The position numbers were made by a program, and so were the translations under genes. The notes beneath the pieces are model-generated. The model worked only from the letters and a program-made list of their open reading frames with translations. It did no database searches and was not told where the DNA came from. From assembly GCA_017525525.1 (NCBI GenBank), contig JAFXSQ010000038.1, forward strand, positions 1 to 43,724: DNA of 43,724 nucleotides, given 5' to 3'. Every line of letters begins with the position of its first letter. Position 1 is the stretch's first letter. The stretch is from Lachnospiraceae bacterium. Its GTDB lineage: Bacteria > Bacillota > Clostridia > Lachnospirales > Lachnospiraceae. Shown one piece after another: positions 1-43,724 of this stretch.

Positions 1-20
1 AGCAAATTAAAATATTAAGA

Positions 21-260
21 AAGGAGAGTCTACTATTTAGATGAAATCCATATTATGCCACATACAAGGCAATATGGATATGTACCGATGGCTTAGTCGG
101 GAATTAACGACTGTGGAGTGTACAAGAACTTGTGAGTAGTATATCTGTTTATAGATTACCAAAGCATACACGTTGAAGCAGTAACTACGAATCGTGAGAT
201 TGTAGCGAATCATCTATCATATACATATTTGTATATGTTTTTAGTAGCAGGTTACAAACC
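21..260 (+). promoter_or_regulatory. Structured leader of sodA bridging a distant Shine-Dalgarno to the start codon
   Basis: A good Shine-Dalgarno, AAGGAG, lies at 21-26, but the sodA ATG is at 261 with no comparable site nearer. Between them the strand is full of inverted repeats: a closing helix 30-35/242-247 (CTACTA with TAGTAG); 46-54/71-79 with an inner 57-59/68-70; 81-85/120-124 enclosing 95-99/108-112; 143-146/153-156; 185-193/198-205 capped by a GTGA (GNRA-type) loop with one bulged G; 218-225/230-237, a perfect 8-bp stem; and 250-253/257-260, which abuts the ATG. If folded, only about five unpaired bases separate the Shine-Dalgarno from the start. The helices are read directly from the sequence. 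That they form an RNA with a role in sodA translation is inference. I recognise no known riboswitch or intron class. Confidence 0.5.
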
Positions 261-878
261 ATGTTTAAGCAGATAGAACTTGATTACGCAAAGGACGCGC
301 TTGAGCCGTATATCGACGCGTTGACGGTTGAAACACATTACGGCAAGCATCATGTTACTTATACCAACAACTTCAACGCAGCCTGTGAGAAAGCAGGCAT
401 CACCTCGGATGATGCGGCAGCAGTACTCGCAGACCTTGATAGCGTTGCTGACGAGGCAACAAGAACAGCGTTGAGAAACAACGGCGGCGGATATTACAAT
501 CACAATCTCTACTTTGCAAACTTCTCGGCTAACCCGAAGAAGGCGCCTGAGGGCAAGCTCGCAGAGAAGATTAACGAGAAGTTCGGCAGTCTTGAGAAGC
601 TTATTGAGGAGCTTTCATCACTTGCCGCAACACAGTTCGGCTCAGGCTGGGCTTGGCTTTCGGTAGCGCCAGACGGCAGCCTTGTTACCTCGAAGACCGG
701 TAACCAGGACAACCCGATTTCATTAAAGACGGGCAACACTCCGATTATCGCCCTCGATGTATGGGAGCATGCTTATTACCTTAAGTACAAGAATGTCCGT
801 CCCGATTACATCAAGGCATTCTTCGAGATTCTCGACTGGGGCAAGGTAGAGGCTCTGTACGAGAAGGCAGCAGGCTAA
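261..878 (+). CDS. sodA: Superoxide dismutase, Fe/Mn family
   Basis: This 205-residue protein is a cytoplasmic superoxide dismutase that converts superoxide to hydrogen peroxide and oxygen. It has the normal family length. The N-terminal helical hairpin carries the first metal ligand, His26 in ETHYGKHH. The second His is in GGGYYNHNLYF, and the C-terminal alpha/beta domain has the DVWEHAYYLKYKNVRPDY signature with the Asp and His ligands. Fe versus Mn use cannot be decided by eye. The ATG at 261 fits the family N-terminus, but there is no good ribosome-binding site within 15 bases; the nearest strong one is 235 bases upstream, across a structured leader. An intrinsic terminator follows, so the gene appears to be monocistronic. 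Confidence 0.96.
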   Translation: MFKQIELDYAKDALEPYIDALTVETHYGKHHVTYTNNFNAACEKAGITSDDAAAVLADLDSVADEATRTALRNNGGGYYNHNLYFANFSANPKKAPEGKLAEKINEKFGSLEKLIEELSSLAATQFGSGWAWLSVAPDGSLVTSKTGNQDNPISLKTGNTPIIALDVWEHAYYLKYKNVRPDYIKAFFEILDWGKVEALYEKAAG

Positions 879-919
879 TGTGATTTGAATAACATATTCA
901 GGTTATAAGTATAAAAAAT

Positions 920-969
920 AAAGGGATAACAGCCGATAATACATTTGAAATAGGTTGTTGTCCCTTTTT
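920..969 (+). terminator. Intrinsic terminator of sodA
   Basis: A 12-bp stem (920-931 with 956-967, one G-U pair) with a 24-base loop ends in five T residues. It lies 42 bases after the sodA stop. Confidence 0.8.
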
Positions 970-1028
970 GATGTGGAATGACATCGAATAAAACATATAT
1001 AGGCCAATGTTCGAAAGGAGTTATTAAA

Positions 1029-1553
1029 ATGGATTTGATTCCAAGTTTTTCAGTTGATCACACTAAGATTATCCCGGGGATTTTCACAAGCAGAGTAGAT
1101 ATTGTCGGGGATCAGTATGTTACCACCTATGATGTAAGAGTTACCAAACCTAACGTAGAGCCGGCAGTGGATGTAGCCGCCATGCATTCGTTAGAGCACA
1201 TCATTGCTACATTTTTGAGAAATGATCCTGATTGGAAGGAGCAGATTATCTATTGGGGTCCCATGGGCTGCCTGACAGGGTTTTATCTGATTATGAAAGG
1301 CAACCTTGCACCAAAGGAGATACATGACCTGTTACTTAGAGCTTTTAAGTCGGTTGAGGGAACGGAAGAGGTGCCCGGCGCTTTGCCGGTAAACTGCGGT
1401 AATTATCGCATGCACAACCTTGAAATGGCTAAGTGGTATGCAAGAAGGTTTGCCGATTACCTTGAGCAGAATGCTGATAAGCAGGAGATCTTCGAGTATC
1501 CCAAGTCGGAGAGACTTGTGACCGAGGATGGCCGTCAGTTCTTTGACTCTTAG
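1029..1553 (+). CDS. luxS: S-ribosylhomocysteine lyase (AI-2 synthase)
   Basis: LuxS cleaves S-ribosylhomocysteine to homocysteine and DPD, the precursor of autoinducer-2, in the activated methyl cycle. The reading frame opens at 978, but the ATG at 1029 is preceded by AAAGGAG at a normal distance and gives the family N-terminus, so the protein is 174 residues. The metal site is visible as HSLEH (His53 and His57), with Cys123 in NCGNYRMHNL as the third expected ligand. Cys81 in GCLTGFY is the expected catalytic cysteine. No Pfs (SAH nucleosidase) gene is adjacent. There is no clear T-rich terminator downstream, where a hairpin-rich repeat region begins. Confidence 0.97.
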   Translation: MDLIPSFSVDHTKIIPGIFTSRVDIVGDQYVTTYDVRVTKPNVEPAVDVAAMHSLEHIIATFLRNDPDWKEQIIYWGPMGCLTGFYLIMKGNLAPKEIHDLLLRAFKSVEGTEEVPGALPVNCGNYRMHNLEMAKWYARRFADYLEQNADKQEIFEYPKSERLVTEDGRQFFDS

Positions 1554-1942
1554 GATTTGAGAGAACGAAGCGGAGAGAGCGTAATCCTGCAATGGTTGTA
1601 TAAAGTATACTATTAAAAGATTCTTCGGGCTAAAGAGGTGGTATTGACACGACGTAGCTTTGCATAAGTTCGACTAGCGAAATCAAAGATTTCGAGTCTC
1701 ACTTACGTCGTGTCCAGTCGTCGATACGCATTAATAAAATGACTGCGTCATTTGCGTTTCTCCTCTCAGAATGACACATGTCATGTCTTAGGCAAAACAA
1801 AGGATCTTAACCGGGGAGAGGCAGGATTACAAAGTAATCATACCGTTACATTGCTTAAGCAGGATATGAAATGACCCTTACACGATATATGGATGTTTGA
1901 CCTGAAAAAATACCGTATTTTGTAGTTTTTACAAAAAAACGC
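1554..1942. repeat. Intergenic region packed with hairpins; contains dispersed repeat copies
   Basis: No gene is seen here. The region holds a copy of the 34-bp dispersed repeat (1618-1651). It also holds a large palindrome, 1646-1656 with 1704-1714 (11 bp perfect), enclosing a CGAAATC/GATTTCG hairpin, then AAATGAC/GTCATTT near 1737-1753 and ATGACA/TGTCAT at about 1770-1783. The interior of the large palindrome shares its ends, in inverted orientation, with 8471-8521. This looks like accumulated short palindromic elements rather than a regulatory leader. Confidence 0.6.
1618..1651 (+). repeat. Dispersed 34-bp repeat, copy 1
   Basis: It begins AGATTCTTCGGGCT and ends GACACG. It matches 20308-20341 at 32 of 34 positions. 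Its two conserved ends also match 43483-43516, which has the same length but a different middle. Confidence 0.7.
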
Positions 1943-1971
1943 TTTATTTTTCGTGAAACCTGTGGTAAAAT
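1943..1971 (+). promoter_or_regulatory. Promoter with extended -10 for the large surface protein
   Basis: A weak -35 TTTATT (1943-1948), a 17-base spacer and TAAAAT (1966-1971) preceded by TG at 1963-1964, an extended -10. The 11-mer TGTGGTAAAAT recurs exactly in the rho promoter at 18038-18048. The predicted leader is about 90 bases. Confidence 0.5.
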
Positions 1972-2068
1972 GTCTAAGATTATGTAACATAGGCTTGAAC
2001 TGTTCGTATTTTCGGACTGTTTCTATATTTTAGGCATTCTTTTGACGAAAGGCACAAGGGTGAAGGGT

Positions 2069-5000
2069 ATGAATTTAAAAGACAGACTTGTAAGGAGTCT
2101 CATAAAGGTGGGCAAGAAGAATAAACTCTTAGTTTATCCTACGCTTGCCCTTATTGCAGTTGTTACTGCTATTTCCAATCTGATCTGCTGGGGAAAGGGT
2201 AACGGCAAGAAGCTTGTCGCGGGCATGATGGTTTTCGCCCTCCTTTTGACCCAGTCTCTTGTTTTGACATCTTCTGCGAACGATCCGAATCCGTCTACCG
2301 AAGCGGAAGCCGCAGTTGAAGAATACGAACCCACACCCGTAGAATATACCCTTGATCCCGAAGACCCTACAGTCATACTTGATTATGTTGAACCGGCGGA
2401 AACTGATCCGACGGTTATTTCCGATGAAGCGGAGCTTGATCCCACGGTTATAAGCGACGAAGATACAGTCAACATGGATGCGGAGGCAGATGCCGACAAC
2501 ATAGTGGCCGAGGAGGATGACGAAACCGACGAAACCGACGCGGCAACCAAGAACGGCAAGAAGATCGTGCTCGGAGAAGACGAGGACGGAGAGGAGCTTG
2601 TCTTTGAGGAGGCGGACCCGATAGATGCACCGGCGCCCACAGACAAGAATTGCTCGGTTAAGATTTATTGCAATGCGTCAACAACACCGGTATTTGATTT
2701 GCAGGTACCTGTTTATTCTGACGTTGTAGAATCGAAAACAATCTATTCGGTGTCGCTTCCAAAGTTTTATACTCAAGCTGAATTGCTTGCAGCGGCTGTT
2801 GCAGTTGATGCTAATCTGACGGATCCGGATTTCAGGGTTGATGTGACGGATGGCAATTATCTATATATAGATACCGGAAATAATAAAACACCAATTACTG
2901 CAGCTAAACTGTATGAAGGCGAAGCATTCCCGATCAGATACACACTTAGTTTCGGAGTCTCGAGAAATCAGTATACGGTAAAGGTTGAGGATACGGATTC
3001 TGCGGATGCAAAAACTGCAGAGGATTCGTCGGTGGCCGGGAATACATACACTGTGCCTGTGCCTGATACCGTCGTGGGCAGTCTTTCACCTGAGATTGAT
3101 TTTATCGTACCGGCAAACGGTTCCGCGAACGGAGAGGGAACCTTCACCGCATACAGAAGAGGCTATGTATATTCAGGAGTTGTAGATGCAAGCGGTGCCG
3201 TTGCGCCTGGAAATGCAGCTAAGGTTCAGCGGAGCGGAACCTCCAAAGATGCAATCGTTCTTCCAATAAAGTGGACGGCGATGGCAAGCAGCGTGCATAT
3301 CAATTACAAAGTGTTTAATGACACTATCGTCGGCTCAATGCTTGCCGATGGCTATGAAAACGAAATCAATGACGAACCGACCGTTGATTATGCGGCAAGC
3401 TACACGCTTAAAAGCTTTGCCGATGTCGGTGTATATGCCAAGAATCCCGCGTACTATCTCGAAAAGTGGCAGATAGGAGATGCCGGGCAGGAATTCGAGC
3501 CGGGGGCTACTCTGTCCGCGGATATCATCAATAAGCTTGCCAAGCCGTTAGACAATCTTTCGAACAATCCTAATGTTGAAGGCATTACGCTTACCGGTGT
3601 ATGGGTATATAAAGAGCTTAAGCTGTATTGCAGTGAAAACGGAACGGTAAATAATACGAATGCAAGCTTTGATATGACCTACGGCGATGCCATTAACGAG
3701 ACTGTAACCGGAAAGTATCGCACAGATTCAACAGACAGTGATACGGTTACATTTACCTTTAAGACAGAAGCCGATCAGACAAAGCTTGCGGAATACGGCC
3801 TTGCCATCAATTCGGGCGGTTCCAATCAGAATTCTTTTACCATTACCGGTACTGCCAAGAAGACAACCGGAGAGGACGGTGTTACGGTCAATCTTACCGC
3901 GACCGATCCTAACCTCCCCAATGGAAGCAATACAAGGGATTGCTCCGTGACAATCCACATCGGTAAGAGAACGGTTACTCTTGACGAGGCTTCGGTTAAG
4001 AATTCATCAAATGATAATAAGCCGTCAAAAACTTATGACGGCACACAGATAATCAGCGTGAATACCAGAGGCGAGGTGCTTAACGCAGCAACAGTCAATA
4101 ACGATGTTGTATATGCAACCTTTGACGCGGCCGCGGATGCGGAGAGTTCAAATGTCGGTGAGAATTATGACCTTACTCTTCACAATTCAAAGCTTGTAGC
4201 GACTGCCGGAGCGGGCGGAGCAGACATTTCGTCGTATTACGAGTTTGCCGGAGGAGATATAGTTGTTTCGGATATAGCCTCAATCACAAAGGCTCCGGTT
4301 CACGTTACAACCGCTCTTGCAGCAGGTGAGACCGGAAGCATCAAGTTCGGAATGGATACGCCTAAATTCACGGTTTCTCTTGTGAATATCAGCGAAATTG
4401 CCGCAGGAGAAAGAGGCGCCTATGATGAGACTGCTCCCGATGCTTTCATGACAACATATCTCGATATGAAGTCGACAGACCAGTGGCTTGATACGAGACC
4501 GTCGCTTTACAGTCCGGCGGGAAATTATACCGTTACACCTACGTTTAATTCAAGTAATTATGACATCATCGTTAATAACTCGGGCGCATATACCGTCACC
4601 CGTGACGAGAGCGCAGAGAATACGACCTATACCATAGAGGAAAAGCCGGTAGGTGGTTACTACGCTAAGCTCACGGTGGCGCCGACCGGAAACTATGACA
4701 GAATATTAAAAGTAAATGCGGATGTTTCTCCCGACTCTACAAGGCAGGCGGCTGAGGCGGGCGCAAGCAATCAGATAGTGGTCACGGAAAATATGGTGGA
4801 TGAGACGCTTTACTTCCTCGTATTTAACAGCAACGATCACTCCATGGCGTCGCTCATTACCTTAGAGCATATCAATATTGATACAGACAAGCCGGTATTA
4901 GACAGCTATGCGGTTACACCGTCACGTTCCTTCTTCTTTGACCCGACCATTAAGTTCGGTGGATATTACAGATCTCAGAGCATATCGGGAACACAGGTGG

Positions 5001-8000
5001 ACGGCGTTACATTTGACCTTATATATCACACAAGCGGAAGTGCGGTTAAGGAGATCAGGTATTACTTTGTGGATGCTTCCGGAGCTAATACCACCGGTAC
5101 ACATGTTGTGGTCAACAAGATTACGCCGCTCGGAGGCAACAGATACTCGGGTTCATTTACCATAGGTTCCGGTACAAAGGGACAGCTTGTGGTATACGCG
5201 GTGGACGATCAGGACAGACCTTCGGCGCTGACAAAGTTAAAGCTTAACAAAGCGGACGGCCAGCAGTCTGAAAATGCTGAGAAGAACCCGGCAGAGTATT
5301 ACGAGTGGGTTATTGAGAATACTATCGCAAGCGCTGTAATAACGGCGACAGATCAGGACGGGAATGCGGCGGTTTCATCGACGGCAGCGGCTCCTGTATG
5401 GTACAGGGCAGTGAACTTCACTGCTGCGGCATTAGATGACGGAAGCGGATTGAACAGTATACAGTGGACGGTCGACAAGCCGGACGGTACTGCGATAACA
5501 AGCTCTGAAAACGCGGGAGCTACGATAGCGAACATCACCGGCATGACAGCCTTTGGCGCAGCAAATGACGCGTCCATGACCAAGATAACAGGATATAACT
5601 TCGTGGTCGGCGCTTCGGGCAATCCGGTTGGTCCGTATTACGCAAGCGCGGTTCTTTATGACAATTCCGGTAATGAAGCGGTACTTGCAAAGGTAGGTCC
5701 TTTCATGGTGGACGGAATAGCTCCGAGAGTTGATCTCGGTGAAGAGGGAGACTCAACAGAGTTCTCTTCGGATTATGACTTTGAATTCACGGTTACCGAG
5801 CCGGTGGAGGAAAGCGGTGTCAAGACTGTATCGCTTTACAAGACAAGCGTAACCGGCGAACCTCTTAAGACCTGGGGTTCGGTAGACAAGTATTCATATA
5901 AGATAACGGAGAACGGAACCTACATAGTGGTTGCCGAGGATATGGCCGGAAATGTAACGACAGAGGCGAGAAACTTCGGTAAGATATCAACAGTAGTTCC
6001 GGATACACCGAAGATAATAGTTTCACCGCAGGAAGGCGGCCGGATCGGAACTGCAGGCTGGTACATAGTTAAGGAGCCGCTTATAACCATAGAGTCTTCG
6101 GCTAAGACTACCGACGGACTTCCGGTAACTACCATCTACAAGGTAGAGGGAGAGGGCAACAAGTACTCTGATACATTTACAAGCGCTAAGAGAGAATTCG
6201 TCTTAGGTGACGACGCCAACGACAAGTCGAACTGGGAGAACGAGGTCAAGATCAGCGCATATGCGACCACATCGGCTAACTCGAGCAAGACGGTCAGCCA
6301 GACCTTCAAGGTGGATACTAAGATACCTGTAGTCGAGATCACAAGCTCGGTTGTCAACAACGGAGCAGTCACGGTTAACTTCAGAGTGACGGATGAGGTG
6401 AGCGGAGTAGATACGACCAAGGTATATGTAAACGGTCAGGCAGTGCCCGTAACCGAGCAGGACGGACTTATAACCGGAAGCTTTACCGCAAGCGGTTCAT
6501 CCAACTATTCGATTTATGCTTACGATATCGCGGGAAATGTATCGGAGAAGGTAAGCTTCAGACCGCTTTCACTTGATGCATATCCGGTGACAAACATTAC
6601 TACAAGCAGTGCGGATGTCAGCGCTTATGTACATAAGGGCTCGGCAGAGGTTGATTCGGCGAACTGCTACATAGAATACAAGAAGGCCAGTGCCGGATCG
6701 TACATGCAGGCACTTAACACCAAGGAGATCTTAGACAACGGCGACATCGAGCTTTCGGCTACATTTAACGGCTTGAGAGCAGATACGATCTATGATTACC
6801 GAATTCATGCTAAGACCAAGAGCTCAAATGAGGAGATAATCAAGACCGGCAGGTTCAAGACGGCGGGCTACAGTGATGAGGCGACCATACAGGGTACGGC
6901 TTCGTACTCGGTAGGTGCCGATGAGAATTATCCGATATATGTGAACCTTTACAAGGGCAACATAATAGTGGCGGGCGCGAAGGTTACAGATGCGACTAAC
7001 CCGAACTACGTGTTCAAGAACGTTGCAGACGGGGACTACCGTGTATCCGCATCGGACGGTATTCTCTCGGACGAGGCTTCGGTTACCGTGACGGACGGTG
7101 AGGTGACTTATCCTGAGACCTATGGCACAACAGGCGGTGTGAACCTGGTATTAAAGGGCGGAATGAGCACCGCGGTTGAGATTGATGATGATGACGTATT
7201 CCTCTCTGTAGACGGTCTCGACAGGATATACAATACAGATCTTTACAGAGGCAATGTAACTTCGGACGACCTTGCGGTTGTGGCTAACGGCGGAAGAATA
7301 GTGATTACGCTTCACGCAAAGACCGTAAATGTAACCGGTATCGAGAAGGCTGTTCTCGAGGAGGGCATCGGAAAGAGGGGCGAGATAGTAAAATACATCC
7401 AGCTCTATGTAATAAAAGAGGTATTTGACGAGAATGGCAATTATACGAATTACACTCCGAGAGAGCTTGATCATCTCGCAGAACCTTTGAGGATAACAAT
7501 CGGACTTGAAGATCTTGCCGGCCAGAAAATAAAAGTAGCTTCGCTTCATGGAAGCGGCGAAGAGGGCTATACATTTATGGACGGTGAAGATTATGAGAGC
7601 GTTGAGCTGACGAATGAGTACATAACCATCTGCACAAACATGTTCTCGGTATACGCGCTCTACAGAGAGAGCGATGCGCCTGAGGAGTTCACGGTTAAGT
7701 GGCTTGACGGCGACGGAAATGTGATGAAGACCGAGAAGGTTACGGACGGAGCCTCCGCAACTCCTCCGGCCGACACACCTGCCAAGACTGCGACGGAGAG
7801 GTATTCGTATCAGTTCGCAAGATGGGACAGAAGCTACGATAAGATAACTGCGGACACAAGCATTCAGGCGCTCTTCGTGGCGCACAAGAAGACGATAACC
7901 TGGGTTGACGGAGACGGCAACATAATGAAGACTGCAGCCGTAGGAGACAAGGGCGCAACGGAAGCGCCGGAGAAGACTCCTACAAAGAAGGCAACTTCAA

Positions 8001-8368
8001 AGTATACCTACACCTTTACGGGCTGGAAGAAGTCAGTAGATAAAGCAAACGGTGACATAACCTATCAGGCGCTCTTCTCTGCGAAAGAGAAGAATCCGGG
8101 AACCACCGAGGAACCCACTACAGAGAAGCGGCCTACGACGGAAACTCCTACAACCGAGAATCCTTCCACAGACCAGCCTACTACGGCAAAGCCGGCTGAG
8201 GTTGATCCGCAGAAGAAGGCAAAGGAGACAACACCTGTATACGGCTATATGAACACAGGAAGTCCGGCCACGGGAGACGAAGCTCCGATAGTTGCGGTAA
8301 CAGTGCTTATGTTACTCGCCGGCGCGGGAGTGGCAGTGACTATTAAAAAACGTAAAAAAGACATATAA
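2069..8368 (+). CDS. Very large cell-wall-anchored surface protein (SPATG sorting signal)
   Basis: This is a secreted, sortase-anchored protein of about 2099 residues. The frame is open from a TTG at 2042, but I prefer the ATG at 2069, just after a purine-rich AAGGGTGAAGGG. The N-terminus has two hydrophobic stretches (about 20-43 and 50-66), as in long Gram-positive signal peptides. Next come an acidic region (about 71-190) with DPTVISDE twice, then Ig-like beta-rich domains. These include a YDG-type domain near 653 (KTYDGTQ), several DxAGN-bearing Ig folds, and a fibronectin-III-like domain near 1504-1600. Two tandem repeats at about 1875-2005 each begin W(L/V)DGDGN(V/I)MKT. A Thr/Pro/Glu stalk leads to SPATG (2065-2069), a hydrophobic span and a KKRKK tail. 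The likely role is adhesion or surface binding, but the ligand is unknown. No sortase is nearby. Confidence 0.88.
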   Translation: MNLKDRLVRSLIKVGKKNKLLVYPTLALIAVVTAISNLICWGKGNGKKLVAGMMVFALLLTQSLVLTSSANDPNPSTEAEAAVEEYEPTPVEYTLDPEDPTVILDYVEPAETDPTVISDEAELDPTVISDEDTVNMDAEADADNIVAEEDDETDETDAATKNGKKIVLGEDEDGEELVFEEADPIDAPAPTDKNCSVKIYCNASTTPVFDLQVPVYSDVVESKTIYSVSLPKFYTQAELLAAAVAVDANLTDPDFRVDVTDGNYLYIDTGNNKTPITAAKLYEGEAFPIRYTLSFGVSRNQYTVKVEDTDSADAKTAEDSSVAGNTYTVPVPDTVVGSLSPEIDFIVPANGSANGEGTFTAYRRGYVYSGVVDASGAVAPGNAAKVQRSGTSKDAIVLPIKWTAMASSVHINYKVFNDTIVGSMLADGYENEINDEPTVDYAASYTLKSFADVGVYAKNPAYYLEKWQIGDAGQEFEPGATLSADIINKLAKPLDNLSNNPNVEGITLTGVWVYKELKLYCSENGTVNNTNASFDMTYGDAINETVTGKYRTDSTDSDTVTFTFKTEADQTKLAEYGLAINSGGSNQNSFTITGTAKKTTGEDGVTVNLTATDPNLPNGSNTRDCSVTIHIGKRTVTLDEASVKNSSNDNKPSKTYDGTQIISVNTRGEVLNAATVNNDVVYATFDAAADAESSNVGENYDLTLHNSKLVATAGAGGADISSYYEFAGGDIVVSDIASITKAPVHVTTALAAGETGSIKFGMDTPKFTVSLVNISEIAAGERGAYDETAPDAFMTTYLDMKSTDQWLDTRPSLYSPAGNYTVTPTFNSSNYDIIVNNSGAYTVTRDESAENTTYTIEEKPVGGYYAKLTVAPTGNYDRILKVNADVSPDSTRQAAEAGASNQIVVTENMVDETLYFLVFNSNDHSMASLITLEHINIDTDKPVLDSYAVTPSRSFFFDPTIKFGGYYRSQSISGTQVDGVTFDLIYHTSGSAVKEIRYYFVDASGANTTGTHVVVNKITPLGGNRYSGSFTIGSGTKGQLVVYAVDDQDRPSALTKLKLNKADGQQSENAEKNPAEYYEWVIENTIASAVITATDQDGNAAVSSTAAAPVWYRAVNFTAAALDDGSGLNSIQWTVDKPDGTAITSSENAGATIANITGMTAFGAANDASMTKITGYNFVVGASGNPVGPYYASAVLYDNSGNEAVLAKVGPFMVDGIAPRVDLGEEGDSTEFSSDYDFEFTVTEPVEESGVKTVSLYKTSVTGEPLKTWGSVDKYSYKITENGTYIVVAEDMAGNVTTEARNFGKISTVVPDTPKIIVSPQEGGRIGTAGWYIVKEPLITIESSAKTTDGLPVTTIYKVEGEGNKYSDTFTSAKREFVLGDDANDKSNWENEVKISAYATTSANSSKTVSQTFKVDTKIPVVEITSSVVNNGAVTVNFRVTDEVSGVDTTKVYVNGQAVPVTEQDGLITGSFTASGSSNYSIYAYDIAGNVSEKVSFRPLSLDAYPVTNITTSSADVSAYVHKGSAEVDSANCYIEYKKASAGSYMQALNTKEILDNGDIELSATFNGLRADTIYDYRIHAKTKSSNEEIIKTGRFKTAGYSDEATIQGTASYSVGADENYPIYVNLYKGNIIVAGAKVTDATNPNYVFKNVADGDYRVSASDGILSDEASVTVTDGEVTYPETYGTTGGVNLVLKGGMSTAVEIDDDDVFLSVDGLDRIYNTDLYRGNVTSDDLAVVANGGRIVITLHAKTVNVTGIEKAVLEEGIGKRGEIVKYIQLYVIKEVFDENGNYTNYTPRELDHLAEPLRITIGLEDLAGQKIKVASLHGSGEEGYTFMDGEDYESVELTNEYITICTNMFSVYALYRESDAPEEFTVKWLDGDGNVMKTEKVTDGASATPPADTPAKTATERYSYQFARWDRSYDKITADTSIQALFVAHKKTITWVDGDGNIMKTAAVGDKGATEAPEKTPTKKATSKYTYTFTGWKKSVDKANGDITYQALFSAKEKNPGTTEEPTTEKRPTTETPTTENPSTDQPTTAKPAEVDPQKKAKETTPVYGYMNTGSPATGDEAPIVAVTVLMLLAGAGVAVTIKKRKKDI

Positions 8369-8416
8369 AAACTGATTTCAGCGACTGACCGCCGTTAAAG
8401 TACAATCTCGGCGCGA

Positions 8417-8466
8417 GCTACTAAAAAATCAGGGTGCATCACAAAGCACCCTGATTTTTTAGTAGC
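8417..8466. terminator. Strong bidirectional intrinsic terminator
   Basis: A perfect 21-bp stem (8417-8437 with 8446-8466) with an 8-base loop. It carries A-runs on one arm and T-runs on the other, so it could terminate on either strand. It closes the surface-protein gene. Confidence 0.9.
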
Positions 8467-8470
8467 GGGA

Positions 8471-8521
8471 TAAGTGAGACCTTAGCGAGCATGCGAGCTT
8501 AGTTCTAACTTATGCATAGCT
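8471..8521 (-). repeat. Dispersed palindromic element, second copy
   Basis: The ends TAAGTGAGAC and CTTATGCATAGCT match the reverse complement of 1656-1705 (one mismatch). The centres differ, but both are self-complementary. Nothing else is seen between here and the tig promoter. Confidence 0.5.
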
Positions 8522-8582
8522 GACAAGGGAGGGAATTTGAATGCGGTCAGTCGCGTGGTTTGTGAAATGCTTTATTTTTTGC

Positions 8583-8611
8583 TTTACTTGACCGTGTCAT
8601 TGTGTTATAAT
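8583..8611 (+). promoter_or_regulatory. Promoter of the tig-clpX-ysxC operon
   Basis: TTTACT (8583-8588), a 17-base spacer and a consensus TATAAT (8606-8611), 65 bases before the tig start. Confidence 0.75.
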
Positions 8612-8676
8612 TCCGTAGTTAGCGCCCGAGAGGGGTATATCAATTATCAGTTTTGAATTTAGGAGGAAGTTTCAAA

Positions 8677-9963
8677 ATGAGTTTAGCAGTTGAGAAGTTG
8701 GAAGGCAGTTTGGCAAAGCTTACCATAGAGGTACCGGCTGAGGAGCTTGATAAGGCTATCAAGGATGCGTACAACAAGAATAAGCATCGTTTTTCAATCC
8801 CCGGTTTCAGAAAGGGCAAGGTTCCGCAGCATCTCATAGAGAAGATGTACGGTCCGGAGATCTTCTACGAGGATGCGGCTAATGAGCTTATCAACGAGCA
8901 TTATCCCGAAGAGGTTGAGAACTGCGAGGAGGAGATAGTATCTCGTCCCGAGATAGATGTTGAGCAGCTTGAGAAGGGCAAGCCTTTCATTTTCACTGCT
9001 GTTGTTGCATTAAAGCCGGAGATAAAGCTCGGCGAGTACAAGGGCGTTGAGGTTGAGAAGCAGGATACCACTGTTTCTGATGAGGATGTAGACAAGGAGC
9101 TCGAGAGAGTACGCAAGGAAAACGGACGTAAGGTTGATATTACCGACAGGGCTGCAAAGCTTGAAGATGAGGTTAATATCGACTTCGAGGGCTTCATTGA
9201 CGGTGAGGCATTTGAAGGTGGAAAGGGCGAGGGCCACAAGCTCGTGCTCGGCTCACACTCCTTCATCGATACATTTGAGGATCAGATAGTCGGCAAGAAC
9301 ATAGGAGACGAGTTCGATGTAAATGTTACCTTCCCCGAGGAGTATCATGCAGAGAATCTTGCGGGCAAGCCGGCTGTATTCAAGGTTAAGCTCAATGCGA
9401 TAACAGAGACAGAGCTTCCCGAGCTTGATGACGAGTTCGCTGAGGAGGTATCTGAGTTTGATACCTTAGAGGCATACAAGGCTGACATTAAGAAGACGCT
9501 TGAGTTCAGAAAGGAGTCTGCTGCAAAGCGTGCTAAGCAGGAGGCTGCTATAGAGAAGATAGCAGAGGCTGCAGAGGTTGATATCCCCGAGCAGATGATT
9601 AAGTATTATCAGGAGAATATGTTCAACGAGATGACCCAGAACTTAAGATATCAGGGTCTTGATATGAACATGTACCTCAAGATGATGAAGACCTCCAAGG
9701 AGACCATGCTTGAGAATATCAAGCCGGATGCAATCGCGCGCATTAAGAACAGCCTTGCGCTTGATAAGATTGCGGAGCTTGAGGGAATAGTTGCTTCCGA
9801 CGAGGAGGTAGAGGAAGAGATCAAGAAGATGGCCGAGAGCTACATGATGGAGGCTGACAAGCTTAAGGAGATCATGGGCGAGAAGGAAACGGAAAACATC
9901 AAGAAAGAGATTGCTGCAAGAAAGGCGCTTGAGTTTGTAGCAGATAATTGCAAAGAGGTTTAA
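8677..9963 (+). CDS. tig: Trigger factor (ribosome-associated chaperone/PPIase)
   Basis: This 428-residue protein is the trigger factor, which binds nascent chains at the ribosome exit tunnel. The start at ATG 8677 follows AGGAGGA at a standard distance; a TTG at 8653 opens the same frame but lies before the ribosome-binding site. The N-terminal domain has the ribosome-docking signature GFRKGKVP. The central FKBP-type domain (about 150-245) begins DRAAKLEDEVNIDFEGFIDG. The helical C-terminal domain ends in an Asp/Glu/Lys-rich stretch. It is the first gene of an operon with clpX 21 bases downstream. In many Clostridia clpP sits between these two genes; here it does not. Confidence 0.97.
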   Translation: MSLAVEKLEGSLAKLTIEVPAEELDKAIKDAYNKNKHRFSIPGFRKGKVPQHLIEKMYGPEIFYEDAANELINEHYPEEVENCEEEIVSRPEIDVEQLEKGKPFIFTAVVALKPEIKLGEYKGVEVEKQDTTVSDEDVDKELERVRKENGRKVDITDRAAKLEDEVNIDFEGFIDGEAFEGGKGEGHKLVLGSHSFIDTFEDQIVGKNIGDEFDVNVTFPEEYHAENLAGKPAVFKVKLNAITETELPELDDEFAEEVSEFDTLEAYKADIKKTLEFRKESAAKRAKQEAAIEKIAEAAEVDIPEQMIKYYQENMFNEMTQNLRYQGLDMNMYLKMMKTSKETMLENIKPDAIARIKNSLALDKIAELEGIVASDEEVEEEIKKMAESYMMEADKLKEIMGEKETENIKKEIAARKALEFVADNCKEV

Positions 9964-9984
9964 TATAGAAGAGGAAGTGTAAAT

Positions 9985-11277
9985 ATGGCATCTCGAACAG
10001 ATGACAGAAAGAAGATAAGATGTTCCTTCTGCAGTAAGACACAGGAGCAGGTAAGAAAGCTTATAGCAGGACCGAATGTGTTTATATGTGATGAGTGTAT
10101 TGACATATGCTCGGAGATTATTGCGGATGAGTTCGCGGAAGATTTCGATACCGACATAAATCTTATGAAGCCCATGGAGATAAAGGAGTTTCTGGACGAG
10201 TATGTAATAGGACAGGAATTTCCCAAGAAGATGCTCTCTGTGGCTGTTTACAACCACTATAAGAGAATTCTCTCCGAGAAGGATTTCGAGGTTGAGCTCT
10301 CAAAGAGTAATATTCTTATGATCGGACCTACCGGTTCGGGTAAGACATATCTGGCGCAGACCTTGGCAAGGATGCTCAACGTTCCCTTCGCCATTGCCGA
10401 TGCGACCACGCTTACCGAGGCCGGATATGTGGGCGAGGATGTGGAGAATATACTCTTAAAGCTCATTCAGGCCGCTGATTACGACATAGAGCGAGCTCAG
10501 CACGGTATCGTATATATAGACGAGATTGATAAGATAACCAAGAAGAGTGAAAATGTATCGATTACCAGAGATGTTTCGGGTGAGGGTGTACAGCAGGCAC
10601 TCTTGAAGATAATCGAGGGTACGGTTGCATCGGTTCCTCCTCAGGGCGGAAGAAAGCATCCGCAGCAGGAGTTCATGCAGATCGACACCTCAAACATACT
10701 CTTCATATGCGGCGGCGCATTTGAAGGCTTGGAGAAGATAATAGAGAATCGTATCGGTAAGAAGTCCATCGGCTTCGGCGCCGAGGTTGTGGAGCAGAAT
10801 CAGGAGGAGATAGGAGACACCTTGAGAAAGGTGCTGCCGGAAGACCTTATGAAATTCGGGCTTATACCGGAGTTTATAGGACGTGTGCCGGTAACGGTTA
10901 TCTTGGACCAGCTCGACGAGGAGGCTTTGATGAGAATTCTCTCCGAGCCAAAGTCGGCACTGTGCAAGCAGTACAAGAAGCTCTTTGACCTGGACGGTGT
11001 GGAGCTTACCTTTGACGAGGATGCGCTTCGCGCTATGGCCAAGGAGGCTATGGGAAGGAAGACCGGAGCCAGAGGACTTCGTGCCATCATGGAGAGGTGC
11101 GTGTCCGAGCAGATGTACGAGGTTCCCTCGGATGAGTACATAGGCAAGGTTAACATCACCAAGGCTACTGTTGAGGAGGGCGCTGCCCCCGAGATTACCT
11201 ACTTAGATGAGCCGAGAACCAAGAAGGCCGGCTTCCACAGATTTATCAGACACAGAGCAACTGAAGATATAGCGTGA
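9985..11277 (+). CDS. clpX: ClpX, ATP-dependent unfoldase subunit of ClpXP
   Basis: This 430-residue AAA+ unfoldase feeds substrates to ClpP. The N-terminal zinc finger has Cys13, Cys16, Cys35 and Cys38. The Walker A motif is GPTGSGKT (114-121) and Walker B is IVYIDEID (Asp179 and Glu180). The ClpP-docking loop IGF (262-264) is intact, so a ClpP partner is expected elsewhere in the genome even though no clpP is adjacent. The C-terminal small domain ([11 protein letters not shown]) is complete. It is preceded by GAGGAAGTG and lies between tig and ysxC with gaps of about 20 bases. Confidence 0.98.
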
Positions 11278-11296
11278 TAAAACAAGAGTAAATCAT

Positions 11297-11878
11297 ATGA
11301 AGATAAAAACCGCAGAACTTGAAACTGTATGCGGCATAACCAGCAGATTGCCCGCAAATGAGCTACCCGAGATAGCATTTGCGGGCAAATCTAATGTAGG
11401 GAAGTCCTCGCTTATCAACGGCCTGCTTAACCGCAAGGCACTTGCCAGGACTTCGTCTACACCGGGAAAGACGCAGACCATAAACTTCTATAACATCAAT
11501 AAGGAGTTTTATTTTGTTGACCTTCCGGGCTACGGCTATGCCAAGACCTCGCAGGAAACCCGTGCCAAGTGGGGGAAGATGATAGAAAGGTACCTTAACG
11601 GCTCGGATCAGCTCAGACTTATCTTCCTGTTGATAGACATAAGGCACGAGCCCGGTGATAACGACAAGCAGATGTATGACTGGGTGAAGGCTGCGGGCTT
11701 TGAACCGGTTATCATCGCAACCAAGCTTGACAAGATCAAGCGCAGCCAGCTCTTAAAGCAGCTGACACTTATAAGAAAGACGCTCGGCGCCCCCGAGGAT
11801 GTGATCATGATCCCGTTCTCCGCGCAGACCAAGCAGGGAAGGGATGAAATCTGGGCAACGATAGAAGAGAAGCTGTAG
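11297..11878 (+). CDS. ysxC: Ribosome-assembly GTPase YsxC/EngB
   Basis: This 193-residue GTPase of the TrmE-Era-EngA-EngB-Septin family is needed for 50S subunit maturation. The G1 loop is GKSNVGKS (30-37). The switch-I region has SSTPGKTQTINFY, G3 is DLPGYGYAK and G4 is TKLDK. Its length matches the family. It is the last gene of the tig-clpX unit and is followed by an intrinsic terminator. In related genomes a lon gene often lies between clpX and ysxC; it is absent here. Confidence 0.96.
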   Translation: MKIKTAELETVCGITSRLPANELPEIAFAGKSNVGKSSLINGLLNRKALARTSSTPGKTQTINFYNINKEFYFVDLPGYGYAKTSQETRAKWGKMIERYLNGSDQLRLIFLLIDIRHEPGDNDKQMYDWVKAAGFEPVIIATKLDKIKRSQLLKQLTLIRKTLGAPEDVIMIPFSAQTKQGRDEIWATIEEKL

Positions 11879-11900
11879 AAAAAAGACACTTTATATAAAG

Positions 11901-11944
11901 AAAAGTGCAGGGCTTGTATTATGAAAACACCCTGCACTTTTTTT
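11901..11944 (+). terminator. Intrinsic terminator of the tig-clpX-ysxC operon
   Basis: A perfect 12-bp stem (11901-11912 with 11930-11941) followed by a T run. Confidence 0.88.
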
Positions 11945-12029
11945 CGGAAAGCTGTGAAGCTGTCGCGATATCATAGTGGGGGGCGTTGATATTATCCCAT
12001 AGGTATGGTTATTTGTGTGATTTTAGTGC

Positions 12030-12058
12030 TTTTCAAAACAAACTGCGAGGAGTATAAT
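12030..12058 (+). promoter_or_regulatory. Promoter of the binding protein/diguanylate cyclase operon
   Basis: TTTTCA (12030-12035), a 17-base spacer and TATAAT (12053-12058). The leader contains a hairpin, ATATGAC/GTCATAT, just before a weak GAGG ribosome-binding site. No c-di-GMP riboswitch motif is visible in it. Confidence 0.6.
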
Positions 12059-12121
12059 ATATCCGTTAACTTTTTATAAAAAATATGACGTGTACCGGTC
12101 ATATAGCGAGGTCGAGTTAGT

Positions 12122-13243
12122 ATGAAGATGACAACATTTTGTAAAAGGATGATCAAAACTTTTTCAACACTGTTTCTTAGTTTTATGATATGCATTTCTA
12201 TGTTTTTTTTATCTGGCTGTGCGGGCAAGCCTGCCTCGGGTACCTCAACGGATAATGATTCTGAAGCGAATGCGGTAACCGAGGATGAAGCTGTGCGTAA
12301 TGCGGTGGATTTCAATCATGCCTTGGATGATTATCAGCCGAAAAAGGATCATTACAGCTTCTATTTTACCTATAAGACTGTCCATCCCTGGTGGGATGCT
12401 GTTGCTCTTGGCATGGAGGATGCTCAAAGACAGTTTCATGATAAGGGGATAACCGTAACTTATGAGTATATGGCTCCAAACGGGGCTTCGGCTGTAGACC
12501 AGATCCAGAGACTTGCCAGGGCAGAGGAAGGCGGTTTCGATGTGATCGGTGTCGACGTTGCGGATGAGAATGTCATATCTCCGATACTTGATAAGATGGT
12601 TGATGAAGGGTATAAGGTGATGACCTTTTCGAGTTCCGATGCTTCAGAGGAGTGTAAAAGGATAGCCTATGTCGGAAATACGCACAACTATCAGGACGGA
12701 GCAGACCTTACAGAAGCTTTGTGCAAGAAGCTTGACTATAAGGGAAAGGTTGCGGTACTTGTAGGAAGTGTAGGTGCACCATGCCATGAAGACAGAGCAA
12801 GAGGAGCCAGGGATACATTTGCGAAGTATAAAGATATGGAAGTGGTGGCGGTAGAGTATGATATGGATTCTGTCGATAAAGCACATGATCTTACGATGAA
12901 GATCTTGGAGGAGTATCCCGATCTCGACGGGATAGTCTGCTGTAATATGAGTAATCCTGTCGGTGCAGCCAGGGCGATAACCGAGAAGGGGAGCAAAACC
13001 GTGATCGTGGGCATGGATCATGACAAGGAGGCTCTTCATTATCTGAGAGATGGAGTTATATATTGTCTCGGAGTACAGGATTGTTATTCGATGGGTTTTG
13101 ATACGATAGACATAGCAGTCAAGATCGCGGACGGAAATATGCCGGGTGAGCTCTTTGAAGAGAAGACGAATGAGATCACAACGATCATTTATCAGAAGGA
13201 TGCTGAGGCTATGCTTGAGATTCTGTATGGAGAATTATCATGA
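12122..13243 (+). CDS. Lipoprotein solute-binding protein, ribose/sugar type (Peripla_BP_4-like)
   Basis: This 373-residue membrane-anchored binding protein has an N-terminal hydrophobic signal with lipobox LSGC (Cys33). It then has a type-I periplasmic-binding fold of the sugar-binding class. The signs are: an opening strand after VHPWWDAVALGMEDAQRQF; GFDVIGVDVADENVISPILDKMVDEGYKV; a GKVAVLVG strand; GARDTFAKY; and DLDGIVCCNMSNPVGAARAI followed by TVIVGMDHDKEAL. No permease or ATPase genes are adjacent. Instead its stop overlaps the start of a membrane diguanylate cyclase by four bases (ATGA), so a sensory rather than a transport job is likely. The ligand is unknown; a sugar is the first guess from the fold and the glucosidase downstream. 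Confidence 0.85.
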   Translation: MKMTTFCKRMIKTFSTLFLSFMICISMFFLSGCAGKPASGTSTDNDSEANAVTEDEAVRNAVDFNHALDDYQPKKDHYSFYFTYKTVHPWWDAVALGMEDAQRQFHDKGITVTYEYMAPNGASAVDQIQRLARAEEGGFDVIGVDVADENVISPILDKMVDEGYKVMTFSSSDASEECKRIAYVGNTHNYQDGADLTEALCKKLDYKGKVAVLVGSVGAPCHEDRARGARDTFAKYKDMEVVAVEYDMDSVDKAHDLTMKILEEYPDLDGIVCCNMSNPVGAARAITEKGSKTVIVGMDHDKEALHYLRDGVIYCLGVQDCYSMGFDTIDIAVKIADGNMPGELFEEKTNEITTIIYQKDAEAMLEILYGELS

Positions 13244-14739
13244 TGAAAAAGAGCGGGATAAGTAAAAAAACATTTGTTATGACTGCAACCATAGGAAGCG
13301 TTCTGATCATGGCTTCGCTTATCGTGTTATCTTTCCTGGCTTCACGGCAGACGATTTCGGCGACAAATGATGCTGTTTCACAGGTGAGCTCTTTCTACCT
13401 TGAGGCTATGGCGGACCGCCGTGCGAAGACGATCACGAACCTTATCGAGAACAACTTTGACTATATGCAGAGGGCAATAGACATCTTAGAGGATGAAGAT
13501 ATCAAAACTCAGGAAGAGTTAAGAGACTCGATAGGTATGATGAAGACACTCCTTTCCCTAAGCAGGTTTGCTTTGGTGGATGAGGATAACATAGTCTACA
13601 CACAGTATACCACCTACACGGGCGGAAGCCGTCATGAGTTCCTGCTTCAGGAGAAGATGGACAAAAGGAGCATAAGTACCGTATCGATCTATGGTTCGTC
13701 CAAGCAGCTTTGTCTTGCTATTCCGGTTCATTTTAAAGCACTGGGAAAGAACTTCAAGGCCTGTTTTGTCCAGATAGATATAAAGGATATCGTGGATCTG
13801 CTTGCATTTGATGATCCCGGAAGGACGAACTACGGTTTATATTCCAAAAGCGGTGAAAATCTCTCGGGAACCGAACTCGGGCCGGTGATAGGTCCGCATA
13901 ACCTGTTGGATACGCTGAAGAAATATGTATCGGATAATGTATGGCATGGGATAATAGATGATTTCATTAACGATAAGGAGGGAAGTCTGACCTTTGTTTC
14001 GGATGGGGCGGAGGAGTCTCTGAGTTATGTTCCGGTTCCGGAGATGGGCTGGGAACTGGTGGTTCTGATCCGAGAGAGCGTAATCCACGATCAGATCCGC
14101 GAGATAAGTGATAAGAATCTTGCCATAAGTAAATTCCAGATCATTTTCACTCTGGTGCTTATGTTTGTCTTTGCAACCATATTGCTGCTTCAGTTGAGAA
14201 AGATCGCTAAGAACAAGATCGAGGCCGAGCAGGAGCACAGCAGGAATCTTCACAGTATGGCCAACACGGATTCTATGACCGGAGTGAGGAATAAGCATGC
14301 TTACCTTGCAAAGGAGGCTGAGTTTAACGCGAAGATCAAAGGGAAGGAAATCGATAAGCTGGCGGTGGTGGTATGCGACATCAACGGCTTAAAGCATGTG
14401 AATGATACTTTAGGGCATGAAGCCGGTGATCAGCTTATCAAGGATGCGAGTGCGATGATCTGTGATCACTTCACTCACGGAAGTGTATTCAGGACGGGCG
14501 GAGATGAGTTCGTGGTTTTGCTGCAGGACAGGGGCTACGATGAGATGACGGAAGTAGTGGAGACGTTCAATCAGGAGACGGAAGCTCATATCAGTGAGGA
14601 TAAAGTAGTAGTGTCAATCGGTTATTCAATGCTCACAGAGGGAGACAAGCAGCTCAGCGATGTATTTGCAAGAGCGGATCAGATGATGTATGAGCGCAAG
14701 AAAGAGCTCAAGAGCATGGGAGCGAAAACAAGAGATTAG
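13240..14739 (+). CDS. Membrane sensor diguanylate cyclase (GGDEF)
   Basis: This 499-residue enzyme is predicted to make cyclic di-GMP in response to an extracytoplasmic signal. It has a transmembrane helix at about 13-36 and an extracytoplasmic sensor of about 260 residues (Cache-like by layout). A second transmembrane helix lies at 299-320. A short linker leads to a GGDEF domain with the signature RTGGDEF (420-424), the metal Asp in VVCDINGLKHVND, and NDTLGHEAGD. The stretch before GGDEF has no RxxD inhibitory site where one would be expected, so product inhibition through that site is unlikely. The start is translationally coupled to the binding-protein gene, as in LuxP/LuxQ-like arrangements where a binding protein presents ligand to a membrane sensor. 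Confidence 0.92.
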   Translation: MMKKSGISKKTFVMTATIGSVLIMASLIVLSFLASRQTISATNDAVSQVSSFYLEAMADRRAKTITNLIENNFDYMQRAIDILEDEDIKTQEELRDSIGMMKTLLSLSRFALVDEDNIVYTQYTTYTGGSRHEFLLQEKMDKRSISTVSIYGSSKQLCLAIPVHFKALGKNFKACFVQIDIKDIVDLLAFDDPGRTNYGLYSKSGENLSGTELGPVIGPHNLLDTLKKYVSDNVWHGIIDDFINDKEGSLTFVSDGAEESLSYVPVPEMGWELVVLIRESVIHDQIREISDKNLAISKFQIIFTLVLMFVFATILLLQLRKIAKNKIEAEQEHSRNLHSMANTDSMTGVRNKHAYLAKEAEFNAKIKGKEIDKLAVVVCDINGLKHVNDTLGHEAGDQLIKDASAMICDHFTHGSVFRTGGDEFVVLLQDRGYDEMTEVVETFNQETEAHISEDKVVVSIGYSMLTEGDKQLSDVFARADQMMYERKKELKSMGAKTRD

Positions 14740-14784
14740 TATGCATGATACAGACATGTATCGGATGAGGAGATATGATAAGCT

Positions 14785-16491
14785 ATGAAGGGGGATACTT
14801 CGCTTCGGTGGTGGCAGAAGACCATAGCATATGAGATATATGTAAACAGCTTTCAGGATTCAGACGGTGACGGCTATGGTGACTTAAACGGCATAAGGTC
14901 AAGGCTCGAACACTTGGAGAGTCTCGGAGTCGGTGCGATCTGGCTTACGCCGGTGTACGCTTCGCCCATGGTGGACAACGGTTATGATGTTGCGGATTAC
15001 TATCATATCAATCCGCGATACGGGACCATGGAGGAGATGGAGGCTCTTATAAAGGAGGCAGGAGACAGGGGCATAAGGATAGTGATGGATCTCGTCTTCA
15101 ATCATACATCGGACAAATGTGTTTGGTTCACGGAGTCTGAAAAGAGTGCCGGTAACGAATATAGTGACTGGTACATCTGGAAGGATGCCGAGCCGGACGG
15201 CGGAGCACCGAATAACTGGAGGAGCATATTCGGAGGCTCGGCCTGGGAATGGTCGGAAAGTAGGCAGCAGTACTATCTTCATACATTTGCCAAGGAACAG
15301 CCTGACTTAAACTGGGAGAATCCCAAGGTTCGTGAGGAGCTCTATAATGTTGCGTTATTCTGGCTTGACAAGGGTGTCGGGGGCTTCAGGATGGATGCTA
15401 TACCGTACATCAAGAAACCGGCCGGATTTCCCGGAGGCGAGGCAGACGAAGTGGACGGAATGACCGGAATACATGAAATGACGGCAAATACCCCCGGTAT
15501 CCTGGATTTCCTGAACGAATTCAAGCAGAGGGTGACCGCGGGAAGAGATATATTTACTGTCGGTGAGGCAAACGGTGTCACTCCCGCAGACCTTCAACGC
15601 TGGGTGGGAAGAGACGGTGTGTTCGACATGATCTTTGAATTCAGTCATGTGAATCTCGACTTCCAAAGCGACGAAATATGGTGCAGGACAAAGAAATGGA
15701 CCTTGAGGGATCTTAAAGAGGCGATAACAGCCAGTCAGAAAGCGACTGAGGAAAACGGATGGTATCCGATATTCTTCGAGAACCACGACAAGGAGCGTTC
15801 TATAGAACACTATTTCCCAAAGAATGCGGATCCGGTAAAGGCAGGCAAGGCGCTTGCTACGGTCTTGCTCATGCTCAGAGGCACTCCCTTTATATATCAG
15901 GGCGAGGAGCTCGGCATGACCAATGTGCGCTGGCCTTCCATAGATGATTACAATGATATCAACTCGGTAAGCCAGTATAATATAGCGCTTCAGAACGGGC
16001 TTTCAGAGAAGGAAGCGTTGGAGTGTGTGTACCGCTTCAGTCGTGACAACGCGAGGACTCCCATGCAGTGGGATACCACGGAGTATGCAGGCTTTACGAC
16101 AGGCACACCCTGGCTTCCGGTGAATGAAAACTATCAGACGGTGAATGCAGAGACGGAAGCTTTAGACGAGGCTTCAGTCCTCTCGTGGTATAAGAGGCTT
16201 GCACGCTTCAGGAAGGAGCATGCGGCTTTAGTTTACGGCACTTATACGGAGGTGCTTAATGACAGAGAGGATGTATATGCCTTCGTGAGGGAGGACGGTG
16301 AAGAGAAGCTTTTGATCGCAGTGAACTTCAGCGGTGAGGAAGCGGAATATGACATAACATCGACGGGAGCAGGAGAGACAGAGGAGATACTGATAAGCAG
16401 TTATGGGGATGACGATGACCGGGGAGGAGCGATGCTGGAAAGGCTCAGACCTTACGAGGCAGTGGTTTTAAGGATAGCAAATGAGGTTTAG
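14785..16491 (+). CDS. GH13 alpha-glucosidase (oligo-1,6-glucosidase type)
   Basis: This 568-residue cytoplasmic glycosidase has no signal peptide. The four GH13 regions are visible: DLVFNHTSDK; GFRMDAI with nucleophile Asp204; VGEANG with acid/base Glu261; and FENHDKE with Asp335. The QPDLNWENP motif is typical of the alpha-glucosidase/oligo-1,6-glucosidase subfamily (GH13_31). Likely substrates are isomaltose-type or maltose-type oligosaccharides. Exact specificity, including trehalose-6-phosphate or sucrose, cannot be settled by eye. It starts 45 bases after the diguanylate cyclase, with GAGGAG upstream and no terminator between them. It therefore probably belongs to the same transcript and may act on the sugar sensed by the two genes before it. 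Confidence 0.9.
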   Translation: MKGDTSLRWWQKTIAYEIYVNSFQDSDGDGYGDLNGIRSRLEHLESLGVGAIWLTPVYASPMVDNGYDVADYYHINPRYGTMEEMEALIKEAGDRGIRIVMDLVFNHTSDKCVWFTESEKSAGNEYSDWYIWKDAEPDGGAPNNWRSIFGGSAWEWSESRQQYYLHTFAKEQPDLNWENPKVREELYNVALFWLDKGVGGFRMDAIPYIKKPAGFPGGEADEVDGMTGIHEMTANTPGILDFLNEFKQRVTAGRDIFTVGEANGVTPADLQRWVGRDGVFDMIFEFSHVNLDFQSDEIWCRTKKWTLRDLKEAITASQKATEENGWYPIFFENHDKERSIEHYFPKNADPVKAGKALATVLLMLRGTPFIYQGEELGMTNVRWPSIDDYNDINSVSQYNIALQNGLSEKEALECVYRFSRDNARTPMQWDTTEYAGFTTGTPWLPVNENYQTVNAETEALDEASVLSWYKRLARFRKEHAALVYGTYTEVLNDREDVYAFVREDGEEKLLIAVNFSGEEAEYDITSTGAGETEEILISSYGDDDDRGGAMLERLRPYEAVVLRIANEV

Positions 16492-16499
16492 ATCGGTTT

Positions 16500-16658
16500 A
16501 TGAGTGAGAGCAGGCGGACCCTGTAGGCGCTTGCACTTGTCGTTGCGCTTGTTTTGTCGGTTCTCCTTATATTTTTAAGAAACAGGATTCGTTATAAAGC
16601 AGCGGTTAAAATGTATATGAAGAATCTCAGTGTCAGGGCAGATAATAACCAGGTGTAG
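16500..16658 (+). pseudogene. Small membrane protein interrupted by an in-frame stop
   Basis: An ATG at 16500 opens a frame reading MSESRRTL, then TAG (16524-16526). After that comes a clear transmembrane stretch (ALALVVALVLSVLLIFL), a basic RNRIRYKAA segment and a stop at 16656. The hydrophobic-then-basic pattern suggests a real single-span protein of about 52 residues inactivated by one nonsense change. No family is recognised. The alternative is that only a downstream TTG-started peptide is made, or that this is chance. Confidence 0.4.
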
Positions 16659-16742
16659 GGATTGCTCGATATGAAAATAACTTAGGCAATTTTGCGCACT
16701 GTCATATGTTAAAGTCGCATCATAAAAAGGAGAAAACAATTA

Positions 16743-17744
16743 ATGGGTTACGAGTATGTTTTTTTGATCGCAAACGAGAATAATGATAATTCAAAGGACA
16801 GAGACTATAAGAGAAGTGCGCCGGCGGATTATGAGTATACTCAGGAGAGTATGAAGAAGGTTTTTGCAACACTGAACCCAAAGAGAAAATGCGATATAGC
16901 CAAGGCTGATTATCAGAAGGCGTCAATGCCGGATCTTCAGGCATTGAGGGATATCGTCAGGGCTATAGAGGACTTCTATAACAGTTATTTTGCTTATGAC
17001 GGCCGGTTGGTCGAAGATATTATCAACGGTAATAAGGTTAAGATCAGGTTTTTCCTTCATGTGGGAGCCAGGGGAGAGTACGGAGATTATGATAATGAGC
17101 GGGAAATTCGGATTTTCTGCAGAAACCTTCCCGGAGGTGTGAGCTTTAGTGAAAAGCTTTCAACGATTTCAGGAATATTGAAGGAGAATAACGTGGATAC
17201 TGAGGTATGGTTTAGGATGAGCCTCACATTTAGTCTGGCTCATGAACTATATCATCTGTTTCACAGATTTGATTTTAACAGCATAGGAAAGAAGATAGCT
17301 GATGGTATTGTTAATGATATCCTAAAGGAAGTATTTGCGGAAAGCTTTGCCTGTGCATTTCTCAGCGATTATCTGCACAGGAATTATCCGGGTGTAGAAA
17401 ATGTGATCAGAAATAATATTGTTCATTACGATGGTGGAAGCATGGTATTATTCGGTCTAGGAAGAAAGGGGTTGCTGAAGGAATTCTATTCCAAAGAAGA
17501 GATAGACAAGGATAATAATGATTATCGGACGAAGCTTTCGAACCATACTGCTCTGAAACGTGATCCCGGAAACAGAGGCCTGTCTACTGCAGATTATGCC
17601 GGCGGTTTTAAGCTGAAAGGTGCATTTACGGATGGAAATAAGGGGGTGACTTCGCCGGATTACAAGAAGGCTTATGATAACATGCTAAACGGCAACAGTG
17701 CTCAGGCGCTTTATGACCTGATTGAGTTACAGCTGTTTCATTGA
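16743..17744 (+). CDS. HExxH metallopeptidase-like protein (ImmA/IrrE-like gluzincin motif)
   Basis: I do not recognise this 333-residue protein at full length. At about 160-200 it has TFSLAHELYHLFHRF, an HExxH zinc site, followed by EVFAESFACAFL, which supplies the downstream Glu in the arrangement seen in ImmA/IrrE-type zinc peptidases. The N-terminal ~150 residues and the C-terminal ~100 are unassigned. There is no signal peptide, helix-turn-helix or membrane segment, so it is probably cytoplasmic. The ribosome-binding site AAAAGGAG precedes the ATG at a good distance. The usual Xre-type repressor partner of ImmA is not adjacent. The genes on both sides are decayed fragments, which suggests a remnant accessory island. 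It could be a stress or phage-response protease; that is inference. Confidence 0.6.
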   Translation: MGYEYVFLIANENNDNSKDRDYKRSAPADYEYTQESMKKVFATLNPKRKCDIAKADYQKASMPDLQALRDIVRAIEDFYNSYFAYDGRLVEDIINGNKVKIRFFLHVGARGEYGDYDNEREIRIFCRNLPGGVSFSEKLSTISGILKENNVDTEVWFRMSLTFSLAHELYHLFHRFDFNSIGKKIADGIVNDILKEVFAESFACAFLSDYLHRNYPGVENVIRNNIVHYDGGSMVLFGLGRKGLLKEFYSKEEIDKDNNDYRTKLSNHTALKRDPGNRGLSTADYAGGFKLKGAFTDGNKGVTSPDYKKAYDNMLNGNSAQALYDLIELQLFH

Positions 17745-17774
17745 GCTATGAGATGATCATTTGATCATGAATAA

Positions 17775-17985
17775 TACTTACTTGCCGATGTGCTGTATAA
17801 TGACAGGAAAAACTTTAATCCGCTTGAGTATAAGCTTCAGCATCCGGTAATGATTAGCGGGAATCAACTGGGGACTTCCGGTAGGGCTCGGGATCTTCGC
17901 CGGGATAATAGTTGCAACATGGGGCATAGCCTGTGTATTAAGGCTGGTCAACAATAAGGTATCCGGGGCGGGAAAGGACTTATAA
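17775..17985 (+). pseudogene. Decayed fragment of a membrane protein
   Basis: One frame from 17775 reads LYNDRKNFNPLEYKLQHPVM. At about 17860 the plausible protein continues in another frame as GINWGLPVGLGIFAGIIVAT and on to a stop at 17983-17985, giving a glycine-rich transmembrane helix and a basic tail. Neither frame has a start codon with a ribosome-binding site. This looks like the frameshifted 3' end of a lost membrane protein gene. Family unknown. Confidence 0.35.
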
Positions 17986-18019
17986 GAGCTTTCTTTTTGT
18001 ACCCGGAGTTATTTTTCTC

Positions 18020-18048
18020 TTGTGTGTTTTGATCATTTGTGGTAAAAT
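18020..18048 (+). promoter_or_regulatory. Promoter of rho
   Basis: TTGTGT (18020-18025), a 17-base spacer and TAAAAT (18043-18048) with an upstream TG. The leader of about 80 bases ends in AGAGGAGC before the rho ATG. Confidence 0.6.
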
Positions 18049-18133
18049 CGCTGTTAATTCAAGAATTTCGGATTCGTACAGTTACCCATTAGTTTTTAGA
18101 ACAGAGTATTTAATAATATAAGAGGAGCACTAT

Positions 18134-19855
18134 ATGGATTACAGTAATTATTCGCTTGCGGAACTTAAAGCTATGGCTAAGGACAGAGGCTTGAGGGGTG
18201 TGAGCACTCTTAAGAAGAACGAGCTTGCGGAGCTTCTTGCCAATGTCGACAAAATGATGAACAAGCGTACATCGCATGTGGATGTGAAGACAGCGGAAGA
18301 GGCAGAAAAGCCACAGGCAGAGGAGAATGTACAGGAGAGACTTCCGTTAGAGGAGAACAAGCCTGAGCAAAATCGTGATAAGCAGACAGACAGAAACCGC
18401 CAGGGCGGCAGAACGCGCCAGCCGCAGAGGCAGCCGCAGCAAGCGAGACCGCAAGGTCAGGCAACGCAGGGACAACCGCAGCAGGCGAGACCGCAAGGTC
18501 AGGCAACGCAGGGACAACCGCAACAGGCGCAACAATCTCAGCAGCCGCAGCCGCAGCAGCCGGATCAGGGCTTAAGACGCCCGGAGGCAAGGACAGAGAA
18601 GACCATGCGCGTTAAGCAGACCGACGACAGGAACTATCAGGAGCAGAGGAATTTGGAGCCTGAGTCTGAAGGCGGCGTGGTAAATGTAAAGGAATACGAC
18701 GGTCAGGAGTATAACGCTGACTTGGACAGCGGTGAGGAGGCAGACGGCATCCTCGAGGTTATGGCAGAGGGCTACGGCTTTATAAGGAGCTCGAACTATC
18801 TTCCGGGCGACAGGGATATATATGTGTCTCCGGTTCAGATAAGGAAGTTTGGATTGAAGAAGGGCGATATGATAGGAGGACCTATCAGGAACAGAACTCA
18901 GGGTGAGAAATTCTCGGCGCTCTTGTTCATACGCCATGTGAACGGCGGGCTTCCGAGCGAGGCAGCAAAGAGGGTCGCATTTGAGGACCTGACTCCGATC
19001 TTCCCGGATGAGAGGATCAAGCTCGATGTGCCGGGCGCTTCGGTTGCGGTTCGTATAGTCGATCTTCTGTCACCTATAGGCAAGGGACAGAGAGGTATGA
19101 TCGTGTCTCCACCCAAGGCAGGTAAGACAACCCTCCTTAAGGCTGTGGCAAAGAGCATAAGCAGGCACAATAAGGACATGCACCTGATCGTTCTGCTTAT
19201 AGATGAGCGTCCGGAGGAGGTTATGGATATTAGGGAGTCTATAGAGGGCGAAAATGTGGAGGTTATCTACTCTACATTTGATGAGCTTCCCGAGCACCAC
19301 AAGAGGGTGTCCGAGATGGTCATAGAGAGAGCAAAGAGACTGGTAGAGCACGGACAGGATGTGGTGATCCTGCTCGACAGCATCACCAGACTTGCAAGGG
19401 CATATAACCTTACGGTTCCGCCGAGTGGCCGTACGCTTTCGGGAGGTCTTGACCCTGCGGCTCTGCATATGCCGAAGCGCTTCTTCGGAGCTGCGAGAAA
19501 TATGAGAGAGGGCGGAAGCCTTACCATACTTGCGACTGCTTTGGTTGAGACCGGAAGCCGCATGGACGATGTGGTATTCGAGGGATTCAAGGGCACCGGC
19601 AACATGGAGCTTGTGCTCGACAGAAAGCTTTCGGAAAAGAGGATATTTCCGGCCATTGACATATCCCGTTCGGGAACCAGAAGAGACGACCTGCTCCTCG
19701 ATGAGGACGAGCAGGAGGCAGTAAATCTGATACATAAGGCTCTTTCCGGCGCAAAGGCCGAGGAGTACACCGACGAGATACTTAAGGTCTTCGCGAGAAC
19801 GAAGGATAACAAGGAATTCATAAGCTATATCATGAAGATGCTCGTAAAGAGATAA
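18134..19855 (+). CDS. rho: Transcription termination factor Rho with a Q/R-rich insertion
   Basis: This 573-residue protein is the RNA-dependent ATPase/helicase that terminates transcription. It is longer than the roughly 420 residues of E. coli Rho. The N-terminal Rho_N/SAP-like domain is YSLAELKAMAKDRGLRGVS. It is followed by a low-complexity segment (about 75-150) rich in Gln, Arg, Asn, Pro and Gly, including a perfect 14-residue tandem repeat. After it come the RNA-binding cold-shock-like domain (GILEVMAEGYGFIRSSNY) and the ATPase domain with SPPKAGKTT (Lys331) and LIDERPEE. The Q-loop/R-loop region follows. Prion-like N-terminal insertions are documented for Rho in Clostridium botulinum; similar behaviour here is inference. 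It sits before rpmE, as in many Firmicutes. Confidence 0.96.
   Translation: MDYSNYSLAELKAMAKDRGLRGVSTLKKNELAELLANVDKMMNKRTSHVDVKTAEEAEKPQAEENVQERLPLEENKPEQNRDKQTDRNRQGGRTRQPQRQPQQARPQGQATQGQPQQARPQGQATQGQPQQAQQSQQPQPQQPDQGLRRPEARTEKTMRVKQTDDRNYQEQRNLEPESEGGVVNVKEYDGQEYNADLDSGEEADGILEVMAEGYGFIRSSNYLPGDRDIYVSPVQIRKFGLKKGDMIGGPIRNRTQGEKFSALLFIRHVNGGLPSEAAKRVAFEDLTPIFPDERIKLDVPGASVAVRIVDLLSPIGKGQRGMIVSPPKAGKTTLLKAVAKSISRHNKDMHLIVLLIDERPEEVMDIRESIEGENVEVIYSTFDELPEHHKRVSEMVIERAKRLVEHGQDVVILLDSITRLARAYNLTVPPSGRTLSGGLDPAALHMPKRFFGAARNMREGGSLTILATALVETGSRMDDVVFEGFKGTGNMELVLDRKLSEKRIFPAIDISRSGTRRDDLLLDEDEQEAVNLIHKALSGAKAEEYTDEILKVFARTKDNKEFISYIMKMLVKR
18438..18521 (+). repeat. Tandem 42-bp repeat inside rho
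   Basis: Two nearly identical 42-bp units encode QQARPQGQATQGQP twice, and a third, degenerate start follows. Being in frame and in a disordered region, the copy number could change by slippage without disrupting the protein. Confidence 0.85.
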
Positions 19856-19909
19856 ATTATTGATAACTATGAATAGTAATAATTGATTTGAAATTGATAT
19901 AATTTTTTC

Positions 19910-19938
19910 TTGCAAATGACGGAGGTATGTGGTATTAT
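19910..19938 (+). promoter_or_regulatory. Promoter of rpmE
   Basis: TTGCAA (19910-19915), a 17-base spacer and TATTAT (19933-19938). The leader has a small hairpin, AGACG/CGTCT, before the ribosome-binding site. Confidence 0.7.
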
Positions 19939-20022
19939 ACCGCTTGTGTGTCGAAAGACGCATGATTTAGCATGAAAATAAGACGGTTGGAATCGTCTAA
20001 AGAGAATGATGAGGTGAAAGAA

Positions 20023-20229
20023 ATGAGAGAAGGAATCCATCCTGAGTACTATCAGGCAAAGGTTGTATGCAACTGCGGTAACGAGTTCGTAACCGGTTCT
20101 ACAAAGCAGGAGATCCACGTGGAGATTTGCTCCAAGTGCCATTCTTTCTATACCGGACAGCAGAAGGCTGCTCAGGCAAGAGGAAGAATCGATAAGTTCA
20201 ACCGTAAGTATGGTGTTACCCAGGCTTAG
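20023..20229 (+). CDS. rpmE: 50S ribosomal protein L31
   Basis: This 68-residue ribosomal protein is of the zinc-binding type, with Cys16, Cys18, Cys36 and Cys39 visible in CNCGNEF and [12 protein letters not shown]. Upstream in-frame ATG codons exist from 19972, but GAGGTG at 20010-20015 and the family N-terminus ([19 protein letters not shown]) fix the start at 20023. It has its own promoter and is followed by an intrinsic terminator, so it is probably expressed alone despite being between rho and yqhQ. Zinc-type L31 is the form usually made when zinc is sufficient. Confidence 0.97.
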
Positions 20230-20244
20230 ATTGAAACTGTTAAG

Positions 20245-20284
20245 AAAAGGCTTGTTACAGAACGGTAGCAGGCCTTTCTTTCTT
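20245..20284 (+). terminator. Intrinsic terminator of rpmE
   Basis: AAAGGCTTG (20246-20254) pairs with CAGGCCTTT (20269-20277, one G-U pair), followed by a T-rich tail. Confidence 0.75.
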
Positions 20285-20307
20285 ATGTTTGCTTAAAGAA
20301 TATGAGA

Positions 20308-20341
20308 AGATTCTTCGGGCTAAAGAGGATGTATTGACACG
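20308..20341 (+). repeat. Dispersed 34-bp repeat, copy 2
   Basis: Matches 1618-1651 at 32 of 34 positions. It lies just upstream of the real yqhQ start and makes that reading frame appear open for 34 extra codons. Confidence 0.7.
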
Positions 20342-20390
20342 GCCATTTATGTTTTATGTGAAGCGAAGGATCTTATTTACAGAGGGATAT

Positions 20391-21314
20391 ATGGAAAAAG
20401 TTGTAATAGGCGGGCAGGCCGTTATTGAAGGCGTAATGATGAGAAATGCAGGAAAGTACGCCATAGCGGTCAGAAAGCCAGACAAAGAGATAGAGATGAA
20501 TGTCACGGATTTTATCCCGATAGGCGACAGGAACAAGCTGCTCAAGCTTCCTATAATAAGGGGAGTTGTCAACTTTATAGAGTCCCTCGTGATCGGAATA
20601 AAAACCCTTACCTTCTCCGCGTCTTTCTTTGAAGAAGAGGAAGAGGAGCAGGGTGAGAAGAATGAGAAGAAAGAGGCCTTCGGCAACTTCCTTACCGTAG
20701 CGCTTTCGCTTGTGATAGCAATCGGACTTTTTATGTTGCTTCCGGCATGGCTTGCATCGCTTCTTGATGATGTGATAGGCAATCATATGGCAGTTGCTTT
20801 GATTGAGGGAGTGATAAGGCTGATCATTTTTCTCGGCTATGTGTGGCTCATATCTATGATGGAGGACATAAAGAGGACATTTATGTACCACGGAGCCGAG
20901 CACAAGACCATAAACTGCCTTGAAGCGGGAGATGAACTGACTGTCGAAAATGTGATGAAGCACTCTCGCTTTCACAAAAGATGCGGAACGAGCTTTCTTT
21001 TTATAGTAATGATAGTAAGCATATTGGTGTTCATGTGCATAAACACCGATACCATGTGGCTGAGACTTCTTTTGAGAGTGCTGCTTGTACCGCTTATAGC
21101 CGGAGTGTCTTACGAGTTTATCAGATATGCAGGGCGCCATGATAACGCCTGCGCAAACGGTCTGAGCAAGCCGGGACTCTGGGTTCAGCGACTTACAACA
21201 AGAGAGCCCGAGCCGGATATGGTAGAGGTTGCGATAAAGTCCGTTGAGGGAGTGATTGATTGGAGAGCATACCTTGAAGAAATGAAATCTGATAAAGGAA
21301 AGGGCGCGGCATGA
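20391..21314 (+). CDS. yqhQ: DUF1385 membrane protein YqhQ
   Basis: This 307-residue multispan membrane protein belongs to the YqhQ/DUF1385 family; its biochemical function is unsettled. The diagnostic N-terminus is KVVIGGQAVIEGVMMRN, and the family motif MYHGAEHKTINCLEAGDELT is present. There are hydrophobic spans around residues 105-125, 130-150, 195-215 and 215-235, and an acidic EEEEEEQGEKNEKKE loop. The frame is open from 20289, but those extra codons come from a dispersed repeat; the ATG at 20391 gives the family start. Its stop overlaps the prmC start by four bases, a coupling seen in many Clostridia. Confidence 0.92.
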   Translation: MEKVVIGGQAVIEGVMMRNAGKYAIAVRKPDKEIEMNVTDFIPIGDRNKLLKLPIIRGVVNFIESLVIGIKTLTFSASFFEEEEEEQGEKNEKKEAFGNFLTVALSLVIAIGLFMLLPAWLASLLDDVIGNHMAVALIEGVIRLIIFLGYVWLISMMEDIKRTFMYHGAEHKTINCLEAGDELTVENVMKHSRFHKRCGTSFLFIVMIVSILVFMCINTDTMWLRLLLRVLLVPLIAGVSYEFIRYAGRHDNACANGLSKPGLWVQRLTTREPEPDMVEVAIKSVEGVIDWRAYLEEMKSDKGKGAA

Positions 21315-22168
21315 CGACTGCAGAGCTTATCAAAAGGGCTGTGGCAGAGCTAGAGGCTGTGGGGATTGAGCATGATGATGCGGTTTCCGATACACGCTTT
21401 CTTTTGTGTGATGCCCTTGACATAGAGTATAAAGACCTTCTGCTCATGCAGGGCAAGGAGGCAGACGAAGCCGATAAGCTTCGCTTTGAGGAGTATATAA
21501 AAAAACGCAGACAGCGCATTCCGTGCCAGTATATAACAGGCAAAGCATATTTTATGGGAAGAGTATTCACTGTTGCGGAGGGTGTGCTGGTACCGAGACC
21601 CGAGACGGAGCTTTTAGTTGAAAATGCGGTTAAGCTTGCGGATTCAATCGATGGCAGCAGACAGGGACTCAGGGTACTCGACCTCTGTACCGGAAGCGGA
21701 TGCATAGGAATAAGCTTCTTTCTTGAACGAGGCTGTGTAGATGAGGTTAAACTGTCGGATATATCCTACGATGCGCTTAAAACGACAGCAAAAAACCGTG
21801 ACAGACTGGCGCCGGAGGTCGGTATTGTAAAGTCAGATTTGTTTAATGCGTTAGACGAGCGATTTGACATCATATTGTCAAACCCGCCTTACATAAAGAG
21901 CAGTGACATAGAGGAACTGGTCCCTGAAGTAAAGGACCGCGAACCCCGCCTGGCCTTAGACGGAAAAAACGACGGTCTATACTTCTATAGGAGGATTATT
22001 GATGAACTTGAAGAACATCTTTATGACAACGGAATATGTGCCTTTGAGATCGGTTACGACCAAGGGGAAGCCGTGGGGCAACTACTTGTAGATGCGGGTT
22101 TTAAAGATGTCAGTGTAATCAAAGATTACGCTGATCTTGACAGAATAGTAACAGGAAAACTTGCATGA
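21311..22168 (+). CDS. prmC: Release-factor glutamine N5-methyltransferase PrmC
   Basis: This 285-residue enzyme methylates the glutamine of the GGQ motif in release factors RF1 and RF2, using S-adenosylmethionine. An N-terminal helical domain is followed by a Rossmann methyltransferase domain with motif I VLDLCTGSGCIG. The catalytic NPPY motif sits in LSNPPYIKSSDIEELVPEV. Its start overlaps the yqhQ stop (ATGA), and its substrate gene prfA lies next, 111 bases downstream. This is the usual functional pairing. Confidence 0.96.
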   Translation: MTTAELIKRAVAELEAVGIEHDDAVSDTRFLLCDALDIEYKDLLLMQGKEADEADKLRFEEYIKKRRQRIPCQYITGKAYFMGRVFTVAEGVLVPRPETELLVENAVKLADSIDGSRQGLRVLDLCTGSGCIGISFFLERGCVDEVKLSDISYDALKTTAKNRDRLAPEVGIVKSDLFNALDERFDIILSNPPYIKSSDIEELVPEVKDREPRLALDGKNDGLYFYRRIIDELEEHLYDNGICAFEIGYDQGEAVGQLLVDAGFKDVSVIKDYADLDRIVTGKLA

Positions 22169-22180
22169 AAAAAATATACA

Positions 22181-22246
22181 GCATCCCGAATCACGAGCAT
22201 ATATTTGTAGTTTTCACACGGAAAATATATGCCGTGAAAGGGATGC
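22181..22246 (+). promoter_or_regulatory. Long hairpin between prmC and prfA
   Basis: A nested inverted repeat: GCATCCC (22181-22187) with GGGATGC (22240-22246); CACG (22192-22195) with CGTG (22233-22236); and GCATATATTT (22197-22206) with AAATATATGC (22223-22232). It lacks a T run, so it is not a classical terminator. It may be an RNA-processing or attenuation element in the prfA leader, or a short palindromic repeat. Confidence 0.55.
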
Positions 22247-22279
22247 GTCAGCTTAGTTGATAAAGAAAGGAAGATAACC

Positions 22280-23356
22280 ATGTTTGATAGATTAGACGAT
22301 TTAGTTGCCCGCCTCGACGAGGTTGAAGGCGAGCTTGCAAGTCCGGATGTAGCATCAAATCCGGAGCGTTTTAAGAAGCTCATGAAGGAGCAGAGTGACA
22401 TAGCTCCGATAGTTGCAAAGTACCTTGAGTACAAGGGCGCAAAGCAGACGATAGAAGACAGCCTTGCCATGCTCGACGAGGAGAAAGACGACGATATGCG
22501 CGAGATGATCAAGGAGGAGCTGAACGAGGCAAAGTCCAACGTTGAAACCTATGAGAAGGAATTAAAGATTCTGCTTCTCCCCAAGGATCCTAATGACGAG
22601 AAGAATGTCATCGTCGAGATTCGCGCAGGCGTGGGCGGAGATGAGTCTGCGCTCTTTGCTGCCGAGATCTACAGGATGTATGTTCATTACATCGAAAGCC
22701 GTAATTGGAAGTATGAGCTCATGGAGCTTGAGGAGATAGGAATAGGCGGAATGAAGTCTGTTACATTTAAGGTAATAGGCCGCGGAGCCTACTCCGTATT
22801 AAAGTACGAGAGCGGCACACACAGAGTGCAGCGTGTGCCGGAGACCGAGTCGGGCGGACGTATTCATACCTCAGCCATAACGGTTGCGGTTCTTCCCGAG
22901 GCGGACGAGATAGATGTGCAGATAGATGAGAAGGATATAAGGATAGATGTTATGCGCGCTTCGGGTAACGGCGGACAGTGTGTCAACACGACGGATTCAG
23001 CTGTAAGACTTACGCACTATCCGACGGGTATAGTTATCTACTCACAGACAGAGAAGTCACAGCTTCAGAATAAGGATAAGGCTTTTGCGCTGCTTCGTGC
23101 AAAGCTCTACGATCTTCAACTGCAGCAGGCGCATGACGCCGAAGCCGATGCAAGAAGAAGTCAGATAGGCACCGGCGACCGTTCGGAGAAGATCAGAACC
23201 TACAACTTCCCGCAGGGCCGTGTGACCGATCACAGGATAAAGCTTACGCTTTATAAGATAGACCAGATAATGAACGGAGATATCCAGGAGATAATAGATG
23301 CGCTTACCGCAGCGGACCAGGCTGCTAAGCTTACTAACTTAGAGGATGTGGCATAA
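22280..23356 (+). CDS. prfA: Peptide chain release factor 1
   Basis: This 358-residue RF1 recognises UAA and UAG stop codons. The anticodon-like PxT motif is PET (187-189) in [17 protein letters not shown], which marks RF1 rather than RF2. The catalytic GGQ is at 231-233 in [17 protein letters not shown]. The length is normal and no frameshift site is needed. The ribosome-binding site AAAGGAAG precedes the ATG. The stop overlaps the uppP start as TAATG, indicating translational coupling. Confidence 0.98.
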
Positions 23357-24183
23357 TGGGCATAATTGAGTTTTTTAAGGTCATAATACTCGGTATAGTC
23401 GAGGGTATAACCGAGTGGCTTCCGGTTTCAAGCACGGGGCATATGCTCCTTGTAGATGAGTTCATCAAGCTTGATGCAAGCGATGTCTTCAAGGAAATGT
23501 TCTTCGTGGTGATACAGCTCGGAGCCATACTTGCGGTAGTCATTCTGTTTTGGAATAAGATGTGGCCTTTCGGCATGACCGAGGATAAGAAGGTAGTCTT
23601 AAAGAAGGATATATGGAGTATATGGTTCAAGGTTGTTGTTGCATGTATTCCGGGAACTGCCGTAACCCTGCTGTTTGATGACTTTATCGAGGAGCATTTG
23701 GAGACGCCGGTGGTGATATCCATAGCGCTGATATTCTATGGTATTGTTTTTATAGTAGTTGAGCGGTGGAATAAAACGCGAACCCCGTCTGTGAGAAAGA
23801 TAGGAGAGATAACGTATCTCACGGCTTTTTACATAGGTTTGTTCCAGGTGCTCTCAATCATACCAGGAACCTCGAGGTCGGGCGCGACCATAATCGGAGC
23901 GCTTATTCTCGGAGTGTCCAGGGTGGCTGCGGCTGAGTTTACCTTCTTTTTGGCGGTTCCGGTAATGTTTGGACTTTCGTTCATTAAGCTTGTGAAGTTC
24001 GGCTTTGTATTTACGGGAGCAGAGCTTGGCCTTTTGCTTGTCGGCTCGGTAACGGCGTTCCTGGTTTCGGTTCTGGTAATCAGATTCCTGATGGGCTACA
24101 TAAGGAAGCATGACTTTACCGCATTCGGAATATACAGGATAGTTCTCGGAGTGATATTGTTGATTTATTTTGCGGTTAAATAA
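23356..24183 (+). CDS. uppP: Undecaprenyl-diphosphatase (BacA/UppP)
   Basis: This 275-residue polytopic membrane enzyme recycles undecaprenyl pyrophosphate to the monophosphate carrier for cell-wall synthesis. It is a known determinant of bacitracin tolerance. Both family motifs are present: GIVEGITEWLPVSSTGHM near the N-terminus and PGTSRSGATIIGALILGVSR in the middle. About seven hydrophobic spans are visible. It is coupled to prfA by a one-base overlap and followed 11 bases later by hisC. Confidence 0.97.
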   Translation: MGIIEFFKVIILGIVEGITEWLPVSSTGHMLLVDEFIKLDASDVFKEMFFVVIQLGAILAVVILFWNKMWPFGMTEDKKVVLKKDIWSIWFKVVVACIPGTAVTLLFDDFIEEHLETPVVISIALIFYGIVFIVVERWNKTRTPSVRKIGEITYLTAFYIGLFQVLSIIPGTSRSGATIIGALILGVSRVAAAEFTFFLAVPVMFGLSFIKLVKFGFVFTGAELGLLLVGSVTAFLVSVLVIRFLMGYIRKHDFTAFGIYRIVLGVILLIYFAVK

Positions 24184-24194
24184 GGTGAAAAAAT

Positions 24195-25241
24195 ATGAGT
24201 AAATGGGAAGATAATGTGAGAAAGGTTGTTCCCTATACACCCGGTGAGCAGCCTAAGATAAAGAATATAATAAAGCTTAATACCAACGAGAATCCTTATC
24301 CGCCATCACCTCTTGTGAGGGAAACGGCTATAGATATGGATGACCTTAAGCTTTATCCCGATCCGGCGGCAGACCTTCTTGTGTCGGCCATCGCCGGGTA
24401 TCATGGCGTGGATAAGAACAGGGTCTTCGTCGGCGTAGGCTCGGACGATGTGCTCGCCATGAGCTTTCTTGCTTTTTTTAATTCGGATAAGCCGATTCTT
24501 TTTCCGGATGTTACTTATTCGTTTTATGATGTGTGGGCAAATCTGTTCAGGATACCCTTCACGGATCTTCCGCTTGATGATGACTTCTGTATAGTCCCGG
24601 AGGATTACGAGCGTGAAAACGGAGGCGTCATCTTCCCGAATCCGAATGCTCCAACAGGCAGGAAGCTTGAGCTTTCGAAGGTGAGACAGATAATAGAGGC
24701 AAACCGTGATGTGGTTGTGATTGTGGACGAGGCCTATGTGGATTTCGGCGCGGAGAGCGCGCTCCCTCTTACCGATGAGTACGACAATCTTCTGGTGGTC
24801 AGAACCTTCTCGAAGTCCCGTTCCATGGCAGGCATAAGGATAGGCTATGCTATCGGGCAGGAGAAGCTTATTAAGTATCTGAGTGATGTGAAGTATTCAT
24901 TTAATTCTTATACCATGAACAGACCGAGCATAGTACTCGGCGCAGCAAGCATAAAGGATGATGCGTATTTCAAGGAAACGATAGAAAAGGTTGTCGCTAC
25001 AAGGGAGAGGACTACGAAGGAGCTTGAGGCTTTGGGCTTTAAGGTGCTTCCCTCCAAGGCCAATTTCGTGTTCGCATCGCATGATAAAAAGCCGGCAAAG
25101 GAGATCTTTGCGGCAGCGAGGGAGAGAGGAATTATCTTAAGGTATTTCGATAAGCCGAGGATAGACAACTTCCTGCGAATAACCATCGGCACCGATGAGC
25201 AGATGGATGAGTTTATTGCATTTTTAAAAGAATTTATTTGA
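24195..25241 (+). CDS. hisC: Histidinol-phosphate aminotransferase family
   Basis: This 348-residue PLP enzyme is of aminotransferase class I/II. HisC makes histidinol phosphate in histidine biosynthesis. Seen are NTNENPYPPSP at the N-terminus, NPNAPTG, VVDEAYVDFG and the PLP-binding Lys207 in TFSKSRSMAGIRIGYAIG, all typical of HisC. It is an orphan: no other his genes are nearby. It could also serve aromatic amino-acid transamination, as some HisC homologues do. The ribosome-binding site AAGGTG precedes the ATG. A strong promoter for the next transcript overlaps its last codons. Confidence 0.9.
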   Translation: MSKWEDNVRKVVPYTPGEQPKIKNIIKLNTNENPYPPSPLVRETAIDMDDLKLYPDPAADLLVSAIAGYHGVDKNRVFVGVGSDDVLAMSFLAFFNSDKPILFPDVTYSFYDVWANLFRIPFTDLPLDDDFCIVPEDYERENGGVIFPNPNAPTGRKLELSKVRQIIEANRDVVVIVDEAYVDFGAESALPLTDEYDNLLVVRTFSKSRSMAGIRIGYAIGQEKLIKYLSDVKYSFNSYTMNRPSIVLGAASIKDDAYFKETIEKVVATRERTTKELEALGFKVLPSKANFVFASHDKKPAKEIFAAARERGIILRYFDKPRIDNFLRITIGTDEQMDEFIAFLKEFI

Positions 25242-25267
25242 CTTGAAACAATACTTTGTACTATAAT
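25238..25267 (+). promoter_or_regulatory. Strong promoter overlapping the end of hisC
   Basis: TTGACT (25238-25243), an 18-base spacer and a consensus TATAAT (25262-25267). It points into a 230-base region without a gene but with strong hairpins. Confidence 0.75.
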
Positions 25268-25273
25268 TCTCTT

Positions 25274-25400
25274 TGCAGTACATCAGTCGGGGGTTCACCC
25301 GGCAATTCCGTATACGATTATCCGTATAAGCTTTTCGGGCCTTCGAACTTCTCCTTGAAGGCCCGGGGGCGCTTATGCTTTAGCAAAATTTAATATAGAA
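25274..25400 (+). ncRNA. Candidate structured small RNA or leader
   Basis: Downstream of the promoter are two clear structures. One is a CGGG/CCCG hairpin around GGTTCA near 25288-25301. The other is a longer one in which GTATAAGC (25324-25331) pairs with GCTTATGC (25371-25378), enclosing GGGCCTTC with GAAGGCCC. No open frame fits. It does not show the conserved core of SRP RNA or tmRNA, and I could not match it to 6S RNA or a known riboswitch. No clean T-tailed terminator follows, so it may instead be a long leader of the DUF5688 gene. The 3' end is uncertain. Confidence 0.4.
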
Positions 25401-25495
25401 TTCCGTGCAAGGCTTCGTTTCTTTTCTTGTGGTTTTTTAATTATGCATGTCTTTCTTTGTATGTACATATTGACATGGCACAAAAGGAGGAGTGC

Positions 25496-26380
25496 ATGGT
25501 TTTCAGTGAATTTACAGAGAAGGTAAGAGAGAAGATAACAGATTATCTGCCAGAGTTTGACACGGAAAGTGTATCGATAAAAACGATTGAAAAGAATAAC
25601 GGTGTTTCCTGTACCGGACTGCTCATTAGAGAAAAGGGCGAGAATGTGGCGCCGAATATTTATCTGGAGTATTATTTCGCAAGGTACACGGAGGGCTGTG
25701 CCTTTGACGGCGTGTTAAGAGAGATTGCGAAGGAATACAGGGATATAAAGAATACAATCATAAACACTGCTGTAAGCGAATTTGACAAGGCAAAGGCGAG
25801 AGACAAGGTAATAGTAAAGCTTGTAAATTATAGGGATAACAGGAAGCTTTTAAAGGACTGCCCTTATATCAGGTTCAACGATCTTGCGGTGATGGCGAGG
25901 TTTGTGGTTGCTCTTGATGAGACGGGGATTTCATCTACGCCGCTTACCAATGACGACTTAACGGAGTGGGGCATAAGCAAGGAGGAGCTCTTTAAGAAGG
26001 CCCTCGACAACACGAAGAGGCTTCTGCCGCCGAAGGTATTTAAGATGGATGAGCTTATCAACAGGAGTACCGGAGTGTGGCTTGACGGCGAATTCGAGAC
26101 ACAGGCCTATGTGATTACCAACAAGATATGCGTGAACGGGGCGACGGTGGTGCTTTACAAAGAGGTCATGGAAGAGTTTGAGCAGAAGTTCCCAGAAGGA
26201 TTTTATATACTTCCCTCGAGCATACATGAAGTCATAGTGCTGCCTGCATCCGTCACACCGGATAAGAGCTTCTTAAAGGAGCTTGTCAGGGAGGTCAACA
26301 GGGATGTTCTTCCCGATACGGATTATCTGTCTGACGAAGTGTATTATTATGATGCCGAGGAGAAAAATATTACTCTATAA
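25496..26380 (+). CDS. DUF5688-family protein
   Basis: This is a 294-residue soluble protein of unknown function. It resembles the DUF5688 proteins that are common and often multicopy in Lachnospiraceae. It begins FSEFTEKVREKITDYL and contains the segment YLEYYFARYTEGCAFDGVL. The C-terminal part holds FYILPSSIHEVIVLP and SFLKELVREVNRDVLPDTDYLSDEVYYYD. There is no signal peptide or catalytic motif. The frame opens at a TTG (25427), but AAAAGGAGG at 25482-25490 places the start at ATG 25496. The next transcript (the cold-shock gene) has its own promoter immediately after the stop. Confidence 0.75.
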   Translation: MVFSEFTEKVREKITDYLPEFDTESVSIKTIEKNNGVSCTGLLIREKGENVAPNIYLEYYFARYTEGCAFDGVLREIAKEYRDIKNTIINTAVSEFDKAKARDKVIVKLVNYRDNRKLLKDCPYIRFNDLAVMARFVVALDETGISSTPLTNDDLTEWGISKEELFKKALDNTKRLLPPKVFKMDELINRSTGVWLDGEFETQAYVITNKICVNGATVVLYKEVMEEFEQKFPEGFYILPSSIHEVIVLPASVTPDKSFLKELVREVNRDVLPDTDYLSDEVYYYDAEEKNITL

Positions 26381-26383
26381 TGC

Positions 26384-26412
26384 TTGACTAAAATGTCCTT
26401 ATGTGATATTTT
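26384..26412 (+). promoter_or_regulatory. Promoter of the cold-shock gene
   Basis: TTGACT (26384-26389), a 17-base spacer and TATTTT (26407-26412). The leader is about 50 bases, shorter than the long leaders of some cspA genes. Confidence 0.65.
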
Positions 26413-26469
26413 AGTATCTGTGTCAAAAATGGGGACACGAAAGTTTTTAAAGCATTTGGAGGAATTATC

Positions 26470-26673
26470 ATGACAAAGGGAACAGTAAAGTGGTTCAACA
26501 ACCAGAAGGGCTATGGATTCATTACAGACGAGAACGGCAAGGATGTATTCGTACATTACTCAGGTCTCAACATGGAAGGCTTCAAGACCTTAGAGGAGAA
26601 TCAGCAGGTTGAGTTTGATGTAGTTGACGGCGAGAAGGGTCCGCAGGCTACCAACGTAACACTGGTTCGTTAA
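26470..26673 (+). CDS. cspA: Cold-shock-domain RNA chaperone
   Basis: This 67-residue nucleic-acid-binding protein is of the CspA/CspB family. Both RNA-binding motifs are present, KGYGFI (RNP1) and VFVHY (RNP2), after the typical opening [10 protein letters not shown]. It melts RNA secondary structure and is usually abundant. GGAGGA precedes the ATG and a perfect terminator follows, so it is monocistronic. The symbol is for the family; which paralogue it is cannot be told. Confidence 0.95.
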
Positions 26674-26696
26674 TCATAAAGATTACCTAAAACTTT

Positions 26697-26731
26697 TCAG
26701 CCACCGTGCAAAGCACGGTGGCTGATTTCTT
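26697..26731 (+). terminator. Intrinsic terminator of the cold-shock gene
   Basis: A perfect 13-bp stem (26697-26709 with 26713-26725), a three-base AAA loop, then TTTCTT. Confidence 0.93.
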
Positions 26732-27015
26732 ATGCGCACGGGCACCGAAATGAAGATGTCAGCAAAAGCTGACCGGTGCCCGGCGCGGCGAGCAAGATGC
26801 GACAATGTCTTCCTTGCTCGAACAATAATGCGCACGGGCACCGAAAAGAAAAATGTCAGCTGAAGCTGACCGGTGCCCGGCGCGGCGAGCAAGGAGTGTC
26901 TTCGACTTCCTTGCTCGAATAATGAAGCGCACGCCCGCGTAATGTAAATAGTCGCTTCGTGACACGTGCCCGGCGCGGCAAGCAAGGAGTGTCTTCGACT
27001 TCCTTGCTCGATTTG
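26732..27015. repeat. Three tandem ~96-bp units, each with two hairpins
   Basis: The units begin at about 26732, 26828 and 26925; GCGCAC recurs at 26734, 26830 and 26927. Units 1 and 2 each contain GGGCACCG...CGGTGCCC enclosing GTCAGC/GCTGAC, followed by CGAGCAAG...CTTGCTCG. Unit 3 has lost most of the first hairpin but keeps the second. Loops differ while stems are kept, which suggests selection for structure or recent spread of a palindromic element. There are no spacers of CRISPR type and no plausible gene. Confidence 0.8.
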
Positions 27016-27041
27016 TGAATTCGCGTAAAGTGAATTCTACG

Positions 27042-27070
27042 TTGACAAAACAGGATAAAACGCATAAAAT
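27042..27070 (+). promoter_or_regulatory. Promoter of the tetR-rarA-exporter operon
   Basis: A consensus TTGACA (27042-27047), a 17-base spacer and TAAAAT (27065-27070), only 36 bases before the GTG start of the regulator. A TetR-type protein often represses its own promoter; no obvious operator palindrome was identified. Confidence 0.8.
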
Positions 27071-27105
27071 ACCTTTGTATGTGGTTTTTGGGGTAAGGGG
27101 GAATT

Positions 27106-27705
27106 GTGTTGAGGGAAAGCTTTGTTTCCGGCAAGGACAGACTTGTAGCGGCTGCAATAGAGATAATCAGTGACTGCGGTCTTTTTGCGCTTTCTACCGA
27201 GGCCCTGGCGGCGCGGGAGAATATGCCCGTAGAGCTCATTTACAGGTTTTTCGGAAGCGTGGATGAGGTTCTGGCCGAGGTCGTGGATTATTATGTGCGG
27301 TTTGACAGCGGTATCATGAGTACGGTCATGGCGAAGCAGGTAAGTAATATAGACAAGATAAAAGCGTTGTTTGAAGCCTATACTACTTATTACGACAGCT
27401 ATTATGCCATGTCTACCCTGTCGCTTCATTACGAGGAGCTCCTTCACAATTCCGCGACAAGGGATAAGATAGCCGAGTGCATTTTCGAGAGAAGTTCGTT
27501 CTTAAGCGGCCTTTTTGAGAATGCCATAAAGGACGGCGAGATAATAGGGGATTTTTCACCCGACGAGTTATCCGATACCGTAAGAGGAGTGTTCCTGATG
27601 CACATACAAAACAGGAGAGTAAAGACACTCAAGCGTTCCTTTAAGGAGGAATATATGGACTACCTTGACAGGTGGTTTAAGCTAATAAAACTGGGAGGCG
27701 TATAG
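27106..27705 (+). CDS. TetR/AcrR-family transcriptional regulator
   Basis: This 199-residue regulator has an N-terminal TetR-type helix-turn-helix (about 8-55): RLVAAAIEIISDCGLFALST, then EALAARENMPVELIYRFFGS. The C-terminal helical ligand-binding domain is divergent, as usual. The GTG at 27106 is preceded by AAGGGGG; a TTG one codon later is possible. It heads a run of tightly packed genes ending with a MacAB-like exporter, a common target of TetR regulators. The inducer is unknown. Confidence 0.85.
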   Translation: MLRESFVSGKDRLVAAAIEIISDCGLFALSTEALAARENMPVELIYRFFGSVDEVLAEVVDYYVRFDSGIMSTVMAKQVSNIDKIKALFEAYTTYYDSYYAMSTLSLHYEELLHNSATRDKIAECIFERSSFLSGLFENAIKDGEIIGDFSPDELSDTVRGVFLMHIQNRRVKTLKRSFKEEYMDYLDRWFKLIKLGGV

Positions 27706-27707
27706 TT

Positions 27708-28097
27708 ATGAAGGTTCTTGTGGCTGAGGATGATATTGCGAGCAGCAAGTTTATGCAGAAGCTTTTGTCAAAGTACGGAGAGGTTCATATTGCTTCGGAC
27801 GGTATAGCGTGTGTCAATGAATTTGTGAATGCGGCTGAGAAAAAAGAGGGTTTTGATCTCGTTTGCCTGGATATAATGATGCCGAAGATTGATGGTTATA
27901 AGGCGCTTGCGTCCATAAGGGATGCAGAGAGAAAGCTCGGTCTTTCAAGAGATAAAAGATGTAAGGTTATTATGATAAGCGCGCTTGATGAGGGCTTTGA
28001 CAAGAACTATGCAAGCGACGATTATGAGGAGTATATGTGTAAGCCTATCGATATAGTCAAGTTTGACGGGCTTATCAAGAAGATGGGATTGACGTAA
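27708..28097 (+). CDS. Stand-alone response-regulator receiver domain
   Basis: This 129-residue CheY-like protein consists only of a receiver domain. The acidic pair is Glu-Asp-Asp near residues 7-9 (VAEDDIASSK). The phosphoacceptor is Asp55 in CLDIMMPKIDGYKAL, the switch residue is in VIMISALDE, and the conserved Lys is in CKPID. There is no output domain and no kinase gene adjacent. It starts two bases after the tetR stop, with GGGAGG as ribosome-binding site, so it is co-transcribed. Its partner kinase and target are unknown. Confidence 0.9.
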   Translation: MKVLVAEDDIASSKFMQKLLSKYGEVHIASDGIACVNEFVNAAEKKEGFDLVCLDIMMPKIDGYKALASIRDAERKLGLSRDKRCKVIMISALDEGFDKNYASDDYEEYMCKPIDIVKFDGLIKKMGLT

Positions 28098-28103
28098 TAG
28101 TTT

Positions 28104-29429
28104 ATGGACCTTTTTGAATATATGAAAAAGGAAAACATGAAGGGGCAGTCGCCGCTCGCAAGGAGGCTTCGCCCCTCTTGTATTGAGGAGGTAGTCGGGC
28201 AGGAGCATATCCTCGGCGAAGGCAAGCTTCTTTATCGTCTGATAAAGGCCGACAAGCTCGGCTCGATAATTCTCTACGGACCTCCGGGGACGGGCAAGAC
28301 TACGCTGGCGAATGTTATTGCTAATTCAACCAGCGCTGATTTTAAGGAATTAAATGCCACAACCTCCGGAAAAAAGGATATAGAAAATGCCGTGAAGGAA
28401 GCGCAGGATGCTTCCGCTATGTACAGCAGAAAGACAATCCTGTTCATAGATGAGATACATCGTTTCAACAAGGCGCAGCAGGATTTCCTTCTTCCCTATG
28501 TGGAGGACGGGACAGTCACGCTTATAGGCGCAACTACGGAGAATCCTCTCTTTGAGGTCAATAAGGCCTTAGTGTCGAGGTCCACGGTGTTCGAGCTGCT
28601 TCCCTTGAAGAAGGAGCATATAGAAGAGCTTATCCGTCGCGCGGTTTACGACACGGAAAAGGGCATGGGTTCTTACGATGCCGAGATTACGGATGATGCG
28701 GTCAGCTACCTGGCGGGCTGCTCGGAGGGAGATGCAAGGCCTGCGCTGAATGCGGTTGAGCTGGCTATCCGTTCAACAAAAAGAGATGAAAAGACCGGCA
28801 AGCTTCTAATCGACATCGAGGTTGCCAAGGAGTGCATTCAGAAGAGAAACATCCGTTACGATAAGGACGGAGACAATCATTACGATACCATATCGGCATT
28901 CATCAAGAGCATGCGCGGCTCGGATCCGGACGCCTGTGTGTACTATCTTGCGAAGATGCTTTACGCCGGTGAGGATATAAAATTCATAGCGCGAAGGATA
29001 ATGATATGTGCCTGCGAGGATGTCGGTTTAGCGGATCCGCAAGCTATAGTTGTGGCAACGGCCTGTTGTGAGGCCTGTGAGAGAATAGGGATGCCCGAGG
29101 CAAGGATCATTCTTTCGGAGGCAGCCTGCTATGTGGCGACGGCGCCGAAGAGTAATTCGGTTTATCTCGCTATTGACGAGGCGCTTGAGAAGGTCCGTGA
29201 TACGGATGACTGCGCGGTGCCTGGACATTTGAAGAATATACGCGTTCCGGGTTCGAAGGACGCGGATGCGCCGGGATATAAATATGCGCATGATTTCCCG
29301 GAGCATTATGTTAAGCAGCAATATCTGCCCGATAAGCTTGTCGGAGAAAGCTTTTACCGGCCGGGTGAATTAGGGCATGAAAAGAATATAAAAGAGCGGC
29401 TTGAACGCTTAAAGAAAAGAGAGGCTTAA
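28104..29429 (+). CDS. rarA: Replication-associated recombination protein A (RarA/MgsA)
   Basis: This 441-residue AAA+ ATPase of the RarA/MgsA/WRNIP1 family acts at stalled replication forks. It opens with PLARRLRPSCIEEVVGQEHIL. Walker A is GPPGTGKTT, Walker B is LFIDEIHRFNKAQQD and sensor 1 is GATTENP. The C-terminal MgsA domain contains DAFIKSMRGSDPDACVYYLA-type sequence (here SAFIKSMRGSDPDACVYYLA) and PGYKYAHDFPEHYV. The ribosome-binding site is weak, so it is probably coupled to the receiver gene six bases upstream. Its place in an operon with an exporter is unusual. Confidence 0.95.
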   Translation: MDLFEYMKKENMKGQSPLARRLRPSCIEEVVGQEHILGEGKLLYRLIKADKLGSIILYGPPGTGKTTLANVIANSTSADFKELNATTSGKKDIENAVKEAQDASAMYSRKTILFIDEIHRFNKAQQDFLLPYVEDGTVTLIGATTENPLFEVNKALVSRSTVFELLPLKKEHIEELIRRAVYDTEKGMGSYDAEITDDAVSYLAGCSEGDARPALNAVELAIRSTKRDEKTGKLLIDIEVAKECIQKRNIRYDKDGDNHYDTISAFIKSMRGSDPDACVYYLAKMLYAGEDIKFIARRIMICACEDVGLADPQAIVVATACCEACERIGMPEARIILSEAACYVATAPKSNSVYLAIDEALEKVRDTDDCAVPGHLKNIRVPGSKDADAPGYKYAHDFPEHYVKQQYLPDKLVGESFYRPGELGHEKNIKERLERLKKREA

Positions 29430-29430
29430 A

Positions 29431-30906
29431 ATGAAGACAGTAACTAAGGTGATAATAACGTTATTGGTGCTTGCGATACTTGCGGGCGCAGGTGTCTATG
29501 TATGGCGTTATATATCGGAAAAAAAGGCGGAAAACGAGGATGTCGAGTATGTATATGTAGAGTCTGTAGATATGCTCACCGGAGGCGCGGCAAGCTTTGA
29601 CAACAGGTACATGGGTACTGTTGAGGCTCAGGCGACACAGTCCGTGAAGAAGAACAGCGACCTCAAGGTAAAAGAGGTATTCGTTACCGTCGAGCAGGAG
29701 GTCAAGGAGGGCGACAAGCTCTTTGAGTATGACATGGACGAGATGGATCTGAAGTTAAAGCAGCTTGAGCTCGAGCTTACCAGCACCAACAACAGCATTC
29801 AGATCTGCAATCAGCAGATATCGCAGCTTGTCAAGGAAAGGGATGAAGCTCCCGCCGACAGCAAGCTTGGTTATACCGCGCAGATACAGAGCCTTCAGGC
29901 ACAGCTTAATCAGCTTAATTACGATGTGCAGGCAAAGCAGCTCGATATAGACAGACAGAGGGCGGCAATGGAGGAAAATGTTGTTGTTTCGCCGATGGAC
30001 GGTATTATCAAGGAGATTAAGAACGAAGAGAATGATAATGATAACAGCAGCAATTATAATGATAACAGCTCTGATGACCCCGATGCATTTATCAAGATTA
30101 TGGCCAAAGGACAGTACAGGGTTAAGGCTACCGGAGACGAAACCAACATAAGGACCATGAGCGTGGGTGACAGGGTTGTCATAAGGCCTAGAATAGGCGA
30201 CGACATGGTTTGGACAGGAACCATAAGCGAGATAGATTTGGAGCATCCGGATAACGGCAGCAATAATGACATGTATTATTATGGCGGAGGCGGTGAGACC
30301 ACGACCAAGTACCCGTTCTATATAGATATTGATTCTATAGACGGTCTTCTTCTCGGTCAGCATGTATATGTTGAGCCCGATGAAGGACAGGGCGAGGTAA
30401 AGAGCGGTCTCTGGCTTGATGATATGTATATTCTGTCGGATGAGGCCGGCGGCAGCTATGTATGGGCCGAGAACGCCGAGGGTAAGATAGAGAAGAGAGT
30501 GGTATCCTTAGGCGAGTTTGATGATGAGAATATGAAGTATGAGATCCTTTCGGGACTTACCGCGAAGGATTATATTGCATTTCCCGAAAACAGAATTAAG
30601 GAAGGCATGACTGCCACAAAGAATTACGAGGATGTGCTTCAGTACGAAACCTATGATCCCTTCGAGGGCGGCGGCTCCGACGAGGATGACATGGGTGAAG
30701 AATATGATGAGATGTATGAAGACGAAATGTATGACGATGAGTTTTACGAGGACGATATGGTCGATGATGCGGAAAACGGCGACGAGGACGGACTTAACGG
30801 CGATATGACCATAGAGGAAAATCTGCCCGATGAGTCCGAAGGCGGCGAAGACGGAGTCGGTAAGGAAGATACCGAGGAGCTTTCTGGCGAGAGCCTTGAC
30901 ATGTAG
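29431..30906 (+). CDS. Membrane-fusion protein 1 of a MacAB-like exporter (HlyD family)
   Basis: This 491-residue periplasmic-adaptor-type protein is anchored by one N-terminal transmembrane helix (about 5-25) and acts outside the membrane with an ABC exporter. It has the split biotinyl-lipoyl domain (VKEVFVTVEQEVKEGDKLFE and NVVVSPMDGIIKEI) flanking a coiled-coil hairpin of about 85 residues. An Asn/Asp-rich insertion follows, then a beta-barrel part with VGDRVVIRPRIGDD. The last ~80 residues form an extremely acidic tail rich in Asp, Glu, Met and Tyr. It starts one base after the rarA stop. Its partner genes follow directly. Confidence 0.88.
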   Translation: MKTVTKVIITLLVLAILAGAGVYVWRYISEKKAENEDVEYVYVESVDMLTGGAASFDNRYMGTVEAQATQSVKKNSDLKVKEVFVTVEQEVKEGDKLFEYDMDEMDLKLKQLELELTSTNNSIQICNQQISQLVKERDEAPADSKLGYTAQIQSLQAQLNQLNYDVQAKQLDIDRQRAAMEENVVVSPMDGIIKEIKNEENDNDNSSNYNDNSSDDPDAFIKIMAKGQYRVKATGDETNIRTMSVGDRVVIRPRIGDDMVWTGTISEIDLEHPDNGSNNDMYYYGGGGETTTKYPFYIDIDSIDGLLLGQHVYVEPDEGQGEVKSGLWLDDMYILSDEAGGSYVWAENAEGKIEKRVVSLGEFDDENMKYEILSGLTAKDYIAFPENRIKEGMTATKNYEDVLQYETYDPFEGGGSDEDDMGEEYDEMYEDEMYDDEFYEDDMVDDAENGDEDGLNGDMTIEENLPDESEGGEDGVGKEDTEELSGESLDM

Positions 30907-30925
30907 ATTTGGAGAGTGACGGATT

Positions 30926-31747
30926 ATGCTTTTGGAATTAAGCGGAATATATAAGAATTACCTCCAGGGAAGCATGGAGGTTCCGGTTTTAAAGGATATC
31001 AATCTTCAGATAGAAGAGGGAGAATATGTGGCTATCATGGGACCCTCAGGTTCGGGTAAGTCCACATTGATGAATATAATAGGATGCATAGATAAGCCTT
31101 CGGAAGGCATATATATGCTTGACGGCCATGACATAGGCAGTCTGAGAGACAGGGCACTGTCGAGGATAAGGAACAAGGAGATAGGCTTCGTGTTCCAGAA
31201 CTTCAATCTGCTTCCGAGACAGTCGGCACTTGATAATGTGGGACTTCCGCTTCAGTATGCGGGCGTTCCCAAGAGAAAGAGGAAGGAAAGATGTCTTAAA
31301 ATGCTCGATATGGTGGGGCTGTCAGACCGTGTTAGCTTCAAGCCTACACAGCTTTCGGGCGGTCAGAAGCAGAGGGTTGCCATAGCCAGAGCCATGGTGG
31401 GTGATCCGAAGATACTGCTTGCGGATGAGCCTACGGGCGCGCTCGACTCAAAGTCCGGCGAGCAGGTAATGGAGCTTTTTGATGTGCTTCATGAGCAGGG
31501 CACCACGATAATAATGATCACTCACTCCTATGAGGTGGCTCAGCGCGCAAGACGAATAGTAAGGATAATAGACGGTGAGCTTTTAGAGGGTGACGGCGTG
31601 AAAGCTGCGCCGGCAGCGGAAGCGCCGAGCGAAGAGAAGGCAGATAGTGAGGATACCGCATTTGCGGATAATACCGCTGCAGACGAAATTGCAGAAAAAG
31701 AAACCGACATGACAAAGGAGGCAGATGGTAATGAAGAAACCGATTAA
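30926..31747 (+). CDS. ABC transporter ATP-binding protein (MacB/LolD type)
   Basis: This 273-residue ATPase powers the exporter encoded around it. Walker A is GPSGSGKS (39-46), the Q-loop is FVFQNFNLLPRQSALDNV, the signature is LSGGQKQRVAIARA, Walker B is ILLADEPTGALD and the H-loop is MITHS. It belongs to the LolD/MacB subgroup. It is longer than the usual ~225 residues because of a C-terminal Ala/Glu/Asp-rich tail of about 50 residues. The end overlaps the start of the second membrane-fusion protein. Confidence 0.95.
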   Translation: MLLELSGIYKNYLQGSMEVPVLKDINLQIEEGEYVAIMGPSGSGKSTLMNIIGCIDKPSEGIYMLDGHDIGSLRDRALSRIRNKEIGFVFQNFNLLPRQSALDNVGLPLQYAGVPKRKRKERCLKMLDMVGLSDRVSFKPTQLSGGQKQRVAIARAMVGDPKILLADEPTGALDSKSGEQVMELFDVLHEQGTTIIMITHSYEVAQRARRIVRIIDGELLEGDGVKAAPAAEAPSEEKADSEDTAFADNTAADEIAEKETDMTKEADGNEETD

Positions 31748-33281
31748 GGTATTGATCGCCCTTGTTGTCTCCGCGGCAGTTGTTGCAGGTTCGTATTACG
31801 GTCTTCATAAGCTCAAGATAAAAAACCAGGAAAGCAAGGTTGTTGATGTCTACCCCGTAAGCAGTATAGCTTACAATTCCAATATGTGGGGAGATGACGA
31901 GACATTGACCGGAAATGTGTCCTTAAGCAAGGAGCAGAGAGTTTACGCCGGCAGGGAGTCGGTTGTTTCGGAGATTAAGGTATCGGAGGGTGATACGGTA
32001 AAAGCCGGAGATCTACTTCTTGTATATGACACCACTCAGCAGAAGTTAAAGCTTGAGGCCGAGTTTGCGGAGGTTGAGCTATCAAGGTCCGAGTGGGAGA
32101 TGGCCAAGAACGAATTGAACAAGCTGTATAAGGTTGTTCCGATAGAACCTACAACCGAGCCGATTACAACCGAGGAGCCGACCACTGAAGAAACTACGAC
32201 GGAGGAGCCTACAACCGAGGAACCGACGACGGAGAATACAACAGAAAATACAACGGAGAATACAACTGAAAACACTACAGAAACACCGACGGAGGAGCCT
32301 ACCGAGGAACCGACGGAAGAGCCTACCGAGGATACGACCGAAAACGGAAATCCTTTTGTAGAACCGACGGAAACTCCTACAGAGCAGCCTACGGAAACAC
32401 CTACGGAGGCACCCACAGAGGCGCCTACCGAAGCTCCGACAGAGGCTCCTACAGAGGCACCCACCGAAGCTCCGACGGAACCTCCTACAACGACGGAGGA
32501 AGAGGATATCTACGATGAGGAAGACGACGGTGAGTACGAGATGGAGTACACCAGGGAAGAGCTGGCGGAGGCCATAGCCGACAAGCAGAGAGAGATTAAG
32601 ACGTTGGAGATAGACTATCAGCTTAAGCTTGTTGAGTATGAGATGCTTGAATTCCAGACCAACAACGGCGAGGTTTATGCCAACTTTGACGGAACCGTTA
32701 AGAGTATATTAGAGCCCGAGGAAGCCTTAGCAGACGGTAAACCCGTCATAACCATATCGGGTGATGCGGGATATGTGGTAAGCACAAGCATAGGCGAGCT
32801 TTCCATGAAGAAGGTTAAGATAGGTGATCCGGTAAATCTTACATGCTGGGATAACGGCATGAGTTATGAGGGCAAGGTTACCGAGATATCGCTTTTCCCG
32901 GCAACAGACAATATGAACTACAGCTCCAAGACCGAAACCTTTTATCCGGTTAAGATTGCGGTTATGGATGACACGGGCGAGCTTCAGCCCAATATGTACA
33001 TGGAGATAACCTTCCCGGATGAAGGCGGCGATAACGGAAATCTGTGTCTTATGAGCGCGTTTATCTCAAAGGAAGGTAATAATTACTACGTCTTGAAGAA
33101 GGGTGAGGACGGAAAACTCAAGAAGACCTATGTTAAGACGGGTAAGATAATAGGCGGAACCATGATGGAGATTCTTGAAGGCGTAGACTATGACGACTAT
33201 GTAGCCTTTCCGTATCTTGCGGAGGCGGTTGAGGGTGTCAACACCAAGGAAGGAAATCTCGAGGATTTATATGCATATTAG
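31731..33281 (+). CDS. Membrane-fusion protein 2 with a Thr/Pro/Glu-rich insertion (HlyD family)
   Basis: This 516-residue adaptor has an N-terminal membrane helix and a first half-lipoyl motif VVSEIKVSEGDTVKAGDLLL. A coiled-coil strand of about 35 residues follows, then a low-complexity insertion of about 120 residues (roughly 138-262) built from TEEPT, ENTT and EAPT repeats and ending acidic. The return coil (AEAIADKQREIKTLEIDYQLK) follows, then the second half-lipoyl segment NGEVYANFDGTVKSI and the beta-barrel. There are two in-frame ATGs, 31725 and 31731. AAAGGAGG at 31714-31721 is better spaced for 31731. It overlaps the end of the ATPase gene. Two non-identical adaptors in one exporter operon suggest a mixed adaptor ring. 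Confidence 0.85.
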   Translation: MKKPIKVLIALVVSAAVVAGSYYGLHKLKIKNQESKVVDVYPVSSIAYNSNMWGDDETLTGNVSLSKEQRVYAGRESVVSEIKVSEGDTVKAGDLLLVYDTTQQKLKLEAEFAEVELSRSEWEMAKNELNKLYKVVPIEPTTEPITTEEPTTEETTTEEPTTEEPTTENTTENTTENTTENTTETPTEEPTEEPTEEPTEDTTENGNPFVEPTETPTEQPTETPTEAPTEAPTEAPTEAPTEAPTEAPTEPPTTTEEEDIYDEEDDGEYEMEYTREELAEAIADKQREIKTLEIDYQLKLVEYEMLEFQTNNGEVYANFDGTVKSILEPEEALADGKPVITISGDAGYVVSTSIGELSMKKVKIGDPVNLTCWDNGMSYEGKVTEISLFPATDNMNYSSKTETFYPVKIAVMDDTGELQPNMYMEITFPDEGGDNGNLCLMSAFISKEGNNYYVLKKGEDGKLKKTYVKTGKIIGGTMMEILEGVDYDDYVAFPYLAEAVEGVNTKEGNLEDLYAY

Positions 33282-33294
33282 TCAGTTAATGGGA

Positions 33295-33407
33295 GGCGCG
33301 ATTATGACGAAGTCATAATTTGCATCGCGCCGACTTTCGTCATAAGGGGTACCGCGAAGCGGTGGATTCCTTATGACGTTAGACCGGGCAGGATTGCTTA
33401 AGCAATC
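33295..33407. repeat. Three consecutive palindromes between adaptor 2 and permease
   Basis: First, GGCGCGAT (33295-33302) with ATCGCGCC (33324-33331), enclosing ATTATGAC with GTCATAAT in a register that competes at the AT. Second, CGTCATAAGG (33338-33347) with CCTTATGACG (33369-33378). Third, the perfect 16-bp palindrome GATTGCTTAAGCAATC (33392-33407). The second element is repeated in inverted orientation at 43391-43428. It sits inside what is otherwise a tightly packed operon. Confidence 0.75.
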
Positions 33408-33439
33408 GTGCCAATACATATTATAAAAGGAATGGCAAG

Positions 33440-34732
33440 ATGATTGAGAATATAAGACTATCGTTTCAGGGAATATGGGCCCACAAGTTAAGATCGCTGC
33501 TTACCATGCTCGGCATCATAATCGGTATCGCGGCTATCATAGCTATCGTGTCGACTATCAAGGGAACTGCGGAGCAGATAAAGGAGAATCTGGTCGGCTC
33601 AGGCAATAATGTAGTGGAGATTAAGCTTAAGCAGGGCGAGTGGGATTACGCATCGGGCGATTACGGCTCGTCCGGCATAAAGGTAATTACCGACAAGGTC
33701 AAGGAGGATATACTTGCAGTCGATGAGGTTACGGCCGTTGCCTCCTACCGTTACGGTACCATGTACAACGGAGTTACCTATGAGAGCAATGCAATAAACG
33801 GAATAACCATGATCGGTGCAGATAAGGATTATATGCAGATGGCGGGGTATACCGTTACAAGAGGAAGGATGTTCGTCGACAGGGATTATAAGAATTATAA
33901 GAAGTTCGTGATTCTTGACGATGCGGCGGCTTCTTCGATAGCCGGCGGAGAAAACCCTGTCGGCAAGACTATAGAGATTAAGGGAGATCCCTATGTGATC
34001 ATCGGTGTTGTGGAGCAGCTGGATTCATTTGCTCCGAGGATAACTTCTCTTCAGGACTGGCAGACCTACTACGGGGACAGCGCTGCCGGAAGACTTTTCC
34101 TTCCGGATGTGAACTGGCCCATGATTTACGGCTTTGATGAGCCCTATAATGTAATCATAAAGCCGAGAAGCACGGATGATATAACCGAGGCGGGAAAGAA
34201 ATCTGCCGATATCTTAAATGAGTTTATCGGCGCAAAGAAGGATACTCCGTCTGAGGATAAAAGCGAAGACAGCGAAGAGTCGAACTTCAAGTACAAGAGC
34301 CAGGACCTTTTAGAGAAGGCAAAACAGATGCAGCAGGTAAGTCAGTCCACATCACAACAGCTTATCTGGATTGCGAGCATATCCCTCCTGGTCGGCGGTA
34401 TAGGCGTTATGAATATAATGCTTGTGTCTGTTACCGAGAGAACAAGAGAGATTGGTTTGAAGAAGGCTTTGGGCGCAAGAAAGGGAGTTATACTCGGTCA
34501 GTTTTTAACTGAGGCAGCGGTTCTTACAAGCCTCGGAGGACTTATCGGAGTTGCCGGCGGTATCGGACTTGCTTACCTTATTTCGAATGTTGCTGATGTG
34601 CCGGTTGCCATAAGCGGAGCGGCTATCGCAATCTCGGTTGCATTTTCGACTATTATAGGAGTTGTGTTCGGTCTTATCCCATCGGTAAAGGCTGCAAATC
34701 TGAACCCGATAGATGCGTTAAGATATGAGTAG
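33440..34732 (+). CDS. MacB-like ABC permease (FtsX family)
   Basis: This 430-residue permease has the MacB layout. One N-terminal helix (LRSLLTMLGIIIGIAAIIAIV) is followed by a large extracytoplasmic MacB_PCD domain of about 270 residues with an Asp/Glu/Lys-rich patch near 275-290. A C-terminal FtsX domain with three helices begins IASISLLVGGIGVMNIMLVSV and carries the coupling motif ERTREIGLKKALGA. AAAAGGAA precedes the ATG. It completes an exporter with the ATPase and two adaptors upstream. Such systems export peptides, lipids or antibiotics; the substrate is unknown. Confidence 0.95.
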   Translation: MIENIRLSFQGIWAHKLRSLLTMLGIIIGIAAIIAIVSTIKGTAEQIKENLVGSGNNVVEIKLKQGEWDYASGDYGSSGIKVITDKVKEDILAVDEVTAVASYRYGTMYNGVTYESNAINGITMIGADKDYMQMAGYTVTRGRMFVDRDYKNYKKFVILDDAAASSIAGGENPVGKTIEIKGDPYVIIGVVEQLDSFAPRITSLQDWQTYYGDSAAGRLFLPDVNWPMIYGFDEPYNVIIKPRSTDDITEAGKKSADILNEFIGAKKDTPSEDKSEDSEESNFKYKSQDLLEKAKQMQQVSQSTSQQLIWIASISLLVGGIGVMNIMLVSVTERTREIGLKKALGARKGVILGQFLTEAAVLTSLGGLIGVAGGIGLAYLISNVADVPVAISGAAIAISVAFSTIIGVVFGLIPSVKAANLNPIDALRYE

Positions 34733-34738
34733 CGATAT

Positions 34739-35053
34739 ATGAATAACGGTATAGAAAAAAAACAGGATAATTACATAAAAAAGCTGCAGGGAAAGCTTGT
34801 GTTCAGGATAATGGCAGTGGTATGCCTTGTCATCATCGCGGCGCTTGTGGTAGCGGTTATAATTACCGGAGTTACGGGAAGTCAGTATTTTCTCGGCTGT
34901 CTGGTGCTGATGATGATAGTTCCGGTGCTGTTCTATTTGATGTTATGGATAGGGCGACTGCTTTCAAACCTATATGACGAAAAGCTTGAAAAGGCGGCGA
35001 AAATGCTCGAGGAGAGCGAAGCAAAAATGCTTGAAGAGAATGACAATAAGTGA
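34739..35053 (+). CDS. Small two-helix membrane protein
   Basis: This 104-residue protein is of unknown family. It has two hydrophobic spans (about 24-47 and 50-72) with a short turn, then a charged, coiled-coil-like C-terminal tail with EKAAKMLEESEAKMLEEN. The start follows the permease stop by six bases and has no good ribosome-binding site, so translation is probably coupled. It may be an accessory subunit of the exporter; that is inference from position only. Confidence 0.7.
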   Translation: MNNGIEKKQDNYIKKLQGKLVFRIMAVVCLVIIAALVVAVIITGVTGSQYFLGCLVLMMIVPVLFYLMLWIGRLLSNLYDEKLEKAAKMLEESEAKMLEENDNK

Positions 35054-35106
35054 TATACTTTGCATAACTGTTTTTATAATATGCGACCAGAAGGGAGAAG
35101 GATTTC

Positions 35107-35937
35107 ATGAAACAATGTCATGCATGCGGTACCTATGTAGAGGATGACGCAAGAAGCTGCCCGGAGTGCGGGGCTACGATAGTGACGGGAGGCTCAAGCC
35201 TTACTCTTAAGGAGGATAAAACCGCAAAAAGAAAGATACCGTCTCATTCAACGGGACGACCGGTCGGCGGAAGCACAGGACTTACCGGACTTCTCGATGC
35301 GTCTGATGAGTATGCGGATTTAGAGAGCGATGTATACGGCGGAGGCTCACTTCCGGTTTCCATGTCAAAGAACCAGTTGAAGGAATATGAACAGTCAAGG
35401 AGACATGAGAGGCAGAGGAAGGGCGCGGGCATCTTCGGGACAATTGTTAAGATACTTGTTCTTATAGGTGTGGCTTTCGGTGTTTATTATCTCTTTGTAA
35501 ATGTTCTTTTGAAGACGGACGGACTTGAATCGCCCGAGGCGGTTATGGATGAGTTTGTTGTTGCGGTTAACGAAAAGGATGTGGAAAGGTTGAAGGCTAT
35601 CCTGCCTCCGTATCTTATCACAAACCTTGGTACATCCGAGAAGTTCATCAACAGTCTTTCGGAGGCTCATATTGATAAGTATGATATACTCGAGAAGAAG
35701 GAGATGTCCCAGAATGATATCGATCAGCTCGAAGACAGTATCAAGATGGCGCAAGGTAAGACAACAACCATCAAGGAAGCTATTGATATAAAGATGCGTG
35801 TCAGCGGTACCATGAAGAATAAGCAGGGCAATATGGTCAAAAAGTTCCCTGAGGTAACCTTCAGATTCTTAAATATTAAGGGCGTATGGTATCTGTATGA
35901 TCAGATGATGGTTTTGAAGGAATACACCAACGATTAA
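35107..35937 (+). CDS. Zinc-ribbon membrane protein with extracytoplasmic domain
   Basis: This 276-residue protein has an N-terminal zinc ribbon (Cys4, Cys7, Cys18 and Cys21). A polar linker follows, then one transmembrane helix near 118-137 (TIVKILVLIGVAFGVYYLFV). The extracytoplasmic domain of about 130 residues contains ESPEAVMDEFVVAVNEKDVE, an NTF2/DUF4878-like pattern. It is preceded by AAGGGAGAAGG. Zinc-ribbon membrane proteins of this layout are common in Clostridia and mostly uncharacterised. It is the last gene before a strong terminator. Confidence 0.8.
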   Translation: MKQCHACGTYVEDDARSCPECGATIVTGGSSLTLKEDKTAKRKIPSHSTGRPVGGSTGLTGLLDASDEYADLESDVYGGGSLPVSMSKNQLKEYEQSRRHERQRKGAGIFGTIVKILVLIGVAFGVYYLFVNVLLKTDGLESPEAVMDEFVVAVNEKDVERLKAILPPYLITNLGTSEKFINSLSEAHIDKYDILEKKEMSQNDIDQLEDSIKMAQGKTTTIKEAIDIKMRVSGTMKNKQGNMVKKFPEVTFRFLNIKGVWYLYDQMMVLKEYTND

Positions 35938-35954
35938 GCATAGATATGAATTAT

Positions 35955-36000
35955 GGAAGAGGTTGTCAAGAAAAAATGCTTGACAGCCTCTTCCTTTTAT
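35955..36000 (+). terminator. Intrinsic terminator of the exporter operon
   Basis: A 16-bp stem (35955-35970 with 35979-35994, one G-U pair), then CTTTTAT. The right arm carries the -35 box of the next promoter. Confidence 0.9.
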
Positions 36001-36008
36001 AGTATTAT
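35980..36008 (+). promoter_or_regulatory. Promoter of the ylxM-ffh operon, overlapping the terminator
   Basis: A consensus TTGACA (35980-35985) lies within the terminator's right arm. A 17-base spacer leads to TATTAT (36003-36008), 45 bases before ylxM. Confidence 0.75.
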
Positions 36009-36052
36009 GTGCAATGTTGTGTGTCGGCAGCAGGTTTTAAGAGGTCTTTAGA

Positions 36053-36367
36053 TTGGAGAGATTTGTAAGAAAATCGTTATTGTTTGACTTTTACGGTGAA
36101 CTCTTAACCGAAAAGAGGAGAGCCGTATACCGGGATGTTGTCGAGGATGATATGTCTTACGCAGAGGCGGCGGAGCTTTATGGGATATCGCGCCAAGGCG
36201 TATATGACATGGTAAAGCGCTGTGATGCACAGCTAGAAGAGTATGAGGAAAAGCTCGGACTGGTTGCGAGATTTGAAAAGGCAAGAGAGCTTGTCAAGGA
36301 AATGATGAAGGAAGAGACATCGGAGGCAATCAGGAGGAAACTCGAAGAGCTTTTGGAACAGTTGTAG
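36053..36367 (+). CDS. ylxM: YlxM, SRP-associated helix-turn-helix protein (UPF0122)
   Basis: This 104-residue protein, encoded just before ffh as in most Firmicutes, has a sigma-70-region-4-like helix-turn-helix. The relevant segments are LLTEKRRAVYRDVVEDDMSY and AEAAELYGISRQGVYDMVKR. YlxM is reported to modulate the signal recognition particle pathway. The start is a TTG at 36053, supported by AAGAGG eight bases before it. No in-frame ATG lies nearby. Confidence 0.93.
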   Translation: MERFVRKSLLFDFYGELLTEKRRAVYRDVVEDDMSYAEAAELYGISRQGVYDMVKRCDAQLEEYEEKLGLVARFEKARELVKEMMKEETSEAIRRKLEELLEQL

Positions 36368-36404
36368 ACTTACGGTATTTGAAAGAGATTAAGGATTTTT
36401 ACGT

Positions 36405-37748
36405 ATGGCGTTTGACAGTCTGACTGAAAAACTACAGAATGTATTCAAGAAATTAAGAAGCAAGGGCGCTATAACCGAGGCGGATGTCAAGGAAGCCATG
36501 AAGGAGGTTAAGCGCGCGCTGCTTGAAGCGGATGTTAACTTCAAGGTTGTAAAGCAGTTCATCAACTCGGTTTCGGAGAGAGCCGTTGGCGAGGAGGTCT
36601 TAAAGGGCCTCAATCCCGGACAGATGGTCATAAAGATCGTCAAAGAAGAGATGGACAAGCTTATGGGCGACTCTATAACCGAGATAGCGCTTCTTCCGGC
36701 AAATGAGATTACGGTTATCATGATGTGCGGTCTTCAGGGCGCAGGTAAGACAACCACGGTCGCAAAGCTTGCGGGTCAGATGAAGAACAAGGGCAGAAAG
36801 CCCTTGCTTGTGGGATGTGATGTGTATAGGCCTGCTGCGATTAAGCAGCTGCAGGTTAACGGCGAGAAGGTAGGAGTTCCGGTATTCGAGATGGGTACTG
36901 AACATGCGCCGGCTGATATTGCGAAGGCTGCCATAGAGCATGCAAAGAAGAATGAGCTCAATACGGTATTCATAGATACCGCAGGTCGTCTCCATGTGGA
37001 TGAGGAGATGATGGAGGAGCTTGTGAAGGTCAAGGAGGCAGTAACTGTCCACCAGACTATATTGACGGTGGATGCCATGACCGGTCAGGACGCCGTAAAT
37101 GTTGCGACGACCTTCAATGAGAGAATAGGAATTGACGGAGTTATCTTAACCAAGCTTGACGGCGATACCAGAGGCGGTGCGGCTCTTTCGATAAAGGCTG
37201 TTACCGGAAAGCCGATACTCTACGCCGGGATGGGGGAGAAGCTTACAGACCTTGAACCCTTCCATCCGGATCGTATGGCAAGCCGAATACTTGGAATGGG
37301 AGATGTGGAGAGTCTTATAGAGAAGGCTCAGGCCGCTATAGATGACGAGAAGGCAAGGGAGATGGAGGAGAAGCTTAAGAAGGCTTCCTTCGACTTTAAC
37401 GATTTCCTTGATCAGATGGAGCAGATGGAGCAGATGGGCGGTTTGTCCGACATCTTAAACATGCTTCCCGGATTTTCGGGTAACAAGAAGCTCCAGGACA
37501 TAGAGATAGATGACGATGCGCTTAAGATGCCTAAGGCAATCATTCATTCGATGACGCCGAAGGAGCGCGCTAACCCAGATATCATCAATCCAAGCCGGAA
37601 GAAGCGAATAGCTGACGGCGCCGGCGTGGATATAAGTGATGTAAATAAATTATTAAAGCAATTTGAACAGTCCAGGAAGATGATGAAACAGATGTCAGGT
37701 ATGATGAGCGGCAAGAAACGCGGCTTCAAGCTACCGTTTGGACTGTGA
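36405..37748 (+). CDS. ffh: Signal recognition particle protein Ffh
   Basis: This 447-residue SRP GTPase targets nascent membrane and secretory proteins with its RNA partner. The N domain is followed by the G domain with GLQGAGKTTT, DTAGRLHVDEEMMEEL and TKLDGDTRGGAAL. The M domain is methionine-rich (FDFNDFLDQMEQMEQMGGLS) with the RNA-binding SRKKRIADGAGVDISDVN motif. It ends in a Gly/Lys-rich GKKRGFKLPFGL. It lies in the ylxM-ffh-rpsP-khpA unit. No SRP RNA gene was recognised in this window. Confidence 0.98.
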   Translation: MAFDSLTEKLQNVFKKLRSKGAITEADVKEAMKEVKRALLEADVNFKVVKQFINSVSERAVGEEVLKGLNPGQMVIKIVKEEMDKLMGDSITEIALLPANEITVIMMCGLQGAGKTTTVAKLAGQMKNKGRKPLLVGCDVYRPAAIKQLQVNGEKVGVPVFEMGTEHAPADIAKAAIEHAKKNELNTVFIDTAGRLHVDEEMMEELVKVKEAVTVHQTILTVDAMTGQDAVNVATTFNERIGIDGVILTKLDGDTRGGAALSIKAVTGKPILYAGMGEKLTDLEPFHPDRMASRILGMGDVESLIEKAQAAIDDEKAREMEEKLKKASFDFNDFLDQMEQMEQMGGLSDILNMLPGFSGNKKLQDIEIDDDALKMPKAIIHSMTPKERANPDIINPSRKKRIADGAGVDISDVNKLLKQFEQSRKMMKQMSGMMSGKKRGFKLPFGL

Positions 37749-37793
37749 CAGGATTTCCTTATTGATTGCGAAAAGAAGGAGGTGAAAAAGAAG

Positions 37794-38039
37794 ATGGCAG
37801 TAAAAATCAGACTTAGAAGAATGGGATACAAGAAGCACCCGATATACAGAGTTATAGTTGCTGATTCGAGATCTCCGAGAGACGGAAGATTCATCGAAGA
37901 GATAGGTACTTATGATCCGAACAGAGAGCCCGCTGATATCAAGATAGATGCAGAGGCTGCAAAGAAGTGGATAGATAACGGAGCACAGCCTACAGATACT
38001 GTTGCAAAGCTTCTTAAGGTTGCAGGTATTGAGAAGTAA
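37794..38039 (+). CDS. rpsP: 30S ribosomal protein S16
   Basis: This 81-residue S16 begins [20 protein letters not shown] and contains [25 protein letters not shown] at 37782 lies in frame but is part of the strong AAGGAGGTG ribosome-binding site, so the ATG at 37794 is the start. It is followed by khpA with a 15-base gap. Confidence 0.98.
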
Positions 38040-38054
38040 TGGGAGGAGCTGCAA

Positions 38055-38285
38055 ATGAGAGAATTAGTTGAGTTTATCGCTAAATCCCTTGTAGATTACC
38101 CTGATCAGGTTGTTGTTACGGAGACCGAAGAAGCAGACGGAACACTTTTGGTTGATCTAAAGGTTGCTCCGGATGATATGGGAAAGGTTATCGGAAAGAA
38201 GGGACGTATAGCAAAGTCTATACGTACTGTGGTCAGAGCAGCAGCTTTAAAGGGTGACAAAAAGGTAGTTGTTGACATCAAGTAA
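38055..38285 (+). CDS. khpA: KhpA, KH-domain RNA-binding protein
   Basis: This 76-residue single KH-domain protein has the core loop GKVIGKKGRIAKSIRTVV. KhpA forms a complex with KhpB/Jag that binds many RNAs and influences cell division and elongation in Firmicutes. In most relatives rimM and trmD follow in the same operon. Here a terminator and a MITE-like insertion lie between. Confidence 0.96.
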   Translation: MRELVEFIAKSLVDYPDQVVVTETEEADGTLLVDLKVAPDDMGKVIGKKGRIAKSIRTVVRAAALKGDKKVVVDIK

Positions 38286-38290
38286 TTTGT

Positions 38291-38320
38291 ATCCCCGGGA
38301 GAACCCCGGGGATTTTGTTT
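38291..38320 (+). terminator. Intrinsic terminator after khpA
   Basis: A perfect 9-bp GC-rich stem (38291-38299 with 38305-38313), a 5-base loop, then TTTTGTTT. Confidence 0.92.
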
Positions 38321-38321
38321 A

Positions 38322-38513
38322 CATAGTTACTATTCACAGTTGTTGCAAAACTAAGTGAAAGCTTGTTGTGCTTGCACATAAAAGAATTCACTTAGTTTTG
38401 TGATAAAACTGCGAAGCAGTGACTCCACGTTCACCCATGCCCATAAGCGGCGAAGCCGCTACGGATGCGAAGCAGACGGGGCGTGGGTTGCGTGGCTGTG
38501 AATGGTAACTATG
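38322..38513. mobile_element. MITE-like element with 18-bp terminal inverted repeats
   Basis: This 192-bp, gene-free element has ends CATAGTTACTATTCACAG (38322-38339) and its inverted copy at 38496-38513 (17 of 18 match). Internally it has AAACTAAGTGAA/TTCACTTAGTTT and several smaller GAAGC-loop hairpins. A closely similar sequence in opposite orientation runs from 43585 to the window edge. The low-complexity, terminal-repeat layout is that of a non-autonomous transposon. No transposase is in the window and no clear target duplication is visible. Confidence 0.8.
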
Positions 38514-38538
38514 CATAAGGTTCTAAAACGGAGGTTAA

Positions 38539-39048
38539 ATGGAGAACGAATTCAGAGTTGGAGTAATAAACAATACACACGGACTTAAAGGGGAAGTTAA
38601 GGTATTTCCGACAACGGATGATACCGCAAGATTTAAAAAGCTAAAGAATTGTTATGTGAAAAATAAGGATGGAATCAAGGAGCTTAAAGTAACCTCCTGC
38701 AGGTTCTTTAAAAATCTGGTGATTCTTAAATTTGAGGGACTTGACAGAATAGAGGATGTAGAGCCTCTTAAGGGACTTGACCTTCTGGTGACAAGGGACA
38801 ATGCGGTTCCTTTAAAAGAGGGCGAGTATTATATAGCGGATATATTGGGCGCGGATGTGGTGGATGAGAACGGAGCTCATATCGGAGTGTTAAAGGATGT
38901 CTTAAAGACCGGCGCCAACGATGTCTATGATGTGACCATGGATAACGGAAAGCAGGTGCTTCTACCGGTAATTCCGGATTGCATCATCAACAGAGATATA
39001 GAGAATAAGATAATTACGGTTCATATGATGAAAGGGCTGATAGATTAA
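38539..39048 (+). CDS. rimM: 16S rRNA processing protein RimM
   Basis: This 169-residue 30S maturation factor binds S19. The N-terminal domain has FRVGVINNTHGLKGEVKVFP. The C-terminal PRC-barrel has LKEGEYYIADILGADVV and ends PVIPDCIINRDIENKIITV, all typical. GGAGG precedes the ATG. Transcription must cross the khpA terminator and MITE or start from an unrecognised promoter near the MITE's end. Its stop directly abuts the trmD start. Confidence 0.96.
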   Translation: MENEFRVGVINNTHGLKGEVKVFPTTDDTARFKKLKNCYVKNKDGIKELKVTSCRFFKNLVILKFEGLDRIEDVEPLKGLDLLVTRDNAVPLKEGEYYIADILGADVVDENGAHIGVLKDVLKTGANDVYDVTMDNGKQVLLPVIPDCIINRDIENKIITVHMMKGLID

Positions 39049-39807
39049 ATGGATTTTCATGTGATGACCCTCTTTCCGGAGACTGTTAAGGCAGGGCTTT
39101 CGGAGAGTATAACGGCGAGAGCCATAGCAAACGGAATAATAGGTCTTAACACTTATGATATCAGGGATTTCTCCAAGGACAAGCACCGTCATGTGGATGA
39201 CTATATCTACGGTGGGGGAGCGGGTATGCTTATGGCTCCCGATCCGATAGTATCCTGTTTTGAGCATGTGCGCGATTCGATTGTCGAAAAGGGCGGCACG
39301 GACAAGCCGAGAGTTCTGCTTATGACTCCGGTCGGAGATGCCTTTAATCAGCAAATGGCAGAGGAGCTTTCCAAAGAGGAGGATATAGTCCTGCTCTGCG
39401 GACATTATGAGGGCATAGACGAGAGAGCGATAGAGCTGATAGTTACGGACAGGGTATCGATAGGCGATTTTGTTCTGACGGGCGGTGAGCTCCCGGCAAT
39501 GATGATAATCGATGCCGTTTCCAGACTTGTGCCGGGAGTGCTCGGCTCTGATGAGAGCGCATTTGATGAAAGCTTTACGAAAGGCCTTCTCGAGTACCCG
39601 CAGTACACAAGACCTCCGGAGTACAGGGGGCTTACGGTTCCGGAGGTGCTGCTTTCGGGACATCATCAGAATATAGCCGACTGGCGATTTGAACAGTCTT
39701 TGGAGAGAACGAAGCAGATAAGACCGGAGCTTTACGAAGCATATATTGCATCGCATGAAGAAGAGTTGAAAAAATATATGAAGAGAACTAAAAAAAGCCT
39801 TATATAA
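39049..39807 (+). CDS. trmD: tRNA (guanine-N1)-methyltransferase TrmD
   Basis: This 252-residue SPOUT methyltransferase makes m1G37 in tRNA, preventing frameshifting. Seen are FHVMTLFPETV and DYIYGGGAGMLMAPDP near the N-terminus, and CGHYEGIDERAIE in the middle. The trefoil-knot segment is SIGDFVLTGGELPAM, and YTRPPEYRG lies near the C-terminus. Its start immediately follows rimM. The ribosomal protein gene rplS, which usually follows trmD, is not here. Confidence 0.98.
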   Translation: MDFHVMTLFPETVKAGLSESITARAIANGIIGLNTYDIRDFSKDKHRHVDDYIYGGGAGMLMAPDPIVSCFEHVRDSIVEKGGTDKPRVLLMTPVGDAFNQQMAEELSKEEDIVLLCGHYEGIDERAIELIVTDRVSIGDFVLTGGELPAMMIIDAVSRLVPGVLGSDESAFDESFTKGLLEYPQYTRPPEYRGLTVPEVLLSGHHQNIADWRFEQSLERTKQIRPELYEAYIASHEEELKKYMKRTKKSLI

Positions 39808-39810
39808 TGG

Positions 39811-39839
39811 TTGTATAATCGCTGAATTTGGGGTAAAAT
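39811..39839 (+). promoter_or_regulatory. Promoter of the lipoprotein gene
   Basis: TTGTAT (39811-39816), a 17-base spacer and TAAAAT (39834-39839), directly after the trmD stop. Confidence 0.6.
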
Positions 39840-39877
39840 ACACTACATATAGTTATCAAAAAGGAGAGGGACGCAAT

Positions 39878-40444
39878 ATGAAGACGGGTAACGGTACATT
39901 TAAGAAGAAAAGGAATGTTCTCTTAGTAGCAGGGGTTATGGCATTTTCAATGTTTTTCACGGGATGCGGCAAGAGTAAGGATGACGCCGGGGAAACAACG
40001 GCAAAGGAGCAGACAGCTTCGGGCAATGATGTGCAGGCAGAGGTGGTTTCCTTCGTGGGAGAAAAGCTTCCGGCGATCTCGGCAGAGAGGGACAAGGCAA
40101 TCGAGATTTACAACAAGGCGGTTGCGGAGAACTTAAAATCCGATGAGATGATGCTCAACTTAAAGGATTCGGCTATTCCGGCGCTTCAGAATTACATCAA
40201 CGAGCTCAATGCCATAGAGGTAACCAGCAGCGAAGCTAAGGAGCTCAAGGACTTAACAAGACAGAGCGTTGAGAAGCAGTACAACGCCATGAATATGGTA
40301 GTAACCGCCATAGAGGATTCCAATCCGGAGTATCTTACTCAGGCACAGAACCTTATAGAAGAAGCGTACGAAACCGTAGATAAGTACAATGACAGACTGA
40401 AGACCATATGCAGTGAGCAGGGAATACAGCTTACTATAAACTAA
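39878..40444 (+). CDS. Lipoprotein of unknown function
   Basis: This 188-residue exported lipoprotein has a basic, hydrophobic signal peptide and lipobox FTGC (Cys30). A Thr/Glu/Asp-rich linker leads to a helical domain of about 130 residues with heptad-like spacing (AEVVSFVGEKLPAISAERDK and, later, NLIEEAYETVDKYNDRLKTI). No family is recognised. AAAAGGAG precedes the ATG. It is followed nine bases later by a small membrane protein and probably shares its transcript. Confidence 0.8.
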   Translation: MKTGNGTFKKKRNVLLVAGVMAFSMFFTGCGKSKDDAGETTAKEQTASGNDVQAEVVSFVGEKLPAISAERDKAIEIYNKAVAENLKSDEMMLNLKDSAIPALQNYINELNAIEVTSSEAKELKDLTRQSVEKQYNAMNMVVTAIEDSNPEYLTQAQNLIEEAYETVDKYNDRLKTICSEQGIQLTIN

Positions 40445-40452
40445 GGCTATTT

Positions 40453-41049
40453 ATGGATGAAAAGACAGAGACAAGTACATCGACGAATGATATTACCGTA
40501 GTAGGCGGATACAGGTTTGACTCGCGCGCGGATGCGGCAAAGGCGAGAAAGGAGCTTGAGTACATTTCCAGAATCAAGGATAGGCTTGATTCGGGGAATG
40601 CCGCCCAGATGCAGAATATCTACGGTAAGCTTGTTGAGAGAAAGTATTTCACTACGCCGGTAGGTCTTAATTTCATGCATGAGATGAGGGCTTACATAAG
40701 AGCACTTGCGCCTGACGCGGATGTTCCTTTCGTGCCTGTCCCGGGTAGAAAAGCAGCTTCCGCAAAGGTTACGGAATCGCCGCAGTACGTGATGCTCTCT
40801 GCGAATTACGATAAGACCAAGGAAGAGAATGTCGAAATAAAGAACAAGTCATCCAAGATGACAATAGTTATTCTCGCGTTAATTGCCATAATAGTCGGGA
40901 TGTTCTGGATAGTGATTACGAGTGATAATCTCGGGTATTTTAATGCGGAGGACAAGGTTTTGAACAAGTATTCCGCATGGGAAGAGGAACTTAACGCCCG
41001 CGAGGCGGCCATAAAGCAGAGGGAAGAAGAGCTGGGAATAAAACCCTGA
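40453..41049 (+). CDS. Single-span membrane protein, unknown
   Basis: This is a 198-residue protein. The N-terminal soluble part (about 1-130) includes YRFDSRADAAKARKELEYI and LVERKYFTTPVGLNFMHEMR. One transmembrane helix lies near 135-156 (MTIVILALIAIIVGMFWIVI). The C-terminal tail is coiled-coil-like, with AWEEELNAREAAIKQREEEL. No signal peptide or known domain is visible. By the positive-inside rule the N-terminal domain is likely cytoplasmic. The gene has a poor ribosome-binding site and may be coupled to the lipoprotein. Confidence 0.72.
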   Translation: MDEKTETSTSTNDITVVGGYRFDSRADAAKARKELEYISRIKDRLDSGNAAQMQNIYGKLVERKYFTTPVGLNFMHEMRAYIRALAPDADVPFVPVPGRKAASAKVTESPQYVMLSANYDKTKEENVEIKNKSSKMTIVILALIAIIVGMFWIVITSDNLGYFNAEDKVLNKYSAWEEELNAREAAIKQREEELGIKP

Positions 41050-41070
41050 TTTGTGATAGCATTTCACAAA
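41050..41070. promoter_or_regulatory. Inverted repeat, possible operator upstream of the two-component system
   Basis: TTTGTGA (41050-41056) and TCACAAA (41064-41070) form a perfect 7-bp dyad with a 7-base centre. It lies about 20 bases before a TATACT that could be a -10. It resembles a CRP/FNR-type site but with a one-base longer centre. It might alternatively be a weak terminator of the preceding gene, though no T run follows. Confidence 0.35.
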
Positions 41071-41141
41071 ATAAACAAAAACCGGTGTTATACTGTTCGT
41101 ATCAAAGATATGACAGATGATCGGTTCGGAGGCGTGACAAT

Positions 41142-41825
41142 ATGGACAGTGTAAAAATACTTGTGGTAGATGATGAGAGCAGAATGAGGAAGCTTATCAA
41201 GGACTTCCTTACCAAAGCAGGTTATACGGTTGTAGAAGCGGGAGACGGTGAAGAAGCCGTTTCTTTGTTTTACTCCGCAGGCAAGTTCTCTCTGATAATA
41301 CTTGATGTGATGATGCCTAAGTTAGACGGCTACGGAGTTGCCGAGGAGATAAGGAGAGTATCCGAGGTACCGATCATGATGCTTACCGCAAAGAGCGACG
41401 AGAGGGATGAGCTTAAGGGCTTCTCCTTGGGCGTCGATGAGTATGTGACAAAGCCTTTTTCGCCAAAGGTTCTTGTGGCAAGGGTTGAAGCCATACTGCG
41501 CCGCACCTCTTCGAAAGAGGATGATGGCAAGGTTGTGGACGGCGGAATAGAGCTTGATACGACGGGGCATACCCTTAAGGTTGACGGAGAGCTTGTGGAG
41601 CTTTCCTACAAGGAATTCGAGCTCCTGCATTATTTTATGACCAATCAGGGTGTTGCGCTTTCAAGAGAGAAGATATTAAACAATGTGTGGAATTACGACT
41701 ACTTCGGTGATGCGAGAACCATAGACACACACGTCAAGAAATTAAGAAGCAAATTAGGTCCCTATGGCGGAAGAATCAAGACTATATGGGGTATGGGCTA
41801 TAAATTCGATATCAAGGCGGAGTAG
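41142..41825 (+). CDS. OmpR/PhoB-family response regulator
   Basis: This 227-residue DNA-binding regulator has a receiver domain with phosphoacceptor Asp55 in LDVMMPKLDGYG, the switch Thr in MLTAKSDE and the Lys in TKPFSP. A winged-helix output domain contains LSYKEFELLHYFMTNQGVAL and RTIDTHVKKLRSKLG. GGAGG precedes the ATG. The stop is three bases before the histidine kinase start. The two form a classical pair, of the kind often governing cell-envelope stress; the actual signal is unknown. Confidence 0.96.
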   Translation: MDSVKILVVDDESRMRKLIKDFLTKAGYTVVEAGDGEEAVSLFYSAGKFSLIILDVMMPKLDGYGVAEEIRRVSEVPIMMLTAKSDERDELKGFSLGVDEYVTKPFSPKVLVARVEAILRRTSSKEDDGKVVDGGIELDTTGHTLKVDGELVELSYKEFELLHYFMTNQGVALSREKILNNVWNYDYFGDARTIDTHVKKLRSKLGPYGGRIKTIWGMGYKFDIKAE

Positions 41826-41828
41826 AGG

Positions 41829-43301
41829 ATGAAGTATTCACTTCGTGCGAAGATAAGCCTGATGGTGCTTCTTTTCTCGGCGGTTATCTTCGCTGTTTCA
41901 TGGATAATCTGTAATTATGTCATAGAAGGCGTATTTATATGGAATGTCAAGACAGGACTCAAAACCACATTTGAGTCCTGTGACAGTCTGTTTCAGAATT
42001 CTTTTATCTCAGAGGACGAGGGGAACGAAAAAATGAGCTCTGTCGAAAATCCGATAGGAGCGCTCGTCCTTATTTTTGATTCCCAGAACAGTATGGTTTA
42101 CACCACGATAAGTGATGAGAGCGTAATGATGCAAAGTATGAATGCCATACTTGATTCGCTTTCGCCGAAACAGATGAAGCAGAAGGTAAGCCCGGGGACC
42201 TTCAGCATAAGAAGGACGCATGATGTGATTATTAATTCCGACTATTACGATCTGGTCGGAACGCTGAGCAATGGTTACATCATTATTTTGCGTACTCCCG
42301 TAGACCGTATAAGCTACACCATGAGCACGATAACCAAGGTGTTCGTTTACGTAGCTGCGGCGATGATGCTAATCGGCTCCGCATTTATGCTTATCCTGTC
42401 GAACTTTATCACCAGGCCCATAAAGAAGCTTTCACGCGCGGCGAGAAGAATAAGTCACCTTGAGTTCGGAGATGAGATTGTGATAAAGAGCAACGATGAG
42501 ATAGGAGAGCTCGGTGACAGCATGAACGAGATGGCAAGACGCTTGGAGGGCGCCATAAGCGAGCTTAAGAGCGCGAATATCAAGCTTGAGAAGGATATAG
42601 CGGAGAAGACTCAGATAGATGAGATGAGAAAGGAGTTCCTGTCGCATGTGTCACATGAACTCAAAACTCCTATAGCGCTCATACAGGGCTATGCCGAGGG
42701 CTTGAAGGATATGGATGCGGACACTGATAAGGAAGACAGGGATTACTACACGGATGTTATAATAGACGAAGCGCACAAGATGAATGAGCTTGTCAAGAGA
42801 CTTCTCATGCTCAATGAGATAGAGTTTGGGCAGACGCCGCTTTCCATAGAGCGGTTTGACATAACGCAGATGATAAAGCAGAAGCTTAATTCTTCGAGGA
42901 TACTGATTGAAGAGGCAGGAGCGATGGTTACCTTTGAGCAGGAGGAACCTTGCTATGTGTGGGCTGATGAATACATGATAGAGGAAGTATTCTCAAACTA
43001 CCTGACCAACGCTATACACTATGTGCGTGAGGGAGGAGAGATAAAGATAAAAACAGAGACGGTGGGAGATAACATAAGAGTGTCTGTCTACAATGACGGC
43101 AACAAAATACCCCAAGAGGATATAGACAAGATATTTGATAAGTTCTACAAGGTGGACAAGGCGAGAACGAGAGAGTACGGCGGAAACGGCATAGGGCTTT
43201 CGATTGTTGCTGCCGCTATGGAAGCACACGGAAAAAAGTACGGAGTACGCAATGAGGAGGATGGTGTAACCTTCTGGTTTGAAGCGGACGGCAAAGCATG
43301 A
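41829..43301 (+). CDS. Membrane sensor histidine kinase
   Basis: This 490-residue kinase has a transmembrane helix at about 9-31, an extracytoplasmic sensor of about 135 residues, and a second helix near 168-190. A HAMP linker (ITRPIKKLSRAARRISHLEF) is followed by HisKA with the phosphoacceptor His276 in SHVSHELKTPIALIQGYAEG. The catalytic domain has N-box NYLTNAIHYV, G1 VYNDGNKIP, F-box FYKVD and G2 GGNGIGLSI. It is the partner of the regulator three bases upstream. No transporter gene lies next to it. Confidence 0.96.
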   Translation: MKYSLRAKISLMVLLFSAVIFAVSWIICNYVIEGVFIWNVKTGLKTTFESCDSLFQNSFISEDEGNEKMSSVENPIGALVLIFDSQNSMVYTTISDESVMMQSMNAILDSLSPKQMKQKVSPGTFSIRRTHDVIINSDYYDLVGTLSNGYIIILRTPVDRISYTMSTITKVFVYVAAAMMLIGSAFMLILSNFITRPIKKLSRAARRISHLEFGDEIVIKSNDEIGELGDSMNEMARRLEGAISELKSANIKLEKDIAEKTQIDEMRKEFLSHVSHELKTPIALIQGYAEGLKDMDADTDKEDRDYYTDVIIDEAHKMNELVKRLLMLNEIEFGQTPLSIERFDITQMIKQKLNSSRILIEEAGAMVTFEQEEPCYVWADEYMIEEVFSNYLTNAIHYVREGGEIKIKTETVGDNIRVSVYNDGNKIPQEDIDKIFDKFYKVDKARTREYGGNGIGLSIVAAAMEAHGKKYGVRNEEDGVTFWFEADGKA

Positions 43302-43390
43302 CAGGGCGATGCTGCTCTGAACGTCGGTGTCATGTCTTACGCGAAGCGACGCAGACCGTAATGCGAAGCGTTACGGTGCCGGCCTTCGAT

Positions 43391-43428
43391 GTCATAAGGA
43401 ATCCACCGCAAGCGGTACCCCTTATGAC
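43391..43428 (-). repeat. Inverted copy of the exporter-operon palindrome
   Basis: GTCATAAGG (43391-43399) pairs with CCTTATGAC (43420-43428). Its reverse complement matches 33339-33377 except in the 4-5 bases of the inner loop. Confidence 0.8.
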
Positions 43429-43482
43429 GAAATGTGAGGGCTTGCGAAGCAACAGGAAGAATCTTAACCAACAGCAGAAAAA

Positions 43483-43516
43483 AGATTCTTCGGGCTGACG
43501 CCCTCAGAATGACACG
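43483..43516 (+). repeat. Dispersed 34-bp repeat, copy 3
   Basis: Same length and ends (AGATTCTTCGGGCT and GACACG) as 1618-1651, but the middle reads CCCTCAGAAT instead. Confidence 0.6.
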
Positions 43517-43584
43517 TAAAAAAACGTTCTCGCGACACAGAAAAAAATGCTTTCATAACACGCTTTCATAACACGTAAAAAAAT

Positions 43585-43724
43585 GTTACTATTCACAGCC
43601 GCGTAACCCACGACCCGTCCGCTGCGCGTCCGTCGCGGCTGCGCCGCTTATGGTCATGGGTATGCGCGGAGTTACTGCTTCGCAGTATTATCAAAAAAGC
43701 AAGTGTTGGTTCTTATGTGCAAGC
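43585..43724 (-). mobile_element. Second MITE-like copy, cut by the window edge
   Basis: It begins GTTACTATTCACAG and follows the reverse complement of 38322-38513 through the CGCTTATGG, CATGGGT, ACTGCTTCGCAGT and TTATGTGCAAGC blocks. About 140 of the expected ~190 bases are present. Confidence 0.75.

Follow-up and report, generated by a model that had tools for sequence, protein, structure and literature searches.

What occupies the interval between the Shine-Dalgarno sequence and the start codon of sodA at the edge of this contig, and by what route might the gene still be translated? The stretch of DNA analysed here (the window) is contig JAFXSQ010000038.1, positions 1-43,724, of Lachnospiraceae bacterium GCA_017525525.1 (C65 from its first base). 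The first-pass annotation had pointed to an AAGGAG at 21-26 and to the ATG of sodA at 261, both of which are confirmed here, and had offered several readings of the RNA between them: a fold bringing a distant Shine-Dalgarno to the start codon, a switch acting on superoxide dismutase, or a small insertion element with a structured RNA. The gene itself (261-878, forward strand, as are all features of the window described below unless stated otherwise) encodes an Fe/Mn superoxide dismutase with Sod_Fe_N and Sod_Fe_C Pfam domains, and it is the spacer between its Shine-Dalgarno and its ATG that is interrupted.

Identity and extent of the element

An Rfam search of the whole window placed RAGATH-18 (RF03064), the scaffold core of the guide RNA of IS607 TnpB, at 110-184 with 75.6 bits against a gathering threshold of 44.9; the family was found once in the host genome. 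The structured sodA leader is therefore the guide RNA of a transposon. HEARO/IsrB RNAs are likewise transposon-encoded guide RNAs of the OMEGA kind, and the ATGA at 41-44 had been taken as a hint of their NTGA edge; Rfam gives RAGATH-18/IS607 here instead, as the sole match within 1-400 up to E = 10 and with no HEARO match, and the ATGA turns out to lie in one arm, AGATGA, of a helix that is conserved.

In IS607-family TnpB systems RAGATH-18 has been described as the guide-RNA core; the scaffold measures 187 nt, a 20-nt guide comes after it, and 5'-AGGAG was the target-adjacent motif (TAM) in 18 of 22 strains (PMC11061315). Since AGGAG is at once the TAM of TnpB and a Shine-Dalgarno sequence, the element falls between the Shine-Dalgarno and the start codon. 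It shares with the guide RNA (RAGATH-18 reRNA) of that paper the RF03064 core, the length of the scaffold, the TAM 5'-AGGAG and a guide that lies after the element end, but it differs from the elements described there in being compact, with neither tnpA nor tnpB, and in carrying an extra 5' structured RNA, an internal Shine-Dalgarno-like motif and a closing helix. By its position 3' of the scaffold, as in PMC11061315, the host sequence at 251-270 (GTTACAAACC plus the start of sodA) would be the putative 20-nt guide. The main text of that paper never mentions Shine, ribosome, start codon, MITE or orphan, and among papers linking TnpB with Shine-Dalgarno or ribosome-binding sites, judged by title and the start of the abstract and drawn mostly from outside the subscription literature, none was found to describe the arrangement reported here.

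The window begins 16 bases 5' of the conserved motif, and the 5' half of the element, together with the original Shine-Dalgarno, lies outside it. Because window positions 1-122 are identical to the 122 bases at the end of contig C73 (L070), we infer that C73 adjoins the window on its upstream side; the join is supported by other copies, in which the 5' half (A) and the 3' half (B) follow each other in the same order, and C73 joined to the window shows 82% identity, along some 440 bases, to an element of another genus. The whole element amounts to 449 nt. Its 3' half occupies window positions 17-250. The 5' half (L070:1302-1506) lies on C73, and its last bases appear in the window at 1-6, an assignment drawn from the 122-base overlap and from the alignment, covariation and model of A; the rest of A, with the left end and the host AAGGAG that is both Shine-Dalgarno and TAM, corresponds to L070:1296-1500. 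An A/T-rich linker, variable in the alignments, then leads (7-16) to the internal Shine-Dalgarno-like motif AAGAAAGGAG (17-26). The left end comes directly after the AAGGAG at L070:1296-1301, and the right end TTTTTAGTAGCAG (238-250) stops at 250, a boundary placed by insertion-site comparison and by the empty rpoA sites described below. The AAGGAG at 21-26 is thus internal to the element and not, as had been supposed, the ribosome-binding site of the host; the host site is a second AAGGAG, about 225 nt farther 5'. Just 5' of the latter, L070:1260-1288 reads GTCATTCTGAGCGAAGCGAAGAATC, which we take to resemble a widespread intergenic repeat. On the other side of the gene downstream of sodA, a GA-cis RNA (RF02987, 38.2 bits, gathering 34.7) occurs on the reverse strand at 1684-1767.

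The ends of the element tie it to complete IS607 transposons. The left end (TAAGTAA..TGTCAAATGTG) is common to the compact element and to L086 and L088/L098, of the type that bears TnpA and TnpB; the right end GTAGCAG/GTGGCAG is homologous to that of TnpA-bearing elements; and in the two complete elements inspected tnpA begins approximately 60-75 nt beyond a similar left end. MITEs are short, non-autonomous derivatives that keep the ends of a full transposon, and the compact element, by the ends compared here, is like them, but it has a conserved structured RNA and a Shine-Dalgarno, and it stands before start codons. Its identity as a compact, non-autonomous, TnpB-less derivative of IS607 is well supported. 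The element holds neither TnpB nor a serine transposase TnpA; in the host genome, no match to PF07282 was obtained in a search in which the positive-control genomes matched, and searches for a RAGATH-18-type TnpB and for the TnpA of L086, both run without a positive control, returned no match. One sequence, L138, is a hybrid: it combines the A domain, the internal Shine-Dalgarno and the GCTACT arm with the kind of right end, TTTTGAGTAGCAG, that TnpB-bearing elements have. In the window the right end closes with AG (249-250), as it does in L086 and L087, and the TAM AGGAG has the same two final bases. Exchange in IS607 has been reported to occur at GG (PMC6188088), and it might be guessed that elements with a GAGGG TAM pair with ends in CGG.

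Insertion between Shine-Dalgarno and start codon

Copies were collected with a right-end pattern picked blind to the downstream sequence, which returned 21 stretches in genome contigs and 8 in viral contigs. After L109 (a chance match), L101 (110 bases) and the duplicates L102, L108, L118, L119, L125 and L127 had been dropped, 21 were retained, and these were joined by the window, L092, L094, L095 and L096, by L134 and L135 from a covariance-model search of 392 genomes (5 matched), and by L139 from a phage record, to make 29 non-duplicate copies. Outside the counts stand L093, L100, L133 and L138, whose sequence stops before or at the right end, and L136, which went unrecognised by the parsing script. 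Counts of the Shine-Dalgarno motif and of the helices cover 25 of the 29, the 5' part of B being out of view in L103, L111, L116 and L123, and counts of the left flank cover the 21 copies with A in view. As controls we used 35 other RAGATH-18 elements from 45 loci, with same-site repeats removed; the right end was unrecognised in the controls L014, L025, L084 and L085, of which L085 has no ATG in range and L084 an ATG at 0.

The copies belong to Lachnospiraceae, to other Firmicutes, namely Sharpea and a member of another family of the order (G703), and to phage contigs, and one is carried, beside tail genes, by the isolated Butyrivibrio phage Ceridwen. In this phage (L139:4181-4229; MN882553.2) the annotated start of QHJ73755.1 falls within the right end of the element, and its true start is likely the ATG 5 nt past that end. 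Two metagenomic phage contigs (L122/L127 and L124/L125) have two compact elements each, before the same two genes. Patterns for the A domain gave nothing in viral contigs beyond those already in the set, plus a chance match (L131), and A had no match in the plasmid collection.

Every one of the 29 copies is followed, 5-11 nt past its right end, by an ATG that opens an ORF of at least 50 amino acids. The same holds for 21/35 of the other RAGATH-18 elements (Fisher p = 5e-5 against 29/29; 16/28 with an upstream frame of at least 250 amino acids), and for 11 of 191 AGGAG sites in the window. RAGATH-18 elements in general favour sites between Shine-Dalgarno and ATG, the compact elements differing in degree, and the frequency among the other elements means that targeting accounts for part of the pattern. 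In all 21 copies with the left flank in view an in-frame stop lies at most 36 codons upstream of the ATG in the joined empty site, so that none of these looks intragenic. The genes 3' of the copies are varied and include rpoA, the IF-1 gene infA, a gene of the histidyl-tRNA synthetase family (hisS-like), a pnp-like gene with an RNase PH domain, members of the carbohydrate phosphorylase, phosphoglucomutase and transaldolase families, and several that fall in no named Pfam family; most bacteria cannot do without rpoA, infA and hisS.

The rpoA site allows occupied and empty states to be compared. A search of six genomes of the genus, counting the occupied one, gave matches in three. The two of these besides the occupied one have the empty site, which reads CATAAGGAG-GG(T/G)CCAAG ATG in both congeners, that is AAGGAG-GG(T/G)CCAAG, the hyphen marking the insertion point. 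The occupied copy reads ...AGTAGCAG-GGTCCAGG ATG, with ...GCAG- at the right end. This comparison shows insertion between Shine-Dalgarno and ATG and fixes the right boundary. For the gene next to the Butyrivibrio copy L137, a search for an empty site in 79 genomes of the genus gave just short matches outside G689. The sodA leaders of relatives have canonical Shine-Dalgarno sequences in several cases, but 11 of 23 loci were unparsed and some parsed starts were internal, and these leaders are left out of the evidence. Together, RAGATH-18 and the empty rpoA sites bear out the earlier suggestion of an insertion element with a structured RNA lodged between a ribosome-binding site and its gene. Comparison of the copies shows that a mobile element lacking TnpB, which has a guide RNA, a Shine-Dalgarno-like motif and closing helices predicted from their conservation, fills the spacer between Shine-Dalgarno and ATG of many genes.

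RNA structure of the two halves

The 5' half is a structured RNA in its own right. In an alignment of nineteen A domains the mean column identity is 75-80%, and their structure comprises seven helices, one of them a pseudoknot, with pairs in 94.6% of cells; two-sided changes affect 22 of its 36 pairs against 0-4 in slid controls, over which the structure has an advantage, being derived from the same sequences. On four of the five measures none of 500 shuffles comes up to the real alignment, while on the fifth (further pair types) 384 do. Two members compared with Rfam 15 gave chance-level matches alone up to E = 10 (RAGATH-22 with 12.7 bits against a gathering threshold of 120.3, snR75 and WT1-AS_5), and in the absence of a significant match in these two the assignment of A to group I or group II introns, HEARO or another Rfam family was rejected. 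Among the sources searched A was seen just in compact elements, and a model of the 5' half run against 23 sources, loci of TnpB-bearing elements included, matched L070 (C73) alone. A is a real, conserved and unclassified structured RNA. Two short copies, L105 and L106, are devoid of it; L105/L072 and L106 begin at GAAAGGAG and could have arisen by deletion between the host and the internal Shine-Dalgarno acting as direct repeats.

The consensus fold of B, built on 21 copies, has 59 pairs, 23 of them with two-sided changes, and the further helices that the first-pass annotation had drawn, with the GTGA-capped hairpin among them, are present in it. Within the window it consists of a covarying hairpin ATCCATAT/ATATGGAT (46-79, arms 46-53/72-79), the RAGATH-18 body (110-184), the GTGA-capped hairpin (185-205), whose loop is GCAA in L112 and GTAA in L110, as fits the expectation for a GNRA loop, and a right-end hairpin CATATAC/GTATATG (218-237, arms 218-224/231-237). 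These are embraced by a second closing helix between AGATGA (39-44) and TCATCT (210-215), of whose five inner pairs three occur in 21/21 copies and two in 20/21, the adjacent outer pair changing from U-A to A-U in 6/21. The hairpin drawn at 250-260 does exist as GGTT/AACC (250-253/257-260), but it is host sequence, with just G250 belonging to the element.

The outermost closing helix pairs CTACTA (30-35) with TAGTAG (242-247); 24 of 25 copies have at least 5 bp of it in an unchanged register, the exception being the rpoA copy. Its 5' arm begins 3-4 nt past the GAAAGGA of the internal Shine-Dalgarno and its 3' arm stops 2-3 nt short of the right end. Over the copies this helix adds up to 156 bp, whereas 2000 shuffles gave 115 +/- 5.5 and at most 136; the sum takes in 6 bp of another register from the rpoA copy and comes from related copies, most of which are singly not significant. 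The 3' arm is constant, so that variation is mostly one-sided. In thermodynamic folds the helix depends on context: its pair probability is 0.86-0.98 in the segments 17-263 and 25-260, 0.44-0.50 in 1-260, 0.08-0.09 in 17-280 and 0.03-0.04 in 1-300, and it amounts to 0.18-0.20 when the element is folded with 13 nt added, and to 0.15-0.17 when the C73 leader and 40 nt more are included. High values are thus limited to the flank-free segment, and values are low with the sodA coding sequence or the whole element. The helix postulated earlier at these positions consequently holds in homologues but not in the fold of 1-300, the check that the first-pass annotation had itself named; that fold is of ordinary stability (z -1.36). 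Over 25 copies the predicted distance from Shine-Dalgarno to ATG is barely below that of shuffles (mean z -0.45); we rejected this distance in single folds as a proof of bridging, shuffles bringing the ends nearly as close. The rpoA copy (L096:1200-1374) no longer has the RAGATH-18 core or the closing helix, while A, the internal Shine-Dalgarno and AGATGA/TCATCT are retained; it has a weak AGGG near the ATG, which it may use for translation.

The internal Shine-Dalgarno, GAAAGGA, is found in 25/25 copies with the 5' part of B in view and in 0/35 of the other RAGATH-18 elements, where the 40-130 nt before the core were inspected. A small ORF behind this motif was considered and rejected, the ATG at 41 not being conserved (ATA in L092, ATG TAA in L072). 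On the host side AGGAG is intact in 16/21 copies, as it is in the sodA copy (AAGGAG, L070:1296-1301), and changed in 5/21 (L094, L096, L114, L124 and L134), with no Shine-Dalgarno remaining beside the element in L094 and L134. The alteration of the host motif, next to the invariance of GAAAGGA, suggests that the internal Shine-Dalgarno, rather than the original one, serves the gene after insertion, although such genes might also be silent.

A proposed route to translation of the interrupted genes

With a confidence slightly on the favourable side of even, we hold that the element splits host ribosome-binding sites and gives a replacement Shine-Dalgarno which its own fold would bring to the start codon. 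Insertion after 5'-AGGAG lands the element between the host Shine-Dalgarno and the start codon, and alone would part the two. The element has its own Shine-Dalgarno-like motif (AAGAAAGGAG, 17-26), placed right before the closing helix 30-35/242-247 of the guide-RNA domain, and this helix, once formed, would set Shine-Dalgarno and AUG about 10-18 unpaired nucleotides apart for the 30S subunit. Such a mobile split ribosome-binding site would keep the host gene on. If TnpB were supplied in trans (none was found in the genome by the searches above), the guide RNA would, from known TnpB biology, cut the empty site and thereby favour retention. Working split sites are on record for genes 38 and 25 of phage T4, in which structure shortens the gap between Shine-Dalgarno and AUG from 22 to 5 nt and from 27 to 11 nt, respectively (PMC3014915). 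The predicted arrangement is alike in that RNA structure would shorten the gap, and differs from the T4 sites described there, which are short and fixed at one gene, in spanning approximately 174-244 nt, in being mobile and before many genes, and in being made of guide RNA. The low probability of the closing helix in longer folds, its scant two-sided change, the rpoA copy in which it is lost, and the A domain, which the bridging model leaves unaccounted for and which two short copies do without, set limits to it. The original proposal of a Shine-Dalgarno brought near the start hence survives in one respect, for the conserved closing helix would set the Shine-Dalgarno-like motif near the ATG, and is qualified in another, the thermodynamics of the helix being context-dependent.

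The element might instead be a plain passenger MITE for which AGGAG is merely the target, the genes being switched off or weakly translated by other means, either A/U-rich initiation or a weak GCAGG close to the start. Shine-Dalgarno sites are expected targets of any element with an AGGAG TAM, as the 21/35 of the other elements attest, and the closing helix is thermodynamically weak in context; yet the 29/29 of the compact elements exceeds that proportion, rpoA, infA and hisS-like genes of the kind found downstream are usually essential, and an invariant Shine-Dalgarno-like motif in fixed register beside the closing helix, missing from 35/35 other elements, speaks against a mere passenger, which we regard as unlikely, if worth keeping in mind. 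The size, conservation and strong covariation of A (22/36 pairs with two-sided changes against 0-4) raise the further thought of a mini-IStron, in which A would act as an unrecognised ribozyme, excising the element in full from the mRNA and restoring the host Shine-Dalgarno and ATG; the presence of copies before rpoA, infA and a hisS-like gene would suit it. IStrons of IS607 group B, which avoid harm by group I splicing and of whose insertions 118/202 are intragenic, some copies having no ORFs, are likewise RNA-bearing IS607-derived elements tolerated in host genes (PMC4227781); the compact element differs from those described there in its 449 nt, in the absence of a group I intron from the two members tested and in occupying the spacer between Shine-Dalgarno and ATG in the 29 counted copies. 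Against splicing speak the searches of two members, in which neither the group I core (Intron_gpI) nor a group II intron matched up to E = 10, the joined site, which looks like a gene start and not like the interior of an ORF in 21/21 copies with the left flank in view, the invariant internal Shine-Dalgarno, which splicing leaves unexplained, L094 and L134, which have no Shine-Dalgarno at the left end to restore, and the two short copies devoid of A. Splicing is accordingly less likely than bridging, and we consider it improbable; it is kept in view at all for the sake of A, to which a function is still to be assigned.

Two readings centred on sodA regulation fare worse. A domesticated guide RNA could work in trans with a TnpB-like repressor, after the manner of the TldR regulators that are known to exist (PMC13418256), with sodA as the regulated gene; the guide-RNA core is intact and the start region of sodA would be the guide, but the genome of the host has no match to the TnpB family, copies precede genes of many functions and the core is lost in the rpoA copy, which makes this very improbable. 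Even harder to credit is a ligand- or stress-responsive riboswitch evolved for sodA. The RNA is structured and does lie in a 5' leader, but the same RNA stands before 28 other loci, where the genes named by Pfam are of varied function, and 24/24 other genomes of the genus gave no sodA match in the one search made; this distribution contradicts such a riboswitch and disposes of the superoxide dismutase-specific switch put forward at first.

Returning to the bridging reading, it is tempting to speculate, though we put this somewhat below even, that these mobile elements make up a class of their own, specialised on ribosome-binding sites and harmless by virtue of their own Shine-Dalgarno acting across a folded guide RNA, with A aiding ribosome recruitment or processing. 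The copy in an isolated Butyrivibrio phage makes laboratory testing possible. The family would provide a natural test of the distance at which a Shine-Dalgarno can stand from its start codon if RNA structure bridges it, about 230 nt as compared to the 22-27 nt of phage T4, and it adds to the repertoire of bacterial RNAs a conserved structure, A, for which the members tested gave no significant match in Rfam 15. The family further ties the AGGAG TAM of a well-studied family of RNA-guided nucleases to ribosome-binding sites, which would help to explain where these elements persist. The element is an IS607-derived guide-RNA element of a known kind, with a plausible new way of tolerating insertion: if true, besides avoiding genes or splicing out, a transposon would have a third route to harmlessness, that of rebuilding the translation start that it has broken.
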